DNA from: a virus
Virus record (IMG/VR): IMGVR_UViG_3300035670_000355
Span: 1-47,380 of that record
DNA length: 47,380 bases
Direction: 5' to 3' (one strand)
Shown here: in pieces, positions 1-47,380 of the stretch
Layout of the letters: every line of letters starts with the position of its first letter
Numbering within the stretch: the stretch's first letter is position 1
Position numbers and translations under genes: made by a program
The notes under the pieces: generated by a model
What the model was told of the DNA's origin: nothing
Seen by the model: the letters and a program-made list of their open reading frames with translations, nothing else
Database searches by the model: none

Positions 1-59
1 ATCAGCTTGCCCAGCTCGATGTGGCGGGCCTGCAGATCTTCGATGGTGATGGTTTGCAT
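1..59 (-). CDS. DGR variable protein, N-terminal fragment (cut by window edge)
   Basis: Only the first 19-20 codons are present (start codon complement 57-59); the gene runs off the left edge. The protein begins MQTITIEDLQARHIELGKLI, and bases 1-126 are identical to 47154-47279, which cover the start of the complete variable protein at 46754-47212 and the 3' end of the gene before it. By inference this is the N-terminus of another copy of the same family, possibly the same gene whose C-terminus is cut at the right edge. It lies just downstream of the 87-461 variable protein, with a 27-base spacer. Confidence 0.75.
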   Translation of the reverse strand, partial: MQTITIEDLQARHIELGKL

Positions 60-75
60 GTGGAACCTCAGTGAA

Positions 76-89
76 TGATCAAAGGATCA
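76..89 (-). repeat. Hairpin just downstream of VR (copy 1)
   Basis: TGATCAAAGGATCA forms a 5-bp stem with a 4-base loop a few bases beyond the 3' end of the variable repeat in coding orientation. An identical copy lies at 47229-47242 behind the right-hand variable repeat. DGR target sites such as BPP-1 carry a short-stem, 4-base-loop hairpin at this position that helps target recognition. Here the role is inferred from position; the stem is shorter than in the known cases. The variable repeat at 46765-46858 does not have it. Confidence 0.4.
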
Positions 90-461
90 AATGGGCAATC
101 TGCGGACGGCTCGGGCACGGAACTCGCTGCTCTTGGGGATGCTGCCCTGGTAGCCGTAGCCGAAGAACTGATACCAAGCCCAGGAGGACTCTTCCTCGTC
201 GTCATCGGGCTCGCAGGGCGTGTTGGACCAGTACGCGCGCTCCTGGAACTCGCTCTTGAAGTGCTTGAACAGCAGGGCCTGCTCGACGCGGTCGGGCAGA
301 TCGCCGCCGATGCTCTTGGCCCATTCGAGCTGGGCCTGCCAGGTGGCGCCGTCGTTGTCGCCCGGCAGCAGGATGAGGTGGTAGGCCTCACCGTTGGCGT
401 TGCCGATCAGGCCGGTGTAGAGCTCGCCTTCAGCGAGCGGGGGCTTGGGAATCACTTGCAT
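87..461 (-). CDS. DGR variable protein (C-type-lectin/DUF1566-like fold)
   Basis: A 124-aa protein with no signal peptide or membrane segment. The core LPDRVEQALLFKHF...AYWSNT matches the DUF1566/Lcl type of C-type-lectin fold, and the C-terminus SSWAWYQ...EFRARAVRRLPI is the variable repeat region. The last ~30 codons align with the template repeat at 46124-46217, differing only at template adenines. Its N-terminal part differs from the 46754-47212 protein, so it is a diverged paralogue. It follows rdgC in the leftward operon (38-bp gap). It presumably displays a hypervariable ligand-binding surface; the ligand is unknown and no tail-fibre domain is attached. Confidence 0.85.
   Translation of the reverse strand: MQVIPKPPLAEGELYTGLIGNANGEAYHLILLPGDNDGATWQAQLEWAKSIGGDLPDRVEQALLFKHFKSEFQERAYWSNTPCEPDDDEEESSWAWYQFFGYGYQGSIPKSSEFRARAVRRLPI
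95..188 (-). repeat. Variable repeat VR-a of the DGR
   Basis: A 94-bp segment homologous to the template repeat at 46124-46217. Thirteen substitutions are visible in the variable block, every one at a position that is adenine in the coding-strand template. The invariant 3' part (coding orientation), which encodes EFRARAVRRL, would be the initiation-of-mutagenic-homing (IMH) region. It forms the 3' end of the 87-461 gene. Confidence 0.9.
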
Positions 462-499
462 GGGATCTCCGTTGGTTGTTGATGGAGGTGGTTGGTGCC

Positions 500-1423
500 T
501 TAGGCAGGCTGTGAGATGACCGATTCGCCGCCAAGGGCGTCGAGAAGGTCGGGAATCAGTTGGCGAAGCTCGCCCGTGCTGATGGACGCGTCAGCCTCGA
601 AGGCCTCGGCCTGGTCAACGCGGCGGCCAGTGCGCTGCTCGGTGGACTCGAAGACCACATCAAGGAAGGCCAGCTTCTTGACCTGCAGGGCGTCGGTCAG
701 CATGAACGACACGCGGTCGCGCCAGGTCAGCGCCACACGGGTGGGCACCTTGCCGGCCTGGATGTGTTGTTTCACCTCTTCGGTGTCCAGCGGGTGGCGC
801 CCGTAGCGCACCACTGACCTCATCTCATCGGGCGACTTCAGCTCGCACTCGCGGTCCACGCTGAACTGGTAGGGCGGCTCGCCCGTGCCCAGCCAATGGG
901 CCATGGCCACCGCTGCGGATGTCTCGGTCTGGATCAGGCTGAGCGCCAGGCCGTCCATGGCCTTGACCAGCATCGACACCACCTCGTCGGCCTTGGCTTG
1001 GCTGCCGCAGTCGATGACCAGCAGGCGGGCCTTGGGGTCGATCCACACCCAGGTGCGGGACACTTTGGTGAAGGCCATCGGCAGCAGTTCCAGCAGAGCC
1101 TGCTCCTTGAGTTCCTTGGTCTGCCTGCGCCCCGGGCGGCGGCCGGTCTGCTGCTCGACCTGGTCGGCGATTTCCTCGGTGCGACGTTGCAGGGCGTCGG
1201 ATGGCACCTTGCGTGCCTCGGTCTGCAGGCGGGCGATCCACTGGCCACCGATGGCTTCGATCATTGCCGCGCCGTCTTCCAGGCGGGGAGGAACGAAGCC
1301 GGATGTCTTCTGTTGCGTGGGGCCGCAGGCCACGAAGGCAACGCGGGCCAGGTCTTCGCGGGCCTTGTCCAGGTCGGGCACCCAGGTGGGAGCGATGCGG
1401 TAGACGATCAGTTGCTTGAACAT
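500..1423 (-). CDS. rdgC: Recombination-associated protein RdgC
   Basis: A 307-aa protein, close to the ~303 aa of bacterial RdgC. It opens MFKQLIVYRIAPTW and has family-typical stretches such as FVPPRLEDG and the C-terminal LTWRDRVSFMLTDALQVKKL. RdgC forms a DNA-encircling ring that binds dsDNA and restrains RecA-type recombination. Next to the phage Bet annealase and exonuclease it probably tunes recombination or protects phage DNA ends (inference). It is in the leftward operon; the 126-aa zinc-finger gene lies immediately upstream with a 2-bp gap. Confidence 0.9.
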   Translation of the reverse strand: MFKQLIVYRIAPTWVPDLDKAREDLARVAFVACGPTQQKTSGFVPPRLEDGAAMIEAIGGQWIARLQTEARKVPSDALQRRTEEIADQVEQQTGRRPGRRQTKELKEQALLELLPMAFTKVSRTWVWIDPKARLLVIDCGSQAKADEVVSMLVKAMDGLALSLIQTETSAAVAMAHWLGTGEPPYQFSVDRECELKSPDEMRSVVRYGRHPLDTEEVKQHIQAGKVPTRVALTWRDRVSFMLTDALQVKKLAFLDVVFESTEQRTGRRVDQAEAFEADASISTGELRQLIPDLLDALGGESVISQPA

Positions 1424-1425
1424 GC

Positions 1426-1806
1426 TCAGTCTTTCTTGATCGGGTTTTGATCTTTGAAGCGCTCAATGGCTTCAGGCCAAGGGGTTCCGGCTTCGACGCA
1501 GTTGGCGATCAGGTAGCGTTGCAACCAGGTCAGGTCCTTCCACAGGCAGCAATGCGCCGCGGCATGGGTGTCGACGTGATCGGTCAGGCAGACGGGGCAC
1601 TTGTTGCGAAGGTCTGCTTCCTCTGCATCTTTCCCCTGACAGCAATCCAAGGCCTCTTGTTCCCATTCGTGCTCGTCGCCGCAAATGGGGCAGATGTAGA
1701 CGGGGTCCAGGCGTGTGTAGATGCGATCACGCTGGCTGGGCGGGGTATCTGCCAGTTCTTGAAAACGCTTCAGGCCGCTGACTGTTGCTGGGCTGAGATC
1801 TGCCAT
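1426..1806 (-). CDS. Small Cys-rich (zinc-binding) phage protein
   Basis: A 126-aa protein starting MADLSPATVSGLKRFQ. It carries two CPxC knuckles (CPICGDEH and CPVCLTDH), each followed by a CC pair (DCCQ and HCCL), suggesting two zinc sites. The open frame continues further upstream, but the ATG at 1806 fits the start of recognisable protein. Function unknown. It lies between a KTSC gene and rdgC in the leftward recombination operon. Confidence 0.7.
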   Translation of the reverse strand: MADLSPATVSGLKRFQELADTPPSQRDRIYTRLDPVYICPICGDEHEWEQEALDCCQGKDAEEADLRNKCPVCLTDHVDTHAAAHCCLWKDLTWLQRYLIANCVEAGTPWPEAIERFKDQNPIKKD

Positions 1807-1894
1807 ATCGATTCCTTGATGAGGTTGGCGGGCTGGCGAACAAAGCGCGCCCTCTACTGCAACGAATTGATCTGATGCAGCCCGCCGAACTAGG

Positions 1895-2188
1895 TCAGGC
1901 CGCGACGACTTCAGCGTCAGGGCTGTACTTGCGGCTCGGGAGCTTCGAGATGTGCTCGCCGAAGTGGCGACCCAGGCTCTCGGCCATGAAGAAGGCGCAG
2001 GCCGTCTCGGGCTCGACGTCCGGGTACTCGTAGACGTTGCCAGCGCCACGGGTGAAGGTGACGGCCAGGGTCTTGGTTTCGTGGCTGTAGCCGATGGAGG
2101 CGATCTGGTTGGAGGTGACAGGCTGCAGGGCGATGGCCTGGCGCTGTTCGTTGGTGCAGTCGATGGCGGGGGTGTAGTCGCGGGGCAT
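1895..2188 (-). CDS. KTSC domain protein
   Basis: A 97-aa protein whose middle (SNQIASIGYSHETKTLAVTF...VYEYPDV) matches the KTSC domain found in small phage and bacterial proteins, sometimes linked to RNA- or lysyl-tRNA-synthetase-related proteins. A Shine-Dalgarno-like GGAG precedes the ATG. Exact role unknown. It is part of the leftward operon downstream of the exonuclease; the 153 bp between them hold no gene I can support. Confidence 0.75.
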   Translation of the reverse strand: MPRDYTPAIDCTNEQRQAIALQPVTSNQIASIGYSHETKTLAVTFTRGAGNVYEYPDVEPETACAFFMAESLGRHFGEHISKLPSRKYSPDAEVVAA

Positions 2189-2341
2189 GGTGGTTCTCCG
2201 TGGAGGATGTGAAGGGGGAGGCCGGCGCGTGGTGGCAGCACTCGGGAAACGCAGCCGTGCGGATGCTGGTGTTAGGTAACGAGGACTTCCAACCCCGCCG
2301 CACGCGATGCGACTGCCGATGCCGGCCTCCGAAACTGGTGT

Positions 2342-4078
2342 TCAGGCGGCCAGCAGTTCGCCGGCCTTGGCCTTGTTGATGTGGCGCACCAGGGCGTCAC
2401 AGATGCAGGGGAAGTCGCTTTCGCGGTAGAGAACCGCGCGCTTGTCCTTGCCGGACGCCTTGACCCCCAGCACTTCGGAGACGAAGGCCTCGGTCAGGGT
2501 GAAGCCCAGGCGCTCACCGATGGCGCCGAGCTTCAGGGTGGACGGTTCGCCAGCGGGGGCCGCGGCGGCGGCTTGCCCTGCACCCATTGCGCCGCCGCGC
2601 GGGCTCTCATTGGCAGCGGTGCCGCGGTCGGTAGCGTCGGCCGGCACCGAGGCCGGCTCTGCCTTCAAAACCTGTTGCGGTTGCTGCGCTTGGTGAATTC
2701 GGTTGGATTCGGCCTGCTCACGCTCCAGGCGCGCGGCCTCTTCGGCGCGGATGCGCTCGCGCTCGGCTTCAAGGCGTGCGGCCTCGGCCTGCTTGTGGTC
2801 GGCGATCCGGGACTTGACCAGCATCGTCAGGTCGTCGGGGGCCTTCAGCACGATGACCGGCGTGTCGGCGAACAGGAAGGCGTGCTCGCTGGCCAGGTCG
2901 CGCAGGGTGTTGAGGTTCAGCTGGATCTTGTCGGCGATCTCGTTGGCGCTGATCTTGGCGTGTGCCAGGGTGGTGTTCACCGCGTCGCGCAGGCTCTCGA
3001 CCGTGCGCTTGCCCTTGATGGCCCCGGCGAAGTCGGCCGGGATCGCGGGCATGTAGGGCTTGCCCAGGCGAGCGTTCAGGCTGGCGATGTGGGTGGCCAG
3101 GGCGCTGCGGCCTTCGGAGACGATCTCTTCGCGAATCTGCTCCTTGCGGGCCTTGACCAGCTTGTCCAGTTCCAGGCGGGTGCGCTTGGCCTCGGCCGCA
3201 ATGGTGTCGATCGCGTTGAACAGTTCCTCGATGCTGGCCGTTTGGCTCAGGGCGTGTTCCTTGGTGGCTTGCAGGCGGTCTTCAACGTCCCCGCACCACT
3301 TGACCACCTTCTCGGCATCTGCGAAGTCCTGGTCGGTTTCCAGCGTGCGGTTGATGGCCTTGAACACCGCCAGGGCGTGCTCCTTGTACTCGGCCAGGTT
3401 GCTGGACACCACCTTGCCAGTGACCTCGACCCGCAGGGCAGGGAGGTTCTCAGGGGTGCGGCCGATGGCCTTGACCTCGACGGCCTGGGGGACGTAGTTG
3501 GCAACGTCTTGGGCCAGGACTTCCCAGCCGGCCAGGATCTTGGCGCGGAGTTCCAGGTCAGGGTAGTACCAGCAGTGGCGCTCTTCGACCAGCTGGTCGC
3601 CGTTCCACTTGGATGCCATGAACAGGATGCGGCCGGCGCCGGAAACGTGCAGTTGCTGCTCCAGTTGGGCCCGATAGTGCGACGGCAACTCGTGACCCTT
3701 GATGTCCGCGTGCATGACGTCGCGCAGGCTGTTTGAGAGGGTTTTGTGCTCGAAGCCCACGTCGTACATCAGCGTGAGCCCGTCAAACGAGGCCGACAGC
3801 TTCCCGTTGACACCCGTCACGGGGTACAGGTCTTCGCCGATGATCTCTTCGGCCAGCGGGCGGGCCAGGGCCTCGAATCGGTGGCCAGCGTCGAAGATCG
3901 ACTGGGTTTCAGCCGACACCTCGGCAGTGATGCCGGTGGCCAGTTCGCGGATGAGGGCGTCGCGGGTCTTGTAGGGGCTGCAGCCCATCATGGCCGGCGC
4001 ATCGCTGGCGTTGAAGTGCTGGGCTCGGTGGGCAAGCCATTCGGGGCTGCCTTGTACCAAGTTGACGAGTTGCATCAT
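2342..4078 (-). CDS. YqaJ-type viral exonuclease with long C-terminal extension
   Basis: A 578-aa protein. The N-terminal third is a YqaJ/lambda-exonuclease-type PD-(D/E)xK nuclease: GSPEWLAHR at the start, SFDGLT supplying the acidic residue and FEHKT the ExK pair. The middle is helical (about residues 240-330). Residues ~415-480 form a charged coiled coil (EAERERIRAEEAARLEREQ), followed by an Ala/Pro-rich linker and a C-terminal domain. It would resect dsDNA ends to give 3' tails for the Bet annealase encoded just upstream. The start overlaps the bet stop (ATGATG), indicating coupling. The family is usually shorter; the C-terminal half is an extension of unknown role. Confidence 0.85.
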   Translation of the reverse strand: MMQLVNLVQGSPEWLAHRAQHFNASDAPAMMGCSPYKTRDALIRELATGITAEVSAETQSIFDAGHRFEALARPLAEEIIGEDLYPVTGVNGKLSASFDGLTLMYDVGFEHKTLSNSLRDVMHADIKGHELPSHYRAQLEQQLHVSGAGRILFMASKWNGDQLVEERHCWYYPDLELRAKILAGWEVLAQDVANYVPQAVEVKAIGRTPENLPALRVEVTGKVVSSNLAEYKEHALAVFKAINRTLETDQDFADAEKVVKWCGDVEDRLQATKEHALSQTASIEELFNAIDTIAAEAKRTRLELDKLVKARKEQIREEIVSEGRSALATHIASLNARLGKPYMPAIPADFAGAIKGKRTVESLRDAVNTTLAHAKISANEIADKIQLNLNTLRDLASEHAFLFADTPVIVLKAPDDLTMLVKSRIADHKQAEAARLEAERERIRAEEAARLEREQAESNRIHQAQQPQQVLKAEPASVPADATDRGTAANESPRGGAMGAGQAAAAAPAGEPSTLKLGAIGERLGFTLTEAFVSEVLGVKASGKDKRAVLYRESDFPCICDALVRHINKAKAGELLAA

Positions 4079-4926
4079 TGGGCTCCGTGTTCGGTGTTGG
4101 GGGTGACGTCGGTGGCGTCGGCCGTCTTCAGGCCCTTGATGCGGGCCTCTTGCTGGGTGGTGAGCTCGCCCTTGGTCTTGGCCATGGCGAGGATGTCGGC
4201 TGGCGACTTGATGCCGGAGGCAACCGCCTTCGCCCAGCGGCTGAACTGCGCCTCGAAGGCGTCATCGGGCCAGGTCACGCGCTGCACCGGCTCGGCTTCC
4301 TGCCGTGGCTGGCTGCTCTGCACAACCTCGCCTGCGTCGTCCAGCGACTTGCCCATCATTTCGTCGGCGGTAGGTGCGCTCCCAACCTCGGGGAAGGCCT
4401 TGCGCAGAGCCTGTGCCTCGGCGCACTTGGCCAGCTGACCGTAAGGACGCTTGGTCCACATGGCGTTCGGCGCAATGGACTTCTCCTTGCCGCCCTTGAC
4501 TGCGTAGTTCTCCTTCCAGAGCTCTTTCGCGGTGAAGTCGACCACCTCGCCGGTCTGGAGGCGGCGCTTGACGGTGACGCGACACCAAGCGGGGAAGGTG
4601 ATGGTCTGGCCGCCGATCTCTTCGGTGATGTCGGGCCCAAATTCGGGCTCTGACACGCCGGCGCAACCGCTGCGGGCGGCCTGGGTGCGATACAGGCCGA
4701 TGCCAGGCATGACCACATCACGCATGGACCCGCTCTTGCTGTCCCACATGGGGACGATGTGCACGGGCTTCTGCATGGCATCCAGGCTGGCGGCCTTGCA
4801 GTAACTCATGACCAGCTTGATAGATGCCGGTGAGGCGCCGGGATACAGGCTGTTTTGCAGGGTGTGCATGACCTCTTCTTCGGTCATGGCAACCGCGCGG
4901 TTTTCAGCCGACACGAGTGCATTCAT
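4075..4926 (-). CDS. bet: Phage recombination protein Bet/RecT (ssDNA annealase)
   Basis: A 283-aa annealase of the lambda Bet/RecT family. Typical stretches are MSYCKAASLDAMQKPVHIVPMW, MPGIGLYR and YGQLAKCAEAQALRKAFPE. It anneals complementary single strands made by the neighbouring exonuclease during phage recombination. The start at 4926 has an upstream GGAG and gives the normal N-terminus; the frame stays open further upstream, but that part is not protein-like. The C-terminal ~80 residues are a variable tail. Confidence 0.92.
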   Translation of the reverse strand: MNALVSAENRAVAMTEEEVMHTLQNSLYPGASPASIKLVMSYCKAASLDAMQKPVHIVPMWDSKSGSMRDVVMPGIGLYRTQAARSGCAGVSEPEFGPDITEEIGGQTITFPAWCRVTVKRRLQTGEVVDFTAKELWKENYAVKGGKEKSIAPNAMWTKRPYGQLAKCAEAQALRKAFPEVGSAPTADEMMGKSLDDAGEVVQSSQPRQEAEPVQRVTWPDDAFEAQFSRWAKAVASGIKSPADILAMAKTKGELTTQQEARIKGLKTADATDVTPNTEHGAQ

Positions 4927-4946
4927 GTTCAGGATCTCCGTGGAGT

Positions 4947-5231
4947 TCAGTGCTTGTCGCCGAACAGGCGGGCAACGCCAGTCCAGTCGATGCCAAGGCG
5001 TTCGGTGGCGATGCCCCAAAGGGCCATGACCAGGCACAGGGCGATGAGGATGACCAAGCCGATGCCGATGCGCTCCCAGCCTTCGGAAAGGTTGCGCTGG
5101 GTGTCTTCCCAGTCGTGGTGGGCCTGCGAGTCGGCGGTGTAAGGGCCTTCAATCACCCCAGGGGCAGTGAAGTGGCGGTGCAGCTCATGCCCGCGGGCCT
5201 GGAACTGGACGACGTTGGACGTCTGTTGCAT
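4947..5231 (-). CDS. Small membrane protein
   Basis: A 94-aa protein starting MQQTSNVVQFQARG, with a good GGAG 7 bp before the ATG. Residues ~63-80 (GIGLVILIALCLVMALWG) form one transmembrane segment, preceded by a polar N-terminus and followed by a short tail. Function unknown. It sits between two other small genes and bet in the leftward early operon. Confidence 0.7.
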   Translation of the reverse strand: MQQTSNVVQFQARGHELHRHFTAPGVIEGPYTADSQAHHDWEDTQRNLSEGWERIGIGLVILIALCLVMALWGIATERLGIDWTGVARLFGDKH

Positions 5232-5241
5232 GTCGACTCCT

Positions 5242-5355
5242 TCAAACCGGCCAGTGAAGGCCGGCTTGGTCACGCTTGTGGAAGTGGTTGACGATCACCA
5301 GGGCGATGCCGGTGGAGCCGATCAGGACGGCAGCAAGGACCAGAGGGGCGGTCAT
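5242..5355 (-). CDS. 37-aa single-pass membrane peptide
   Basis: A very short gene: MTAPLVLAAVLIGS..., with one hydrophobic helix covering residues ~4-23 and a basic tail. Its ATG overlaps the stop of the gene before it by 4 bp (ATGA), which supports translation by coupling. It is the second small membrane protein in a row. Function unknown; early phage membrane peptides often affect the host envelope, but that is only a possibility here. Confidence 0.55.
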   Translation of the reverse strand: MTAPLVLAAVLIGSTGIALVIVNHFHKRDQAGLHWPV

Positions 5356-5696
5356 GCGCGGCCCTCCGCCTTGTCAATCACGGCCTTGACGACATCGGCC
5401 CACACGCGGAAGGGCATGGGCACGCTCTCAAGCGCACCAGCCGGGCCGAGGCTCATGATGTTGTCCAAGGTGGTCTTGAGCACTTCAAGCATGTCTGGCG
5501 AAGCAGCCATCAGCAGCTTGTTGGCGGCGTTCTCGGCCAAGACGTCCTTGTAGTCAGCCTCCATGAAGCCGAACGTCTCGCCGTCCGGACTCAAGATGGT
5601 GTGAACCGTGTGGAGTTCGGGGCGCGGGTTCGCCGGGCGCAGCGTGTAATCGCCGTCCCACTCCCACGGGCCAGGGGTGTGCTTTGCGGTGTTCAT
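5352..5696 (-). CDS. Conserved small phage protein (HTPGPW family)
   Basis: A 114-aa protein opening MNTAKHTPGPWEW. It has a middle ANKLLMAASPDMLEVL that matches a very common family of early phage proteins (HTPGPW...NA.L.AAAPELLEAL). No biochemical function is known for the family. Its ATG overlaps the stop of the upstream 56-aa gene (ATGA). Confidence 0.75.
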   Translation of the reverse strand: MNTAKHTPGPWEWDGDYTLRPANPRPELHTVHTILSPDGETFGFMEADYKDVLAENAANKLLMAASPDMLEVLKTTLDNIMSLGPAGALESVPMPFRVWADVVKAVIDKAEGRA

Positions 5697-5863
5697 GCCT
5701 GAATCACCCAGGCCACCGAAGCGGCATTGATGTGGCGGACCTCGCCGGTGGACAGCACGCGAACGCGCAGCGTGCCCAACTTCGGGTAGTCGTTCAAGAC
5801 TTCGGCGAGCTTGTGGGTCAGGCCACCACCAGGGGCGGCGTAGCGGGCGCTCACGATCAACAT
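5693..5863 (-). CDS. 56-aa hypothetical protein
   Basis: A short frame beginning MLIVSARYAAPGGGLTHKLAE and ending VAWVIQA. Its stop overlaps the next start by 4 bp (ATGA), and it fills the gap between two supported genes in the leftward operon. No recognised domain; moderately basic, with no membrane segment. The operon spacing is the main evidence. Confidence 0.55.
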   Translation of the reverse strand: MLIVSARYAAPGGGLTHKLAEVLNDYPKLGTLRVRVLSTGEVRHINAASVAWVIQA

Positions 5864-5873
5864 GGCGGCCCCC

Positions 5874-6098
5874 TCAGTGCGCCAGCGCTGCGTGGTCTTC
5901 AGCAGCGTGGGCGTGGGAGTGGCGAAAGCGGATGTTCTTCAGGCCGTCGCGGGCCTCGTTCAGAACCGTGGCGTTCGGGTCGAAGGGGATGCCAACGCCG
6001 CCCTGTTCGGCAACGTGCTGATGCATCTCAACGTAGGTGAGCGCCTGTTCCAGCACGTCAGCCAGTGCGGCAAGATCCTGCTTGAGCTTCTGATCCAT
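5874..6098 (-). CDS. First gene of the leftward operon, 74-aa hypothetical
   Basis: The protein starts MDQKLKQDLAALADVLEQAL, is mostly helical and ends in a His/Ala-rich tail. The start at 6098 has a GGAG 6-7 bp upstream and lies ~35 bp downstream of the predicted PL -10 box, so this is the promoter-proximal early gene. Function unknown. Confidence 0.65.
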   Translation of the reverse strand: MDQKLKQDLAALADVLEQALTYVEMHQHVAEQGGVGIPFDPNATVLNEARDGLKNIRFRHSHAHAAEDHAALAH

Positions 6099-6132
6099 CG
6101 TGTTCTCCTGCTGGGGGTGTGTCGATGGATTA

Positions 6133-6161
6133 ATAGTAGTGGCGCTACTCTGATGTGTCAA
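6133..6161 (-). promoter_or_regulatory. Leftward early promoter PL
   Basis: Read on the minus strand: TTGACA, a 17-bp spacer, then TACTAT. This has exactly the same hexamers and spacing as the rightward promoter at 9099-9127, and the operator palindrome lies inside the spacer in both. It would drive the 6.1-0 kb recombination operon and be shut off by the CI-like repressor. Confidence 0.88.
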
Positions 6162-6184
6162 TAGCGCCGCTAGCGCATGCGCTA
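6136..6184. promoter_or_regulatory. Left operator cluster (OL)
   Basis: Three palindrome-like sites: GTAGTGGCGCTAC (6136-6148), ATAGCGCCGCTAG (6161-6173) and the perfect TAGCGCATGCGCTA (6171-6184). They share the TAGCGC/GCGCTA core with the sites at 9062-9125 around the repressor-cro intergenic region. By analogy with lambda OL, the CI-like and Cro-like proteins should bind here. Confidence 0.8.
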
Positions 6185-6226
6185 TTTATTTTGTAACAAC
6201 GCCTTCGGGCCAAGTGGAGAGTTACC

Positions 6227-6811
6227 GTGATCAACGCTGAAATGTCTTCAGGCCATAGGTCCGGGGGTTGGGTTCGCCGCTGGCGCGTGCGCGGCTTGCT
6301 GTCAGCCATCGCCTTGTGCGGCTGGGGGTGGGGCGCGCAGGCTGCGCCATGGAAGCTGGAGCAGCGAACTGATGCAATCACCGACGATGTGGTGAAGTAC
6401 GCGTCAATTCAGTCGCGTAGCGGGGACACTGCCACGATCATCCGAAAGAGTGGTGGTGAGGTCTGGATGTACGTGCGCCTTCGCCCAGCGGCGCTTTTCT
6501 CCACCGAGCAGAGGCTCGCCGCGCGCGTGGACAAGCACGAGGCTTACTCGTGGAGTAAGCGTGAAGACGACGCAATGAAAGGCATCCTTCCACCGTCCTT
6601 CGATTGGAGTCCGAGTCTCATCGGTGTCAGGTTGTGGCACGGCAAGGCCGAAGAAGGGTGCGGATTCGTTGGGCAACTGGCCAAGGGCAGATTGCTAGTC
6701 GTCCGACACTATCCGCAGGAGGCCACCGTGCAAGATGTGATGTTCGACTTGCCGAAGGATTCCGGGCCCTTGATGCGGTCGCTTGATTTACGGCCGTCGG
6801 ATTGCCGCTGA
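6227..6811 (+). CDS. Secreted/periplasmic hypothetical protein
   Basis: A 194-aa protein. The N-terminus has a basic stretch (RRWRVR), a hydrophobic core and an AQA/AP cleavage site near residue 40, a typical signal peptide with a long n-region. A GGAG-like sequence precedes the GTG at 6227; an ATG at 6242 is an alternative start. Two cysteines (EEGCGF and the C-terminal DCR) could form a disulfide. It is transcribed away from PL and converges with the 6881-7450 gene. A lysogenic-conversion role is possible from its place in the immunity region, but unproven. Confidence 0.65.
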   Translation: MINAEMSSGHRSGGWVRRWRVRGLLSAIALCGWGWGAQAAPWKLEQRTDAITDDVVKYASIQSRSGDTATIIRKSGGEVWMYVRLRPAALFSTEQRLAARVDKHEAYSWSKREDDAMKGILPPSFDWSPSLIGVRLWHGKAEEGCGFVGQLAKGRLLVVRHYPQEATVQDVMFDLPKDSGPLMRSLDLRPSDCR

Positions 6812-6832
6812 CACTTGCCAACAAGCGGACAA

Positions 6833-6862
6833 CAAAAAGCCCGCCACAGAGGGCGGGCCTGC
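6833..6862 (-). terminator. Rho-independent terminator of the immunity operon
   Basis: On the minus strand a GCCCGCC...GGCGGGC stem is followed by a T-run (complement of AAAAAGCCCGCC at 6836-6847). It lies 19 bp beyond the end of the 6881-7450 gene, in the convergent gap with the 6227-6811 gene. Confidence 0.85.
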
Positions 6863-6880
6863 TGGGCTCAGGGCCCAGAC

Positions 6881-7450
6881 TCAAGCCGACTTGCGTCGAG
6901 AACCCGGCGATTGTGCGGCAAGGGTTGCCGCGTCGAAGCTGACGAAGTGCATCAGCCGATGCTGCAACCAGGTCAGGTGAACGATGGGCCCGTTGTCGCC
7001 CAGGTTCAACTGGTTCTGACAGTGGGCCACCAGGGCGTGCAGAGTGGCAGGTTCGGTGACTTCGATTTCGATCAGCTTGGCGGCCATCTCGTCACAGGTG
7101 GTGGGGCTCCAGTGCTCCCCGGCACGCTCAAACTCGGCTCGCAGCTTTCGGAAGCTGGCGGCTAGTTCGCCGTGGCGTTTCGCGACCGCTGCAGGGTTGA
7201 AAACCAGAGGGATCAGCGAGAGCAGGGCGGTGAACGCCGCCGCCAACTTCCCCAACCCTTCGGAGTCGCCAAGCAGCGACGCGACGGCAGATGTCGCAGA
7301 TAGGGCCGTGATGATGGCTATGCCCTTGTCTACCTGATCAAAGAACCTCTCACGCAGGAGGTGGTAGACGATCGACAGCCGAACCTTGTAGAGCAGCGAC
7401 GAACGCCTTTTCCAGCAGTGGTCAGCAATTGCGTTTTCAGCTTCTGTCAT
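6881..7450 (-). CDS. Two-TM membrane protein (SLATT-like)
   Basis: A 189-aa protein with two adjacent hydrophobic helices at residues ~44-62 and ~68-85. A helical segment follows (AVAKRHGELAASFRKLRAEFE) of the sort seen in SLATT-type membrane effectors. It is the last gene of the leftward immunity cluster and is preceded by a CTCCTAGCATGG element (see the motif feature) and a Shine-Dalgarno. SLATT proteins are often defence-related effectors, so superinfection exclusion is a reasonable guess, not a demonstrated role. Confidence 0.6.
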   Translation of the reverse strand: MTEAENAIADHCWKRRSSLLYKVRLSIVYHLLRERFFDQVDKGIAIITALSATSAVASLLGDSEGLGKLAAAFTALLSLIPLVFNPAAVAKRHGELAASFRKLRAEFERAGEHWSPTTCDEMAAKLIEIEVTEPATLHALVAHCQNQLNLGDNGPIVHLTWLQHRLMHFVSFDAATLAAQSPGSRRKSA

Positions 7451-7479
7451 GGCGGGGCCTTCAGGATGGGTAAAGGGCC

Positions 7480-7491
7480 ATGCTAGGAGCG
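7480..7491 (-). promoter_or_regulatory. TAGCAT motif before 6881-7450 gene
   Basis: On the minus strand CTCCTAGCATGG lies in the gap between the 60-aa Pro-rich gene and the membrane protein, 29 bp before its ATG. It matches the motif found before several late genes on the plus strand (consensus TYCNTAGCAT). This is a candidate -10-like element or regulator site. Confidence 0.45.
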
Positions 7492-7492
7492 G

Positions 7493-7675
7493 TCACTTCT
7501 TGTCGCCGCTCGGTGGACGCGGAGCAGGCGACGGCTCACGGAAGATCGGATCCACTCTGCCACCTCGGTCGTTGTTGCTGTAGCGCCCGTTGTCGTGGGT
7601 AGGTTGCCGCGACGGTTGTGGCTGAGGCGCCGGGCTTGGGGTTGGGTTTGTTGGCCTGGGTGGTTTTGTGCTCAT
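7493..7675 (-). CDS. 60-aa proline-rich peptide
   Basis: A short basic protein very rich in Pro, with polar residues between (PTNPTPSPAPQPQPSRQPT) and a lysine C-terminus. It looks intrinsically disordered. Function unknown; it may be real because it lies in line with, and close to, its neighbours in the immunity cluster. Confidence 0.45.
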   Translation of the reverse strand: MSTKPPRPTNPTPSPAPQPQPSRQPTHDNGRYSNNDRGGRVDPIFREPSPAPRPPSGDKK

Positions 7676-7690
7676 GGGGGCTCCCTTGTT

Positions 7691-7834
7691 TCAATCCTTC
7701 TTCAGCCACTTCCTGGCCGTTCTCTCGTAGATCTGAGCCTCTCGGCTGTGCTGGGCGGCCATCTTGCGAAAGAGCTCTTCCAGGAAGCGCCGCATGTCTT
7801 CCCGGGCCTTGCGCTTGGTGGCCTCCGAGGTCAC
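7691..7834 (-). CDS. 47-aa basic helical protein
   Basis: The GTG start overlaps the stop of the upstream lipoprotein gene by 4 bp (GTGA). The peptide is charged and helical (EDMRRFLEELFRKM, then RKWLKKD). No family recognised. Translational coupling to the lipoprotein suggests they work in the same lysogenic process. Confidence 0.5.
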   Translation of the reverse strand: MTSEATKRKAREDMRRFLEELFRKMAAQHSREAQIYERTARKWLKKD

Positions 7835-8367
7835 GGGGCGGGGCGGGCCTGGTCGACGGCCGCCAAGAAGCGCCGGATCGCGTGCAGGGCCTTGCTGTCG
7901 GCTGGGCCCTCCACGATTCGGTCTTCGATGTAGCCGCTCGGCGTGCTCACCCGCAGCCAGGCGCGCTGGGCGCCAGCGATGCGCCGCAGATCCGACAGCT
8001 TGACCTGGTAGCCCTTGACCGAGATCTTCAAGCCCGGGGTCGATGTGTCAAAGTTCGTGAGACCGCGCAGCGGCTCCAGGTCAATGACCTGGCCATCGAC
8101 GTTGAGCTTCGCCCCGGTGATCGCCGTGATGTCGTTGAAGACCTGAACCTTGAGGATTGCGGCGTCCGGGGTGGCGGATGACCACTGAGCCCCAAGGCCA
8201 GTGCAGGTCATGCTGCTGCAGTCGTTGCCGTGCGGGTTGATGTCGACCACCGTCGATCCATCAAAGCCGCTTCGTGAAACGGTCGGGCCGGTGCCCGATG
8301 TCGTTGCACAGCCGGCGATGACAGCCAAGCTGCAGATCAGGGATTGAACCGCTGCATTGAGATGCAT
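7831..8367 (-). CDS. Lipoprotein co-transcribed with the repressor
   Basis: A 178-aa protein with a lipoprotein signal: hydrophobic LICSLAVIAGC with the lipobox cysteine at about residue 20, then a Ser/Thr/Gly-rich linker. The mature part contains Cys residues (NDCSSMTC). Its start lies inside the 3' end of the repressor gene (31-bp overlap), so it should be expressed from the lysogen together with CI. Lipoproteins in this position in other prophages act in superinfection exclusion or host-surface conversion; here that is inference from context. Confidence 0.75.
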   Translation of the reverse strand: MHLNAAVQSLICSLAVIAGCATTSGTGPTVSRSGFDGSTVVDINPHGNDCSSMTCTGLGAQWSSATPDAAILKVQVFNDITAITGAKLNVDGQVIDLEPLRGLTNFDTSTPGLKISVKGYQVKLSDLRRIAGAQRAWLRVSTPSGYIEDRIVEGPADSKALHAIRRFLAAVDQARPAP

Positions 8368-9053
8368 ACCGCCTCCACTTTCAAGCCATGCTTGCGCGCA
8401 TCAAGGACCACGCCCTTTGCGTTGTAGGCCTCGAACCCGTCTACTGTAGGCCGATACCTCATGGCCACGAACTCGCCGCCATGGACGCTGAACAGGGCGA
8501 TCTGGTCGCGTCGAGGCTCCTTGTTCTCGGGGTCCAGCAACATGAGGTCGCCTCGCAGCAGATCCGGGGCGAGGTCAGAGGTCTCCAGCTGAACGAACTT
8601 GCATTGCTCCGATGCTCCTGGCTTGTTGGCATAGGGTAAATGCGTCGCTTCAGCCAATTCTTGTGGCTTCTTATTCAAGTCAACTCCCAAGCGGGCCCAT
8701 TCAATAACGGGGGCCTGCCGGACGTTTGTATCACTGTATGCCCGTACAGCGGAAGTGGAGGCTTCATCCGCCGAATGGGTGATTTCACCATGCGAAACGG
8801 CCTTCAACTCTCTCGCCAATCTAGGACTGAAGGCTGAGACCTCGCATTCAAGATGTGCGGCGAACGCCATGGCCGCCTTGAGGTTGATCGGGTTCCTCGC
8901 GTGTAGGTAGTGCCCGACGTTCGACTGGTTGCCTAGGCCGTAGGCCTCACCGAAGTCGGCTTGAGACAGCGTGTGCTTAGCCTGCCAAATGGCCAGCAGC
9001 GCAGCGGACTCGACCCGGTTTTCGTCGGTGATCTTGGCTTTCTTTTCAGTCAT
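8337..9053 (-). CDS. CI-like phage repressor (S24-type fold)
   Basis: A 238-aa protein. Residues ~15-65 hold a helix-turn-helix (LSQADFGEAYGLGNQSNVGHY). The C-terminal half is S24/LexA-like, with ETSDLAPDLLRGDLMLLD in place of the usual GDSMxP...GD block and FVAMRYRP where the catalytic lysine strand normally lies. A Ser is present, but I see no Lys at the expected site and no obvious Ala-Gly cleavage pair. It represses PL and PR through the operators at 6136-6184 and 9062-9125. The ATG at 9053 follows TAATAAT by ~5 bp, suggesting a leaderless transcript like lambda cI from PRM. Confidence 0.88.
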   Translation of the reverse strand: MTEKKAKITDENRVESAALLAIWQAKHTLSQADFGEAYGLGNQSNVGHYLHARNPINLKAAMAFAAHLECEVSAFSPRLARELKAVSHGEITHSADEASTSAVRAYSDTNVRQAPVIEWARLGVDLNKKPQELAEATHLPYANKPGASEQCKFVQLETSDLAPDLLRGDLMLLDPENKEPRRDQIALFSVHGGEFVAMRYRPTVDGFEAYNAKGVVLDARKHGLKVEAVCISMQRFNP

Positions 9054-9061
9054 CACTGATT

Positions 9062-9125
9062 ATTAGCGCCGCTGTTCTTGATGGGCCTAGCGCAGGTATT
9101 GACAGGATAAAGTAGCGCCGCTACT
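9062..9125. promoter_or_regulatory. Right operator cluster (OR)
   Basis: Repressor-type palindromes in the cI-cro gap: ATTAGCGCCGCTG near 9062-9074, a half-site-like CCTAGCGCAG at 9086-9095, and the perfect AGTAGCGCCGCTACT at 9111-9125. The last lies between the -35 and -10 boxes of the cro promoter. They share the core of the OL sites. Confidence 0.82.
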
Positions 9126-9127
9126 AT
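9099..9127 (+). promoter_or_regulatory. Rightward early promoter PR
   Basis: TTGACA (9099-9104), a 17-bp spacer holding the operator, then TACTAT (9122-9127). The cro ATG begins at 9134, 6 nt after the -10 box, so the transcript is expected to start at or within a base of the ATG (leaderless). Same architecture as PL. Confidence 0.88.
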
Positions 9128-9133
9128 GCCTGC

Positions 9134-9397
9134 ATGAATGCGATCCGCCCCATCAGAGAACGGCTGCAAATGACTCAGCAGGCCATGGCTGACGCCCTCG
9201 GGTGTACGCAAGGCAATGTTGGTCATTACGAGCGCGGCCAAACCATCCCCCCAGACGTCGCCAAGAAGCTGATTGAGGTCGCTGCAAAACGCGGCCTTCG
9301 CATTGGCTACGACCACGTCTATGGGGCCGCCTCGCTCCCTCCCGAGAAGGTGCAATCGAAGCGCAAGAGCCAAGCTGGCGAGGTGAGCCATGGGTGA
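9134..9397 (+). CDS. Cro-like repressor
   Basis: An 87-aa protein with an XRE-type helix-turn-helix at residues ~7-45 (RERLQMTQQAMADALGCTQGNVGHYERG). It is divergent from the CI-like repressor and is the first rightward gene. No Shine-Dalgarno is visible, because the predicted start of transcription coincides with the ATG. It would compete with CI at the shared operators to favour lytic growth. Confidence 0.85.
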   Translation: MNAIRPIRERLQMTQQAMADALGCTQGNVGHYERGQTIPPDVAKKLIEVAAKRGLRIGYDHVYGAASLPPEKVQSKRKSQAGEVSHG

Positions 9398-9401
9398 GAC
9401 C

Positions 9402-9887
9402 TCAAAAGATCCCGGCGCTCGGGTAGCTGATCGGGGGCTCGGCGCCTTTGCTGAGCGCGATCTTGGATTCGCACACGGGGCAAGCGGCGTAGGGCCCTTG
9501 CATTTGAAGAACAGCCTTCCTCCCGGAGTCGAAGCAAGGCTGGCAGATGAAGTGGGTGGGCTCATCGCTGCGCTCACTGAGTTCGGCAGCAGGACGAAGC
9601 TGATAAGCGAAGGCTTCCCCGACGGCTCCGATCCGCGCCAGGCGATACCGCTCTTTCTCTCGCTGTGCAGCTTCCAAATCGCGGTTGCGCTCGGAGAGGC
9701 GATGAATTGTGGCGTCTTTGTCGATGACAGCCGCGAGTACCTGCGAAAGCTGGATCTGAGCTGCGGTGATCTTTTCCGTCAGCTCGATCTTGATGGCCGC
9801 CGCTTTCTGGCTGTCGCGCTCGTTCATGAGAGCGCCAACAAGCGTGTGCGAGTAAGCGAGGCCCGCGATGAGCGCTGATATGTCCAT
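9402..9887 (-). CDS. Coiled-coil protein with C-terminal zinc ribbon
   Basis: A 161-aa protein. A long helical/coiled-coil region (residues ~20-95) is followed by a four-cysteine ribbon FICQPCFD...CPVC near residues 115-140. It is on the minus strand immediately after cro ends (4-bp gap, convergent), so it interrupts the rightward early direction. Function unknown; zinc ribbons of this kind bind nucleic acid or act as protein contacts. Confidence 0.7.
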   Translation of the reverse strand: MDISALIAGLAYSHTLVGALMNERDSQKAAAIKIELTEKITAAQIQLSQVLAAVIDKDATIHRLSERNRDLEAAQREKERYRLARIGAVGEAFAYQLRPAAELSERSDEPTHFICQPCFDSGRKAVLQMQGPYAACPVCESKIALSKGAEPPISYPSAGIF

Positions 9888-10075
9888 GGTCCTGTCCTGT
9901 GCTGATGGTTGGGGTGAGAGCCGCCATCGTAAGCCGCAGGGCGGGGCCGCCAACATCCCTAGCCACCAGGGAGGCGCGCATGGCTGAGCCCACAACCGTC
10001 AAGCTGGTCTTCACGGCCGCGCCTGCTGCCAAGTGCCTTGCCGAACTCTGGGGCCTCTTCGAAGAGCTTGCAGAG

Positions 10076-10270
10076 TCAGGGAAGGTCGGGGTCTTCACTC
10101 TGCAAGACCTCACGAATCTTTCGGATCTCATCAGGATCGATCCTGACCGAGAAGCCGCAGTGGGGGCAGACCGCCAAGCTTTCCGGCTCGAGCCGACTGA
10201 CAAGCTGCGGCATCTGGTCGAAGCATTTCGGGCAGCGCATCGGAAGGATGACGTCGCTGATTCGAGCCAT
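10076..10270 (-). CDS. 64-aa zinc-ribbon protein
   Basis: MARISDVILPMRCPKC...VCPHCGFSVRIDP shows two CPxC pairs 18-19 residues apart, a compact zinc ribbon. A strong AGGAGGG lies 6 bp before the ATG. A plus-strand frame (9980-10291) covers the same bases and also has a good ribosome site; the zinc-ribbon pattern makes the minus strand the better call. Possibly a small transcription or nucleic-acid-binding factor. Confidence 0.6.
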   Translation of the reverse strand: MARISDVILPMRCPKCFDQMPQLVSRLEPESLAVCPHCGFSVRIDPDEIRKIREVLQSEDPDLP

Positions 10271-10339
10271 AGCGGCCCTCCTGGGGAGTGAAGTCGTGGA
10301 AAACCGATCTTCCCATGAGGTGCTCCGCTGTGGCCCGGC

Positions 10340-10474
10340 TCACGGCAGCCACCCGCGCCGCAGCGCCTTGGCCTGCAGTTCCAGCTGCTTGGCAAGCGCG
10401 ATCACGCATCGCTCCACCACGCTGCGCACTGCAGCGCGGGCCCATTCGTCGTCTGTGTCATGTCGCTTCGTCAT
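10340..10474 (-). CDS. 44-aa hypothetical protein
   Basis: A short charged helical peptide, MTKRHDTDDEWARAAVRSVV..., on the same strand as the two zinc-ribbon genes that follow. It is divergent from the HNH gene. No domain recognised and no clear ribosome-binding site. Confidence 0.4.
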   Translation of the reverse strand: MTKRHDTDDEWARAAVRSVVERCVIALAKQLELQAKALRRGWLP

Positions 10475-10528
10475 GACTGCATCGTCCGTTTTTTTTGCCC
10501 TGAAGGGGTACACAACCGGGTTCAAAGA

Positions 10529-11101
10529 ATGAGAGACGATTTGAATGGCCTGCTTATTCCTCTGACTCAAGGCCGGTCTGTGTTGGTGAGTGAAGAGGAC
10601 TATCCGGCATTGGTCGCCACAAAGTGGCATGCGGTTCTCTGCCACAAGCGCTGGTACGCGCGCCGCGCCGTCAAGAGGGGCGGCAAGGTGGTCGCCGTTT
10701 ACATGCATCGCCAGATCATGGGTCTTGATGCAAGTGATGCAGGCATCGTTGATCACATTAATGGCGACGGCCTGGACAACACGCGCAAGAACTTGCGCGT
10801 CACGACCCACTCGCAAAACAGCATGAACATCCAATCGACGCGAGGCCGGACCGGCTTGCGCGGCGTCTACCTTCAGGGCGGTAACTACATCGTCCGCATC
10901 GCGAAGGAGTATTTCGGGTGCTACGCCACTGAGGCCGAGGCCGCTTTTCACGCAAATCGAGCCCTTGACGCAATGAGCCCAGGCGCCGGCATGAGGAATC
11001 CTGTTGATGCTGATTTGCTGCTGTCAATCTGGCGTTCCCGAAAAGCCGAATTGGACTCGCTGATCGCCCAAATTTCGGGAGGTCACCATGACGCGACTTG
11101 A
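10529..11101 (+). CDS. HNH endonuclease with AP2 DNA-binding domain
   Basis: A 190-aa protein. The HNH part is VDHINGDGLDNTRKNLRVTTHSQN in two blocks (residues ~75-105), and an AP2-type segment follows (RTGLRGVY...YFGCYATEAEAAFHANRAL). This is the common phage homing-type HNH-AP2 architecture: a free-standing nicking or cleaving enzyme often found as a selfish or regulatory insert. I start it at the ATG at 10529; the frame is open from 10460. Confidence 0.8.
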   Translation: MRDDLNGLLIPLTQGRSVLVSEEDYPALVATKWHAVLCHKRWYARRAVKRGGKVVAVYMHRQIMGLDASDAGIVDHINGDGLDNTRKNLRVTTHSQNSMNIQSTRGRTGLRGVYLQGGNYIVRIAKEYFGCYATEAEAAFHANRALDAMSPGAGMRNPVDADLLLSIWRSRKAELDSLIAQISGGHHDAT

Positions 11102-11504
11102 AGACCAGGGCGAATTGGCCCTTGCGCGCCCACCTACACAGGTGACTGTGCCCATCGAGATGATCCGCGCCAAGAAGACTTCGGGCGCCGCGTTCACGCT
11201 CGCGTGTGATGCCTCCGGCCTTGAGGACAAAGAGATTTACCTTGCCATTGGCATCGACGCTGGGTACTTCTCCAACATCAAGAAGGGCAAGGCCACGCTG
11301 CAGGCTGACCTGATCCGCGCCTTCTGCAAGGTGGTGGGAAACACGATCTACCCCGAGTGGATCGCCTTCCAAGTCGAAAGCACTCTCGTCGTGATCATGA
11401 CCGAGGCCGAGCGCCGCGCCATTGAGGCTGTGCGCCGCGCTGAAGCCGCAGAGGCTGAAAACCGCCTCATGCGTGAACTGCTGACGGGGCGGGCCACAAC
11501 CTGA
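11088..11504 (+). CDS. Putative DNA-binding early regulator
   Basis: A 138-aa protein. Residues ~40-85 (ACDASGLEDKEIYLAIGIDAGYFSNIKKGKATL) resemble a helix-turn-helix in which the recognition helix reads DAGYFSNIKKG. The C-terminal ~35 residues are an Ala/Glu/Arg helix. Its place after the early endonuclease and before replication genes would suit a CII-like or early transcription factor, but no family is recognised. Its start overlaps the HNH gene by 14 bp. Confidence 0.55.
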   Translation: MTRLEDQGELALARPPTQVTVPIEMIRAKKTSGAAFTLACDASGLEDKEIYLAIGIDAGYFSNIKKGKATLQADLIRAFCKVVGNTIYPEWIAFQVESTLVVIMTEAERRAIEAVRRAEAAEAENRLMRELLTGRATT

Positions 11505-11536
11505 TCGGAGCCGCCCGCCGCCGATCAATGGCGGGC

Positions 11537-11591
11537 AAAGAAAAAGGCCCGGGTCACAGGTGCTGGAACACCTACCGGGCCTTCAAAGAGA
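11537..11591. terminator. Large hairpin between early genes, possible terminator or RNA element
   Basis: A GGCCCGG/CCGGGCC outer stem with an inner AGGTG/CACCT stem-loop lies in the ~100-bp gap before the 11606 start. Read on the minus strand the stem is followed by CCTTTTTCTTT, a terminator-like T-tract; on the plus strand it is preceded by an A-rich stretch and not followed by Ts. It could stop antisense transcription or act as a 5' leader structure for 11606-11986. Confidence 0.5.
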
Positions 11592-11605
11592 CGGAGACAG
11601 TCTAC

Positions 11606-11986
11606 ATGACCCAAGCCGATCTGTTGATGCACGACGCCCGCACCAGGGCTTCGACGGTCCTCGTGACCGGTGAGCAGCGCAAAGCCGCTGGCCAGGCCCT
11701 GGTCCTTGAGAACGAGTCAGGCGACTGGGTGGAGCGCTTCACCTTCCTGGCCAAGTGCTACCTCGCCAGCCTGCCTGAAGGCGCGCTGTTCGCCATGGAA
11801 GACATCCGGGCGTACTGCGACACCTGCGGGCTTCCTGAGCCTCACTCCCACAAGGTGTGGGGCTCGCTGCCTCGCGTCCTGATGAAGGCCGGGCTGCCCA
11901 TGGTCATGACCGACCAGAACCGCAAGGCGCACAGCCCGCGAACGCACGCCCACCGCGTGTCTTTGTACCGGAAGACGGGGGCGTGA
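11606..11986 (+). CDS. Conserved phage hypothetical
   Basis: A 126-aa protein from the ATG at 11606 (GGAGA upstream), opening MTQADLLMHDARTRAS. The central part (GALFAMEDIRAYCDTCGLPEPHSHKVWGSL) suggests a winged-helix-like small domain in replication-region proteins, but I cannot name a family. The stop (11984-11986) overlaps the GTG of the methyltransferase and directly abuts the ATG of a second overlapping frame. Confidence 0.65.
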   Translation: MTQADLLMHDARTRASTVLVTGEQRKAAGQALVLENESGDWVERFTFLAKCYLASLPEGALFAMEDIRAYCDTCGLPEPHSHKVWGSLPRVLMKAGLPMVMTDQNRKAHSPRTHAHRVSLYRKTGA

Positions 11987-13080
11987 ATGTGGCTCTTCAT
12001 TCCATTGAGCTCTGCGCGGGCGTTGGCATGCTCGGAGAAGGAGCGCGAGCCGGATTCGAGTTACTCGGCATCCAACATCGAACCGTTTGCTACGTGGAGC
12101 GGGAAGCCCCTGCTGCCGCACAACTTGCCCGCCTTATGGAAGCGGGAGCCCTTGATTCGGCGCCTATCTGGTCTGACCTACTCACCTTTGACGGCGCAGC
12201 GTGGCGTGGATGCGTGGATCTGCTCATTGCGGGATTCCCGTGCCAGGACATCAGCATCGCCGGCAAAAGGGCTGGTCTTGATGGAAAGCGCTCCGGGCTC
12301 TTCTTTGAAATCCTTGACCTCGCTGACGATTGCGACGCGCAGGGACTCTTTCTGGAGAACGTCAGCGCCATCGCTACTGCCACCGCCTCCGCTGTGGACG
12401 AAACCGAAGGCGAGCTCTTCGAGCGCGCGGCCTCCCGAGTCGTGGGAGAACTGGCCGATCGCGGGTGGGACGCGGAATGGATCACTCTTGCCGCGTCCGA
12501 CGTGGGTGCCGCGCACGGGCGTTCACGATGGTTCTGCTTTGCGTGGCGTCAACTCTTGGATGACCCCAAGCGTGTCGAACAGCCAAGGCAACGAGTACAC
12601 CCGCGACGGGGGCAAGCCTGGGCAGGAGCGGTTGACGCTGTCTGGACAAGCCCAGCAGTGGCCGACGCCAAGGGCGACGGACGGCACGAAGGGTGGCCCC
12701 AACCAAGCGGGGAGCAAGGGCGATCTGATGCTGCCATCAGCAGCGGCGCAATGGCCTACACCAGCCAGCCGGGACTACCGGACGCCGAACAGCCAGGAGA
12801 GCCAGCAGAGCCGAAACCACAAGGGAGGCGAGCAGCTTCCCAACTTCGTGGAACACCACTTTTCGCACCCGGTCCACTCGACCCTCGATGGGCGGGAATT
12901 GTCGCCAACCGGCCGGACCTTGCGCCGGCGGTTGAACCCGGCGTTCGGATGCTGGCTGATGGGATGGCCTATCTGGTGGACGAGTCCCGCGCTCATCAAC
13001 TGCGTCAGGTCGGAAATGGAGTCGTACCGCTTCAGGCTGCAGTCGCACTTGTTGAGCTTGTGCGTAGAGCCAGGGCCTGA
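11983..13080 (+). CDS. dcm: DNA cytosine-5 methyltransferase
   Basis: A 365-aa C5-methyltransferase. Motif I is ELCAGVGMLGEGARAGFELL, motif II YVEREAPAA, motif IV (catalytic Cys) AGFPCQDIS followed by AGKRAGLDGKRSGLF, motif VI LENV, motif VIII-like AHGRSRWFCFAW, and motifs IX/X near the end HQLRQVGNGVVPLQAA. It transfers methyl from S-adenosylmethionine to cytosine, protecting phage DNA from host restriction. The GTG at 11983 overlaps the previous stop (GTGA). No cognate restriction enzyme is adjacent, so it is an orphan. The same bases carry a second long frame (11987-13129). Confidence 0.9.
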   Translation: MNVALHSIELCAGVGMLGEGARAGFELLGIQHRTVCYVEREAPAAAQLARLMEAGALDSAPIWSDLLTFDGAAWRGCVDLLIAGFPCQDISIAGKRAGLDGKRSGLFFEILDLADDCDAQGLFLENVSAIATATASAVDETEGELFERAASRVVGELADRGWDAEWITLAASDVGAAHGRSRWFCFAWRQLLDDPKRVEQPRQRVHPRRGQAWAGAVDAVWTSPAVADAKGDGRHEGWPQPSGEQGRSDAAISSGAMAYTSQPGLPDAEQPGEPAEPKPQGRRAASQLRGTPLFAPGPLDPRWAGIVANRPDLAPAVEPGVRMLADGMAYLVDESRAHQLRQVGNGVVPLQAAVALVELVRRARA

Positions 13081-13129
13081 ACCGATGTGCTTTGCAACCG
13101 ATTATGAATCTGTGGAGGTGGCCGCATGA
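11987..13129 (+). CDS. Overlapping +2-frame ORF across dcm
   Basis: A 380-codon open frame covers the whole methyltransferase gene and 49 bp beyond. Its ATG follows the previous stop directly (TGAATG), and its stop overlaps the next gene's ATG by 4 bp (ATGA at 13126), whereas dcm stops 45 bp short. The C-terminal part has repeated WPTP blocks (QQWPTPRATDG, AQWPTPASRDY) and LNPAFGCWLMGWPIWW, which I recall from other phage methyltransferase-associated proteins. Protein-like composition and the coupling geometry support translation, but an accidental GC-rich open frame is not excluded. Confidence 0.45.
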   Translation: MWLFIPLSSARALACSEKEREPDSSYSASNIEPFATWSGKPLLPHNLPALWKREPLIRRLSGLTYSPLTAQRGVDAWICSLRDSRARTSASPAKGLVLMESAPGSSLKSLTSLTIATRRDSFWRTSAPSLLPPPPLWTKPKASSSSARPPESWENWPIAGGTRNGSLLPRPTWVPRTGVHDGSALRGVNSWMTPSVSNSQGNEYTRDGGKPGQERLTLSGQAQQWPTPRATDGTKGGPNQAGSKGDLMLPSAAAQWPTPASRDYRTPNSQESQQSRNHKGGEQLPNFVEHHFSHPVHSTLDGRELSPTGRTLRRRLNPAFGCWLMGWPIWWTSPALINCVRSEMESYRFRLQSHLLSLCVEPGPEPMCFATDYESVEVAA

Positions 13130-13344
13130 CCTCCCCATTCGACCGCAACTACAAGCCCCAGATTGACGTGGCAGAGATCCAGAAGGACGCCAAGGTCAGC
13201 AAGGCTGCCACGCTCAAGCGTGCGCGTCGCCTGAAGTCTGAAGACCCGGATGTGGTCCGCTCTGCTACGGGATGCCTTGGTGACCTCTCCAACCGAGGCC
13301 TGAGCCCTGAGTACGTCAAGGGCCGGCAGAAGGGTGGGCGCTGA
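13126..13344 (+). CDS. 72-aa hypothetical protein before the replication gene
   Basis: A basic protein, MTSPFDRNYKPQIDVAEIQK...KAATLKRARRLKSEDPDVV, without a recognised domain. It overlaps the start of the replication gene (stop and ATG share bases at 13344) and is read in the same direction. Possibly a small replication or DNA-binding accessory protein. Confidence 0.6.
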   Translation: MTSPFDRNYKPQIDVAEIQKDAKVSKAATLKRARRLKSEDPDVVRSATGCLGDLSNRGLSPEYVKGRQKGGR

Positions 13345-14174
13345 TGGCTGGCGGCATCGACTGGTTCCGCTGGCACCACGGCAGCGTGACGGACCCGAAG
13401 TTCCAGCTGGTCGCCCGCAAGGCCGGCGTTGGGCTGACTGACGTCATCGCCGTCTGGGCGTTTGTCCTCGAGAAGGCCAGCGCTTCGGATGTGCGTGGTT
13501 CGTTCGGCGATCTCGACCACGAAGCCATTGACTGCCTGTTCGGCCTGGCCGAAGGCAAGACGTTGTCCATTCTTGAGCAGATGGAGGTTCGCGGCTTGGT
13601 GGCGGATGGGCTTATCTGCGCCTGGGACAAGCGCCAGCCCAAGCGTGAGCGCGAAGACGACACAGCGGCGGAGCGCAAGCGCCGCCAGCGTGAACGCGAC
13701 GCCATTCAAGGCCACGGCACGCCAGACGAAGCCAGCCAAAGCCACGTCACGCCACGTCACACCACGTCACGCCAAAAAACGCCTAGAGAAGAGAAGAGTA
13801 GAGAAGAGAAGAAATCTCCTTCACTACGTTCAGGAGATAGCGCGGTCGCGCTGTCTGTGTCCGACCTCCAAGCCGAGGGGGTCGACCCTCAACACGCCAC
13901 CGACTGGTTCAAGGCCCGCAAGGACAAGGGCGCAAAGACTCTGACGCCCACCGCATGGGCTGCCGTCAAGGCCGAGGCCGCCAGGGCGGGTGTGACCGTC
14001 GCAGAGGCCGTCAAGGTCGCAGCTGAGAACGGATGGCAGGGCTTCAAAGCCTCGTGGATGACGCAGGAGGCGAGGGCTTCGCCGTCGCTGCCCATCAACC
14101 GACAGGAAGCGCTCGAGGCGCGAAACAAGGCCGTAGGCGATGAGTGGCTCAGGCAACAGGGGATCGAAGCATGA
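13344..14174 (+). CDS. Phage replication protein (O/DnaT-like)
   Basis: A 276-aa protein. The N-terminal ~95 residues (GGIDWFRWHHGSVTDPKF...AVWAFVLEKAS) form the winged-helix domain typical of replication proteins in beta- and gammaproteobacterial phages. A polar, repetitive linker (residues ~100-160) follows, and then a C-terminal domain (DWFKARKDKGAKTLTPTAW...GWQGFKASWM) like the DnaT/primosome-type segment. It probably binds the origin and recruits the host helicase with the next gene. The linker DNA carries tandem repeats that may be the origin itself. Confidence 0.75.
   Translation: MAGGIDWFRWHHGSVTDPKFQLVARKAGVGLTDVIAVWAFVLEKASASDVRGSFGDLDHEAIDCLFGLAEGKTLSILEQMEVRGLVADGLICAWDKRQPKREREDDTAAERKRRQRERDAIQGHGTPDEASQSHVTPRHTTSRQKTPREEKSREEKKSPSLRSGDSAVALSVSDLQAEGVDPQHATDWFKARKDKGAKTLTPTAWAAVKAEAARAGVTVAEAVKVAAENGWQGFKASWMTQEARASPSLPINRQEALEARNKAVGDEWLRQQGIEA
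13741..13815. other. Candidate replication origin (iterons plus purine tract)
   Basis: Inside the replication gene three tandem 10-mers (RCCACGTCAC at 13741-13770) are followed by AAAAAAC and a purine-rich stretch at 13783-13815 made of two near-copies of AGAGAAGAGAAGAGT. Iterons followed by an asymmetric, easily melted tract inside the initiator gene is the lambda ori-in-O arrangement. Function inferred from this geometry. Confidence 0.5.
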
Positions 14175-14809
14175 CCGACCAAGACAAGCGAGAGTTCAAG
14201 GAGCTCATCACGTCTGTGCTGGCGTTTTACCGGCAAGACGCCAGCACGTTTGCCCTGCAAGTCTGGTGGGCGGCGTGTGAGTCCTTCGACATGGAGCAGG
14301 TGCGCAAGGCATTGAACGCTCATGCCGTTGACCCGGAGCGGGGCCAGTTTTGCCCGAAGCCGGCTGACGTGGTCAAAGCCCTCCAAGGCACCAAGACTGA
14401 CCGCGCCCGCATGGCCTGGGGGAAGGCATTCGACGCCATGCAGCGTGTCGGCGCCTACAAGTCGGTAGCCTTTGACGACCCCGTCATTCACGCCGTCATC
14501 GAAGACCTGGGCGGCTGGACGAAGTTGTGCCGCTCCGACCTGAACGAGTTGAGCTACATCGAGCACCGCTTCTGTGAGGCGTACCGCGCGTACTCGGGCA
14601 GGCCCGACTTGGCGTACCCGGCCAAGCTCATCGGTGAGTTTGAGGCTGTCAACCGCCATGAGGGGCGGAAGGTTGCCCCCCCGGTCCTGGTTGGAGATCC
14701 GCAAAAAGCCGCCGATGTGCTGCGGCTTGGTGGAGACGGAGCAAAGACGAAGTTCACGCTCGCGTCGGCCGTGATCCCCGCGCTTCAACTCGAGGGGAAG
14801 CAAGCATGA
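14171..14809 (+). CDS. Replication-associated protein (P-like position)
   Basis: A 212-aa protein whose start overlaps the replication gene stop (ATGA). The N-terminal half (FKELITSVLAFYRQDASTFALQVWWAACESFDMEQVRKAL...FCPKPADVVKAL) resembles helicase-loader-associated phage proteins. The C-terminal half is a helical core (LSYIEHRFCEAYRAY). Position directly after the initiator matches lambda P/loader genes, but the family assignment is not firm. Confidence 0.6.
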   Translation: MTDQDKREFKELITSVLAFYRQDASTFALQVWWAACESFDMEQVRKALNAHAVDPERGQFCPKPADVVKALQGTKTDRARMAWGKAFDAMQRVGAYKSVAFDDPVIHAVIEDLGGWTKLCRSDLNELSYIEHRFCEAYRAYSGRPDLAYPAKLIGEFEAVNRHEGRKVAPPVLVGDPQKAADVLRLGGDGAKTKFTLASAVIPALQLEGKQA

Positions 14810-15207
14810 AACGCATGCCTAAGTGGAACGACTCCGACAAGAAGTTCCTGAGCCAGCACCTGGGCCAGATTCCTTTGGCGGTCATCACTGCCAAGTTGGG
14901 GCGCACGCCCAACGCCTGCCAGGTCAAGGCCTGGGACATGGGCCTGACTGGGGTTGACCGCGAGGCCAACCAGCGCCTGGACAAGGCCATTCGGGAGTTG
15001 TTCGCATCAGGTGGCGCCCCAGCTGTGCTGGCCGTGGTGCCGGACATCAGCGAGAGAACAGTTCGCCGCCGCGCCAACGCGCTGGGGGTCAAGCACACCG
15101 AAGCGGCGTTTCCTCCGAACTTCACCCACATCGTCAAGCCGCAAGGCTCCTGGGAGCGCACGCCAGTGAAGGCGCCCACCAGTGTTTTCGACCTGGCATC
15201 TGTCTGA
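14806..15207 (+). CDS. SANT/GcrA-like DNA-binding protein
   Basis: A 133-aa protein. Residues 1-50 (WNDSDKKFLSQHLGQIPLAVITAKLGRTPNACQVKAWDMGL) match Myb/SANT-like helix-turn-helix proteins common in phages. A second helix-turn-helix-like stretch is ISERTVRRRANALGV. Likely a sequence-specific early regulator or replication helper. Four-base overlap with the upstream gene. Confidence 0.6.
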   Translation: MKRMPKWNDSDKKFLSQHLGQIPLAVITAKLGRTPNACQVKAWDMGLTGVDREANQRLDKAIRELFASGGAPAVLAVVPDISERTVRRRANALGVKHTEAAFPPNFTHIVKPQGSWERTPVKAPTSVFDLASV

Positions 15208-15219
15208 TTGGAGGGCCTC

Positions 15220-15684
15220 ATGGCTTCAGTGAACAAAGTCATCTGCCTGGGGCGCGTTGGCCGCGACCCGGAAGTCAAGTACACGCCCAACGGCATGTCG
15301 ATCGCCAACCTGTCGATTGCCACGTCGCGCAGCTGGAAGGACAAGCAAAGCGGCGACAAGGTCGAGGAAACCGAGTGGCACCGGATCGTGTTCTACGACC
15401 GCCTGGCCGACGTGGTGGGCGAGTACGTCAAGAAGGGCAAGGAGATCTACGTCGAAGGCCGCCTGAAGACCCGCAAGTGGCAAGACAAGGACGGCAAGGA
15501 CACCTACACCACCGAAATCGTGGCCGAGCAGATGCAGCTGCTGGGTGGTCGCGATGCCAAACCAGAAGGCCGCGAAGGTGAGGCCGCGAGCCCCGCTCCT
15601 GCCCCGCGTCGCCAGCAGGCCCCCGCACCAGCGCCCAGGACGTCGACCGGCTTCGACGACATGGACGACGACATCCCCTTCTAA
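15220..15684 (+). CDS. ssb: Single-stranded DNA-binding protein
   Basis: A 154-aa SSB. The OB-fold begins [21 protein letters not shown] and includes [14 protein letters not shown] and [20 protein letters not shown] Pro/Ala/Gln-rich linker follows, and the acidic tip MDDDIPF is the standard docking tail for host replication proteins. GGAGGG lies 4 bp before the ATG at 15220. It coats single-stranded phage DNA during replication and recombination with Bet. Confidence 0.95.
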
Positions 15685-15697
15685 CCGGCGCATCGAC

Positions 15698-15895
15698 ATG
15701 ACCACCCTGGGCCCATCCGACTACCTCTGCCATGGCTTGGCCTGCCCAAAGCACGCCGAGTGCCTTCGGTACATCAAAGCCGAGAACGCAGCAGATCACA
15801 TCTGGTGGATGGCCACCTGTGCCAAGCCTGGCCAAGTTGACCGCCCCCAATTCATCCCTGTGGAGAACGCCCATGGCGACCGTGAAACTGCTTGA
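15698..15895 (+). CDS. 65-aa Cys-containing phage protein
   Basis: MTTLGPSDYLCHGLACPKHAECLRY contains three cysteines in a CX4CX5C spacing with a fourth further on (ATCAKP), a possible zinc site. It lies directly after ssb in the early operon and overlaps the next start. Function unknown. Confidence 0.6.
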   Translation: MTTLGPSDYLCHGLACPKHAECLRYIKAENAADHIWWMATCAKPGQVDRPQFIPVENAHGDRETA

Positions 15896-16133
15896 TGGAA
15901 CCCTGGTCGACAGCTCAAGCCCTGAGTGGCAGGCCGAGTGCCTGGAGATCAACGGTTCGGCCGTGGCCATCCGCCGCATGTCGCATGAGATGCAGGTCCA
16001 CGCCTACGAGACGCTCGCGCGCGACCGTGGCCAGGATTACGCCGACCGGGTGCGCCGGGCCAACTCCCTGACCCGCGACCTGCTGCAGGCCAACGGGCTG
16101 CCTTACTCCGCCATTCGTGGGGGCGACAAGTGA
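15873..16133 (+). CDS. 86-aa hypothetical phage protein
   Basis: Starts MATVKLLDGTLVDSSSPEWQAECLEINGS with a helical C-terminus (MQVHAYETLARDRGQDYADRVRR). This type recurs in replication regions of betaproteobacterial phages, function unknown. It overlaps both neighbours by a few bases, as expected for a tightly packed operon. Confidence 0.6.
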   Translation: MATVKLLDGTLVDSSSPEWQAECLEINGSAVAIRRMSHEMQVHAYETLARDRGQDYADRVRRANSLTRDLLQANGLPYSAIRGGDK

Positions 16134-16465
16134 GCGACGAGAACATCAACCCTCATCGCGCCGTCAACGCCATCATCGAGATGGCGCCCAAGTACGCCGC
16201 AGCCCGGGCAAACCGGATCTACCTCGAAGAGTACCGAAAGACCCTCAAGGCCACGCTGATGAAGACGTGTCCCAGCCTGCCGATCGCCGCGCAGGAGCGC
16301 GAGGCCTACGCCGATGCTCGGTACGTCACCCACCTTGAGGGGATGCGAGCCGCGATCGAAGAGGAAGAGAACCTCCGGTGGATGCTGGTGGCAGCCCAGG
16401 CCCGGGTTGAGGTGTGGCGCTCCAAAGAGGCAACCGCCCGCGCCGAGGGGAGGGCGACGCAGTGA
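16130..16465 (+). CDS. 111-aa helical phage protein
   Basis: GTG start overlapping the previous stop (GTGA). Nearly all helix: IIEMAPKYAAARANRIYLEEYRKTL in two parts, then IEEEENLRWMLVAAQARVEVW. The pattern is like small phage proteins encoded near recombination or nuclease genes. No catalytic motif is visible. Confidence 0.6.
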   Translation: MSDENINPHRAVNAIIEMAPKYAAARANRIYLEEYRKTLKATLMKTCPSLPIAAQEREAYADARYVTHLEGMRAAIEEEENLRWMLVAAQARVEVWRSKEATARAEGRATQ

Positions 16466-16665
16466 AGTGCGTGAAATGCGGGAGGCCTCTCGGCCCCAAG
16501 CCCGCCGCAACCGTCCAGACCGCCCAAGGCCTGAGCGCCTGGGGCCCGGTGTGCGCCCGCCGCGCCGGCCTGATTGCGGCCAAGCCGCGCCAGCGATCGC
16601 TGAAGGTCATCCACCAGGCGCAGGAGGTTGACCCTCGCCAGATCCCCCTGGAGCTCGCAGCATGA
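16462..16665 (+). CDS. 67-aa zinc-ribbon protein
   Basis: GTG start (GTGA overlap). N-terminal CVKCGRPLG and a later Cys in GPVCARRAG indicate a small zinc site. It stands immediately before ninG, with a 4-bp overlap. Function unknown. Confidence 0.6.
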   Translation: MKCVKCGRPLGPKPAATVQTAQGLSAWGPVCARRAGLIAAKPRQRSLKVIHQAQEVDPRQIPLELAA

Positions 16666-17354
16666 AGCGATCCCCAATGAAGCGTTACGCCCCGCTCAGG
16701 GCGAAGGCCTCGCCATCGACCAGCGTCAAGCCGGTCAAGCCCAAGGTCTGCGACAAGCGCAAGGGCGGGTGTGGTTTCAAGTTCACGCCGGCCAGGCCCA
16801 TGCAGATCATGTGCGGCCCCAAGTGTGCCCAGGGCCACGCTGAATGGCTGAGCGCCAAGAAGCAGGCCGCCGCGGTCAAGCAGGACCGCAAGGAGACCAA
16901 GGCCAAGCTCGAGCAGATGAAGACCAAGCCTCAACTCGAGAAGGAAGTCGAGAAGGCCATGAACCACTTCGTGCGCCTGCGCGACTGGGACAAGGGCTGT
17001 GTGTCCTGCGGCAAGCAATTCAACCCCGACCAGATCGGCGGCAGTTGCGACGCGGGGCACTACCGCAGCAAGGGCAGCGCCATCCATCTCCGGTTTGATC
17101 AGCGCAACGTGCACGGCCAGTGCAAGCACTGCAACGACTACTTGGGCGGCAACCCGACCGGCTACAGGGTGGGGCTCATCGCCCGCATCGGGCTGGAGGA
17201 AGTCGAAGCCCTCGAGGCCGACCAGGAGCCGCGCAAGTACCTAAAGGACCATCTGCGCACCCTGCGTGACGTATACCGGGCGGCCGTCCGCCAGATGCTC
17301 AAGGGGCAAAAGCCAGTCTCCCTAGCATTGCTTGAACGCAATGGAGGCCAGTGA
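16662..17354 (+). CDS. ninG: NinG/Rap recombination nuclease
   Basis: A 230-aa NinG family protein. N-terminal basic segment MKRSPMKRYAPLRAKAS, a first zinc knuckle (CDKRKGGCGFKF ... CGPKCAQGH), a long coiled middle, and the C-terminal CVSCGKQFNP...CDAGHYRSKGS...NVHGQCKHCNDYLGGN, an HNH-like zinc fold. In lambda, NinG/Rap aids recombination and resolves branched DNA. The last codons contain one copy of the TCCCTAGCAT motif. Confidence 0.9.
   Translation: MKRSPMKRYAPLRAKASPSTSVKPVKPKVCDKRKGGCGFKFTPARPMQIMCGPKCAQGHAEWLSAKKQAAAVKQDRKETKAKLEQMKTKPQLEKEVEKAMNHFVRLRDWDKGCVSCGKQFNPDQIGGSCDAGHYRSKGSAIHLRFDQRNVHGQCKHCNDYLGGNPTGYRVGLIARIGLEEVEALEADQEPRKYLKDHLRTLRDVYRAAVRQMLKGQKPVSLALLERNGGQ
17319..17328 (+). 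promoter_or_regulatory. TYCNTAGCAT motif, copy 1
   Basis: TCCCTAGCAT, inside the 3' end of ninG, 22 bp before the GTG at 17351, which also has a GGAGG site. If TAGCAT is a -10-like box, transcription would begin about 15 nt upstream of that start. Confidence 0.4.
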
Positions 17355-17866
17355 TCGTGGCACGCCTAGCACGCAAATGGACGACGCCTTGCATTGGACA
17401 GCTCGCGCTGTTCGATGACTTCGGCGCGCCCGTTGTGCACTACCCGCAAGGGCTCACGCTGGTGCCAGATCACGCCAGCGTGCTGCCCGACTCCGAGGTG
17501 GCGGCCTGGGCCTTCAATGACCCAGAAGACCAGGACGAAGACATCCTGGTGACGTCTCCGATCATCAAGCGCATCGTCAAGGCGGCAGAAGCCGCCCCAC
17601 TGCAGATCAAGGGCCCCGCGTCCATTTTCGACATGGCCCACTTGCCCAAGCCCGTCACCGTCCGAATGGAGCGCCCCCAGGAGGGTGCATCCTTCCGCAG
17701 GATCGCCAGGGATGGCGGCGTGACCCGGTGCGTGAGGATCCAGGAGCAAGACACAGCCGAGTGGCAAGAGCGCGAAGCCGCGCGCCGGGCCCGCCAGCGC
17801 CCACCGAAGCCCACAGCCAAGGCCAAGACCAAGAGCCGCAAGCTGGTCGACCTCGTGGGGGTGTGA
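17351..17866 (+). CDS. 171-aa hypothetical protein
   Basis: Opens MIVARLARKWTTPCIGQLALFDD and ends in a very basic, disordered tail (RRARQRPPKPTAKAKTKSRK). It lies after NinG, where lambdoid phages carry the late regulator Q, so an antitermination or regulatory role is possible by position only; no Q-like domain is visible. Its stop overlaps the next ATG (TGATG). Confidence 0.55.
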   Translation: MIVARLARKWTTPCIGQLALFDDFGAPVVHYPQGLTLVPDHASVLPDSEVAAWAFNDPEDQDEDILVTSPIIKRIVKAAEAAPLQIKGPASIFDMAHLPKPVTVRMERPQEGASFRRIARDGGVTRCVRIQEQDTAEWQEREAARRARQRPPKPTAKAKTKSRKLVDLVGV

Positions 17867-18363
17867 TGACAGACCAATCAGAGGCCGTTCGCGCCATAGA
17901 GGCCGAAGAGATCCCCAGGTTGCTTGCCCGACTCAGGCACGATGAGTCTGCGGCGACGCTCCAACTAAAGATCCTGCTTGCCATGGGTTCGCTGCCCAAG
18001 GTTCTCGGGGTTCGCCCATTCAGGCGGCACGCTTTTGAGTACAGCTTCGGTGGGGGCCGCGCCGACCTGGTCTTGTTTCACCGCGACTTCGGCGTCACGA
18101 TCGTTGAGGCGAAGGCAGGTGGCGGAGCCAGGGAGATGGCGGCGGGGATCGGGCAGTTGTTCCTGTACCAAGCGGAAGCCATGCGCAAATTCAAAGGTGT
18201 TCACGCCCCCAAGTACATCAACAAGATCCTGTGCGCCCCTGTGCGAGCCGAGGATTCAATGTCCGTCTGGACGGCCTGCAATCTGGCCGGGGTCAAGTTC
18301 GTCCACCTGCAGGAGTTCAAGCCGTTCAAGGAGTCTCTGGTCTCCATGGGATTGGTGGTGTGA
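17866..18363 (+). CDS. PD-(D/E)xK nuclease-like protein
   Basis: A 165-aa protein. FGGGRADLVLFHRDFGVTIVEAKAG gives the Asp and the ExK pair of a PD-(D/E)xK nuclease core, followed by GIGQLFLYQAEAM. Such small nucleases in phages may resolve junctions or cut host DNA; the substrate cannot be told. It is the last gene before terminase. Confidence 0.6.
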   Translation: MTDQSEAVRAIEAEEIPRLLARLRHDESAATLQLKILLAMGSLPKVLGVRPFRRHAFEYSFGGGRADLVLFHRDFGVTIVEAKAGGGAREMAAGIGQLFLYQAEAMRKFKGVHAPKYINKILCAPVRAEDSMSVWTACNLAGVKFVHLQEFKPFKESLVSMGLVV

Positions 18364-18364
18364 C

Positions 18365-18982
18365 ATGGGGCGCAAGTCAGCACTTTCCCAGGAACAGGTG
18401 GTTTCGATTGAGCGCCGGCACTTCGTTGGGGGGGAGTCGCTCAACTCCCTCGCGAAGGAGTTCGGCGTCAACGAATCAACGCTTCGGCGAAAAATAAAGC
18501 CGAATAAAGCCGAAGCCCAAGGCGCAGCTAAGTCATTGATTCAATTGGCGACAGAGAAGGCTGCGGTGGATAAAGCCGCGAAGTCAATCGCCGATGAAAT
18601 CGCCGAATTGCCGATTGCTCGGCAGCAGATCGTGACGGACCTGTCGCGCATGTTGTCGAACATTTCGGGGCACCTTGCCGGGGCCGCTGAGTACAGTGCA
18701 GCAACAGCCCACCGGCTCGCCGGAATCGCCAACGCGAAGGTGATGGAGATCGATGACGCTTCGCCTCTGACAGCGCAGAGCCTTGATGCACTCAAGGGCG
18801 TTGCGGCCCTAACTGAACTCGCGAACAAGGCCGCGCACGTGCCGCTGAACCTCATCGCAGCGAACAAGGACACCGTCCAGCGCCTGAACGAGCAAGCCCC
18901 CGAGGCGCCGACCATCGACCCGAAGAAGCTGTCCGACGGCGCCCTGGAAGAACTGCTGAACGCCCGTGCTCCTGCTCAATGA
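18365..18982 (+). CDS. terS: Terminase small subunit
   Basis: A 205-aa protein. The N-terminal helix-turn-helix (EQVVSIERRHFVGGESLNSLAKEFGVNESTLRRKI) is the DNA-recognition domain; a helical oligomerisation region and a C-terminal segment meeting the large subunit follow. It overlaps the large-subunit start by 17 bp. It recognises the packaging site and feeds DNA to the motor. Confidence 0.8.
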   Translation: MGRKSALSQEQVVSIERRHFVGGESLNSLAKEFGVNESTLRRKIKPNKAEAQGAAKSLIQLATEKAAVDKAAKSIADEIAELPIARQQIVTDLSRMLSNISGHLAGAAEYSAATAHRLAGIANAKVMEIDDASPLTAQSLDALKGVAALTELANKAAHVPLNLIAANKDTVQRLNEQAPEAPTIDPKKLSDGALEELLNARAPAQ

Positions 18983-20384
18983 TGCCGACTTCCTGGAGGC
19001 TGAGCGGGAGTTCTGCCGCCGCCGCCTGGTCAACTTCATCAAGCGCGGGTGGCATGTGGTGGAGCCTGGCCAGCCGTATGTGCACGGCCGGCACATGGAC
19101 GCCCTGTGCGAACACCTCGAGGCGGTCAGCCGCGGGCAGATCAAGCGCCTGTTGATCAACATCCCGCCCGGCACGATGAAGAGCCTGAGCACGAACGTGT
19201 TCTGGCCATCGTGGGAGTGGGGGCCGATGGGGATGCCGTCCATTCGGTTCATCGGTGCCAGCCATGAAGAGAGCCTGGCCATCCGTGACGCCTTGAAGAT
19301 GCGCCGGCTGGTTTCGTCCGAGTGGTATCAGACCCTGTGGCCTGACTTGGCCCTGGTGGGCGACCAGTCCGAAAAGCGCAACTTCGAGAACTCCAAGACC
19401 GGATGGCGCCAGGCCTGCCCGGTGAAGTCGATGACGGGTAAGCGGGGCGACCGGGTGTGCTGGGACGACCCGCACAGCGTGGAAGACGCCCACTCACCGG
19501 CAAAGCTGGAGGTGGCCACCCGGATCTTTCGCGAGACGCTGCCAACCCGACTGAACAGCCCGAAGGAGTCGGCCATCATCATCGTGATGCAGCGTCTGGG
19601 CACGAAGGACGTGTCAGGCGAGATCCTGGAAGGCGATTATGGGTATGACCACCTGTGTCTGCCCATGGAGTACGAGGGCTCGCAGAAGATCACCAGCATC
19701 GGTTTCAAGGACTGGCGCACCGAAGAAGGGGAGTTGCTTTTCCCTGAGCGGTTCCCGCGGGAGGTGGTCGAGCGCGACAAGAAGGTCATGGGCGCCTATG
19801 CCGTGGCCGGCCAGTTCCAGCAGCGCCCATCACCAAAGTCGGGCGGCCACTTCGAGGTGGACCAGCTGACCATCGTCGACGCCATCCCCGGCCCGGTGGT
19901 GCGCTGGGTCCGTGGGTGGGACTTGGGGGCCACCACAACAGGCGACTACACGGTTGGGGCCAAGTTGGGCTTGCTGGCCGATGGCCGGTTCATCGTCGCC
20001 CACGTCGAGCGGGAGAAGCTCAAGACCCACGACCGCGACAAGCGGATGAAGGACACCGCGGACAACGACGGGCGCGGAAAGGTCAAGCAGTCCATACCCC
20101 AAGATCCAGGGCAGGCCGGCAAGTCCCAGGTCTTGGCGTTTGCGACCCTGCTGGCCGGGCACAGCCTGCACTTCAGCCTGGAATCAGGCGACAAGGTTGT
20201 CCGGTCTGAGCCCTTCGCCTCCCAGGTCAATGCCGGGAATGTGGTCTTGCTCAAAGGCCCATGGAACAAGGCTTTTACCGAGGAACTGCAACTTTTCCCG
20301 GGCGGCTCCTACGACGACCAAGTGGACGGCGCCTCCCGCGCGTTCAACGAGCTCATGCAGCCCGCAGCCGGGATCTTCGCTTGA
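18966..20384 (+). CDS. terL: Terminase large subunit
   Basis: A 472-aa packaging ATPase/nuclease. NIPPGTMKSLS is the Walker A loop, VCWDDPHS the Walker B, IIVMQRLG the coupling/arginine region, and GWDLGATTTGDYT begins the RNase H-like nuclease with SYDDQVDGASRA as the late Asp motif. The GTG start overlaps terS. It drives DNA into the prohead and cuts genome ends or concatemers. Confidence 0.92.
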   Translation: MLLLNDADFLEAEREFCRRRLVNFIKRGWHVVEPGQPYVHGRHMDALCEHLEAVSRGQIKRLLINIPPGTMKSLSTNVFWPSWEWGPMGMPSIRFIGASHEESLAIRDALKMRRLVSSEWYQTLWPDLALVGDQSEKRNFENSKTGWRQACPVKSMTGKRGDRVCWDDPHSVEDAHSPAKLEVATRIFRETLPTRLNSPKESAIIIVMQRLGTKDVSGEILEGDYGYDHLCLPMEYEGSQKITSIGFKDWRTEEGELLFPERFPREVVERDKKVMGAYAVAGQFQQRPSPKSGGHFEVDQLTIVDAIPGPVVRWVRGWDLGATTTGDYTVGAKLGLLADGRFIVAHVEREKLKTHDRDKRMKDTADNDGRGKVKQSIPQDPGQAGKSQVLAFATLLAGHSLHFSLESGDKVVRSEPFASQVNAGNVVLLKGPWNKAFTEELQLFPGGSYDDQVDGASRAFNELMQPAAGIFA

Positions 20385-20390
20385 TCGGCC

Positions 20391-20400
20391 TCCCTAGCAT
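20391..20400 (+). promoter_or_regulatory. TYCNTAGCAT motif, copy 2
   Basis: TCCCTAGCAT in the terL-neck gap, 6 nt before the ATG at 20407. No Shine-Dalgarno lies between. As a -10-like element it would give a leaderless message. Confidence 0.5.
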
Positions 20401-20406
20401 GGCCGC

Positions 20407-20745
20407 ATGTCCTCGCTCGCCTCTTGGTCCTACACCGCCAAAGCCACGCATTGGCCGCTGATCGCGGTCGATGACTGGTCGCGCGTGGCCACTTTCGGCC
20501 CGCCTTCGGTGTTCGACTGCGACTACAAGGCCGAGGCCAAGCGGATGACCGATGCCAAGGGCGTCGAGTTCACGAGCTCACAGCTGATTTACACCGAGCG
20601 GGCTGACATCAAGCCGGGTGATCGGGTGCTGGTCGGCGAGCACGCTGGCGACCCGATTGCGGCCGGTGCGCGGGAGGTGAGGGCGGTCAAGCGTGACGCC
20701 GACACCTTCAACCGTGTGGCCGATGACTTTCAGGTAGCAACATGA
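20407..20745 (+). CDS. Putative neck/head-closure protein
   Basis: A 112-aa protein (MSSLASWSYTAKATHWPLIAVDDW ... KPGDRVLVGEHAGDP). By family feel and its position before the gp10-like and tail-terminator genes it is a connector (head-completion) protein. No Shine-Dalgarno sequence; the TAGCAT element ends 6 nt upstream. Confidence 0.6.
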   Translation: MSSLASWSYTAKATHWPLIAVDDWSRVATFGPPSVFDCDYKAEAKRMTDAKGVEFTSSQLIYTERADIKPGDRVLVGEHAGDPIAAGAREVRAVKRDADTFNRVADDFQVAT

Positions 20746-21116
20746 GCGCGCGGATCACCAACAAGCTGCCCGCCTACGTCAAGACGGTCGAGGGTCGAGC
20801 CGTCAAAGGCGTGGGCGATGCGTTGATCGCCGGAACAGCCGAGGCTGCCGGCATGACGCCTCAGCATCTCTCCCCGCTGATCAACTCCATGTTCAAGGTC
20901 GTGAACAAGGAGGAGGGTCGAATCGTCGGGCGCGTGGGCTACACCGCCAAGTACGCCCTTGCAGTGCACGAGGCGCCAGGGAAGCTGCGCGGACAGCCCC
21001 GGCCAGACGGCAAAGGGGTGTATTGGGGCCCGCGCGGTGAGCCTGAATTCCTCAAGAAGGGATTTGAAAGGGCTGAGCCTGTGATCAAACGCAAGCTGAA
21101 GGAGGCCCTGAAGTGA
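20742..21116 (+). CDS. Tail completion protein (HK97 gp10-like)
   Basis: A 124-aa protein. MSPLINSMFKVVNKEEG-type core with YTAKYALAVHEAPG (the conserved 'YA..vheG' strand of HK97 gp10-like neck/tail-completion proteins) and a C-terminal helix EPEFLKKGFERAEP. It joins head and tail together with the next gene. Four-base overlaps on both sides. Confidence 0.75.
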   Translation: MSARITNKLPAYVKTVEGRAVKGVGDALIAGTAEAAGMTPQHLSPLINSMFKVVNKEEGRIVGRVGYTAKYALAVHEAPGKLRGQPRPDGKGVYWGPRGEPEFLKKGFERAEPVIKRKLKEALK

Positions 21117-21463
21117 GCGCAGCACAAGCCATTCGCGACTTTATTGCCCCGGTCCTGGGTGCCGATTGGGTGATTCAGTACGGCGCGTTTGATGAGCGGG
21201 ATCGCTCGCAGGCCTGCGCCGTCATCAAGCCCATTGGCGGCGGGAAAGCGGAGTTGATCCGCACACCATTGTTCAGCTTGTACTTGATCGGCTTCGATGG
21301 CCAGAGCGCCACCGACGTCGAGGCCAAGGCAAACCAGATCATCGAGGCCATGCGCGCCAGTTCCGGCAACCTGGTCTCCATGCAGCCGGGAGAACCGGTT
21401 TTCATGCCCACCGCTGATCGGCGGGCGGTCTTCGAAATCGCCGTTTCGGCAATCACTGTTTAA
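21113..21463 (+). CDS. Tail terminator protein
   Basis: A 116-aa protein in the standard place between gp10-like and tube genes. It has an alpha/beta pattern (QAIRDFIAPVLGADWVIQYG, FSLYLIGFDGQSATDVEAKANQI), as in lambda gpU-type terminators that cap the tail tube. Assignment rests mainly on order and size. Confidence 0.6.
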   Translation: MSAAQAIRDFIAPVLGADWVIQYGAFDERDRSQACAVIKPIGGGKAELIRTPLFSLYLIGFDGQSATDVEAKANQIIEAMRASSGNLVSMQPGEPVFMPTADRRAVFEIAVSAITV

Positions 21464-21472
21464 GGAGGCACC

Positions 21473-21922
21473 ATGAGTGCATTCACTGGTCGCGACGTTG
21501 CCGTCGAATTCGCCATCGGCCTGGAGACGGACAACCCGGCCGGCCTGACCTTCAAGAACTTGGGGATGATGCGCACCAAGCAGTTCGACGTCGAGTGGGC
21601 CACCACTGACACGACCGCTGACGACAGCCCCGACTTCACCGAAACCAAGCTGGTCACGTTCAAGAACGTGTCCTTCACGGGTGATGGCGTGTCCTACGAG
21701 GACGCCGTCTACAACCAAGCCGAACTGGAGGCCCACGTCTTCAGCCCCGGCTCGGGCACCCTGAACCAGCCCAAGGCCTGGCTGAAGATCACCTTCCCTG
21801 ATGCCATCTTCCAGGGCCCGTTCATCATCTCCAAGTGGGGCAAGGGCGCCAGCTACAACGAGGCTGTCACCTGGTCCATGGAAGCGATGTCCAACGGCCA
21901 GATCACCCGCACCGCAGCCTGA
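21473..21922 (+). CDS. Major tail tube protein
   Basis: A 149-aa protein preceded by AAGGAGG. It is beta-rich (FTGRDVAVEFAIGLETDNPAGLTFKNLGMMRTKQFDVEWATTDTTADDS in pieces), of the size and position of siphophage tube proteins. It polymerises around the tape measure to make the flexible tail. Confidence 0.75.
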   Translation: MSAFTGRDVAVEFAIGLETDNPAGLTFKNLGMMRTKQFDVEWATTDTTADDSPDFTETKLVTFKNVSFTGDGVSYEDAVYNQAELEAHVFSPGSGTLNQPKAWLKITFPDAIFQGPFIISKWGKGASYNEAVTWSMEAMSNGQITRTAA

Positions 21923-21934
21923 TAGGAGCCCAGC

Positions 21935-22279
21935 ATGGCAGCCATCACCCCCACCAATGGCGCCCAGGTCGGCGCCTTCGCAGTGACCGAGACGACCCTG
22001 ACGTCTTCGGACACCCTGACCTTTGCCCCGGCACAGAAGCAACTGCTGATCCTGCGCAACGACACGGGCGGCTCGCTGACGGCCACCATCGATGGCGACG
22101 CCGGCACCACCGTGGCCGTGGATGGCCTTGGCTCCGTGTCGGTCGCCTCGGGCCTGGCCATCGCTGTGCCTGCCGGTCAGATCCGCGCCGTCGTGCTGTC
22201 CACCATCCGCCAATACCTGGCGGGCAACGTGGCCGTCACGGGTGGCACTGGCCTGAAGGCCCAACTGCACAACCTCTGA
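21935..22279 (+). CDS. Small beta-rich structural protein
   Basis: A 114-aa Thr/Ala/Gly/Val-rich protein without a membrane segment or signal (MAAITPTNGAQVGAFAVTE ... ILRNDTGGSLTATIDGDAG). It probably has an Ig-like or decoration fold. It is placed between the tube and the chaperone. Function uncertain. Confidence 0.55.
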   Translation: MAAITPTNGAQVGAFAVTETTLTSSDTLTFAPAQKQLLILRNDTGGSLTATIDGDAGTTVAVDGLGSVSVASGLAIAVPAGQIRAVVLSTIRQYLAGNVAVTGGTGLKAQLHNL

Positions 22280-22833
22280 TGCTGGTCGCCGACGGTTTCG
22301 TCCGGGTTCAGGCGAGCGATGGGAGCGAATTCACCTTCACTCCGTCGTTCTCCAACCTCGCCCGCTTGGGTGAGCCGGCCGAGATCGTCCGCCTCTATGT
22401 CGACCTGCACGGCCCGCGCGCCGACAGGCAAGCCGCTTTCATCCTCACCACGCTGTGCGACCAGGAAGACCCGACACCGGCTGTCGGCTGGCACAGCCTT
22501 GAGGGTGGATGGGTTGATGGGTTCCTGACGCCAGATGCCAGGGTGGTCCTTGCCCGGCACCTGATGCAGCACGGCATGGTTGGCAAGGCCAAGCCTGAGA
22601 AGCCGGGCCAATCGAGCCAAGGCAAGTACACCGCCGAGTTCAACGTGTCCGAGTACGTCGCCGCCGCCAGGGTGCACCTTGGCCTGTCGCGTGAAGAGGC
22701 CCTTTCTCTCTCCATGACCGAGTTCCAGAACCTGCTGGAGATGAAGTACCCGGACACCGAGGAAAAGAAGGTGCCTACCCGGGAAGAGTACGACCAGTTC
22801 ATGAAGACGGTGAAGGAGCGCAAGCGTGGCTGA
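22279..22833 (+). CDS. Tail assembly chaperone (DUF6246-like)
   Basis: A 184-aa protein starting MLVADGFVRVQASDGSEFTFTPSF, of the type found just before tape-measure genes. The helical C-terminus (EYVAAARVHLGLSREEALSLSMTEFQNLLEMKY) probably guides tape-measure assembly. I looked for a programmed frameshift like lambda G/GT and saw no convincing slippery site, so a single frame seems to supply the function. Confidence 0.6.
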   Translation: MLVADGFVRVQASDGSEFTFTPSFSNLARLGEPAEIVRLYVDLHGPRADRQAAFILTTLCDQEDPTPAVGWHSLEGGWVDGFLTPDARVVLARHLMQHGMVGKAKPEKPGQSSQGKYTAEFNVSEYVAAARVHLGLSREEALSLSMTEFQNLLEMKYPDTEEKKVPTREEYDQFMKTVKERKRG

Positions 22834-25201
22834 ACAGGTCGGGGCAATTTACTTTGATGTCGCGTTCGAGACGCGCAAGCTGCTGGACGGTCAGAAGAAG
22901 ATCGACCAGAGCCTGCAGCAGACCTCGGGTCGGATGGACGCATTCCAGGGCAAGGTCACAGCTGTGGCTTCGGCTGTCGGCGTCCTGGGGGCTGCGCTCG
23001 CTGCCGTGCGCGTCGCCAAGATGGCCGACGAGCTCCGGTTGCTTGAGGTGCGGGTTCAGGTGGCCGCGGGCGGGCTGAAAGAGGGCGCCGCAGCCATGCT
23101 GGAGTTGGAGGCCATCTCCAAGCGCACCCAAACCAGCGTGGCGGCCAATGCGGAGGTGTTCACGCGCCTGAACAGCGCCATGAAGGCAATGGGCGGCACC
23201 CAGGCCCAGACGCTGGCCTTGACCGAGACCCTGGCTCAGGCCATCAAGGTGTCTGGCGCCTCTGCCGTCGAGGCCAAGGCCGCCATGCTGCAGTTCGGCC
23301 AGGCGCTGGGCTCCGGCAAGCTGGCTGGTGACGAGTTGCGCTCCCTCATGGAGTCGGCCCCGTACCTCATGAAGCAGATGGCCGATGCCATCGGGGTGCC
23401 GGTCGGCTCGCTCAAGAAGCTGGGCGAGGAAGGCAAGTTGACCGCCGACGTGGTGGCTGCCGCAATGCTGAAGGCCTCGAAGCAGATTCAGGAGGACTTC
23501 AACAAGCTGCCCAAGACATTCAGCGATGCGTTAACGCAGCTCGAAAATGCGGCGCTGCGAGCCAACAAGCAGCTTGATGAAATGTCCGGCGCTAGCGCAG
23601 TTCTTGCTGGCGTTACCCGTGGCTTGACCGACGTCGTCAATCAGTTGGTCTCGGAAGTCTCTGGACTGGACAAAGAGGCAGAGGCCGTTGGGCGCAACAA
23701 GGCCATTTCCGACTGGGCAAGCGACACCCGTGTGGCCCTGTCCTACTTGCTGGATGCCGCCGATGTGCTCTGGCAGACCCTGAGCGTGCTGGGGCGAAAC
23801 GTCTCGTTCGTGTTCAAGGGCATCTGGACCGAGATTGGCGGCATCGGCGCCCAGGTGGCGGCCGTGATGCGCGGCGACTTCGAGGGCGCACGGGCCATCG
23901 GTGAGCAGATGAAAGCCGATGCGGCGCAGCGCCGGGCCGAACTTGACGCAGCCGACAAGGCCACGCTGTCCCGGGCTCAGACCATGGGCGCCAGGATGCG
24001 CGAGGCGTGGGCACGCGGTGCTGGCGGCGAACTGATGGGCCCGCCGAAGCCGCAGCCGAAACTCAAGCCAAACGGGGGCGGTGAGGACGGCAAGAAGGGC
24101 GCCAAGTTCGATGAGGCGGCGTATCTGTCTGACCTTCGCAAGGCCCAGGCCTCCGAGATCAACGCCATCAACGAGACCGAGGCCGAGAAGCTGCGGGTGG
24201 CCAAGAAGCACCTGGACGAGCGCAAGATCAGCGAGAAGGCCTATACCGAGGCGGTGAGCCTAATCAGCCAGGATGCCGAGCAGGCCCGGGTTGAGCTCAT
24301 GCGCAAGACCCAGGAAGAAATCAACCGGGTGCGCAAGGAAGAGGACGAGAAGGCAGCGCGGGAGCGAGCCGAGCGCGACAAGGGGCGGAATGCAGCCATG
24401 GCGGGCATTGCCGGCCAAGATCCCATCGCAGAGCTCATCTTCCAGCAGGAAGAGAAGGCCAAGATCGTCCGCGAGTACGCTCAGAAGGATCTTGAGCAGG
24501 CGCAGCTATACGCCGAATGGCTTGTGGCAATCGAGCAGGAAACGCAGCAGCGCATCCAGCAGGTTCGCGCGGACACCCGATCCAAGGAGCTCGCAGGGCA
24601 ACAGCAGCAACTGCAGGGCGCCTCCCAGCTTTTCGACTCTCTGGCTGGCATGACCCAGGTCTTCGCCGGCAAGCAATCGACCGCCTACAGGGCCATGTTC
24701 GCCGCTTCGAAGGCCTTCGCCATCGCCGAGGCTGTCGTGAAGATTCAGCAGGGCATCGCGCAGGCTGCTGCGCTGCCATTCCCGGTGAACCTTGGGGCTA
24801 TGGCCACGGTGGTAGCCAGCACGGCCGGGATCGTTTCCACTATCAAGGGTGCGAACTACGGTGGCGGTCGCCAGTACGGGGGGCCGGTGTCGGCTGGCTC
24901 CATGTACCGGGTGAACGAGACGGGCAAGTCGGAGATGTTCGTGGGCGCCAATGGCAGCCAGTACATGATCCCGAACCAGTCAGGGAAGGTTGTGTCGGCT
25001 GACAACGTGGGTGGCGGGAATGCGCCTGTGGTTCAGGTGTTCATCAATGGCGTGCAGACTGCGGCCGACTCGCAGAGTTACAACGCCCAGGCCAATGTTT
25101 TGAAGGCCGTGATTGCCGACGTGTCGAACCAGATCCGCGAGAACAGCGGCCCCGTGTGGTCCGCGCTGCGTTCGGCTACCAACGTTCAAGGGAGGCTGTG
25201 A
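22826..25201 (+). CDS. Tape measure protein
   Basis: A 791-aa protein, the longest tail-module gene after the tip. The N-terminal TMP domain contains GDELRSLMESAPYLMKQMADAIGV and LGEEGKLTADVVAAAML. Coiled coils follow (EEINRVRKEEDEKAARERAERDKG), then hydrophobic stretches (residues ~625-680) and a C-terminal GGRQYGGPVSAGSMYRVNE block typical of tape measures. It sets tail length and probably reaches the inner membrane on infection. GTG start overlapping the chaperone. Confidence 0.92.
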   Translation: MAEQVGAIYFDVAFETRKLLDGQKKIDQSLQQTSGRMDAFQGKVTAVASAVGVLGAALAAVRVAKMADELRLLEVRVQVAAGGLKEGAAAMLELEAISKRTQTSVAANAEVFTRLNSAMKAMGGTQAQTLALTETLAQAIKVSGASAVEAKAAMLQFGQALGSGKLAGDELRSLMESAPYLMKQMADAIGVPVGSLKKLGEEGKLTADVVAAAMLKASKQIQEDFNKLPKTFSDALTQLENAALRANKQLDEMSGASAVLAGVTRGLTDVVNQLVSEVSGLDKEAEAVGRNKAISDWASDTRVALSYLLDAADVLWQTLSVLGRNVSFVFKGIWTEIGGIGAQVAAVMRGDFEGARAIGEQMKADAAQRRAELDAADKATLSRAQTMGARMREAWARGAGGELMGPPKPQPKLKPNGGGEDGKKGAKFDEAAYLSDLRKAQASEINAINETEAEKLRVAKKHLDERKISEKAYTEAVSLISQDAEQARVELMRKTQEEINRVRKEEDEKAARERAERDKGRNAAMAGIAGQDPIAELIFQQEEKAKIVREYAQKDLEQAQLYAEWLVAIEQETQQRIQQVRADTRSKELAGQQQQLQGASQLFDSLAGMTQVFAGKQSTAYRAMFAASKAFAIAEAVVKIQQGIAQAAALPFPVNLGAMATVVASTAGIVSTIKGANYGGGRQYGGPVSAGSMYRVNETGKSEMFVGANGSQYMIPNQSGKVVSADNVGGGNAPVVQVFINGVQTAADSQSYNAQANVLKAVIADVSNQIRENSGPVWSALRSATNVQGRL

Positions 25202-25674
25202 TGCCTGTTGCCTACCCGTCGCACATTCGGACCATCCTGAAGGCCGGCAAGAGCCGCGCCCAGCCGGCCGCTTTCAGCATGGCGCAGCCGCGCCGGGGCT
25301 ACGCCTACACCCAGGCCACGGGCACCGACGTGCCGGTGTTCTGGGACGTGGCCTTCCTCTTCAGCCAAGCGGACGCCCAGGTGTTCTGGCTGTGGGTTCA
25401 GCACACCCTCAACCGTGGGCAGGACGAGTTCACGCTTCCCATCAGGACCGAGTTCGGCATGGTGGAGCACGTCTGCAGGTTCCTGCCTGACAGCCTGTTG
25501 CCTGTGCAGGAGCAGGGCGGCCTGTTCGGGTACTCCGCGACCATCATGGCCCGCGCGCTCGTGGTACCGGACGACTATGAAGCTGCGGCGGACCTGATCG
25601 TTGCGCTGCCCGGCTGGTCTTCGTGGGCATCGGTGCTTGACGAGGTGGTGACAGCAGAACTGCCGGAGGCCTGA
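25201..25674 (+). CDS. Distal tail protein
   Basis: A 157-aa protein directly after the tape measure (ATG overlaps its stop). MPVAYPSHIRTILKAGKSRAQPAAF, then VFWDVAFLFSQADAQVFWLWVQHTLN, is characteristic of small tail-tip components in this group. Probably part of the tip collar. Confidence 0.65.
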   Translation: MPVAYPSHIRTILKAGKSRAQPAAFSMAQPRRGYAYTQATGTDVPVFWDVAFLFSQADAQVFWLWVQHTLNRGQDEFTLPIRTEFGMVEHVCRFLPDSLLPVQEQGGLFGYSATIMARALVVPDDYEAAADLIVALPGWSSWASVLDEVVTAELPEA

Positions 25675-25675
25675 C

Positions 25676-26158
25676 ATGGACCGGCGCACCTTCTGGGCCA
25701 GCAAGAGCCCGCTCCCCGAGTACCATGCGATCACCTTCAGCCACCCGTCGTTTGATGGACCCATCCGGCTGGTGGCGGACAAGTTCGAGGCTGTGACGTT
25801 GGGCGGCCAGGTGCACCAGCCTGCGCCGATGACCGTCAAGCCACCAGACCAGCGAGGTGACAGCCAGCCCAAGCTGGTCCTGGCCTTCCCGCGCGCGGTG
25901 GTGGGTCGAGAGTTCAAGCAGGCCATCGCCAGGATTCAAGGCGCGGCCGTTGTCGCCCCCATCGTGGTGACCTACCACCTGTACCTGGGTGACACCGACA
26001 CGCCAGAGGTGTCCTGGGAACTCTACATCTCGGACGTTGGCGGGATCGTGTTCTCGCCTGACGCGGTGCAGGTCACGGCCACCGAGAGCAATCCGATGCG
26101 CCTGAACGTCTCGGAGATCTACGATCCGGCCGTCTTCACTGGGCTTGAGTTGATCTGA
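25676..26158 (+). CDS. DUF1833 tail protein
   Basis: A 160-aa protein (FWASKSPLPEYHAITFSHPSFDGPIRLVAD in parts, with VGREFKQAIARIQ) matching the DUF1833 family that sits between the tape measure and the NlpC/P60 gene in many siphophages. Likely a distal tail/baseplate component. Confidence 0.7.
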   Translation: MDRRTFWASKSPLPEYHAITFSHPSFDGPIRLVADKFEAVTLGGQVHQPAPMTVKPPDQRGDSQPKLVLAFPRAVVGREFKQAIARIQGAAVVAPIVVTYHLYLGDTDTPEVSWELYISDVGGIVFSPDAVQVTATESNPMRLNVSEIYDPAVFTGLELI

Positions 26159-26161
26159 AGC

Positions 26162-26171
26162 TTCCTAGCAT
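26162..26171 (+). promoter_or_regulatory. TYCNTAGCAT motif, copy 3
   Basis: TTCCTAGCAT between the DUF1833 gene and the NlpC gene; the ATG at 26179 lies 7 nt downstream. A TTGAGT hexamer 15 bp upstream is the only -35-like sequence found at any copy. Confidence 0.5.
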
Positions 26172-26178
26172 GGGTGGA

Positions 26179-26583
26179 ATGCTGCCCCTCATGACGCCCC
26201 AGGAGTTCGCCGCCCGCGCTGTCGGCGTTCAGTGGGCGCGCTGGCGCTCGGACTGGTCTGGCATGGATTGCTTCGGCCTGGTGGTGCTGTTCTTCCGCGA
26301 GGTGCACGGCCTGGACATCGGGCCTGTGCCACACACCGACGTCGCCGACGGGTTCGCCGGCCAGCCTGAGCGCTGGACAGACTGCGACCCAAAAGCGGGC
26401 GCCACCATGTGGATGAACTGGAAGGACGGTGGGCCGAGCCATGTCGGCATCCTGCTGACTGATTCCACGGTCCTGCATGCCGAAGGCCAGCACGAGTGCG
26501 GCGGCAGTGTCCGGGTAACGCGCCTTGACGTCATGGAGCGCTTCTACGGGCCTTCACGATTCCTGAGGCCTGCCACATGCTGA
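26179..26583 (+). CDS. NlpC/P60 tail-tip peptidase
   Basis: A 134-aa protein. WSGMDCFGLVVLFFREVHG holds the catalytic Cys and GPSHVGILL the His; VLHAEG is the third conserved block. It would cut peptidoglycan cross-links as the tail penetrates the cell wall. The ATG at 26179 is preferred (an upstream in-frame ATG at 26170 lies within the TAGCAT motif). Confidence 0.85.
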   Translation: MLPLMTPQEFAARAVGVQWARWRSDWSGMDCFGLVVLFFREVHGLDIGPVPHTDVADGFAGQPERWTDCDPKAGATMWMNWKDGGPSHVGILLTDSTVLHAEGQHECGGSVRVTRLDVMERFYGPSRFLRPATC

Positions 26584-29057
26584 TCATCCTCAACGACCCG
26601 GCGGGCGTCACCGGCCGCCATCGCCACCCGCTTGACCCGACGGTCAGCCTGCAGGCCAACATCGAGCGGCACATCTCGTGCGGCTTCGAGTGCTCGCTGA
26701 AGATCAACGGCCAGGAGGTTGACCCGTTCACGGACCCGCGCCTGGAGGCGCCCCCAGTTGTCAGCGACACGGTCATCCTGACTCGCCGGCCTGCTGGTGG
26801 CTTGGCCGGCCAGTTGCTTGGTGGTCTTGCGGGCCCTTCGGCGGCAAAGGCGGTTGTCGGCCTGCTTGCGCCGGTCCCCGACATCCCCCAGGTCGCCAAC
26901 TACGAGAACTCGGGCACGGCGGTCAGCAAGAACAGCCCGAACAACTCGCTGACGGCTCAGTCGAACGTGGCCCGGGCCTATCAGGCGATCCCGGACGTCT
27001 ACGGCTACCGCAGGGTTTGGCCTGACCTGATCCAGCCCTCCACGGTCGAGTACATCGACCACATCAAGTACGTCACCGAGTGGATGTGCGTCAGCCGCGG
27101 CAAAGGCACGATCACCGATGTCCAGTACGCCGACACCAGCATCTTCAACATCGCCGGCGCCTCTTACCAAGTGTTCGAGCCCCAGGTTTCGGCGAGCTAC
27201 CCTGAGTTCAGCACCACGGTTCTGACCGATGTCCTGGAGGCGTTCGAGAGTCCGGAAGTCAACGGCCAGGAACTGGACTACCCGGGCGAGGTGGCCGCCA
27301 TCGTGCGCACCGGTTCGTTCAATGCCGTCTCTGGCGCGACCACCTTCACGATCACGGTGCCCGATGGCTCCACGCTGGACAACGTCAAGGCCCTGGCTCC
27401 GAGCGGAACAGCGGTGGTGCAGTTCAGCTATGGGGCTGGCCCGACGGCATTCAATCAGACCTGCACCATGACCGGCTTTACGACGGCAGCGGGCCTGGTG
27501 ACTTTCACATTCAGTTCGACGGCTTGGGGGGCAAACGAATTTGGCTCTGGCATTGCCTTCAGCATCGACCCCAACCTGGTCGCCGAACAGGTGCTTGGGC
27601 CTTACACATTGGCAGTGCCCTGCAGCCGGATTCACTGGAACATCGTGTTCCCTAGGGGCCTAAAGGGTACTGTTCAAGTGCGGGCTACCTGGTGGAAGGT
27701 CAACGATGGTGGAGAGGAAATCTATGGGTCCAGAGAGACCAGAGTAGATACCTTCTCGGATGACACGTTCGATCAGCGGTTCTACACCATCAAGGCCACG
27801 CCGGCCGCTGGTCAGGGAAAGTACCAGGCAAAGTTCAGTCGTGTGACTGCCCAAGTCGACGCAAATGGCAGTGACATCGCCAAGCTCGAAGAGGTCTATG
27901 CGGTGCGTTACTACGCGACCAAGAGCCTGCCGGGTGTGACCATCATCAAGGTGACGACCAAGGCCACCGAGCAGGCCACGGGTTACAGCGAACGCAAATT
28001 CAATGTCCGGTGGCTTCGTCATGTACGAAGCCTGACAAGCGATGTGCTGAGCCCATCCCGCAACTTTGGCCGAATCATGGCGCACATCTGGACCTTGGCG
28101 GGCAACCAGATCACGTGGCTGGATGTGGCAAAGCTGGCCGAGATCAATGCCGAGTTCGGAGAGGATTCGGCCCTCCTGCGCTTTGATGGCTCATTCGATG
28201 ATGCCGACCTGAGCCTGGGCGAGCGAATGCAGATCGTGGCCAACCACGCTCGGTGCACGCTGTGGCGTGACGGCTTGCGCTGGACCTGCACGCGCGACCA
28301 AGAAAAGCCATACCCTGAGATGCAGTTTGATTACCGCAATCTGGCGGCAAACGGTGAATCGTCCATTGCCTACTCTGCGAACCTGCCGGCCTCTTATGAC
28401 GGGATCGAGCTCGAGTACGTCAAGGAAGACACCCAGGCGACGAAGGCCTATGTCCGGCTGTCGATTTCCTCGGGCGCCGTCGTGTCAGGTTCGAGTCGCA
28501 ACCCCAAGAAGATCCGCCTCTCAGGGTGCACGACCATGGCGCAGGCCGAAAACCGCGCACACATGGAGGCCCGTCGCCTGCTTTACCAGCGAATAACGGT
28601 GAGCGACACAGCGCTTTCCGATGCCGCAGCGCTTGGCCTGGGCGCCCTGGTGCGCTGGGTTGACCCGGCCGACTTCGGCGGCGAAGAGGGCTTGCAGGCG
28701 GGGGAGGTCATCGGCATCGATGGCGACATCATCACCACCAGCGAGCCCCTGGAGTGGTCAGGCGAGGCCACCGGCCGCATCATCTTCACCGGCGCCGACG
28801 GGCAGTACTTGGGCACGCCGGTGGAGTGCTACCCGGCGGCCGGTGGGCGGGTTGAGCTGGCCAGCGTGCCGACCGGGCTCTATGTCGCCGATGGCGCGCG
28901 CCAGTGCGGCAGCCGGTACGCCTTCGCGCCGGGCCTGACCGCCGCAGAGGTTGAATCGCAAGGCCTGTACACCCTCACCGAAGCAACACCGGGCGGCGAC
29001 GGAACCGTCTCCATAGCATTGGCCCAGTACGACCCACGAATCTATGAGGCCGACTGA
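26577..29057 (+). CDS. Host-specificity/tail-tip hub protein (J/TipJ-like)
   Basis: An 826-aa protein. It begins with a ubiquitin-like stretch (DPAGVTGRHRHPLDPTVSLQ) and a Gly/Ala-rich hydrophobic patch (residues ~65-100). It continues with VYGYRRVWPDLIQPS and a long body containing SDVLSPSRNFGRIMAHIWTL and LWRDGLRWTCTRDQEKPYP, the plan of lambda J-type proteins. It forms the tail tip and contacts the receptor. One copy of the TAGCAT motif (29010) lies near its end. Confidence 0.85.
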   Translation: MLIILNDPAGVTGRHRHPLDPTVSLQANIERHISCGFECSLKINGQEVDPFTDPRLEAPPVVSDTVILTRRPAGGLAGQLLGGLAGPSAAKAVVGLLAPVPDIPQVANYENSGTAVSKNSPNNSLTAQSNVARAYQAIPDVYGYRRVWPDLIQPSTVEYIDHIKYVTEWMCVSRGKGTITDVQYADTSIFNIAGASYQVFEPQVSASYPEFSTTVLTDVLEAFESPEVNGQELDYPGEVAAIVRTGSFNAVSGATTFTITVPDGSTLDNVKALAPSGTAVVQFSYGAGPTAFNQTCTMTGFTTAAGLVTFTFSSTAWGANEFGSGIAFSIDPNLVAEQVLGPYTLAVPCSRIHWNIVFPRGLKGTVQVRATWWKVNDGGEEIYGSRETRVDTFSDDTFDQRFYTIKATPAAGQGKYQAKFSRVTAQVDANGSDIAKLEEVYAVRYYATKSLPGVTIIKVTTKATEQATGYSERKFNVRWLRHVRSLTSDVLSPSRNFGRIMAHIWTLAGNQITWLDVAKLAEINAEFGEDSALLRFDGSFDDADLSLGERMQIVANHARCTLWRDGLRWTCTRDQEKPYPEMQFDYRNLAANGESSIAYSANLPASYDGIELEYVKEDTQATKAYVRLSISSGAVVSGSSRNPKKIRLSGCTTMAQAENRAHMEARRLLYQRITVSDTALSDAAALGLGALVRWVDPADFGGEEGLQAGEVIGIDGDIITTSEPLEWSGEATGRIIFTGADGQYLGTPVECYPAAGGRVELASVPTGLYVADGARQCGSRYAFAPGLTAAEVESQGLYTLTEATPGGDGTVSIALAQYDPRIYEAD
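29010..29019 (+). promoter_or_regulatory. TYCNTAGCAT motif, copy 4
   Basis: TCCATAGCAT, in the coding end of the tip gene, 37 nt before the fibre ATG at 29057, which has its own GAGG site. Confidence 0.35.
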
Positions 29058-30331
29058 TGCCGACCACGAGCGCCGTTCCTTCGGCTGATCCCTCAGACCT
29101 GCTGTTCAACGCTCAGAAGCTGGACGAGGTCATCAACGGCACCGCCGAGAGCTTCATTGATCGGCGCGGTGTTGAGCGCCTGACCCTCACCGGTGCGATT
29201 CGCCTGATCGGATTCGAGGCGCCGGTCGCATTTGCCTCGGGCCTAGCCATCACCAGGTCGACGCAGACCGTCACCAACGGCGGCAACACCTACCACGCAG
29301 ACCCGGCCAGCCTGCCGTTCACCACCACGAGCACGTTCAATGGTGCCCAGTGGCGCCTGGTTTCAAACGTCACTCAAGCGGACCTGGTTTCATACGCTGT
29401 GCCGCTCGTTGGTGGCGCCGGAACCATTGAATTTGCGAAGTTGGCGGCTCCGGTTCAAGGCCTCATCAACGGCGCCCTGCAGAAGTCGGGCGGCGACATG
29501 ACCGGCCTATTCAAGCTGTTCGGCAACGCAACGGATCCGTTGCACCCGGTTCCAAAGCAGCAGGCCGAAACGCTGATTGCAGACAGCGCGCTGGTGTCGT
29601 CTTCACTCTCTTTCTCGTCGCTCTCACTCAGCGCGACTGGCCTGAACGCCAGTGTCAGTGTGTCGGCCGGTGAGTTGATGCTGCGCTCGGCGACGGGCGC
29701 CCCGCGGCTTGTGTCCGGCGTCTCCCTGGTCATCAACACCGCCGCCAGTGGGGCCAATGGACTGGACGCAGGCACGCTTGCTGGTTCAACTTGGTACGCG
29801 GTTTGGGTGATCTGGAACGGATCCACGACAGCCGGGCTTATCTCCACGTCGGCGACATCGCCCGCCATGCCGGGCGGCTACACGCACAAGGCACGCGTTG
29901 GCTGGATTCGCACCGATGGAACAGCCAGCAAATTCCCGCTCGGATTCACTCAGCGCGGAAGGCGAGTTCAGTACCTCGTCAACCTCGCCAGCAACGTCCC
30001 CAACTTCCCACAGATGGCGAGCGGTTCGGCGGGAGACACATCTGCCCCTGCATTTGCGACCATCGCTGTCGGCAACTTCGTGCCCAGCACGGCTGGTGTA
30101 ATCGACGTTCTGACGCGCATTGGCAATGCCTCATCCGTCATCGTCGCGCCCAATGGTCAGTTTGGGGGCGTGGGATCCAGCGCGAATCCAGCGCCCCTCT
30201 CGCTGATCGTCAATGCCACGACCTACGGCGGCGTGATCCGGGGGATGATGGTTCTCGAATCCTCAAACCTTTACTGGGCCTGCGTTGGGGGCGGCGTCGT
30301 CTGCTGCGTCGGCTGGGAGGATAACCTGTGA
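29057..30331 (+). CDS. Tail fibre / side-fibre protein
   Basis: A 424-aa protein. The N-terminus (SADPSDLLFNAQKLDEVINGTAESFIDRRG in parts) is the attachment domain found in fibres next to J-like tips. The middle is Ser/Thr/Gly-rich and the C-terminal third beta-rich. It has no C-terminal variable repeat, so it is not a target of the DGR in this genome. Confidence 0.75.
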   Translation: MPTTSAVPSADPSDLLFNAQKLDEVINGTAESFIDRRGVERLTLTGAIRLIGFEAPVAFASGLAITRSTQTVTNGGNTYHADPASLPFTTTSTFNGAQWRLVSNVTQADLVSYAVPLVGGAGTIEFAKLAAPVQGLINGALQKSGGDMTGLFKLFGNATDPLHPVPKQQAETLIADSALVSSSLSFSSLSLSATGLNASVSVSAGELMLRSATGAPRLVSGVSLVINTAASGANGLDAGTLAGSTWYAVWVIWNGSTTAGLISTSATSPAMPGGYTHKARVGWIRTDGTASKFPLGFTQRGRRVQYLVNLASNVPNFPQMASGSAGDTSAPAFATIAVGNFVPSTAGVIDVLTRIGNASSVIVAPNGQFGGVGSSANPAPLSLIVNATTYGGVIRGMMVLESSNLYWACVGGGVVCCVGWEDNL

Positions 30332-30672
30332 GCTACGCAGTTCGGAACAATGGTTCCGGCTGGCGCGCGGTTGACGGTCCTCAGGACTGCGAGCCAGATG
30401 AAACCTGGCAACTACTGCAGCCGCATGAAATTGAACCAAACGCCGTGCCGCAGGTTGTCTCCAGGCGCCAAGCGCTACTTTCTCTACTGTCTGCTGGCAA
30501 GCTCGACCAGGTGGACCAGTTGATTCAGAATTCGCCGCGCGCCGTGCAGATCGCATGGCAGGCCGCGGGGACATTCGAGCGCACCAATCCGTTGATTGAA
30601 GCCATTGCGCCTTTGGTAGGACTGAACGGCTCGGACATAGACCAGCTTTTCATGCAAGCGGCCCAACTCTGA
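30328..30672 (+). CDS. Putative fibre assembly/accessory protein
   Basis: A 114-aa protein with GTG start overlapping the fibre stop. The C-terminal half (RRQALLSLLSAGKLDQVDQLIQN ... RTNPLIEAIAPLVGL) resembles the small helical partner proteins that follow phage fibre genes. Likely a chaperone for the fibre; inference from position and type. Confidence 0.6.
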   Translation: MSYAVRNNGSGWRAVDGPQDCEPDETWQLLQPHEIEPNAVPQVVSRRQALLSLLSAGKLDQVDQLIQNSPRAVQIAWQAAGTFERTNPLIEAIAPLVGLNGSDIDQLFMQAAQL

Positions 30673-30676
30673 TGCC

Positions 30677-30686
30677 TTCCTAGCAT
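30677..30686 (+). promoter_or_regulatory. TYCNTAGCAT motif, copy 5
   Basis: TTCCTAGCAT in the tail-to-head junction; 8 nt before the portal ATG at 30695, with no Shine-Dalgarno between. Confidence 0.5.
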
Positions 30687-30694
30687 GGTCTGTT

Positions 30695-32035
30695 ATGAGC
30701 CATGTCGTCGTCAACGTTGACCAGTCGGTGATCCGCAGCCGGGAGGAACTCCTGGCGTTTGCCATGGGCCTGGACAGCAAGCGCCCCACTGCCTGGGTGC
30801 AGTACGGATGGCCGTCCGAGGTCACGTTTGACCAGATGTACCGGGCGTATGAGCGCACGGGCGGCGGAAATGGCGCGGTGCATCGGCTTCTGGATGGGTG
30901 CTGGCAGGCACTGCCACGCATCAAAACCCCGAAAACCGATGACGTCTCACCATGGGAGACGAAGGTCAACGAACTATTCGATGACCTGGAGCTCTGGGCG
31001 AAGTTCAAGGAGTTCGACCGTCGCAACCTGATCGGTCGCTACTCGGGCTTGATCTACCGCGTCGCCGACGGCAAGGCGCTAACAGAGCCGATGGAGCGAG
31101 CGTCCAAGCTCGTCGACATCATCCCTGTGTTCGAGAACCAACTGAAGGTCACAGATTGGCACAGTGACCCGAGCGACGCTGAGAACTACGGCAAGCCGCG
31201 GATGTTCCAGTATCGCAAGCGCGCGATTGCATCCCAAGATGCAAGCGGTCAGCCTGACGAATGGGCAGACGTCCACCCGAGCCGCGTTCAGATCTTCGCC
31301 GAAGGGTCGGTCGGAGACATGTATGAGGGGGTGCCCCTGCTGCGTGCCGGCTTCAATGACCTGGTGAACATCGAGAAGATCAGCGGCGGCTCCGGCGAGT
31401 CGTTCCTGAAGAACTCCGCGCGGACCATCGTCTTCAAATACGACGCGAACGCTCAGGTGCAGGCCATCACCACGCAGGAAGGGCAGACCAAGACTGTCCG
31501 CGAGGTGCATGAAGAGCAGTCGAAGTCGATCAACCGGAACCAGGACTCTTCGATCGTGATGCAGGGCGGCGACGCGACCACTCTGCAAACCTCGATTTCT
31601 GACCCTAAGCCTTCGTTCGAGGTGTCGGCCAACAACTTCGCTGCCTCGGTGCGCTTGCCGTTCACCGTGATCTTCGGGCAGCAGACCGGTCGCTTGGCCA
31701 GCAACGAGGACAAGGCAGACGCGATCGCCCGCTACAAGTCGCGCCAGGCGAATGAGTTGACGCGCATCATCAAGGATTTCGTCCGCCGCATGCAGGCGGC
31801 CGGCGTCATCGAGGACGGCAAGTTCGAGGTTGAATGGCCGGACATTGCCGCGCCTTCCGACGACGAGAAACTGGGCAACCTGACCAAGATGACACAGGCC
31901 ATGACGGCAGCCTTTCAAGCCGGCCTTCCGCCGATCTTCACCGTCGAGGAACTGCGCAAGGTGGCCGGATACAAGGAAGCGCTGCCGCTCCTGCCGATGG
32001 GTGAGGGCGATCCTGCCGGCGATGCCCCGCCGTGA
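30695..32035 (+). CDS. Portal protein (DUF1073 family)
   Basis: A 446-aa portal. The N-terminal wing region includes MYRAYERTGGGNGAVHRLLDGCWQALP; the core SSIVMQGGDATTLQTSISDP and LPFTVIFGQQTGRLASNEDKADAIARYKSRQ are typical of DUF1073 portals. It forms the dodecameric DNA gateway of the capsid. It starts the head module, which here follows the tail module. Confidence 0.85.
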   Translation: MSHVVVNVDQSVIRSREELLAFAMGLDSKRPTAWVQYGWPSEVTFDQMYRAYERTGGGNGAVHRLLDGCWQALPRIKTPKTDDVSPWETKVNELFDDLELWAKFKEFDRRNLIGRYSGLIYRVADGKALTEPMERASKLVDIIPVFENQLKVTDWHSDPSDAENYGKPRMFQYRKRAIASQDASGQPDEWADVHPSRVQIFAEGSVGDMYEGVPLLRAGFNDLVNIEKISGGSGESFLKNSARTIVFKYDANAQVQAITTQEGQTKTVREVHEEQSKSINRNQDSSIVMQGGDATTLQTSISDPKPSFEVSANNFAASVRLPFTVIFGQQTGRLASNEDKADAIARYKSRQANELTRIIKDFVRRMQAAGVIEDGKFEVEWPDIAAPSDDEKLGNLTKMTQAMTAAFQAGLPPIFTVEELRKVAGYKEALPLLPMGEGDPAGDAPP

Positions 32036-32952
32036 GGAAGCGCCGAAATCCGATCATCCCCGGCGACACCCGGGACCGCACCGGGTCGGCCGGCATCCTG
32101 CGGCGCGCGGCAGCAGAGATCAATCGGCGGTTCGCTGGCCTATCCAAGGAGGTGCTGGCGATCTTTGATGGAATCCGGTACTACAACCTCAACGACGCCC
32201 GGGTCATGTACGGCCTGACGCCGGAAGAACTGTCGGCCGTTTCCCAGGCCCTGGCCACTGCGCTTGATCGGTGGTTGGCAGAGGGGCAACAAACCGCGCA
32301 CCGGTTCTGGTGGGCACCGTTCGACGCGGAGGCATCCCAGCTGGGAACCGCGCAGTCGGTCGCCAATCTGACGGGCTTGTCGGAGGTCTACGCGGCTTCG
32401 CGCACCCTTCAGCAAGTCATCTACTCCGAGCCCTACCGCAGCCGGGTCGCTGTCGCCCAGATCAAGAGCTACGACCAGTGGAAGAGCCTGTCGGAGTCGG
32501 TGAGGTCAGAGCTTTCCCAGACCATCGGGCGAGCCGTCATCGATGGCCAGGGCCCCAAGGCTGTGCGCAAGGAGATCATGGCCCGGCTGGACGTCGGCAA
32601 GTCCCGGGCGATGCTGTACGCTCAGACCGACATCACCGAGACGCTTCGCCAGGCGCGGATGGCCGAGGCCGAGTTCGCCGCCGAGCAGTTGGGCATCCGA
32701 TCGGGCCTGCTGTGGACGTCAGCCCTGATCCCGACCACCCGGCCGCACCACGCCAGCCGAAACGGCAAGGTCTACACCCCCAAGGAGGTGCGCGACTTCT
32801 ACTCCAAGGGTGGGGAGCGTTACCGTTGTCACTGCGGGGTCACCGAATGTCTGCTTGACGATGCCGGCAAGCCCATCCTGTCGGACGCCCTCAAGACCCA
32901 GATGAATGGTGAGCTTGCAGCTTGGAAGAAGGCGCAGGAGCAGTCTTCCTAG
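32032..32952 (+). CDS. Head morphogenesis protein (Mu gpF/SPP1 gp7-like)
   Basis: A 306-aa protein, GTG start overlapping the portal stop. The C-terminal block TDITETLRQARMAEAEF ... TTRPHHASRNGKVYT and YRCHCGVTECLLDD is the Mu F-like minor head domain with its Cys/His cluster. A minor capsid component associated with the portal. Confidence 0.85.
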   Translation: MRKRRNPIIPGDTRDRTGSAGILRRAAAEINRRFAGLSKEVLAIFDGIRYYNLNDARVMYGLTPEELSAVSQALATALDRWLAEGQQTAHRFWWAPFDAEASQLGTAQSVANLTGLSEVYAASRTLQQVIYSEPYRSRVAVAQIKSYDQWKSLSESVRSELSQTIGRAVIDGQGPKAVRKEIMARLDVGKSRAMLYAQTDITETLRQARMAEAEFAAEQLGIRSGLLWTSALIPTTRPHHASRNGKVYTPKEVRDFYSKGGERYRCHCGVTECLLDDAGKPILSDALKTQMNGELAAWKKAQEQSS

Positions 32953-32955
32953 CAT
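32946..32955 (+). promoter_or_regulatory. TYCNTAGCAT motif, copy 6
   Basis: TTCCTAGCAT, overlapping the end of the head morphogenesis gene and 8 nt before the DUF2213 ATG at 32964, without a Shine-Dalgarno. Confidence 0.5.
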
Positions 32956-32963
32956 GCGGACGC

Positions 32964-34256
32964 ATGAAGACCCGCGTCCACATCCTCTCGGCGGTCAACG
33001 CCTCGAACGTCTCCAAGACTGGCAGCACGTACACCATCAAGGACGTGTGCGGCGCGGTCGATGGCATCGTCATGAACTCGGCGCTTTACCCGGCTGAAGA
33101 GCTCAAGACGGGTGTGTCGACCATGAACGGCAAGCCGGCGCCGGCAGGGCACCCGAAGGACGGCCAGGGCCGGTTCATCAGCGCGCTCAACGGTGAGGCC
33201 TTGCTGAACAGCTACATCGGCAGCATCTGCACGAATGCGCGCCACGAGGGTGGGCGCTCCCTGTTCGACATTGTGGTCAACGAGGCCCAAGCCAAGGCGC
33301 ACCCGGAAGGCCAGAAGCTGGTCGAGCGCCTGGATGCAGCCATCAACGGCCAGAACGCCGACCCGATCCACGTCAGCACCGGCCTGGTCTGCAAGATGGT
33401 CACGGCCAATGGCGAGAGCGGGGGCAAGAAGTACAACCGGATCGCCACGGGCATCGAATACGACCACCTGGCCATCCTGCTCAACCAGTCTGGAGCCGGC
33501 ACGCCCGAGCAGGGCGTCGGCATGTTCCTGAACTCCGAAGGCCAAGAGGTGGAGGTCGAATCCGTGAACGTCAGCACCGAGCCGGTGGACCGGCGCTTTG
33601 AAGGCGTGGCCGGCTGGCTGCGCAAGCTTCTGGGCAACTCCGACCTGTCCTTCGAGCAGATCTATGACGGCCTGCGCGCTGTCCTGCCCGAAGGCGCCTG
33701 GGCGCGCGAGGTCTTCAGCAAGTCCGTGATCTACGTCGACAAGGCCGACAAGCTGTACCGGCAGGACTACGCGGTCGATTCGACCGGCTCCGTAGCATTG
33801 CTCGGGCAACCTGTGGAAGTGGTCCGCAAGGTCGAGTACGAACCCATCACCAACAGCAACGAGGTGGATGCCGTGAAAGACAAGATCCTCGCCGCGCTCA
33901 ATGCAGCCGGCATCAAGACGGAAGGCCTGGACGAGTCCCAGTTGCTGACCGCTTACAACGCCCTGGTCACCAAGCCTGTCGAAGACAAGCTGACGGCCGC
34001 CAACTCCAAGATCGCCGAGTTCGAAATGAACCAGCGCGCTGCGGCCGAAGCCGAAGTCAAGGCCCTGGCCGCCGAACTCGCCGTCAACAGTTCCCTGACC
34101 GTCGAAGACCTGCAGAAGCTGGGCCTCGATCGTCTGAAGGAACTCAAGGCCAACAGCAAGGCCGCCCCGATCGTGGTGACCAACCAATCGGGCGCCACCC
34201 AATCCGAGTTCGCGGGCTACTCCCTGAACTCTCACCTCTCTGAAGGGAGCAAGTGA
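32964..34256 (+). CDS. DUF2213 prohead protease/scaffold
   Basis: A 430-aa DUF2213-type protein. The N-terminal ~220 residues (KTGSTYTIKDVCGAVDGIVMNSALYPAEEL, KPAPAGHPKD, VSTGLVC and YDHLAIL pieces) are protease-like. The C-terminal ~130 are helical and Ala/Glu/Lys-rich (LTAANSKIAEFEMNQRAAAE), like a scaffold. A GAGGTGG followed by GTG at 33873, 74 nt after an internal TAGCAT (33789), could start a separate scaffold product from the same frame, as in lambda C/Nu3; that is unproven. Confidence 0.75.
   Translation: MKTRVHILSAVNASNVSKTGSTYTIKDVCGAVDGIVMNSALYPAEELKTGVSTMNGKPAPAGHPKDGQGRFISALNGEALLNSYIGSICTNARHEGGRSLFDIVVNEAQAKAHPEGQKLVERLDAAINGQNADPIHVSTGLVCKMVTANGESGGKKYNRIATGIEYDHLAILLNQSGAGTPEQGVGMFLNSEGQEVEVESVNVSTEPVDRRFEGVAGWLRKLLGNSDLSFEQIYDGLRAVLPEGAWAREVFSKSVIYVDKADKLYRQDYAVDSTGSVALLGQPVEVVRKVEYEPITNSNEVDAVKDKILAALNAAGIKTEGLDESQLLTAYNALVTKPVEDKLTAANSKIAEFEMNQRAAAEAEVKALAAELAVNSSLTVEDLQKLGLDRLKELKANSKAAPIVVTNQSGATQSEFAGYSLNSHLSEGSK
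33789..33798 (+). promoter_or_regulatory. TYCNTAGCAT motif, copy 7
   Basis: TCCGTAGCAT inside the DUF2213 gene, upstream of a possible internal scaffold start (GTG at 33873). Confidence 0.3.
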
Positions 34257-34705
34257 TGCCCAATCGTGTCTACCGCGGCCCGTTCGACCGCCAGCCCAAG
34301 ACCATCAGCGACAAGACCGTCGCTGGCGCCTACCTGCCGTGCACGTTCGTGACCGAGGGCGCATCCACCCTGACCCAGGCCACGGCCTTCGCCGCCAACC
34401 TGCGACTGCTGGGCAATCGCGACTTCTACAGCGAAGGCCACTTCAACGCGACCGACCCGCTGCTGACCGCCTACGCATCCGGCGACACGGGCGTGGCCTA
34501 CATCCTGGAAGTCGGCCAGTCCTACCAGGGCGCGGTGGCTGCTGCCACCTACGCCTTCGGCCAAGAACTGACCGTCGGCGCTGCTGGCCGCCTGGCTGCC
34601 GCCGCTTCCGGTGACCGTGTCGTCGCGTTCTCGCGCGGCTCGGGCGTCAAGTTGGCTGGCGACCTGATGGACTTCGAAGTCGCCAACATCTACACCAAGG
34701 CTTAA
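34256..34705 (+). CDS. Head decoration/stabilisation protein (DUF2190-like)
   Basis: A 149-aa protein (MPNRVYRGPFDRQP ... ATAFAANLRLLGNRDFYSEGHF) placed just before the major capsid gene, like small beta-rich decoration proteins. A GTG three bases before the ATG is an alternative start. Confidence 0.65.
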   Translation: MPNRVYRGPFDRQPKTISDKTVAGAYLPCTFVTEGASTLTQATAFAANLRLLGNRDFYSEGHFNATDPLLTAYASGDTGVAYILEVGQSYQGAVAAATYAFGQELTVGAAGRLAAAASGDRVVAFSRGSGVKLAGDLMDFEVANIYTKA

Positions 34706-34714
34706 GGAGGCCAC

Positions 34715-35707
34715 ATGCTGCTGTTCACCAACGCACAAGAGCAAGGCGTCATCGCTGGCCGCGAGCAGTTCAATGCTTCGCAGGTGGCCATGGCCTCTCG
34801 CGTCACCATCACCGGCAATGCCGCGCCGATCCCTGTCGATGCATGGCGCCGCATCGATGCCGAGGCCGCCCAGATCCAGCGCGACGAGCTGGTCGTCTTC
34901 AACACGCTGGCCGCCGCCAGCAACCAGCCCGTTGGCCTGGGTGACCTGGTGTCGTTCTACCCGCAGATCAGCGACAGCGGCTCGGTGAACGTCAGCATGG
35001 ACGGCCGCGGCAAGGGCAAGGCCGATCAAGCCAACGTCAAGTTCGCAGGCACCCCGGTGCCGATCGTGGACAACGAAGTCCGCATCGGTTGGCGCCAGAT
35101 GGAAGTCATCCGCAAGGGTGGCGGCATGATCGACCAGGAAAGCATCTCCAACTCGCAGCGCAAGGTGGCCGAGAAGCTGGAAGACATGGCCATCAACGGC
35201 CTGTCGAGCATCGTGGTCAACGGCTCCACGATCTACGGTCTGCGCACCTTCCCGCAGCGCAACACGGACACGCACGGCTTCGACCTGTCGGCAACCACCG
35301 GCGCCAACTGGCTGGCCACGTTCGTGAAGCTGGTCAACGCACTGGTGGGCGACAACGCCTACGGCCGGATCACCGTGTTCATGAACTACGCCGACTGGAC
35401 CTATGCGTCCCTGAACGAGTTCACGGCCGGCTACCCCAAGACGATCCTGCAGCGCCTGAAGGAAATCGAGCAGATCGAGCGCATCGTGCCGAGCACCCGC
35501 ATCCCTGCGGACGAGGTGATCGGCATCGCCTCGCTGTCCTCGCGCAAGTGGGGCAAGGTGCTCAACGGCCTGCCGCTGATGACCCGCCCCAACCAGCGCC
35601 TGAACCCGGAAGACGACTACTCGTTCACCGTGATGGCCGCCGCGGCTCCCCAGTTCCGCGCCGACTACGACGGTCGCTCGCAGATCGCTCACCTGACGGC
35701 GGCCTGA
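34715..35707 (+). CDS. Major capsid protein
   Basis: A 330-aa protein with the strongest ribosome site of the late region (AAGGAGG, 5 bp before ATG). Blocks such as IDAEAAQIQRDELVVFNTLAA, IDQESISNSQRKVAEKLEDM and GRITVFMNYADWTYASLNEF are of the HK97-fold capsid type in this group. No DUF1566 or Ig extension. Builds the icosahedral shell. Confidence 0.88.
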   Translation: MLLFTNAQEQGVIAGREQFNASQVAMASRVTITGNAAPIPVDAWRRIDAEAAQIQRDELVVFNTLAAASNQPVGLGDLVSFYPQISDSGSVNVSMDGRGKGKADQANVKFAGTPVPIVDNEVRIGWRQMEVIRKGGGMIDQESISNSQRKVAEKLEDMAINGLSSIVVNGSTIYGLRTFPQRNTDTHGFDLSATTGANWLATFVKLVNALVGDNAYGRITVFMNYADWTYASLNEFTAGYPKTILQRLKEIEQIERIVPSTRIPADEVIGIASLSSRKWGKVLNGLPLMTRPNQRLNPEDDYSFTVMAAAAPQFRADYDGRSQIAHLTAA

Positions 35708-35709
35708 CC

Positions 35710-36132
35710 ATGAAAGCACGCATCACCCACCTGAAAGCACCATGGCCCCTCGGGGCTCGGGTTGGCGACGTGGTCGAGCTCGGCAGCGAGCCCGCCTGGG
35801 CTGTCGGCAAGTTCGAGAAGGTCGGCGACGACGAGCCCGTGACGCTGGAGTTCGGCGAGCCGGTGAAGGTTGTCCTGGAAGGCGATTCGGCAGAGGTGCA
35901 AGCCCTCAAGGCCGAGGTCGCGGACCTGACGGCCAAGCTGGACGAGGCCGGCGCCCTGGCGCTGATGGCGCAGGAGCAGTCCGAATCCATCATCTCGGGC
36001 CTGAACGAGCAGATGGCTGCAGCCAAGGCCGAAGCCGAAGCCGCCAAGGCCACCGCCGCCGACCTGACCTCGCAAGTCGCCGACCTGACGGCCAAGCTCA
36101 AGGCCGCCACCACCAAGACCGGCAGCAAGTGA
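35710..36132 (+). CDS. Coiled-coil head-tail region protein
   Basis: A 140-aa protein. The N-terminal 60 residues look like a small beta domain (WPLGARVGDVVELGSEPAW). The rest is coiled coil with a repeated EVADLTAKLD / QVADLTAKLK pattern. Possibly a fibre-like head decoration; no family recognised. Confidence 0.5.
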   Translation: MKARITHLKAPWPLGARVGDVVELGSEPAWAVGKFEKVGDDEPVTLEFGEPVKVVLEGDSAEVQALKAEVADLTAKLDEAGALALMAQEQSESIISGLNEQMAAAKAEAEAAKATAADLTSQVADLTAKLKAATTKTGSK

Positions 36133-36497
36133 TGATCACGAGCACGCAGGCGCAGCAGTACCTTGACGAGGCCCTGGGCGTCGGCGTGCCGTCTTTCATC
36201 GTTGACGCTGCCGTCGCCAAGGTGGCCACTGCCGAGGCTGCAATGGTATCGGCGGGCTACAGTGACCATGACCAGACGCTGATTCAGTGCATGGCCGTGG
36301 CTTTGATTGCGGCAGCAGGATCGCCGCGTCGGATTCAAAGTCAGGGCGCACCTTCAGGGGCCTCTCGATCGTTCAAGAACCCAGACGGGGACTTGTCCGC
36401 GCTTCGCCGATCTCTGGCCAGCCTGGACACGGCGGGGGCGGTTGCTGGCCTGATCGGGCCTGATCCCTCATCGCCAGCGTTGATGATGGTCGTCTGA
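36132..36497 (+). CDS. Head-tail connector-type protein
   Basis: A 121-aa helical protein (QAQQYLDEALGVGVPSFIVDAAVAKVATAEAAM) resembling phage head-completion proteins placed after the capsid gene. It ends just before a terminator, closing the head module. Confidence 0.6.
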   Translation: MITSTQAQQYLDEALGVGVPSFIVDAAVAKVATAEAAMVSAGYSDHDQTLIQCMAVALIAAAGSPRRIQSQGAPSGASRSFKNPDGDLSALRRSLASLDTAGAVAGLIGPDPSSPALMMVV

Positions 36498-36512
36498 CCC
36501 TCAAGCCTCCAT

Positions 36513-36540
36513 CAGGAGCCCGCCACGTGCGGGCTTCGTC
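36513..36540 (+). terminator. Terminator closing the head module
   Basis: AGCCCGCcacGTGCGGGCTTCGTCG: a GC-rich hairpin followed by a T-containing tract, 16 bp beyond the last head gene. The next gene carries its own TAGCAT motif downstream of this hairpin, which fits a fresh start of transcription. Confidence 0.7.
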
Positions 36541-36550
36541 GTTTCTGGCC

Positions 36551-36560
36551 TCCCTAGCAT
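36551..36560 (+). promoter_or_regulatory. TYCNTAGCAT motif, copy 8
   Basis: TCCCTAGCAT directly after the terminator at 36513-36540 and 37 nt before the spike ATG, which has a GGAG site. This position, terminator then motif then gene, is the best single hint that the motif acts in initiation. Confidence 0.5.
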
Positions 36561-36597
36561 CAAGCGCAGCAAAGCACATTGATTCTGGAGCCCAGAC

Positions 36598-38112
36598 ATG
36601 CCCGACATCGCACAAGGCAACAACGCGAAGCTGATCCTCGCACCTGGCGAGGTCTACCGCGTCACCGCTGTTGGCACTGCGACCGTGCAGGCCGCTTACG
36701 GTGCGCCATCTGGCACCACCACGGTGACGGCAGCATCGCGAGACTTCGGCCCCTACGATGCCCACGCAAAGCTGATCCTGACGGCTGTTTCTGGCTCTGT
36801 CGGATACCAGCTTCGCGACGGCATGTCGCCCGTTCTTGTTGACGACGATGGTCGCCTTCTCACCCCCTCCGGTGATGTGGTGGGGGACTCACCGATCGGA
36901 CAAATCTACGGGCGCGAGAAGTTGCGCCGTTTTGCGCTTGCCGTTGCGGCAGGCGGCAAGCGTCGTGTCCGCATTCCGTTCTACATCCACTCGTTCACGG
37001 GCTTTGGCTCGGACGGCACGACGAGTTCCGGCGTGTCGAACGTCACGGCATGGCGCTCCAAGTCGATCCCGGGTGCTGTCTGCCGCGCGCTGAATGCGTC
37101 GGTCCAGGGTGTGGTGGGCTACGGTGTTGAGACGTTCGCGGGGAACGGCCCGGCAGCGTTCTTCACCCTGGCAGGCGGGGCGTCTATCTCCGGCCCGTAC
37201 ACATCGACCGGCCCCGGTGGATATGCGCTCGCGCTGGGTTCGTCGGGGCACTCTGCGAGCTTCATCGCCGCTGGCACTGCTGTGCGAGTGTTTGGCTACG
37301 CCTCGGCGGTCGGCGTTGTGCCTCGGTACTCGATCAACGGTGGCGCGACCCAGAACGCGCCGGCCGTCACCAACCTGCCGACCCCCATTGGCACAACCTA
37401 TTGGTACAGCTACGACATCACCGGCCTGACCGCTGGCGACACGGTCGCACTGATTGGCGCGACGAGCGGGACAGTGGCCGCCTATGCGGTTGACCCGGAC
37501 CTGAAGACGAGCGCGGGCATCACGCTCGATCGCATCTCCGTGCCTGGGTTTGCGAACATGCAGATCATCTCGTCCTTCCTGGACGACACGGACACGGCGC
37601 CTCCCGGCAACTGGATTTCGAGCGGGGCCAACTATCGGCTCACGCAGGCGCAGTCGGTGTCTACCCGCATGGGGTTCGAGGGCGGCAACATCGTGATGAC
37701 CGACGTCAACGACCTCAAGATGTGGGCGGACACGCAGCAGGGCACGGCGTGGGGCGTGACCCTTGAGCGGCAGCGCCAGCACCTGCGCAACCACATCACA
37801 TACATGAACTCGATCGGGTTGGACACCCTGGTTGTCTGCGGCACGATTCGCAACCCCGTGTCCGTTGCCGCTGATTCGGTCCCGTACTCGCAATTCGAGC
37901 TGATTGAGGCCTACAAGGCAGTCACCGATGAATTCACGTGCGCTGCCGTCCTGGACCTCACAAAGGACTTTGACGGGGCAAACGTGACGGAGCGCTACGC
38001 GGCACAACAGGCTTCCGGCCTGATCGTGGACACCGTGCATCCGAATGAGGCGGGTTGCGATTATTTCGGTGGTGCCCGGATTGGGCGATCGATCGTCAAC
38101 GCCATGGTCTGA
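36598..38112 (+). CDS. Receptor-binding spike with SGNH-hydrolase-like domain
   Basis: A 504-aa protein. The N-terminal ~90 residues are a beta-rich attachment domain. From residue ~120 the chain looks like an SGNH (GDSL-type) hydrolase: an IHSFT block in place of GDSIT near the start and DTVHPNEAGCDYF near the end, which supplies the Asp-x-x-His pair. Such phage enzymes remove acetyl groups from capsule or O-antigen. It stands between head and lysis genes. The deviation of block I leaves activity uncertain. Confidence 0.6.
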   Translation: MPDIAQGNNAKLILAPGEVYRVTAVGTATVQAAYGAPSGTTTVTAASRDFGPYDAHAKLILTAVSGSVGYQLRDGMSPVLVDDDGRLLTPSGDVVGDSPIGQIYGREKLRRFALAVAAGGKRRVRIPFYIHSFTGFGSDGTTSSGVSNVTAWRSKSIPGAVCRALNASVQGVVGYGVETFAGNGPAAFFTLAGGASISGPYTSTGPGGYALALGSSGHSASFIAAGTAVRVFGYASAVGVVPRYSINGGATQNAPAVTNLPTPIGTTYWYSYDITGLTAGDTVALIGATSGTVAAYAVDPDLKTSAGITLDRISVPGFANMQIISSFLDDTDTAPPGNWISSGANYRLTQAQSVSTRMGFEGGNIVMTDVNDLKMWADTQQGTAWGVTLERQRQHLRNHITYMNSIGLDTLVVCGTIRNPVSVAADSVPYSQFELIEAYKAVTDEFTCAAVLDLTKDFDGANVTERYAAQQASGLIVDTVHPNEAGCDYFGGARIGRSIVNAMV

Positions 38113-38121
38113 CGCCACGTC

Positions 38122-38481
38122 ATGACCCGCCTAGCCTCCCTGCTCATGCTGGCGGCCATCTCGACCGCCCAGGCTGGGCCCGTGACCTGTATCCCGAAGC
38201 CGTTGGGCAGCGGCACGGCCGCGCTGTTCAAGTCCAACTCGCGAGGCGACTTCGCTACTTGGTACTGCCCGGGCGAGTCGCTGCCGTCGATGGTCGTTTG
38301 CCTCAAGGCGACGTGCTCCCTGGTGGGCACCAAGCGGGCCTTGGCCGCCATCGCGAGCACGCCCACTCTCGCCGGCCTGAACGAAGCCATCAAGCCCTAC
38401 ACCCGAGACCCGCTGCGTGATCCTGACCTGGTCAAGGTCTGGGCGCCTCACGCGGATGAGATTCGCAAGCTCGCCGATTGA
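38122..38481 (+). CDS. Secreted Cys-containing protein in the lysis cluster
   Basis: A 119-aa protein with a clear signal peptide (MTRLASLLMLAAISTAQA, cleavage before G). The mature part has four cysteines (TCIP, YCPG, VCLKATC), suggesting disulfides in the periplasm. It precedes the holin; role unknown. Confidence 0.6.
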   Translation: MTRLASLLMLAAISTAQAGPVTCIPKPLGSGTAALFKSNSRGDFATWYCPGESLPSMVVCLKATCSLVGTKRALAAIASTPTLAGLNEAIKPYTRDPLRDPDLVKVWAPHADEIRKLAD

Positions 38482-38496
38482 TCCAAGAGCACAACC

Positions 38497-38946
38497 ATGA
38501 AAGCAACTCACATGGCAGCAGAAACCGGGGCCGGTGTGGCCTTCAGCCTCAAGTCTGGTTTGCTTGGCGGGTTCATCCTGCTGGCGGCCTCGGTGCTTGG
38601 GACCGTCATTGGCTTCAAGGTGGTGCCGCCCACCAAGGGCAAGGAGATGGACGACATCTCGACGCGGCTGTTGTGCGGGCTGTTGTCGTCATGCACGCTG
38701 GGCACCTACGCGGCCTATCGGTACATCAAGTTTGACCCGGACTGGCTGGCCTACTGGGTGAAGCTGTACCAGGGGCACGATGAGGCGTTCTTCTTCGGCT
38801 GGTTGAGCGCTGGCCTGCCGTTCGTGCTGCTGGCCGCGCTGCCTGGGTTCTGGATCGTGGCCGCTGTCATGCGGTGGTTCCAGAAGCGCGAAGGCAAGGA
38901 CATTGCAGAGATGGCCAGTGACGCCATGCCGGGGGGCAAGTCGTGA
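38497..38946 (+). CDS. Holin-like membrane protein
   Basis: A 149-aa protein with three predicted membrane helices: GGFILLAASVLGTVIGFKVV, LLCGLLSSCTLGTYAAYRYI and GLPFVLLAALPGFWIVAAV. It lies immediately before the amidase and overlaps it by 4 bp. It is of the type annotated as putative holins that open the inner membrane to release the endolysin. Longer than canonical class I holins. Confidence 0.7.
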   Translation: MKATHMAAETGAGVAFSLKSGLLGGFILLAASVLGTVIGFKVVPPTKGKEMDDISTRLLCGLLSSCTLGTYAAYRYIKFDPDWLAYWVKLYQGHDEAFFFGWLSAGLPFVLLAALPGFWIVAAVMRWFQKREGKDIAEMASDAMPGGKS

Positions 38947-39461
38947 AGTTCGCAGTCACAGCCGGCCACGGCGGCAGCGACCCGGGCGCGGTGGCCGGGC
39001 CTGTCTGCGAGCGCGACCTGATGACAGAGTTGCGCGACATCGTGGCCGTGAAGCTGCGAGGCAAGGGCGCCGAGGTCCGCACGGATGGCGCCCGGTGGCA
39101 GAACCTGCCGCTGGCGCACGCGCTGACCTTGGTGCCCGGCACAGACTGGGCGATCGATCTGCACACCAATGCTTCGACCATCCCCGCAGCCACGGGGGTG
39201 GAGGTGGTAGCCATGCCGAAGGACAAAGCCCGGGCGCAGCGCCTGGCGCAGGCCATCGCGAACGTGCTGGGCCTGCGTGTCCGTGGTGATGCAGGGTGGA
39301 TTGACCAGACAGCCACGGCGCGCGGCCGGCTGGGCTTCGTGCGCGCTGGCGGCATGGTGGTGGAGTGCTTCTTCATCAGCAACCCGTTCGACCTGGCCAC
39401 CTACCAAGAGCGTAAGTGGCTGGTGGCTGGCGCCATCGCTGCCGTGCTGGCCGGAGGGTGA
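38943..39461 (+). CDS. Endolysin: N-acetylmuramoyl-L-alanine amidase
   Basis: A 172-aa Amidase_3-type enzyme. Zinc/catalytic motifs are GHGGSDPGA (His), the Glu in VCERDL, AIDLHTNAS (His) and VVECFFISN (Glu). It lacks a signal peptide, so it needs the holin. It cleaves the lactyl-peptide bond of murein at lysis. GTG start. Confidence 0.9.
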   Translation: MKFAVTAGHGGSDPGAVAGPVCERDLMTELRDIVAVKLRGKGAEVRTDGARWQNLPLAHALTLVPGTDWAIDLHTNASTIPAATGVEVVAMPKDKARAQRLAQAIANVLGLRVRGDAGWIDQTATARGRLGFVRAGGMVVECFFISNPFDLATYQERKWLVAGAIAAVLAGG

Positions 39462-39462
39462 C

Positions 39463-40023
39463 GTGACCAAGATCCTGGCAGCCCTCGACCTGTTGCCCGC
39501 GTGGGTGTGGGCACTGGTGGTGGGCGTGCTGCTGGTGCTGTGCATCCGGCTGGACGTGCTCCGGCTGCAGGCCAACGCCGATGCCAGCAAGGCGCGCGCC
39601 GATCTGCTGGCTGTGCAGCTGGCCTCATCCCACGCGATCAGCCTGGAGAAGGAGCGGGCCAGGAAAGAGGAAAGGCGGCTGAATGCCGTGGTGCTGGAGG
39701 TGAAAGATGCGCTTGCCAAGGAAAAGTCCGATCGCGCTGGCCGTGTTGATGCTCTGTCTGGCAGGCTGCAGCAGCACGCCCGCCCCGTGCTTTGTCGCCC
39801 CGGTGGCGGTGGAGCGGACCCCGTTGCCGGCCGAGGTGATGGAAAGCCCGATCCCGGATTACCCGGCGTGGCTGGAGCGCGTGCTGTCGTCCTCGATGGC
39901 CAGGCTCTTTCCGAGCTTGCCGACTTCGCCGAGTCCGCCGCCGACACCGGCCGCACCCTGACCAAAGCGCGGCGCCTGCTGCGCGAGTGCTGGCGCTCTG
40001 AGCCGGCGCCCGCCACGCCATGA
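39463..40023 (+). CDS. Rz-like i-spanin
   Basis: A 186-aa protein from the GTG at 39463. One N-terminal membrane anchor (WVWALVVGVLLVLCIRL) is followed by a long coiled coil (ASSHAISLEKERARKEERRLN, KDALAKEKSDRAGR) and a variable C-terminus. It spans the periplasm and, with the nested Rz1 lipoprotein, disrupts the outer membrane. Confidence 0.8.
   Translation: MTKILAALDLLPAWVWALVVGVLLVLCIRLDVLRLQANADASKARADLLAVQLASSHAISLEKERARKEERRLNAVVLEVKDALAKEKSDRAGRVDALSGRLQQHARPVLCRPGGGGADPVAGRGDGKPDPGLPGVAGARAVVLDGQALSELADFAESAADTGRTLTKARRLLRECWRSEPAPATP
39707..39961 (+). CDS. Rz1-like o-spanin lipoprotein, nested inside Rz
   Basis: An 84-aa protein read in the +1 frame fully inside Rz. Signal peptide MRLPRKSPIALAVLMLCLAGC ends in the lipobox LAGC; the mature part is Pro-rich (PTSPSPPPTPAAP). 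This is the classic embedded Rz/Rz1 arrangement: an outer-membrane lipoprotein that binds Rz for the last lysis step. Confidence 0.85.
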   Translation: MRLPRKSPIALAVLMLCLAGCSSTPAPCFVAPVAVERTPLPAEVMESPIPDYPAWLERVLSSSMARLFPSLPTSPSPPPTPAAP

Positions 40024-40190
40024 CCCCAGAAGCCCTGGCGGCCGAGAAGCTGGCCCGCGAGTTCGGGCTGACCTACCTCAGCACCGAGGGCTACGAGAAG
40101 CTCGCCCGGCTCATTGAGGCCGTGCGCCGCGAGGCCCGCCAGGCGGACGAAGACGAGCCGATCCTGGAGCATGGGCGGCCGATTCGGTGA
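40020..40190 (+). CDS. 56-aa hypothetical protein after the spanins
   Basis: MTPEALAAEKLAREFGLTYLS...LARLIEAVRREARQ is a small acidic helical protein. Its ATG overlaps the Rz stop by 4 bp (ATGA). It is the last rightward gene before the terminator and attP. Function unknown. Confidence 0.6.
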   Translation: MTPEALAAEKLAREFGLTYLSTEGYEKLARLIEAVRREARQADEDEPILEHGRPIR

Positions 40191-40249
40191 GGCGCATATT
40201 CAACTGCTGGATATGGGACGCGTCTCGTAATCTCGTCTCATAAGCCCAA

Positions 40250-40282
40250 AAGCAAAAAGCCACCGCGTGGGTGGCTTTGTTG
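40250..40282 (+). terminator. Terminator of the late/lysis operon
   Basis: AAAGCCACC-CGCG-GGTGGCTTTGTT: a 9-bp stem with a tight loop, A-tract before and T-tract after, 60-90 bp beyond the last lysis-region gene. It could work in both directions. Confidence 0.85.
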
Positions 40283-40311
40283 GCTAAGTGATTATCGCAC
40301 CTAGTCTTTTT

Positions 40312-40358
40312 TGGCTCCCCGACCTGGGCTCGAACCAGGGACCTACGGATTAACAGTC
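40312..40358 (-). other. attP core: 3' portion of a tRNA-Asn gene
   Basis: On the minus strand this 47-bp stretch reads the anticodon loop CTGTTAA (anticodon GTT), the variable and T arms GGTTCGAGCCC and the acceptor end with CCA of tRNA-Asn. The 5' half of the tRNA is absent: the anticodon stem stops pairing upstream. Integration into the 3' end of a host tRNA-Asn would rebuild a whole gene. It lies beside the integrase, as expected for attP; the minus strand is the tRNA sense. Confidence 0.9.
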
Positions 40359-40497
40359 GGAGCCCTCAAATCGAGATTCATTCGATGGATAAAGGCGATG
40401 GCCGATTTTCTGGTCTCATAACTGGCTGTCGTTCTATATTAAATTCCACTGGGATGACGAAATCCAAAAACCTGTATTTGAGACGCGCCAAGCCCAT

Positions 40498-40521
40498 GAA
40501 AAAGCCCGCTTTCTGCGGGCT
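40498..40521 (-). terminator. Terminator of the integrase operon
   Basis: On the minus strand AGCCCGCagaaaGCGGGCTTTTT: a 7-bp stem with T-run, 10 bp past the integrase stop. Confidence 0.88.
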
Positions 40522-40530
40522 CTGGTGGGG

Positions 40531-41640
40531 TCAAATTGCGATCAGGTTGGGCGCCGCTGTCTCGCGCCAGCGAGCCTTGATGTAACGCTCTGTGGTGGCC
40601 TTGTCGGCGTGCCCGCACAGCAGCTGGATGCGCTCGATGGGAATACCGGCCAGCCACATATCCGTGGCGCCCTTGCCCTTGAGGTCTCGGAATCCGAAAG
40701 TCGGCATGGTGGCCAGCGGGCCGCCCTGGGCCTCGTGCTCGGCGCGGATCTTGTAGATGACCTTGCGCAGCATCCCGGCTATGCCGCTATAGGTGTAGGC
40801 CTTGCCCTTGTTCTTGCCGCGCGTGGCGTAGATAAGGGGGCGGCGCAGCACCGGGATGGTGCCTGCGGCATCCTCGACCAACTCGAGCAGCCGACCCTCG
40901 AGGCCGATGTCGATGAGGCGCCCTGTCTTGCCCTGGCGAAAGTGCAGGACCTTGCCGTCGCCCTTGGTTTTGATGATGGACGGCGACCACGCGATGATGT
41001 CGGACTCGGGGCGCTGCAGGGTGCGGTAGGTAAGTTCCATGAGTAGGCGCACCTCGGGCGAGGCCGCTTCGTAGACCGCTCGGTACCAGGCATCCTCCAC
41101 ATAAAGCTCGCGCTTGGTTTCCTCGTTGCGGGTGACACCGGCCGCGCGCATGCATGGGTTGGTGGTCAGGCCGGGCGGGCACTCAGGGGAGCGCAGCAGC
41201 CAGGAGATCATGGCGGACAGGCAGGCCCGTTCGCGGTTGGCCGGCACGGGCCGACCCGCCGCCTCGTTGTCGCGCAGGTAGGCGCTGACGTGGTTGGGCC
41301 TCACGGCGCCGACCAACATGGGGCCAAAGAAGACTTTCAAGGGGACGACGTTGGCGCGATAGTCGGCCAGCGTGCGCGCGCTCAGAGTGCCGGCCTTCAC
41401 GCGGGCTTCGCATGCCACGATGAACCGATCAAGCCAGTACCCGACGGTACCGTAGGCCCGGCCGGGCTCGTTGTAGAGGTTGGCGCGCTCCTTGGCCAAT
41501 GCCAGGTCTGTGCCGCAGTCTTCCCAGCGCTCGGCGGCGGTGTCTGTCGCCCGGTGGCGGTACCAGAACTTGCCGCGGCGCATGGCCAGGCGGGTGCCGG
41601 CCAGGCCCAGGGGATCACCGTCCTTGCGCTTTCGTCCCAT
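40531..41640 (-). CDS. int: Tyrosine-type phage integrase
   Basis: A 369-aa site-specific recombinase. An N-terminal arm-binding domain is followed by a core-binding SAM-like region (TVGYWLDRFIVACEARV...). Catalytic residues are the Arg in TYRTLQRPES, Lys in FRQGKTGRL, FRDLKGKGATD (Lys where the second Arg is usual, and Arg at the HxxR His position), His in LLCGHADKATT and Tyr in ERYIK. It integrates and excises the phage at the tRNA-Asn core 170 bp downstream. Confidence 0.92.
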   Translation of the reverse strand: MGRKRKDGDPLGLAGTRLAMRRGKFWYRHRATDTAAERWEDCGTDLALAKERANLYNEPGRAYGTVGYWLDRFIVACEARVKAGTLSARTLADYRANVVPLKVFFGPMLVGAVRPNHVSAYLRDNEAAGRPVPANRERACLSAMISWLLRSPECPPGLTTNPCMRAAGVTRNEETKRELYVEDAWYRAVYEAASPEVRLLMELTYRTLQRPESDIIAWSPSIIKTKGDGKVLHFRQGKTGRLIDIGLEGRLLELVEDAAGTIPVLRRPLIYATRGKNKGKAYTYSGIAGMLRKVIYKIRAEHEAQGGPLATMPTFGFRDLKGKGATDMWLAGIPIERIQLLCGHADKATTERYIKARWRETAAPNLIAI

Positions 41641-41917
41641 GCTTCGCCTTCCGGGTGCCCAGCCACTGAGCCATGGCGGTCACGTTGGGTTGATTCGCTG
41701 ACTCGGCTTGTGCTGCTTGCGTCGCGCGAGCCGGTGCACCTTTTGCCGCCAGCAGCGCGTGACGCCAGACCAGCGGTCGGCCGTTGCTACGGCGCTCGAC
41801 CTGCAGGCCCAAGACGTCGCGCAGATAGCGGATCTTGGCTGCATTCTGGGTCAGGTTGGGGCACAGCGCATCCACTTCAGCGTCGGTCAGGTCTGGTCGC
41901 TCTACTACTGCTTCCAT
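41615..41917 (-). CDS. DUF4224-like protein upstream of integrase
   Basis: A 100-aa protein. LTDAEVDALCPNLTQNAAKIRYLRDVLGLQVERRSNG (in parts) is the short DUF4224 domain that often stands next to phage integrases. Its 3' end overlaps int by 26 bp. A short reading frame (41917-41955) ends exactly at its ATG (TGATG). Possibly a recombination directionality or accessory factor. Confidence 0.65.
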   Translation of the reverse strand: MEAVVERPDLTDAEVDALCPNLTQNAAKIRYLRDVLGLQVERRSNGRPLVWRHALLAAKGAPARATQAAQAESANQPNVTAMAQWLGTRKAKHGTKAQGR

Positions 41918-41925
41918 CACTTCCC

Positions 41926-42046
41926 CCTCAGTTGCTCAGTTCTTACCGTGTCCATTTAGGCCTCCTAAATCTCTGGCCTCCCTGTGCAGGAGGTGTTTTA
42001 GACCAACATCAGGCGGTCGGCCTGGTTGGTCTATTTGGGGTTAGGC
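41926..42046. repeat. Duplicated intergenic module, copy B
   Basis: On the minus strand: GCCTAACCCC, inverted repeat TAGACCAAC...GTTGGTCTA, a TTTAGGA box, then ATG and GAGCAACTGAGGG. The same order of elements occurs at 42580-42687. It lies between the 127-aa gene and the DUF4224 gene and contains a 12-codon frame ending on the DUF4224 ATG. Confidence 0.7.
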
Positions 42047-42424
42047 CCTCAGGTCATCGGGATGCATTTCGAGCAGCATCGCCATCGGCTCGCGCAGCAT
42101 GTCAATCGCTGCGCGCAGTGCGCCGAGCTTTTCGCGCAGCGCGGCAATGGTGGCGTCGCGCTCGTCCATGCCGTCGGCCATGTTGGCGGCGGCGTAGGAC
42201 TCATCATCTACGTAGCTCCGCAACTCGCTGTAGCCGTTCAGGCTGTACCCGATCAGTTGCGCGAACTGCTGGCGGTCGTCGTTGGTGAAATCCATTCGCG
42301 CCAGCGTGTTCATGTCCACGGTCGGGTGCGTGTCGATCAGATGCCGAACAATGGCATTGGCCTGGAAACGCAGCACGCCTCGCGCATCTGGCGCCAGCGG
42401 TTGAATTGGGTGTTTCTGTGTCAT
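42041..42424 (-). CDS. 127-aa hypothetical protein (cassette-like unit)
   Basis: Starts MTQKHPIQPLAPDARGVLRF with AAAGGAC upstream of the ATG. The C-terminal half is helical (RDATIAALREKLGALRAAIDM). No function recognised. It is bounded by GTTRGGCCCTCAG sequences at 42040 and 42571 and has an attC-like site 97 bp before its start, so it may have been acquired as a unit (see findings). Confidence 0.65.
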   Translation of the reverse strand: MTQKHPIQPLAPDARGVLRFQANAIVRHLIDTHPTVDMNTLARMDFTNDDRQQFAQLIGYSLNGYSELRSYVDDESYAAANMADGMDERDATIAALREKLGALRAAIDMLREPMAMLLEMHPDDLRA

Positions 42425-42520
42425 CGCTGTCCTTTTCCGCCCGCGTTGCAGGCTCAAATCAGGCGCCCACCCTTGCGGGTCGGCTTGTGTGTTGGTCAGG
42501 CCCTTGGCATCTGCCACCAG

Positions 42521-42577
42521 GCCTAACCGGGCGCTCAAGCGGACGGCTACGCCGCGCGCTTAGCTGGGGGGTTGGGC
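42521..42577 (+). other. Integron attC-like recombination site
   Basis: R'' GCCTAAC (42521-42527) and R' GTTGGGC (42571-42577) match RYYYAAC/GTTRRRY and pair 6/7. Between them L'' GCTCAAGCG (42533-42541) and L' CGCTTAGC (42557-42564) pair perfectly except for one extra C (42536), the extrahelical base that marks attC sites, and a CGGC/GCCG hairpin closes the fold. Length 57 bp, at the lower end for attC. No integron integrase is present in the window. Confidence 0.6.
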
Positions 42578-42579
42578 CC

Positions 42580-42687
42580 TCAGTTGCTCAAGGTTGCTCA
42601 TGTGTGTCCTAAATCGTGCTCGCCATTGGAGGGCTGCGTTAGACCAACATCGGCCGGGCGGCGGGTTGGTCTAAAAAGGGGTTAGGC
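42580..42687. repeat. Duplicated intergenic module, copy A
   Basis: Same arrangement as 41926-42046: GCCTAACCCC, TAGACCAAC...GTTGGTCTA inverted repeat, TTTAGGA, ATG, GAGCAACTGAGGG on the minus strand. It follows the 42682-43251 gene, and its short frame runs into the attC-like site. Confidence 0.7.
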
Positions 42688-43251
42688 CCCAAGACCTGCG
42701 CGCACAGAAAGCAGGTCAGACTCCTGCGGTCTGTGCTGTGCGGTAGCCGCCAAAATCTGGCGGCGCAGCCCTTCCAGCATTTCCTGCTCGTCGGTACTCT
42801 CACCCTCCAGCGTGCTCAGCACTTTGTCGGCCTCCACCAGCAGGCGCACCAGTACGCCGCGCTCACCTCGCAGAACAGCAACATCTTCAAGCGCCGAAAG
42901 CCTTCCGTCGCGGTGTTCTGCGGCTTTGGCTCGCATGTCATCAAACCCGCATTTCGGGCAACCCTTCACGGGGTCTTCTTGCCCAACGAAGCCGCAGGTT
43001 GCGCACGTCTTATCGACTCGCTGGGCCTCATCCATCATTTGTTTCAGAATGCGCTCGGCGTGAATCTCCTGGGCGACAGGTACGCGCAGCGCGTCAGCAG
43101 CCCAACGGGCGCGAGACTTGGCCCACGTAATCCACTCGGCTGGGGTTTCAAAATCAGCCGTGTCTCGTGGGTTCGTGTCAGCGATCCCGTCAAGTGTCAG
43201 CAGCGCTTCGCTTGCCGCCTCGCGCAGCAGTTGTTCGGTGTTGGTGGTCAT
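42682..43251 (-). CDS. Accessory protein with zinc ribbon
   Basis: A 189-aa protein from the ATG at 43251. N-terminal helical part (TTNTEQLLREAASEALLTLDGI), a ribbon CATCGFVGQEDPVKGCPKCGF near residues 85-105, and a helical C-terminus with EGESTDEQEMLEGLRRQILAA. The ATG lies one base after the preceding stop. Unknown role. Confidence 0.65.
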   Translation of the reverse strand: MTTNTEQLLREAASEALLTLDGIADTNPRDTADFETPAEWITWAKSRARWAADALRVPVAQEIHAERILKQMMDEAQRVDKTCATCGFVGQEDPVKGCPKCGFDDMRAKAAEHRDGRLSALEDVAVLRGERGVLVRLLVEADKVLSTLEGESTDEQEMLEGLRRQILAATAQHRPQESDLLSVRAGLGA

Positions 43252-43252
43252 G

Positions 43253-43474
43253 TCAGTACTCGACTTTCTCAATCGTGAACTCGTGGCCGCAGTGCTCGCA
43301 CTCCACCTCGTGGCCGTTTAGCTTGTCCCATGCGTTGCTGAAGATGTGGCGGGCAACATGGTGTTCGGTGTCGTGCTCAGGCCCTGCGAGGTCGTTGCTC
43401 TTGTCGCATTGCGGGCAATCAACATAGAGGGACCAGTTGAGCGTGGCGGTTGGTCGCTTCACTTCGTTGGTCAT
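43253..43474 (-). CDS. 73-aa zinc-ribbon protein
   Basis: VDCPQCDKSNDL ... VECEHCGHEFTIEKVEY: two CxxC pairs ~40 residues apart form a treble-clef-like zinc site. Start overlaps the previous stop (ATGA). Unknown role; one of several small zinc proteins in this genome. Confidence 0.7.
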   Translation of the reverse strand: MTNEVKRPTATLNWSLYVDCPQCDKSNDLAGPEHDTEHHVARHIFSNAWDKLNGHEVECEHCGHEFTIEKVEY

Positions 43475-43689
43475 GGTGTGTCCTTCAGCTTTTGCATAGC
43501 CTTGTCGTACTTCTTCAATTGCCGCTGCTCTTCGCGCTTGGCGATGTCGATGATTCTTTGGGCGACCCGATAGGCTGATGGGTCGTACACCAGCCCGCCC
43601 TCCAGCAGCAGCATGACAGACGCAAATGCGCTTAGGGTCGAGTGGTGCTCTGCTGCGGCGCGAGCAGCATTGGCGCGACGGTCAGTCAT
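43471..43689 (-). CDS. 72-aa hypothetical protein
   Basis: MTDRRANAARAAAEHHSTLS, then a hydrophobic SVMLLLEGGLVYDPSAY and a charged helix (IIDIAKREEQRQLKKYDKAM). Its start overlaps the DUF4031 stop (ATGA). No domain recognised. Confidence 0.6.
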   Translation of the reverse strand: MTDRRANAARAAAEHHSTLSAFASVMLLLEGGLVYDPSAYRVAQRIIDIAKREEQRQLKKYDKAMQKLKDTP

Positions 43690-43994
43690 TGCTTGGTGTC
43701 CTTGGTGGGGTGGGTGGCGCTCTCGCGCTCGGCCTGGGCTGCTGCACGCTTGGCCTGGATGACCTCGACCAGTTCGCGCCTGCCGATTTCCAGGGCGCCC
43801 AGGGCGACGGCCTTGGCGCGCTTCGACTTGCAGATGTCGTAGTGGCTGTGAGGCGTGCCGGCCTTCTGATGCCACTTGCGGGCCATGCCGATTTGGTCGG
43901 CCATGGCGTGCAGCTCGTCGTCGGTGTCGGCCACCATGTGGCACATCACCATTCGACCGAAGCCGGCCTCCATGTCATCGACGTAGACGGCCAT
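43686..43994 (-). CDS. DUF4031 protein
   Basis: A 102-aa protein: MAVYVDDMEAGFGRMVMCHM, then HYDICKSKRAKAVALGA, the pattern of DUF4031 (small, YVDD... and H...D.s..kR). The family occurs in phages and bacteria without known activity. ATG overlaps the preceding stop (TGATG). Confidence 0.8.
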   Translation of the reverse strand: MAVYVDDMEAGFGRMVMCHMVADTDDELHAMADQIGMARKWHQKAGTPHSHYDICKSKRAKAVALGALEIGRRELVEVIQAKRAAAQAERESATHPTKDTKQ

Positions 43995-44791
43995 CACGCA
44001 CCCCCCGCCTGGGCGGCGATGAGCGCCTGCTCGCGGAACCACTCAGCACCCTTGGCAAACGCAACGCAGCCGTTCGTGCCTTGTGCCCACTTCCGGTTTT
44101 TGGCAAACGCTGCTCGGATCAGCGCGTCGTAGTCGATCTCAGGCACACCACCGCGCAGGCGGGTGGATTGCCACTGTGCGTATTGCTTGGCGTAGGTGCG
44201 GAGCTGGTCGGCGGTGTAAAGGGTTGTGAAGCGGCGACCATCGATGCGCCACTTCTCAGCCTTCTTGCTTGTCGATTCGGTCATTTCGCCAAGCCAGTGC
44301 AGCGCGACTTCGTCAGGCAACGCCGGCTCATCCCCCATCGCCTCCGGCACCTCTGCCGCAGTTGCGATGGGGGCAGGACGCCACAGCAGGTCGTAGTCGC
44401 CAGCATCATCGAACGACGTATGGCGGTAGGCCCAACGGTTGCCATCCCACTCGAACGAAAGACCGGTGTTGGCGCCTGACGAAAACCGGGCGTCCAGGTA
44501 CTCGCGGTGCTCCGCGCTGCCCTTGTAGACCTTGCGCTCGATCTGTGTGGGCACCTCTGCCGCAGGGGCGCCACCACGGGCAAGGACGCTGAAGGCCTTC
44601 TCAAATCCGACAAAGATTTGCGCGGCGGTCATGCCGCCGGTGTAGCAATCGTGAGCCACACCCAGGAGCATGGCGGACAGGGCGGCGCTGTCGGTGGGGC
44701 GGTCGGATGGGTGCTGAACGCCACACCCTCCGGTGCCCCGATTGCATTTGACTTGGTTGCCGCGGATCGGCAGACATTTGGTGTCAGGCAT
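43994..44791 (-). CDS. 265-aa accessory protein
   Basis: From the ATG at 44791 (overlapping the HTH gene by 8 bp). It carries Cys residues at its N-terminus (KCLP, KCNRGTGGCGVQH), a middle DARFSSGANTGLSFEWDGNRWAYRHTSFDDAGDYDLLW in parts, and a C-terminal helical region (YDALIRAAFAKNRKWAQGTNGCVAFAKGAEWF). No family recognised. Part of the accessory run downstream of the DGR. Confidence 0.6.
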   Translation of the reverse strand: MPDTKCLPIRGNQVKCNRGTGGCGVQHPSDRPTDSAALSAMLLGVAHDCYTGGMTAAQIFVGFEKAFSVLARGGAPAAEVPTQIERKVYKGSAEHREYLDARFSSGANTGLSFEWDGNRWAYRHTSFDDAGDYDLLWRPAPIATAAEVPEAMGDEPALPDEVALHWLGEMTESTSKKAEKWRIDGRRFTTLYTADQLRTYAKQYAQWQSTRLRGGVPEIDYDALIRAAFAKNRKWAQGTNGCVAFAKGAEWFREQALIAAQAGGA

Positions 44792-45023
44792 GCTCCACCT
44801 CCTGGCCCGCCAGGCTGCGCACCACCTCGATGGGCCAGACCTTGATGCTGCTGCCTGCCAGTTCACGGCCTGCGGGCACCTTGCCAGATGCCACCCAGCG
44901 GTGCCAGGTGGAGCGATCAATGGGGAGCAGGCCCTGCTTGCCCGTCTTCGGGTTGCGGCAGATGTCCTGCACGCGCACCAGGGCGCCTGGAGGGTAGGGC
45001 TTGGGGGGTGTCGCGGCGTTCAT
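44784..45023 (-). CDS. AlpA/excisionase-like HTH protein coupled to the DGR RT
   Basis: A 79-aa protein. VRVQDICRNPKTGKQGLLPI, then RSTWHRWVASGKVPAGRELAGSSIKVWPIEVVRSL (in parts), gives a MerR/AlpA-type helix-turn-helix and wing. AlpA-like proteins act as excisionases or activators. Its ATG overlaps the RT stop (ATGA) with a GGAG upstream, so it is made together with the RT. It could be the phage excisionase or a DGR-linked regulator. Confidence 0.7.
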   Translation of the reverse strand: MNAATPPKPYPPGALVRVQDICRNPKTGKQGLLPIDRSTWHRWVASGKVPAGRELAGSSIKVWPIEVVRSLAGQEVEHA

Positions 45024-46222
45024 GCGAATCTCCGGTATGTTTTGGTCAATTCGGCCTTGACCGCGTGCCCGCGGCCCCGCAGCAGGTTGGCAAGCTGGGC
45101 GCGGTCGTGGTGGCTGTGGGTGGCCTGGCGCAGCAGGCCGAAGTAGCTGTTGGCGCTCTCCAGCAACTCGCCCGCTTCGGTGTGTGCGAGCCGGTCGAGG
45201 GCCACATGCAGGGTCTTCCTGCGCACCGTGCGTCGCCATGGCTTGATGACCTGGCCGACGAAGTCAACGCCGCGATGAAGCGGCTGGATGATGGTCTTGC
45301 GCGGGTTCAGGCGTGCTGCCAGTTGCTCAGGCAGGAAGGCTTCGATTTGCCGGTGGGCGTGGCTGAGCCACTCGGCGGACTCGTGCAGCAGCACGAAGTC
45401 ATCGACGTAGCGGATGTAGTGCCGGGCCTTAAGGCCGTGCTTGGCGAACTGGTCCAGCTCATTCAGGTAGACGTTGGCGAAAAACTGGCTCGACAGGTTG
45501 CCGATGGGCAGCCCCAGGCGGGCGGGTTGCTCGGCCAGTCGCTTGTGGCGCGGAACCAGGGCCAGCATGCTGGCGTCGCCGCGCAGTTCGAAGTCCTGGC
45601 GCGGGTCGTGGTGCAGCACGGTGTGCATCAGCGTGCGCCACCATGGCTCGGGCACGTGGCGGTCAAGCAGGCCCTGCAGGATGACCTTGTCGATGCTGAC
45701 GAAGAAGTTGGCCAGGTCGCACTTGAGGTAGTGCGCTGTGCGTGCCCAGTTCTGGGTGACGCTGCGCACCTTGGCCTCAAGGCGGTTGGCGGCGTAAAGC
45801 GTGCCGCGCCCCGGGATGCAGGCGCAGCTGTCAGCGATGAACCGGGCGTAAAAGCGCGGTGCGATCCGGTTGTGCAGCAGGTGGTGCACGACGCGGTCGC
45901 GGAACTCGGCGGCCCACACCTCGCGTGGCTTGGGGTGGGTGATGACAAAGCAGATCGAGCGGCCGGGCTTGTAGGCACCGGCCAGCAGCTCGTCGTACAG
46001 GTCACGGAGGTTGCGCTCCAGGCGTGCTTCGAAGGCCAGCGCGCTGGCGCTGTTGCGCTTGGTGCGGCGGCAGTCGAAGTAGGCCTGGGCGACTTCAGCA
46101 AAGGTCAGGTCAGCAGGTGCGCTCCAATCTGCGGACGGCTCGGGCACGGAACTCGTTGTTCTTGTGGTTGTTGTTCTGGTTGCCGTTGTTGAAGTTCTGA
46201 TACCAAGCCCAGGAGGACCCAT
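45020..46222 (-). CDS. DGR reverse transcriptase
   Basis: About 400 aa from the ATG at 46222, of which ~365 form the enzyme. RT motifs: YLKCDLANFFVSIDKVILQGLL (fingers) in parts, LPIGNLSSQFFANVYLNELD (motif 4 with the DGR-type GN.SSQ signature), YIRYVDDFVLL (catalytic YVDD) and GVDFVGQVIKPW. It copies TR RNA with adenine errors and delivers it to VRs. The frame is open across the TR and no ATG/GTG/TTG follows it, so the true start is unclear. It follows avd and TR in the order of BPP-1. Confidence 0.93.
   Translation of the reverse strand: MGPPGLGIRTSTTATRTTTTRTTSSVPEPSADWSAPADLTFAEVAQAYFDCRRTKRNSASALAFEARLERNLRDLYDELLAGAYKPGRSICFVITHPKPREVWAAEFRDRVVHHLLHNRIAPRFYARFIADSCACIPGRGTLYAANRLEAKVRSVTQNWARTAHYLKCDLANFFVSIDKVILQGLLDRHVPEPWWRTLMHTVLHHDPRQDFELRGDASMLALVPRHKRLAEQPARLGLPIGNLSSQFFANVYLNELDQFAKHGLKARHYIRYVDDFVLLHESAEWLSHAHRQIEAFLPEQLAARLNPRKTIIQPLHRGVDFVGQVIKPWRRTVRRKTLHVALDRLAHTEAGELLESANSYFGLLRQATHSHHDRAQLANLLRGRGHAVKAELTKTYRRFA
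46124..46217 (-). repeat. DGR template repeat (TR)
   Basis: A 94-bp template between avd and the RT. In coding orientation its variable block is rich in AAC/AAG codons, typical of DGR templates, and it shares the invariant 5' (TGGGCTTGG) and 3' (CGTGCCCGAGCC...) flanks with VR-a, VR-b and VR-c. It carries 24 adenines in the variable block. Confidence 0.93.
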
Positions 46223-46358
46223 CGTGCTTGACACGTCGCCCTGCCGAGTGCTCAGCAGGGAAACTGCGCCGGACCTTCCTGGCGCGATGCCAGGGGTCTC
46301 CGTGGTGCGCATGGCGGTGGCCTTGTGAGCCAGCTGCACGACCAGATTGAAAGAACGC

Positions 46359-46733
46359 TCAGGCATGGCGGCCTTGACCTCCATGCTGCGGGCGTGTTGC
46401 GCTGCGGCGCCACCCGTTGGCCTGCTTCCCGATGCTGGTGGTCAGCTCGACCGCCTTGGCATAGCCGGGCTTCGAGATGAGCCTCTTGTCCATGGCCAGG
46501 CGGATCATGAGCTCGATCACCTGCAGGCGCTCAAGCAGCTCCAGCAGGTGCGGCCCCTTGTCCTGCGCAACGTTGGCCCGGAAGACCAGCACCGTGATCT
46601 CGATGCACTCCGTGGCGATCTTGTCGCCGATGGAGCGCTTGAAATCCCGCTGCATGTTCTTGACCAGGTCGGTGACCACGTCGAGCAGGTCGTAGGCGAC
46701 CTTGTAGATGGGAAGTTGGGTGTGGGTGGCCAT
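46359..46733 (-). CDS. avd: DGR accessory variability determinant (Avd)
   Basis: A 124-aa four-helix-bundle protein: PIYKVAYDLLDVVTDLVKNM, KRSIGDKIATECIEITVLVF, LLELLERLQVIELMIRLAMD and YAKAVELTTSIGKQANGWRR are the four helices. Avd binds the RT and TR RNA and is required for mutagenic homing in BPP-1. It lies between the last variable protein and the TR, as in BPP-1. Confidence 0.92.
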   Translation of the reverse strand: MATHTQLPIYKVAYDLLDVVTDLVKNMQRDFKRSIGDKIATECIEITVLVFRANVAQDKGPHLLELLERLQVIELMIRLAMDKRLISKPGYAKAVELTTSIGKQANGWRRSATRPQHGGQGRHA

Positions 46734-46753
46734 GCTGATTTCAAATGACCAAA

Positions 46754-47212
46754 TTACTCAATGACCAATCTGCGGACGGCTCGGGCACGGAACTCGTCGT
46801 ACTTGTGGCGGTCGCTCTGGTAGCCGTCGCCGAAGTGCTGATACCAAGCCCAGGAGGAGTTGGTCTCGTGGGCCTGGCCGGACCAGTACCAGGCCTCTTG
46901 GAACTCGCCCTTGAGGTTGGCGAAGAGCAGCGACTGCTCGGCCCGCGTGGGCAGCTCGCCGCCTTGCTCGGTGGCCCAGGCAATGGCCTGCTCCCAGGTC
47001 TTGTCTTCGGCTTCGCCGGGCAGCAGCACCAGGTGGTGGCTGGGCTTGCCTTGCTCGTTCAGGATCAGGCCTGCGTAGCGCTCGCCCTGGCTCAGCTCGA
47101 TGTCGGTGCCGGGGATGTGCAGGATGGCGGGCAGCGCCGCCTTGAAGGAATCGATCAGCTTGCCCAGCTCGATGTGGCGGGCCTGCAGATCTTCGATGGT
47201 GATGGTTTGCAT
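46754..47212 (-). CDS. DGR variable protein (complete copy)
   Basis: A 152-aa protein. A helical lead MQTITIEDLQARHIELGKLI, then RYAGLILNEQG, LVLLPGEAEDKTWEQAIAWA, GGELPTRAEQSLLFANL and AWYWSGQ make the DUF1566/C-type-lectin-like core; the C-terminus SSWAWYQ...EFRARAVRRLVIE is variable. No signal peptide, no membrane segment and no fibre domain, so the product is predicted to be cytoplasmic or virion-internal unless attached to another protein. It is the copy nearest avd. Confidence 0.88.
   Translation of the reverse strand: MQTITIEDLQARHIELGKLIDSFKAALPAILHIPGTDIELSQGERYAGLILNEQGKPSHHLVLLPGEAEDKTWEQAIAWATEQGGELPTRAEQSLLFANLKGEFQEAWYWSGQAHETNSSWAWYQHFGDGYQSDRHKYDEFRARAVRRLVIE
46765..46858 (-). 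repeat. Variable repeat VR-b of the DGR
   Basis: Aligned with the TR over 94 bp. Eleven substitutions, all at template adenines; the invariant IMH part is unchanged. It forms the 3' end of the 46754-47212 gene. Confidence 0.92.
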
Positions 47213-47228
47213 GTGGAACCTCAGTGAA

Positions 47229-47242
47229 TGATCAAAGGATCA
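47229..47242 (-). repeat. Hairpin just downstream of VR (copy 2)
   Basis: TGATCAAAGGATCA, identical to 76-89, 6 bp past VR-c. Candidate DGR target-recognition hairpin. Confidence 0.4.
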
Positions 47243-47380
47243 AATGGGCAATCTGCGGACGGCTCGGGCACGGAACTCGTCGTTCTTGCGGCCGTAGTAC
47301 TGGGTGCCGTTGACGAAGAGCTGAAACCAAGCCCAGGAGGAGTTGGTCTCGTGGGCCTGGCCGGACCAGTACCAGGCCTC
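47240..47380 (-). CDS. DGR variable protein, C-terminal fragment (cut by window edge)
   Basis: The last 46 codons of another variable protein, reading EAWYWSGQAHETNSSWAWFQ and then the variable block to EFRARAVRRLPI. Outside the variable block the 39 bases before it (47342-47380) equal the matching bases of the complete copy (46859-46897). It is therefore a recent duplicate differing only where the DGR acts. The N-terminus lies outside the window and may be the fragment at 1-59. Confidence 0.85.
   Translation of the reverse strand, partial: EAWYWSGQAHETNSSWAWFQLFVNGTQYYGRKNDEFRARAVRRLPI
47248..47341 (-). repeat. Variable repeat VR-c of the DGR
   Basis: Aligned with the TR over 94 bp. Twelve substitutions, all at template adenines. 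It forms the 3' end of the partial gene at 47240-47380. Confidence 0.92.

Follow-up and report, generated by a model that had tools for sequence, protein, structure and literature searches.

Results and discussion

A recurrent element in the late genes

At this locus the question arises why one short sequence, TYCNTAGCAT, recurs along the head-tail genes of a phage, repeatedly a few nucleotides before a start codon, and what might read it. The late genes of temperate phages are usually thought to be served by one promoter together with an antiterminator or activator. In the present case, many one-piece promoters appear to be distributed along the late operon, with RNAs that would begin at the start codon itself.

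The window (i.e. the whole stretch of DNA that was analysed, 47,380 nt) belongs to a temperate, siphovirus-like phage. Its head-tail module, which includes the genes for TerL, the tape measure, NlpC/P60, a tail protein of the J-like type, the portal and the major capsid, has an integrase gene, genes for RecE/RecT-type recombination and replication genes on its flanks. At the record end, positions 45020-47212 of the minus strand look like a diversity-generating retroelement, with the following putative parts:

45020-46384, minus strand: reverse transcriptase
46215-46397, minus strand: Rfam RT-15 RNA
46359-46733, minus strand: bAvd-like accessory protein
46754-47212, minus strand: Lcl_C-like C-terminal match

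The earlier note on this DNA had listed eight plus-strand copies of TYCNTAGCAT and one near-match on the minus strand. All eight were recovered at the positions given there, compared with a mean of 0.11 expected for both strands (100 dinucleotide shuffles), and the near-match was found as CTCCTAGCAT at 7489-7480. Each of the window's nine TAGCAT hexamers, including that of the near-match, stands in this sequence context. The motif had been said to end 6-8 nt before an ATG without ribosome site in four cases, and it is exactly these four (6, 7, 8 and 8 nt for the genes at 20407, 26179, 30695 and 32964, respectively) that combine the short distance with the lack of a Shine-Dalgarno sequence, the remaining five (17319, 29010, 33789, 36551 and 7480 on the minus strand) being farther from a start or intragenic. 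The copy described as following a terminator is that at 36551, which does lie 3' of a terminator-like hairpin. The extent of the motif had to be revised in part: the TYCNTAGCAT core is real, but the preceding 5' C (82% C) belongs to it too, and the consensus element is 11 bp long, CTYCCTAKCAT. Two gene starts were corrected by means of the element, the mechanical open reading frame calls (26170, 32922) falling inside or upstream of it. The sites in the window are:

7480..7489, minus strand: near-match CTCCTAGCAT, 29 nt 5' of ATG 7450 of the minus-strand gene 6881-7450
17318..17328, plus strand: element CTCCCTAGCAT, at the NinG 3' end, 22 nt 5' of GTG 17351 (candidate factor gene); predicted autoregulatory site
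20390..20409, plus strand: putative late promoter element CTCCCTAGCAT, 6 nt 5' of ATG 20407 (phrog_797); predicted leaderless start; 12/25 relatives
26161..26181, plus strand: putative late promoter element CTTCCTAGCAT, 7 nt 5' of ATG 26179 (NlpC/P60 tail gene); predicted leaderless start; 18/48 relatives
29009..29019, plus strand: element CTCCATAGCAT, inside the J-like tail gene at its 3' end, 37 nt 5' of ATG 29057; predicted leadered start; rare codons kept, 20 relatives
30676..30697, plus strand: putative late promoter element CTTCCTAGCAT, 8 nt 5' of ATG 30695 (portal); predicted leaderless start; 52/55 relatives
32945..32966, plus strand: putative late promoter element CTTCCTAGCAT, 8 nt 5' of ATG 32964 (phrog_760 / DUF2213); predicted leaderless start; 27/37 relatives
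33788..33798, plus strand: element CTCCGTAGCAT, internal to the phrog_760 gene; conserved site
36515..36537, plus strand: terminator-like hairpin, just 5' of the element at 36551
36550..36560, plus strand: element CTCCCTAGCAT, 37 nt 5' of ATG 36598, which has a Shine-Dalgarno sequence; predicted leadered start

The site inside phrog_760 (33789-33798) may drive a nested product (e.g. a scaffold) or the downstream capsid genes. The minus-strand gene 6881-7450, which lies 3' of the near-match, gave weak matches to two-transmembrane effector models.

Conservation in related phages

Relatives were gathered via the J-like protein, which yielded about 50 in IMG/VR (42-83% identity) plus prophages in Pseudorhodoferax sp. 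Leaf265, Roseateles terrae, Pseudacidovorax intermedius and one Burkholderiaceae metagenome-assembled genome. Most of these relatives, including dozens of metagenomic phages, carry the motif, at GC contents of 51-69%. With the TCCCTATCAT variant counted, near-complete motif-bearing phages have about five to nine copies each, versus one or none of a reversed control pattern.

The motif is also conserved at the same genes, an outcome that favours the promoter reading of the earlier note: after removal of near-identical windows, and uncorrected for phylogeny, it was found 5-9 nt before the start of portal in 52/55 cases, of phrog_760 in 27/37, of NlpC/P60 in 18/48, of phrog_797 in 12/25 and of g21113 in 7/23, and before none of the TerL (0/36), J-like (0/47), g34253 (0/32) or major capsid (0/28) genes. 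It precedes either phrog_797 or g21113 (two genes on) but never both (both 0, one 19, none 4), which fits a signal for a stretch of the operon rather than for a single gene.

One clade (G004, L021, L118) is without the motif, but at a few sites genes of these kinds are preceded, at 6-7 nt, by TGTAGACT, which also speaks for promoters. The motif-less relative L150 (G004) has gtgtcgatggRTAGACTatagcgcc...gcaataccgttcgtcgg in three dispersed and nearly identical copies, near 2539, 3166 and 3815, which may be operators or early promoters. In five relatives (L010:902, L011:1677, L012 minus strand near 6849, L134:4767 and L250:7312) the motif is followed by a conserved, partly non-coding stretch like GGATAGGGATGCAACCCGAARAGCCTTNAGCAAGCCTGCCG, for which Rfam gave no match at gathering scores. 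A megablast search of the late region against annotated phages gave no match, and when the literature was searched for the motif string, the sequences retrieved were all unrelated.

Evidence for a promoter

Most sites have an ATG or GTG 6-8 nt 3' of the motif, without a Shine-Dalgarno sequence. Exact copies located 6-8 nt before the start of an open reading frame (at least 100 aa) numbered 40 in 14 phages, compared with a mean of 3.6 in the 13 other 3-nt bins. A -10 box is likewise separated from the RNA start by 6-8 nt, and the sharp spacing between motif and start supports the promoter reading. It would, however, suit a ribosome-binding site too, and the element could then be an RNA element that replaces the Shine-Dalgarno sequence and to which a phage protein or the ribosome binds in order to start or time translation (such a translation-level role was the original idea for the start-associated sequences, SAS, of mycobacteriophages). 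This seems quite improbable in view of the conserved copies that lie 20-40 nt before starts or within genes, the distant copies near genes that often have their own Shine-Dalgarno sequence, and the terminators directly upstream. The missing Shine-Dalgarno sequence at close sites was itself set aside as a test, being partly circular (the motif fills its place).

Those terminators argue for promoters. Intrinsic terminators were found just upstream of 12/107 leaderless-type sites (11%), compared with 6/348 other starts (1.7%; p 9e-5), and in several relatives the phrog_760 / DUF2213 element lies directly 3' of one. In one relative (G010), the distance between the T-run and the ATG of the phrog_760 gene is only ~25 nt, which leaves room for little beyond a -10 box. 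Where the site is more than 10 nt from the start, a Shine-Dalgarno sequence is present in 31/68 cases, close to the rate of ordinary genes (46%, versus 11% at random positions), and this ordinary rate again argues for promoters.

The copy in the J gene allows the level of selection to be judged. Its TCC NTA GCA is kept in 20 relatives although the codons are rare, some of these phages having more than 90% GC at third positions (codon-probability product ~1e-61, uncorrected for kinship), which suggests that copies in coding sequence are held at the DNA level. All five copies in G010 have the form TCCCTATCAT, and for the copy in J this means a change from Ala to Ser; a variant common to all copies of one phage points to a trans-acting reader. 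Both findings bear on the idea that the motif is a boundary sequence that aids the exchange of gene modules between phages and has no role in expression. Its location at gene borders and its shifts between neighbouring gene starts would suit such a function, whereas copies within the J and phrog_760 coding sequences, the fixed distance to starts and the concerted change in one phage would not, which makes this the least probable of the explanations considered, with hardly any weight.

Altogether, the element is likely to be a promoter at which RNA starts, judged from sequence comparisons of the kind given above. For the close sites, we infer from the 6-8 nt spacing and the lack of a Shine-Dalgarno sequence that the mRNAs would be leaderless; leaderless genes are a minority in this bacterial group.

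The absence of a common -35, as claimed earlier, was borne out across 64 non-redundant sites, in which columns -60 to -2 carry no information, be it as a -35 or as any other upstream element, and the site alignment showed no TG of an extended -10 at the element. A promoter without -35 or extended -10 would be weak for bare host polymerase, which is a point against the present reading. Ordinary sigma-70 polymerase could conceivably suffice, TAGCAT being a -10 box that works alone: it fits TANNNT, a small number of host leaderless genes do have TANNNT 6-8 nt upstream, and in two genomes of Burkholderiales TCCCTAGCAT precedes an sbtA-like gene by 7 nt. This explanation is unlikely, since it has to do without both the -35 and the TG extension, leaves a conservation of CTYCC that exceeds the needs of sigma-70, and does not agree with the copies altered together in one phage or with the near-chance frequency of the spaced motif in host genomes.

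This frequency was determined in 150 genomes of the family, with ~130 occurrences versus ~55 for reversed controls, mostly scattered singly; 20 host matches that were read lay mostly before unrelated or tiny open reading frames. Use of the motif as a general host signal was therefore rejected, the count being near chance (about twice the reversed control). The sbtA-like bicarbonate transporter gene lies near 1020-1030 in L180 and L196, where TCCCTAGCAT, 7 nt and ATG follow each other, as possible host leaderless promoters. Together, this twofold excess and the sbtA-like gene in two genomes suggest that the polymerase of the host may make minor use of the element.

A candidate reader protein

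The phage-specific promoter reading calls for a reader, and the region just upstream of the terminase genes contains a candidate:

16662..17354, plus strand: NinG/Rap-like nuclease gene, carrying the 17319 element
17351..17866, plus strand: candidate late transcription factor, 171 aa, with QLALF at residue 17 and a conserved basic C-terminus
17978..18982, plus strand: open reading frame directly 5' of TerL, candidate small terminase; weak helix-turn-helix matches
18966..20384, plus strand: terminase large subunit; late operon start

Clustering of all open reading frames (blastp, E 1e-5) gave no regulator common to all motif-bearing phages, only structural genes. The factor arose from a partial cluster, after which a profile search extended its family to 12/12 near-complete motif-bearing phages, with absence from motif-less G004, the one near-complete relative on which the motif-less comparison rests. 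The member in G007, at the edge of the DNA examined, is a weak match backed by its QLDLF start. The phage activator guessed at in the earlier note thus has a possible counterpart in this family, whose occurrence goes along with that of the motif. The factor is also encoded in all four host genomes bearing such prophages and in 55 IMG/VR contigs; in these 55 loci the motif occurs 123 times on the factor strand and 7 times on the opposite strand, with 1 reversed control. The factor gene itself has an element just upstream in the window and in three relatives (G003, G014 and G009). L266 is an exception, in which a factor homologue with a changed end goes together with absence of the motif. Because factor and motif lie in the same structural module, their co-occurrence is confounded by descent. 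No simple link was seen between factor sequence and motif variant, RRARQVVPRP occurring with both TAGCAT and TATCAT.

The family is an undescribed and unannotated phage protein. Among 50,697 annotated phage records tblastn found none, PHROG, PDB-sequence and fold searches gave no match, Pfam gave none above cut-off, and likeness to sigma factors or to gp55/gp33 was not detectable. Its members share a basic C-terminus (consensus RRARQRPPKP..AKT..KL..LIG) behind a variable N-terminal part, and in AlphaFold models, of low overall confidence, a beta hairpin and then a helix are seen towards the C-terminus. At the N-terminal start, QLxLF, QMLLF, QLxLDL or similar was found in 27/29 aligned members versus 1.4% in shuffles, a somewhat favourable figure as the 29 were picked by plausible start codon; at least four further homologues, not part of this alignment (L248, L266, L269 and that of G001), are without the peptide. 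QLxLF is the consensus for protein binding to the bacterial beta clamp (PMC4549789), and its presence at the N-terminus suggests that the factor would hold RNA polymerase on the host beta clamp. That the factor reads or activates the element is plausible at slightly under even odds, and that it works through the clamp is a somewhat more tentative suggestion.

The gene content of these phages also bears on a repressor. Like the stoperators of phage L5, the sites are asymmetric, have one orientation relative to transcription and lie at gene borders, so that a prophage repressor might bind them to halt transcription. Unlike stoperators, they are concentrated in the late module, largely at late genes, and keep an exact distance to starts that would not be expected of repressor sites, and the motif-bearing phages have no repressor family in common, only structural genes and the factor, which renders this explanation very improbable.

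Proposed mechanism

The preferred reading as a whole (i.e. a phage-specific late promoter core, a candidate factor and assistance by the clamp) is given a probability of roughly 0.7. Host RNA polymerase would start 6-9 nt 3' of CTYCCTAKCAT, which would replace the -10 box, with no -35. Where the start codon coincides with the RNA start, a leaderless mRNA would result, and where the gene starts ~20-40 nt farther, a short leader, often with a Shine-Dalgarno sequence. The head-tail operon would contain about five to nine such promoters. For the element to be usable, the polymerase probably depends on the small phage protein encoded at 17351-17866, just 5' of the terminase genes, whose own gene often bears the element. 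Phage replication would load host beta clamps, the factor would bridge clamp and RNA polymerase, and the resulting clamp-factor-polymerase complex would open the -10-only element, by which late transcription would be tied to phage DNA replication. This putative, compact promoter-activator pair is offered as a test object.

Comparison with known systems

A resemblance to the SAS of mycobacteriophages had been noted earlier, and it holds as far as short asymmetric repeats a few nucleotides before start codons, shifting between genes as in cluster K, are concerned (PMC3203893). The likeness is superficial, however, as SAS are 13-bp sequences (GGGATAGGAGCCC) with a Shine-Dalgarno core, AGGAG, in the non-structural half of the genome (PMC3203893), whereas CTYCCTAKCAT has no such core and its sites lie in the structural operon. 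Leaderless mRNAs exist in Burkholderia cenocepacia, a related host, in which a TA-rich box is likewise found directly upstream of the start codons of leaderless genes; those are, unlike the present set, host genes, for which no common CTYCC extension is reported (PMC4603805). The middle and late extended -10 promoters of Thermus phage P23-45, which function with gp39, also have no -35 (PMC7403470). Unlike these, the present element has no extended -10 TG; the target of gp39 is sigma region 4, and the present factor was not seen to be related to gp39.

The late box of phage T4 is A+T-rich, unlike the CTYCCTAKCAT element with its predicted leaderless starts. Furthermore, the present phages are temperate, siphovirus-like and of Burkholderiales, and would employ the clamp of the host and one small protein without sigma likeness (no gp55-like sigma domain was found in the factor by Pfam, PHROG, PDB and fold searches), whereas T4 late transcription employs gp33 and gp55 with T4's own clamp, gp45 (PMC7892883, PMC2988020). 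What the two would share is a single -10-like element without conserved -35, present in many copies before virion genes (its promoter role being inferred here), and possibly a clamp-binding peptide, which the T4 phage proteins carry on a linker (PMC7892883, PMC2988020) and for which the QLxLF-like peptide of the aligned factor homologues is the candidate. The parallel with T4 is proposed to be functional, not homologous. More speculatively, and with about one chance in three in our estimation, these phages would have evolved a second, independent clamp-coupled late system, in which a new protein family, the host clamp and -10-only, mostly leaderless promoters allow virion genes to be expressed only from replicating phage DNA.

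What the first reader, a model, noticed from the sequence alone, without database searches (positions are those of the whole stretch)
45020..47380. Complete diversity-generating retroelement in a temperate phage, with at least three tandem target genes
The minus strand carries variable protein(s), Avd, template repeat and a DGR-type reverse transcriptase (GN.SSQ and YVDD motifs) in the BPP-1 order. Three variable repeats are visible (95-188, 46765-46858, 47248-47341) against one template. Known phage DGRs usually serve one or two targets; a tandem array of small targets is less usual.
Basis: partly seen in the sequence, partly recalled or inferred. Interest (0 to 1): 0.85.

Follow-up and report, generated by a model that had tools for sequence, protein, structure and literature searches.

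The report
Phage mutation cassette with triple targets
A temperate phage carries a complete, probably active diversity-generating retroelement that rewrites three neighbouring lectin-like genes; it is a new member of a common betaproteobacterial phage lineage, whose template RNA carries its folded part on the opposite side of the template from the textbook system.

Summary
The DGR is real. One template repeat (46125-46217, -) and three variable repeats (96-188, 46766-46858, 47249-47341) differ at 13, 11 and 12 positions, all 36 at template adenines. Avd and a DGR-type RT are present; the targets have a C-type-lectin fold; the phage is temperate. The array is split by the contig ends: repeated ends and gene order in relatives indicate gene3-geneX-gene2-avd-TR-RT, with about 256 nt of geneX unassembled. 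GeneX looks like a fresh duplicate of gene2 fused to the gene3 tail. Multiple targets are normal here: of 111 distinct relatives 82 have two and 19 three or more (7 in tandem); the isolated phage Magia has three. Less expected is the template RNA. BPP-1 has its folded domain 3' of TR (Rfam Phage_DGR). This clade has none there; a covarying 5' domain, Rfam RT-15, ends at TR in 127 of 127 loci, and TR lies inside the RT reading frame. Searched from the RNA side, RT-15 and RT-16 sit directly 5' of TR, RT-14 directly 3'. The cassette is a known kind; the two layouts were not found in the literature I could read.

The parts
46125..46217 (-). template repeat (TR), 93 nt, 28 adenines; lies inside the RT open reading frame
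46215..46397 (-). structured 5' domain of the template RNA: Rfam RF03018 (RT-15), 169 bits against a cut-off of 82; spans the avd 3' end to the first bases of TR
   Evidence: covariation; own model R1
46766..46858 (-). variable repeat of gene 2; 11 mismatches to TR, all at A
47249..47341 (-). variable repeat of gene X; 12 mismatches to TR, all at A
96..188 (-). variable repeat of gene 3; 13 mismatches to TR, all at A
46754..47212 (-). target gene 2 (152 aa), C-type-lectin/Lcl_C fold, VR at the C-terminus
47240..47380 (-). 3' part of target gene X (cut by the contig end); body identical to gene 2, tail and downstream spacer identical to gene 3
1..59 (-). 5' part of target gene X (cut by the contig end); first 19 codons identical to gene 2
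87..461 (-). target gene 3 (124 aa), 53% identical to gene 2 in the aligned part
46359..46733 (-). avd (124 aa); bAvd PF22296 47.1 bits against a cut-off of 40; phrog_3206 E 2e-29
45020..46147 (-). reverse transcriptase; GTG at 46147 (inside TR) is the nearest canonical start; the frame stays open past TR and avd's stop to 46441
500..5037 (-). recombination genes upstream of the array after joining the ends: RdgC-like exonuclease, RecE-like, RecT-like
40531..41640 (-). tyrosine integrase (temperate lifestyle)

Best explanation
A functional DGR of a temperate siphophage-like phage, probably of a Burkholderiales host, diversifies an array of three small lectin-fold proteins. Transcription through avd and TR gives a template RNA with a folded 5' domain (RT-15) followed by TR. 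The RT, probably with Avd, copies TR with errors opposite A. The cDNA replaces the 3' end of gene 3, gene X or gene 2, anchored by the invariant 30-nt GC-rich 3' end shared by TR and all VRs. Gene X arose by recent unequal recombination between the VRs of gene 3 and gene 2, and was then rewritten. Shown here: parts, adenine-only differences, covarying 5' RNA domain, absence of a folded 3' spacer, C-type-lectin fold (predicted model). Inferred: that the 5' domain does the RT-recruiting and priming work of BPP-1's 3' spacer; that the RT's N-terminus is read through part of TR; that the lectins bind a receptor on host cells.
For: 36 of 36 TR/VR mismatches at adenines. RT: best solved relative 8ub7, 31% identical to brt, phrog_1423 E 4e-111. 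Avd PF22296 above cut-off. Target model pLDDT 95.5, best PDB match the Legionella Lcl C-terminal domain. Gene X and gene 2 agree at every coding position observed outside the VR (except the short gene-3-type tail) but differ at 12 TR-adenine sites inside it, so rewriting followed duplication. RT-15 in the window at E 3e-42, in 127 of 127 clade loci with my model, 20 of 32 pairs compensated, 0 of 500 shuffles as high. No folded 3' spacer: no conserved structure, no reduced fourfold-site variation, no Phage_DGR hit. Integrase and partial tRNA-Asn.
Against: About 256 nt of gene X are not in the contig, and the exact copy number cannot be read from it. No population reads were available to see ongoing mutation, and no near-identical contig was found. 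The function of the 5' domain is inferred from position and conservation only. The targets lack an obvious virion anchor or signal peptide, so display on the particle is unproven.
Confidence: 0.85

Rival explanations
1. Only two targets exist (gene 3 and gene 2); the right contig end is a chimeric join through the shared VR, or a minority variant in the population.
For: The contig ends lie exactly in the repeated genes, VRs share constant ends, and two targets is the commonest number in relatives (82 of 111).
Against: The contig carries an uninterrupted stretch spacer(gene 3 type)-VR(third sequence)-gene 2 body, and its start repeats 126 nt, the length expected at a branch point for k=127; a 30-nt chimeric join is unlikely at that k (inference; the assembler is not known to me). 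Relatives with true tandem triples exist (L033, L053, L061, L082, L090, L104, L105).
Confidence: 0.15
2. RT-15 is a regulator of RT expression (leader or attenuator) and not part of the template RNA.
For: It precedes the RT and overlaps the avd end; Rfam's title for it is only 'RT-15 RNA'.
Against: It ends within 9 nt of TR wherever a TR was found, also when located from the RNA side in whole genomes. Other families, RT-16 (5') and RT-14 (3'), also abut TR. The usual 3' spacer is absent where RT-15 is present.
Confidence: 0.25
3. The conserved stretch between avd and TR is conserved because it encodes the RT N-terminus, not as RNA.
For: The RT frame is open from avd's stop through TR in 99 of 112 distinct loci, and spacer lengths keep the frame in 104 of 117.
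Against: No third-position excess there (entropy 0.55/0.67/0.63 and 0.87/0.92/0.87) against 0.57/0.49/1.31 in the RT core; strong base-pair covariation. The frame is broken by a stop in several loci with the RNA intact. Both roles may coexist.
Confidence: 0.1
4. The RT is a group II intron or retron enzyme and the repeats are incidental.
For: Group II (83.6 bits) and retron (43 bits) models match weakly.
Against: Those scores are far below the curated cut-offs (300 and 235); brt is the best relative; adenine-only TR/VR pairs; Avd.
Confidence: 0.01

Closest known systems
Burkholderia phage Magia DGR (MT701587; PMC7883833)
   Same: Same RT lineage (69% identical), Avd, RT-15, lectin-fold targets, next to recombination genes in a temperate phage; three VRs on my scan (genes 46, 47, 57)
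   Different: Magia is a myophage and its third target is about 7 kb upstream of TR; here all three are in tandem and one is a near-perfect duplicate
Bordetella phage BPP-1 DGR
   Same: Gene order target-avd-TR-RT, adenine mutagenesis, SQ-type RT, C-type-lectin VR
   Different: BPP-1 TR abuts avd and has a 144-nt folded spacer 3' of TR (RF03022); here 141 nt folded 5' of TR (RF03018), no folded 3' spacer, TR inside the RT frame; one large target (Mtd) against three small ones
DiGReF structural group 3 and multi-VR DGRs (PMC3521204)
   Same: TR overlapping the annotated RT ORF, and multiple paralogous targets, including Burkholderia, Ralstonia and Collimonas
   Different: That survey does not describe a 5' RNA domain in the sections I read
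Rfam RF03018 RT-15
   Same: Full-length match, positions 1-192 of 192
   Different: Rfam's title says only 'RT-15 RNA'; its place as the 5' domain of a DGR template RNA is drawn here

Membership tests
Diversity-generating retroelement | TR/VR pair with differences confined to TR adenines | tested here: met
   36 of 36 mismatches
Diversity-generating retroelement | RT with SQ-type motif 4 and YxDD, nearest to bRT | tested here: met
   IGNLSSQ, YVDD; 8ub7 E 2e-36; brt 31%. No RT tree was built.
Diversity-generating retroelement | Avd | tested here: met
   PF22296 above its cut-off, phrog_3206 E 2e-29; the NCBIfam Avd model matches below its cut-off
Diversity-generating retroelement | VR at the 3' end of a C-type-lectin-fold target | tested here: met
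   Lcl_C by sequence only below the Pfam cut-off
Diversity-generating retroelement | IMH and downstream hairpin at VR | tested here: inconclusive
   All repeats share a 30-nt invariant GC-rich 3' end; only a 5-bp hairpin seen by eye after VR3/VRX
Diversity-generating retroelement | RT-dependent A-to-N retrohoming | not testable with these tools
   needs an assay
BPP-1-type template RNA (Rfam Phage_DGR, RF03022) | folded spacer between TR and RT | tested here: not met
   found in BPP-1 at E 1e-18, absent from the window at E up to 1; no structure or synonymous constraint 3' of TR
Rfam RT-15 (RF03018) | covariance-model score above the gathering cut-off | tested here: met
   169 bits against 82
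Group II intron RT or retron RT | curated model cut-off | tested here: not met
   83.6 against 300; 43 against 235

The most novel reading that the evidence does not exclude
DGR template RNAs come in two polarities. In BPP-1 and in Firmicutes systems the folded, RT-binding domain is 3' of TR (Phage_DGR, RT-14). In this phage clade and in Nanoarchaeota-type DGRs it is 5' of TR (RT-15, RT-16); in this clade the 3' spacer is gone, so cDNA synthesis must be primed differently from the BPP-1 spacer-adenine mechanism, and TR is also read as the start of the RT.
Probability: 0.55. Interest if true: 0.7.

Novelty: new variant of a known kind. Interest (0 to 1): 0.48.

Why it matters
DGR biochemistry rests almost wholly on BPP-1, where a spacer 3' of the template recruits the enzyme and supplies the priming adenine. 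A large, widespread clade that lacks that spacer and has a conserved domain on the other side makes the priming rule testable, and would give the Rfam families RT-14, RT-15 and RT-16 a function. The duplicated gene X also shows how target arrays can grow: the VR itself is the homology for unequal recombination, and rewriting then separates the copies.

Tried and rejected
The conserved open frame upstream of TR first looked like an RT N-terminal extension; codon-position and covariation tests showed it is conserved as RNA, so I do not claim a conserved protein extension. Column-permutation and single-change stop tests of frame openness were confounded by gaps or lacked power. Exact-match scans for sister contigs with the same TR or target body found none. 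Relatives cannot be drawn for a virus record. The papers behind the RT-N motifs (Weinberg 2017) and a large DGR survey (Wu 2018) are not in the library, and no held paper names RT-15. A possible pairing of the invariant CUGGU in the 5' domain with ACCAG in TR cannot be tested because neither side varies.

Full report
OBSERVATION. The window is an uncultivated virus record of 47,380 bases. On the minus strand the TR is 46125-46217. Three VRs of 93 nt (46766-46858, 47249-47341, 96-188) differ from it at 11, 12 and 13 positions; every one of the 36 differences is at a TR adenine, replaced by G, T or C. No other copy exists in the window. The scanner used on relatives finds the BPP-1 pair and nothing in two 12-kb control stretches.

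PARTS. The RT shows IGNLSSQ and YVDD, matches phrog_1423 at E 4e-111 and its best solved relative is 8ub7 at E 2e-36, the next at 2e-7. It is 31% identical to BPP-1 brt; group II and retron models score far below their cut-offs. Avd passes the Pfam bAvd cut-off. The 152-aa target models at pLDDT 95.5, and its best PDB match is the C-terminal domain of Legionella Lcl, followed by many C-type lectins. Integrase, a repressor-like gene, tape measure, terminase and portal genes make it a temperate tailed phage. A partial tRNA-Asn 3' end beside the integrase is a likely attP. Host affinity is inferred from relatives in Burkholderiales and an Acidovorax phage methylase match.

THE ARRAY CROSSES THE CONTIG ENDS. 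Window 1-126 is identical to 47154-47279, and 47326-47380 to 46843-46897. Read on the minus strand this gives gene 3 (461-87), then the first 19 codons of gene X (59-1), a missing piece of about 256 nt if gene X is as long as gene 2, the rest of gene X (47380-47240), gene 2, avd, TR and RT. In relatives, homologues of the window's left-end genes (RecT, RecE, RdgC, repressor) lie upstream of the targets on the same strand, and the integrase and a right-end gene lie downstream (Magia), as this joining requires. Gene X has the body of gene 2 but the tail and downstream spacer of gene 3. That is the product expected from unequal recombination between the VRs of gene 3 and gene 2. In the covered parts of the body no difference to gene 2 is seen, while the VR differs at 12 TR-adenine sites, so mutagenic homing acted after the duplication. 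This is inference from sequence; reads would settle it.

HOW UNUSUAL IS IT. Among 111 relatives with distinct RT genes, 82 have two VRs, 18 three, 1 four and 10 one (some truncated); 7 of the triples are tandem and the others have a dispersed extra target. The usual pair is a gene of about 120 aa (gene 3 type) followed by one of about 152 aa (gene 2 type); here the second type is doubled. Magia was described with targets 47 and 57 (PMC7883833); the scan adds gene 46. Another isolated phage, Shewanella vB_Sb_QDWS, also has three places similar to the target. Published surveys report multiple VRs in about a seventh of DGRs (PMC3521204) and in 28.6% (PMC6642488). The array is thus an ordinary expansion.

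THE TEMPLATE RNA. In BPP-1 the TR follows avd directly and a spacer of 144 nt separates it from brt. That spacer folds, recruits the RT-Avd complex and supplies the priming adenine (PMC12875486); Rfam models it as RF03022, found here in BPP-1 at E 1e-18. In the window, TR is 141 nt from avd's stop, while RT homology starts about 20 nt after TR. The avd-TR stretch matches Rfam RF03018 (RT-15) over its full length at E 3e-42, ending at TR. In 62 relatives 20 of its 32 pairs show compensatory changes, 97.1% of cells pair, and no shuffle of 500 reaches the covariation score; sliding the partners destroys it. A model built from these finds it in the window, in all 80 related viral contigs and in 46 further loci, and in none of L130-L164, which are distant DGRs or truncated copies. 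Nothing comparable lies 3' of TR: no consensus structure and no drop in fourfold-site variation at the RT start.

TR INSIDE THE RT FRAME. The RT frame is open through TR and back to avd's stop in 99 of 112 distinct loci, and several relatives have no ATG, GTG or TTG between TR and the RT core. Codon-position variation shows no coding signal upstream of TR, so protein content there is not conserved. The RT start is therefore within or before TR in those relatives, but unresolved. Overlap of TR with the RT ORF was noted as 'group 3' in 2012 (PMC3521204).

TEST FROM THE RNA SIDE. RT-15 was sought in 7 carrier genomes and in 250 genomes of the family of a Paraburkholderia carrier. Of the above-cut-off loci examined, all but one (L181) have TR starting within 9 nt of the RNA's end, with the RT behind it; the one below cut-off (L193) has neither. 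RT-16 in 20 loci of a nanoarchaeal phylum: TR directly after the RNA in the 15 in which the scanner found a TR. RT-14 in Firmicutes: TR directly before the RNA in all 3 with a TR (also L149, L152, L154, L155). The folded domain can therefore sit on either side of TR, according to lineage.

MECHANISM. Shown: parts, adenine specificity, covarying 5' domain, absence of a 3' one. Inferred: the 5' domain binds RT and Avd and brings the TR 3' end to the active site, or stops the enzyme at the TR 5' end, as an avd motif does in BPP-1. How the cDNA is primed without the spacer is open. The lectins probably act in receptor binding, but they are encoded beside recombination genes, lack an evident virion anchor, and the same module occurs in a myophage and in this siphophage-like phage; their place on the particle is unproven.

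VERDICT. Whether that layout has been described in subscription papers I could not check.

Noticed in passing
window 40311-40362: Reverse complement of the 3' part of a tRNA-Asn beside the integrase gene, a likely attP; ARAGORN finds no full tRNA.
   Followed up: partly
L165 (Burkholderia phage Magia) 8292-8384: A third VR in Magia gene 46, annotated 'hypothetical protein' and not named in the genome announcement.
   Followed up: yes
L149, L195-L214: Rfam RT-16 lies directly 5' of a DGR template repeat in Nanoarchaeota-type genomes; 62 of 236 genomes searched have it above cut-off, some in several copies.
   Followed up: partly
L152, L154, L155, L175-L177: Rfam RT-14 lies directly 3' of the DGR template repeat in Firmicutes, like the BPP-1 spacer.
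   Followed up: partly
L181: A strong RT-15 match (192 bits) with no TR found and RT homology only about 900 nt downstream; possibly an interrupted DGR.
   Followed up: no
window 4075-5037, 2342-4078, 500-1423: RecT-like, RecE-like and RdgC-like recombination genes just upstream of the target array; a similar setting recurs in several relatives.
   Followed up: partly
window 46341-46345 and 46176-46180 (-): Invariant CUGGU in the 5' RNA domain could pair with ACCAG inside TR; untestable by covariation.
   Followed up: no

Follow-up and report, generated by a model that had tools for sequence, protein, structure and literature searches.

Adenine-specific differences between the template repeat and variable repeats of a phage-borne diversity-generating retroelement

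The DNA analysed here, referred to as the window, was the whole 47,380-bp virus record IMGVR_UViG_3300035670_000355. Because it carried phage-type genes for terminase, portal, tape measure, tail, RecE/RecT-like and integrase functions, the cassette found in it is phage-borne, and the phage carrying this cassette was probably temperate. Annotation revealed a reverse transcriptase (RT) gene, a template repeat (TR), a structured RNA, an avd accessory gene and lectin-type target genes ending in variable repeats (VRs), the positions of which are given in Table 1. With RT, TR, Avd and two targets of the C-type-lectin kind, the cassette is that of a complete diversity-generating retroelement (DGR).

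Table 1. Features of the cassette and of the ends of the window (VR, variable repeat; TR, template repeat; RT, reverse transcriptase)
Feature	Position	Strand	Basis
Target gene c, 124 aa, VR at 3′ end; counterpart of the relatives' second target	87..461	-	weak Lcl_C match
VR of target gene c, 13 A-changes	96..188	-	gapless alignment
DGR reverse transcriptase (RT), putative start codon	45020..46147	-	phrog_1423 at 4e-111, RVT_1, alignment to 8ub7
TR, 93 bp, 28 A, encodes SSWAWYQNFNNGNQNNNHKNNEFRARAVRRL in the VR frame	46125..46217	-	gapless alignment
RT-15 structured RNA (RF03018), leader directly 5′ of TR	46215..46397	-	covariance model, 169 bits vs gathering cut-off of 82
avd accessory gene, 124 aa	46359..46733	-	PF22296 above cut-off, phrog_3206
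Target gene 1, 152 aa, predicted C-type lectin fold, VR at 3′ end	46754..47212	-	weak Lcl_C match, structure model, fold search
VR of target gene 1, 11 A-changes	46766..46858	-	gapless alignment
Contig-end redundancy or repeat, 126 bp identical to 1-126	47154..47279	.	sequence comparison
Third VR sequence at contig end, 12 A-changes; putative separate target gene	47249..47341	-	gapless alignment

The RT was assigned to the DGR clade by its profile matches and by an alignment to PDB chain 8ub7 (7e-37), which covered the palm motifs LPIGNLSSQ and RYVDD (SQ and YxDD-type); this chain is titled just "Reverse transcriptase", and it is presumably the enzyme of BPP-1. A sequence search of Avd against solved structures gave no match at E 0.01. 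Target gene c adjoined an rdgC-like gene. The Lcl_C matches of the targets were weak and below the curated cut-off. The structure model of target 1, with a mean pLDDT of 94, had a C-type lectin fold, and its best structural matches were the Legionella Lcl C-terminal domain and a Bdellovibrio Bd2740 domain (Z about 13). Target 1 is, according to this model, a C-type-lectin-fold protein, in agreement with a survey in which DGR targets nearly always had such folds (PMC8144416), and target c is a putative member of the same fold class. Both proteins would presumably have a role in binding.

Four 94-bp segments of the minus (coding) strand, the TR (46217-46124) and the segments 46858-46765, 47341-47248 and 188-95, were aligned without gaps. 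The alignment revealed that, over 46125-46217, all 36 differences from the TR (11, 12 and 13 in the three copies, respectively) were at template adenines, which bears out the counts of 13, 11 and 12 in the earlier note; 36 of the 84 adenine sites were changed, compared with none of the 195 non-adenine sites (65 per copy in three copies). That note had also stated that no C, G or T was changed over 94 bp. This is correct for 46125-46217, where the alignment contained no non-adenine substitution, but not for the edge base 46124, which was G in the TR and C in two of the copies (two non-adenine differences); because of this change, the homologous block was taken as the 93 bp of 46125-46217 and base 46124 was regarded as flank. 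The number of template adenines, previously given as 24, had to be revised to 28, with about 24-25 in the variable core and 19 changed in at least one copy. If 11, 12 and 13 substitutions were placed at random in 93 bp with 28 A, the probability of every one falling on A would be 3.5e-7 x 7.3e-8 x 1.4e-8, or about 4e-22.

All 28 changed codons in the three window VRs were nonsynonymous, and the changed codons were mostly AAC and located within the VR near the C-terminus of the lectin fold. The TR contained nine AAC codons, each able to give 15 residues but never a stop, and only two stop-capable codons (AAG and AGA), both of which were unchanged in all three VRs. Clustering of the changed codons within a short part of the lectin domain, and purely nonsynonymous change, would also be compatible with ordinary gene duplication and later drift, with diversifying selection acting on a binding loop and no retroelement involved. 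However, such a process cannot spare all 195 non-adenine sites while changing 36 of 84 adenines, the RT and avd genes adjoin the template, and about 260 other TR/VR pairs show the same A-only pattern; this explanation is refuted by the A-only pattern, and we regard its probability as vanishingly small. Adenine-targeted damage or deamination (A-to-I editing) in place of reverse transcription would account for changes limited to the A of one strand, but it yields A>G only and would not homogenise the non-adenine positions to the TR. The 36 substitutions comprised 19 A>G, 12 A>T and 5 A>C; this share of A>T and A>C (17 of 36, and 1588 of 3139 in the family of related cassettes) excludes simple deamination, and the idea is extremely improbable as a whole.

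It is therefore almost certain that 46125-46217 on the minus strand is the TR of a DGR, a known kind of system. Adenine mutagenesis by this DGR in the window is strongly supported by the joint presence of RT, Avd, TR and lectin-type targets and by the recurrence of this bias across the family. In the model for BPP-1, the TR RNA undergoes error-prone reverse transcription by RT and Avd, and the VR is replaced by the cDNA (PMC12875486). By analogy, the RT of the window phage, together with Avd, would reverse-transcribe the TR transcript to cDNA with misincorporation opposite adenines, and this cDNA would take the place of the matching 3′ end in the target genes, so that each target would carry a version of the TR in which some of the A positions hold random bases. 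The window cassette may still be active at the present day.

Searches with the RT found 80 loci in viruses and 80 in prokaryotes, of which the closest were about 75% identical at the RT; the named relatives were Burkholderia phage Magia and Shewanella phage vB_Sb_QDWS. The same A bias was present in about 130 related phage and prophage cassettes. In 264 unique TR/VR pairs, 3139 changes were at template A vs 72 elsewhere, a ratio somewhat favoured by the search because the pair finder allows at most three non-A differences per pair. Across the family, only a small fraction of adenines was mutated close to the 3′ end (within about 25 nt) or at the far 5′ end, compared with about 0.3-0.6 in the stretch between them; such a profile would be expected if mutagenesis, or tolerance of change, were mainly a property of the interior. 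Between TR and VR of the same phage, differences were present at 50 of 17,698 non-A sites (0.3%), whereas the TRs of other phages differed from the window TR at 1119 of 7663 such sites (14.6%). The earlier note had placed the mutagenesis probably in this lineage, and the comparison supports this indirectly: none of the 65 non-A positions differed between the window VRs and the window TR, but the TRs of the nearest relatives differed from the latter at 4-10 of about 60. The VRs thus track their own TR, and copying from TR to VR in the window phage has taken place later than the split from its nearest known relatives. An exact 30-mer from the VR 3′ constant region had 0 matches in viral contigs, so that no same-species contig was found. 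For another member of the family, two contigs of one phage (L051 and L062) were identical over 2,570 bp except for 15 sites, all located in a VR and 14 of them at template A, which indicates that the DGR family is active in nature. With at least two lectin targets, the window phage is a clean case of targeted hypermutation; its cassette belongs to a family of more than 100 related ones, and its A-only pattern, together with the perfect conservation of non-A positions, is evidence of repeated, fairly recent copying.

Positions 1-126, at the window start, were an exact repeat of 47154-47279, near the window end, and the record is probably either circularly permuted or broken inside a tandem repeat of target genes. 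The previous statement that adenine mutagenesis had acted on all three targets is only partly supported. Gene 1 and gene c are certain as target genes. As to the third, its VR is located at the contig end in a repeated stretch, and its gene is cut off there after 39 bp, which match gene 1 and not gene c. The possibility that this VR is a mosaic of the other two was rejected, since it has seven private derived bases and so reflects a third mutagenesis event. Whichever reading of the number of targets is adopted, 47249-47341 is a third, independent mutagenesis product, although not necessarily a third target gene.

The usual order in the relatives was a gene c-type target, a gene 1-type target, avd, TR and RT, the VRs preceding the TR by about 645 and 1130 nt. 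We give an even chance to there being two targets only, in which case 47249-47341 would be a population variant or a misjoin at the contig end, and 1-126 would be the same place as 47154-47279 in a circularly permuted genome. This is consistent with the gene c type lying directly before the gene 1 type in the relatives at a TR offset of about -1130, the window copy being at -1124. Joining the window ends at the 126-bp repeat places gene c at the usual offset and gives the order found in relative L012 (rdgC, gene c, gene 1, avd, TR, RT), and the third VR would then fall where the gene c VR lies; furthermore, identity upstream of the VR never exceeded 84% between adjacent targets in the relatives (alignments only a few bases long left aside). 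However, the 39 bp after the third VR being gene 1 and not gene c, a chimeric join must be assumed. Slightly short of an even chance is given to a set of three targets, arisen by tandem duplication of gene 1 with the assembly broken in the repeat. The gene 1 sequence after the third VR and an overlap pattern as from a repeat of about 440 bp point to such a duplication, and three tandem targets were found in relatives L068, L072, L084, L107 and L108, but near-identical tandem targets were found in no relative. Between a tandem copy of gene 1 and a contig-end variant or misjoin, the probabilities are about evenly divided.

It was also noticed that relatives L010, L012, L032, L044 and L060 had a remote extra VR-bearing target, 2-5 kb from the TR, beside two adjacent ones. 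In a Janthinobacterium prophage (L112, 1-6100), at least four VRs were found for one TR, with two targets 84% alike upstream of the VR.

The RT-15 match (46397-46215) ended 3 nt inside the TR. RT-15, which is said to have been defined by Weinberg in 2017, was present in every one of the 50 further viral relatives tested, with its 3′ end no more than 5 nt from the TR start in all 50, and in relative L024 it stayed beside the TR although about 1 kb separated the TR from the RT. Among 13 genomes carrying more distant RTs, one had RT-15, there too at the TR. The case for an RT-15 structure rests on the Rfam model, because the folding energy of the stretch alone was weakly better than that of shuffles (z -1.8).

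On the other side of the TR, the RT-homologous codons began about 20 nt after the TR in the window and 7-44 nt after it in the relatives, and the nearest in-frame RT start, a candidate start codon, was a GTG at 46147, inside the TR. In 124 of 127 loci the RT reading frame was open across the TR, and in most it remained so further upstream; in the window it extended over 45020-46384 (-). A TR overlapping the annotated RT ORF is described in the DiGReF survey (PMC3521204). A translated N-terminal extension of the RT through the TR was considered but dropped, since the part upstream of the TR lacked a coding-type substitution pattern: it showed no third-position excess (0.20, 0.23 and 0.25 at the three codon positions, vs 0.22, 0.17 and 0.52 in the RT itself), which suggests that this stretch is conserved as RNA. 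There was also no sign of a hidden spacer RNA within the RT 5′ end, where third positions were as variable as elsewhere in the RT.

Among known systems, the multi-VR DGRs in excerpts of the DiGReF survey (PMC3521204), including those of Burkholderia and Ralstonia, likewise have at least two VRs per TR, but their sequences are different and these excerpts contain no mention of RT-15. In Burkholderia phage Magia (MT701587) the genes are in the same order, avd being preceded by two small genes, and the cassette has an annotated RT, Avd and lectin fold, and RT-15 before the TR; its nucleotide identity to the window is 71.7% over 97% of the cassette, although it is far from being the same species and has other flanking genes. 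The DGR of Bordetella phage BPP-1 (mtd-avd-TR-brt) shares with the window the order target-avd-TR-RT, A-specific TR/VR differences, a VR at the C-terminus of the target and an RT homologous along most of its length, but this RT is only about 31% identical to that of the window. BPP-1 has one target, in contrast to the two or three targets of the window, which are outside the tail genes. The BPP-1 model includes an inverted repeat just 3′ of the VR, whereas inverted repeats downstream of the family VRs were not above shuffles; in the window, a 5-bp stem was present after the gene c VR and none was clear after the gene 1 VR.

The two cassettes also differ around the TR. BPP-1 has avd directly adjoining the TR and, between TR and RT, a structured spacer of 144 nt (RF03022), whereas in the window 141 nt with RT-15 lie between avd and the TR, and the RT follows almost directly after the TR; RF03022 had no match in the window or in three relatives, but had matches in BPP-1. 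From the position of RT-15 5′ of the TR, the short TR-RT gap and the lack of extra synonymous constraint in the RT 5′ region, the structured RNA appears to be on the opposite (5′) side of the TR from that of BPP-1. A wider proposal, for and against which we see equal weight, is that the proteobacterial DGR clade of the window has another RNA architecture, in which RT-Avd would be recruited by an RT-15 leader 5′ of the TR and not by a 3′ spacer, and the Rfam family RT-15 would correspond to the 5′ half of the template RNA of a DGR; if so, cDNA priming must be arranged differently. In its placement of RT-15, the window cassette differs in a testable way from the best-studied DGR, that of BPP-1.
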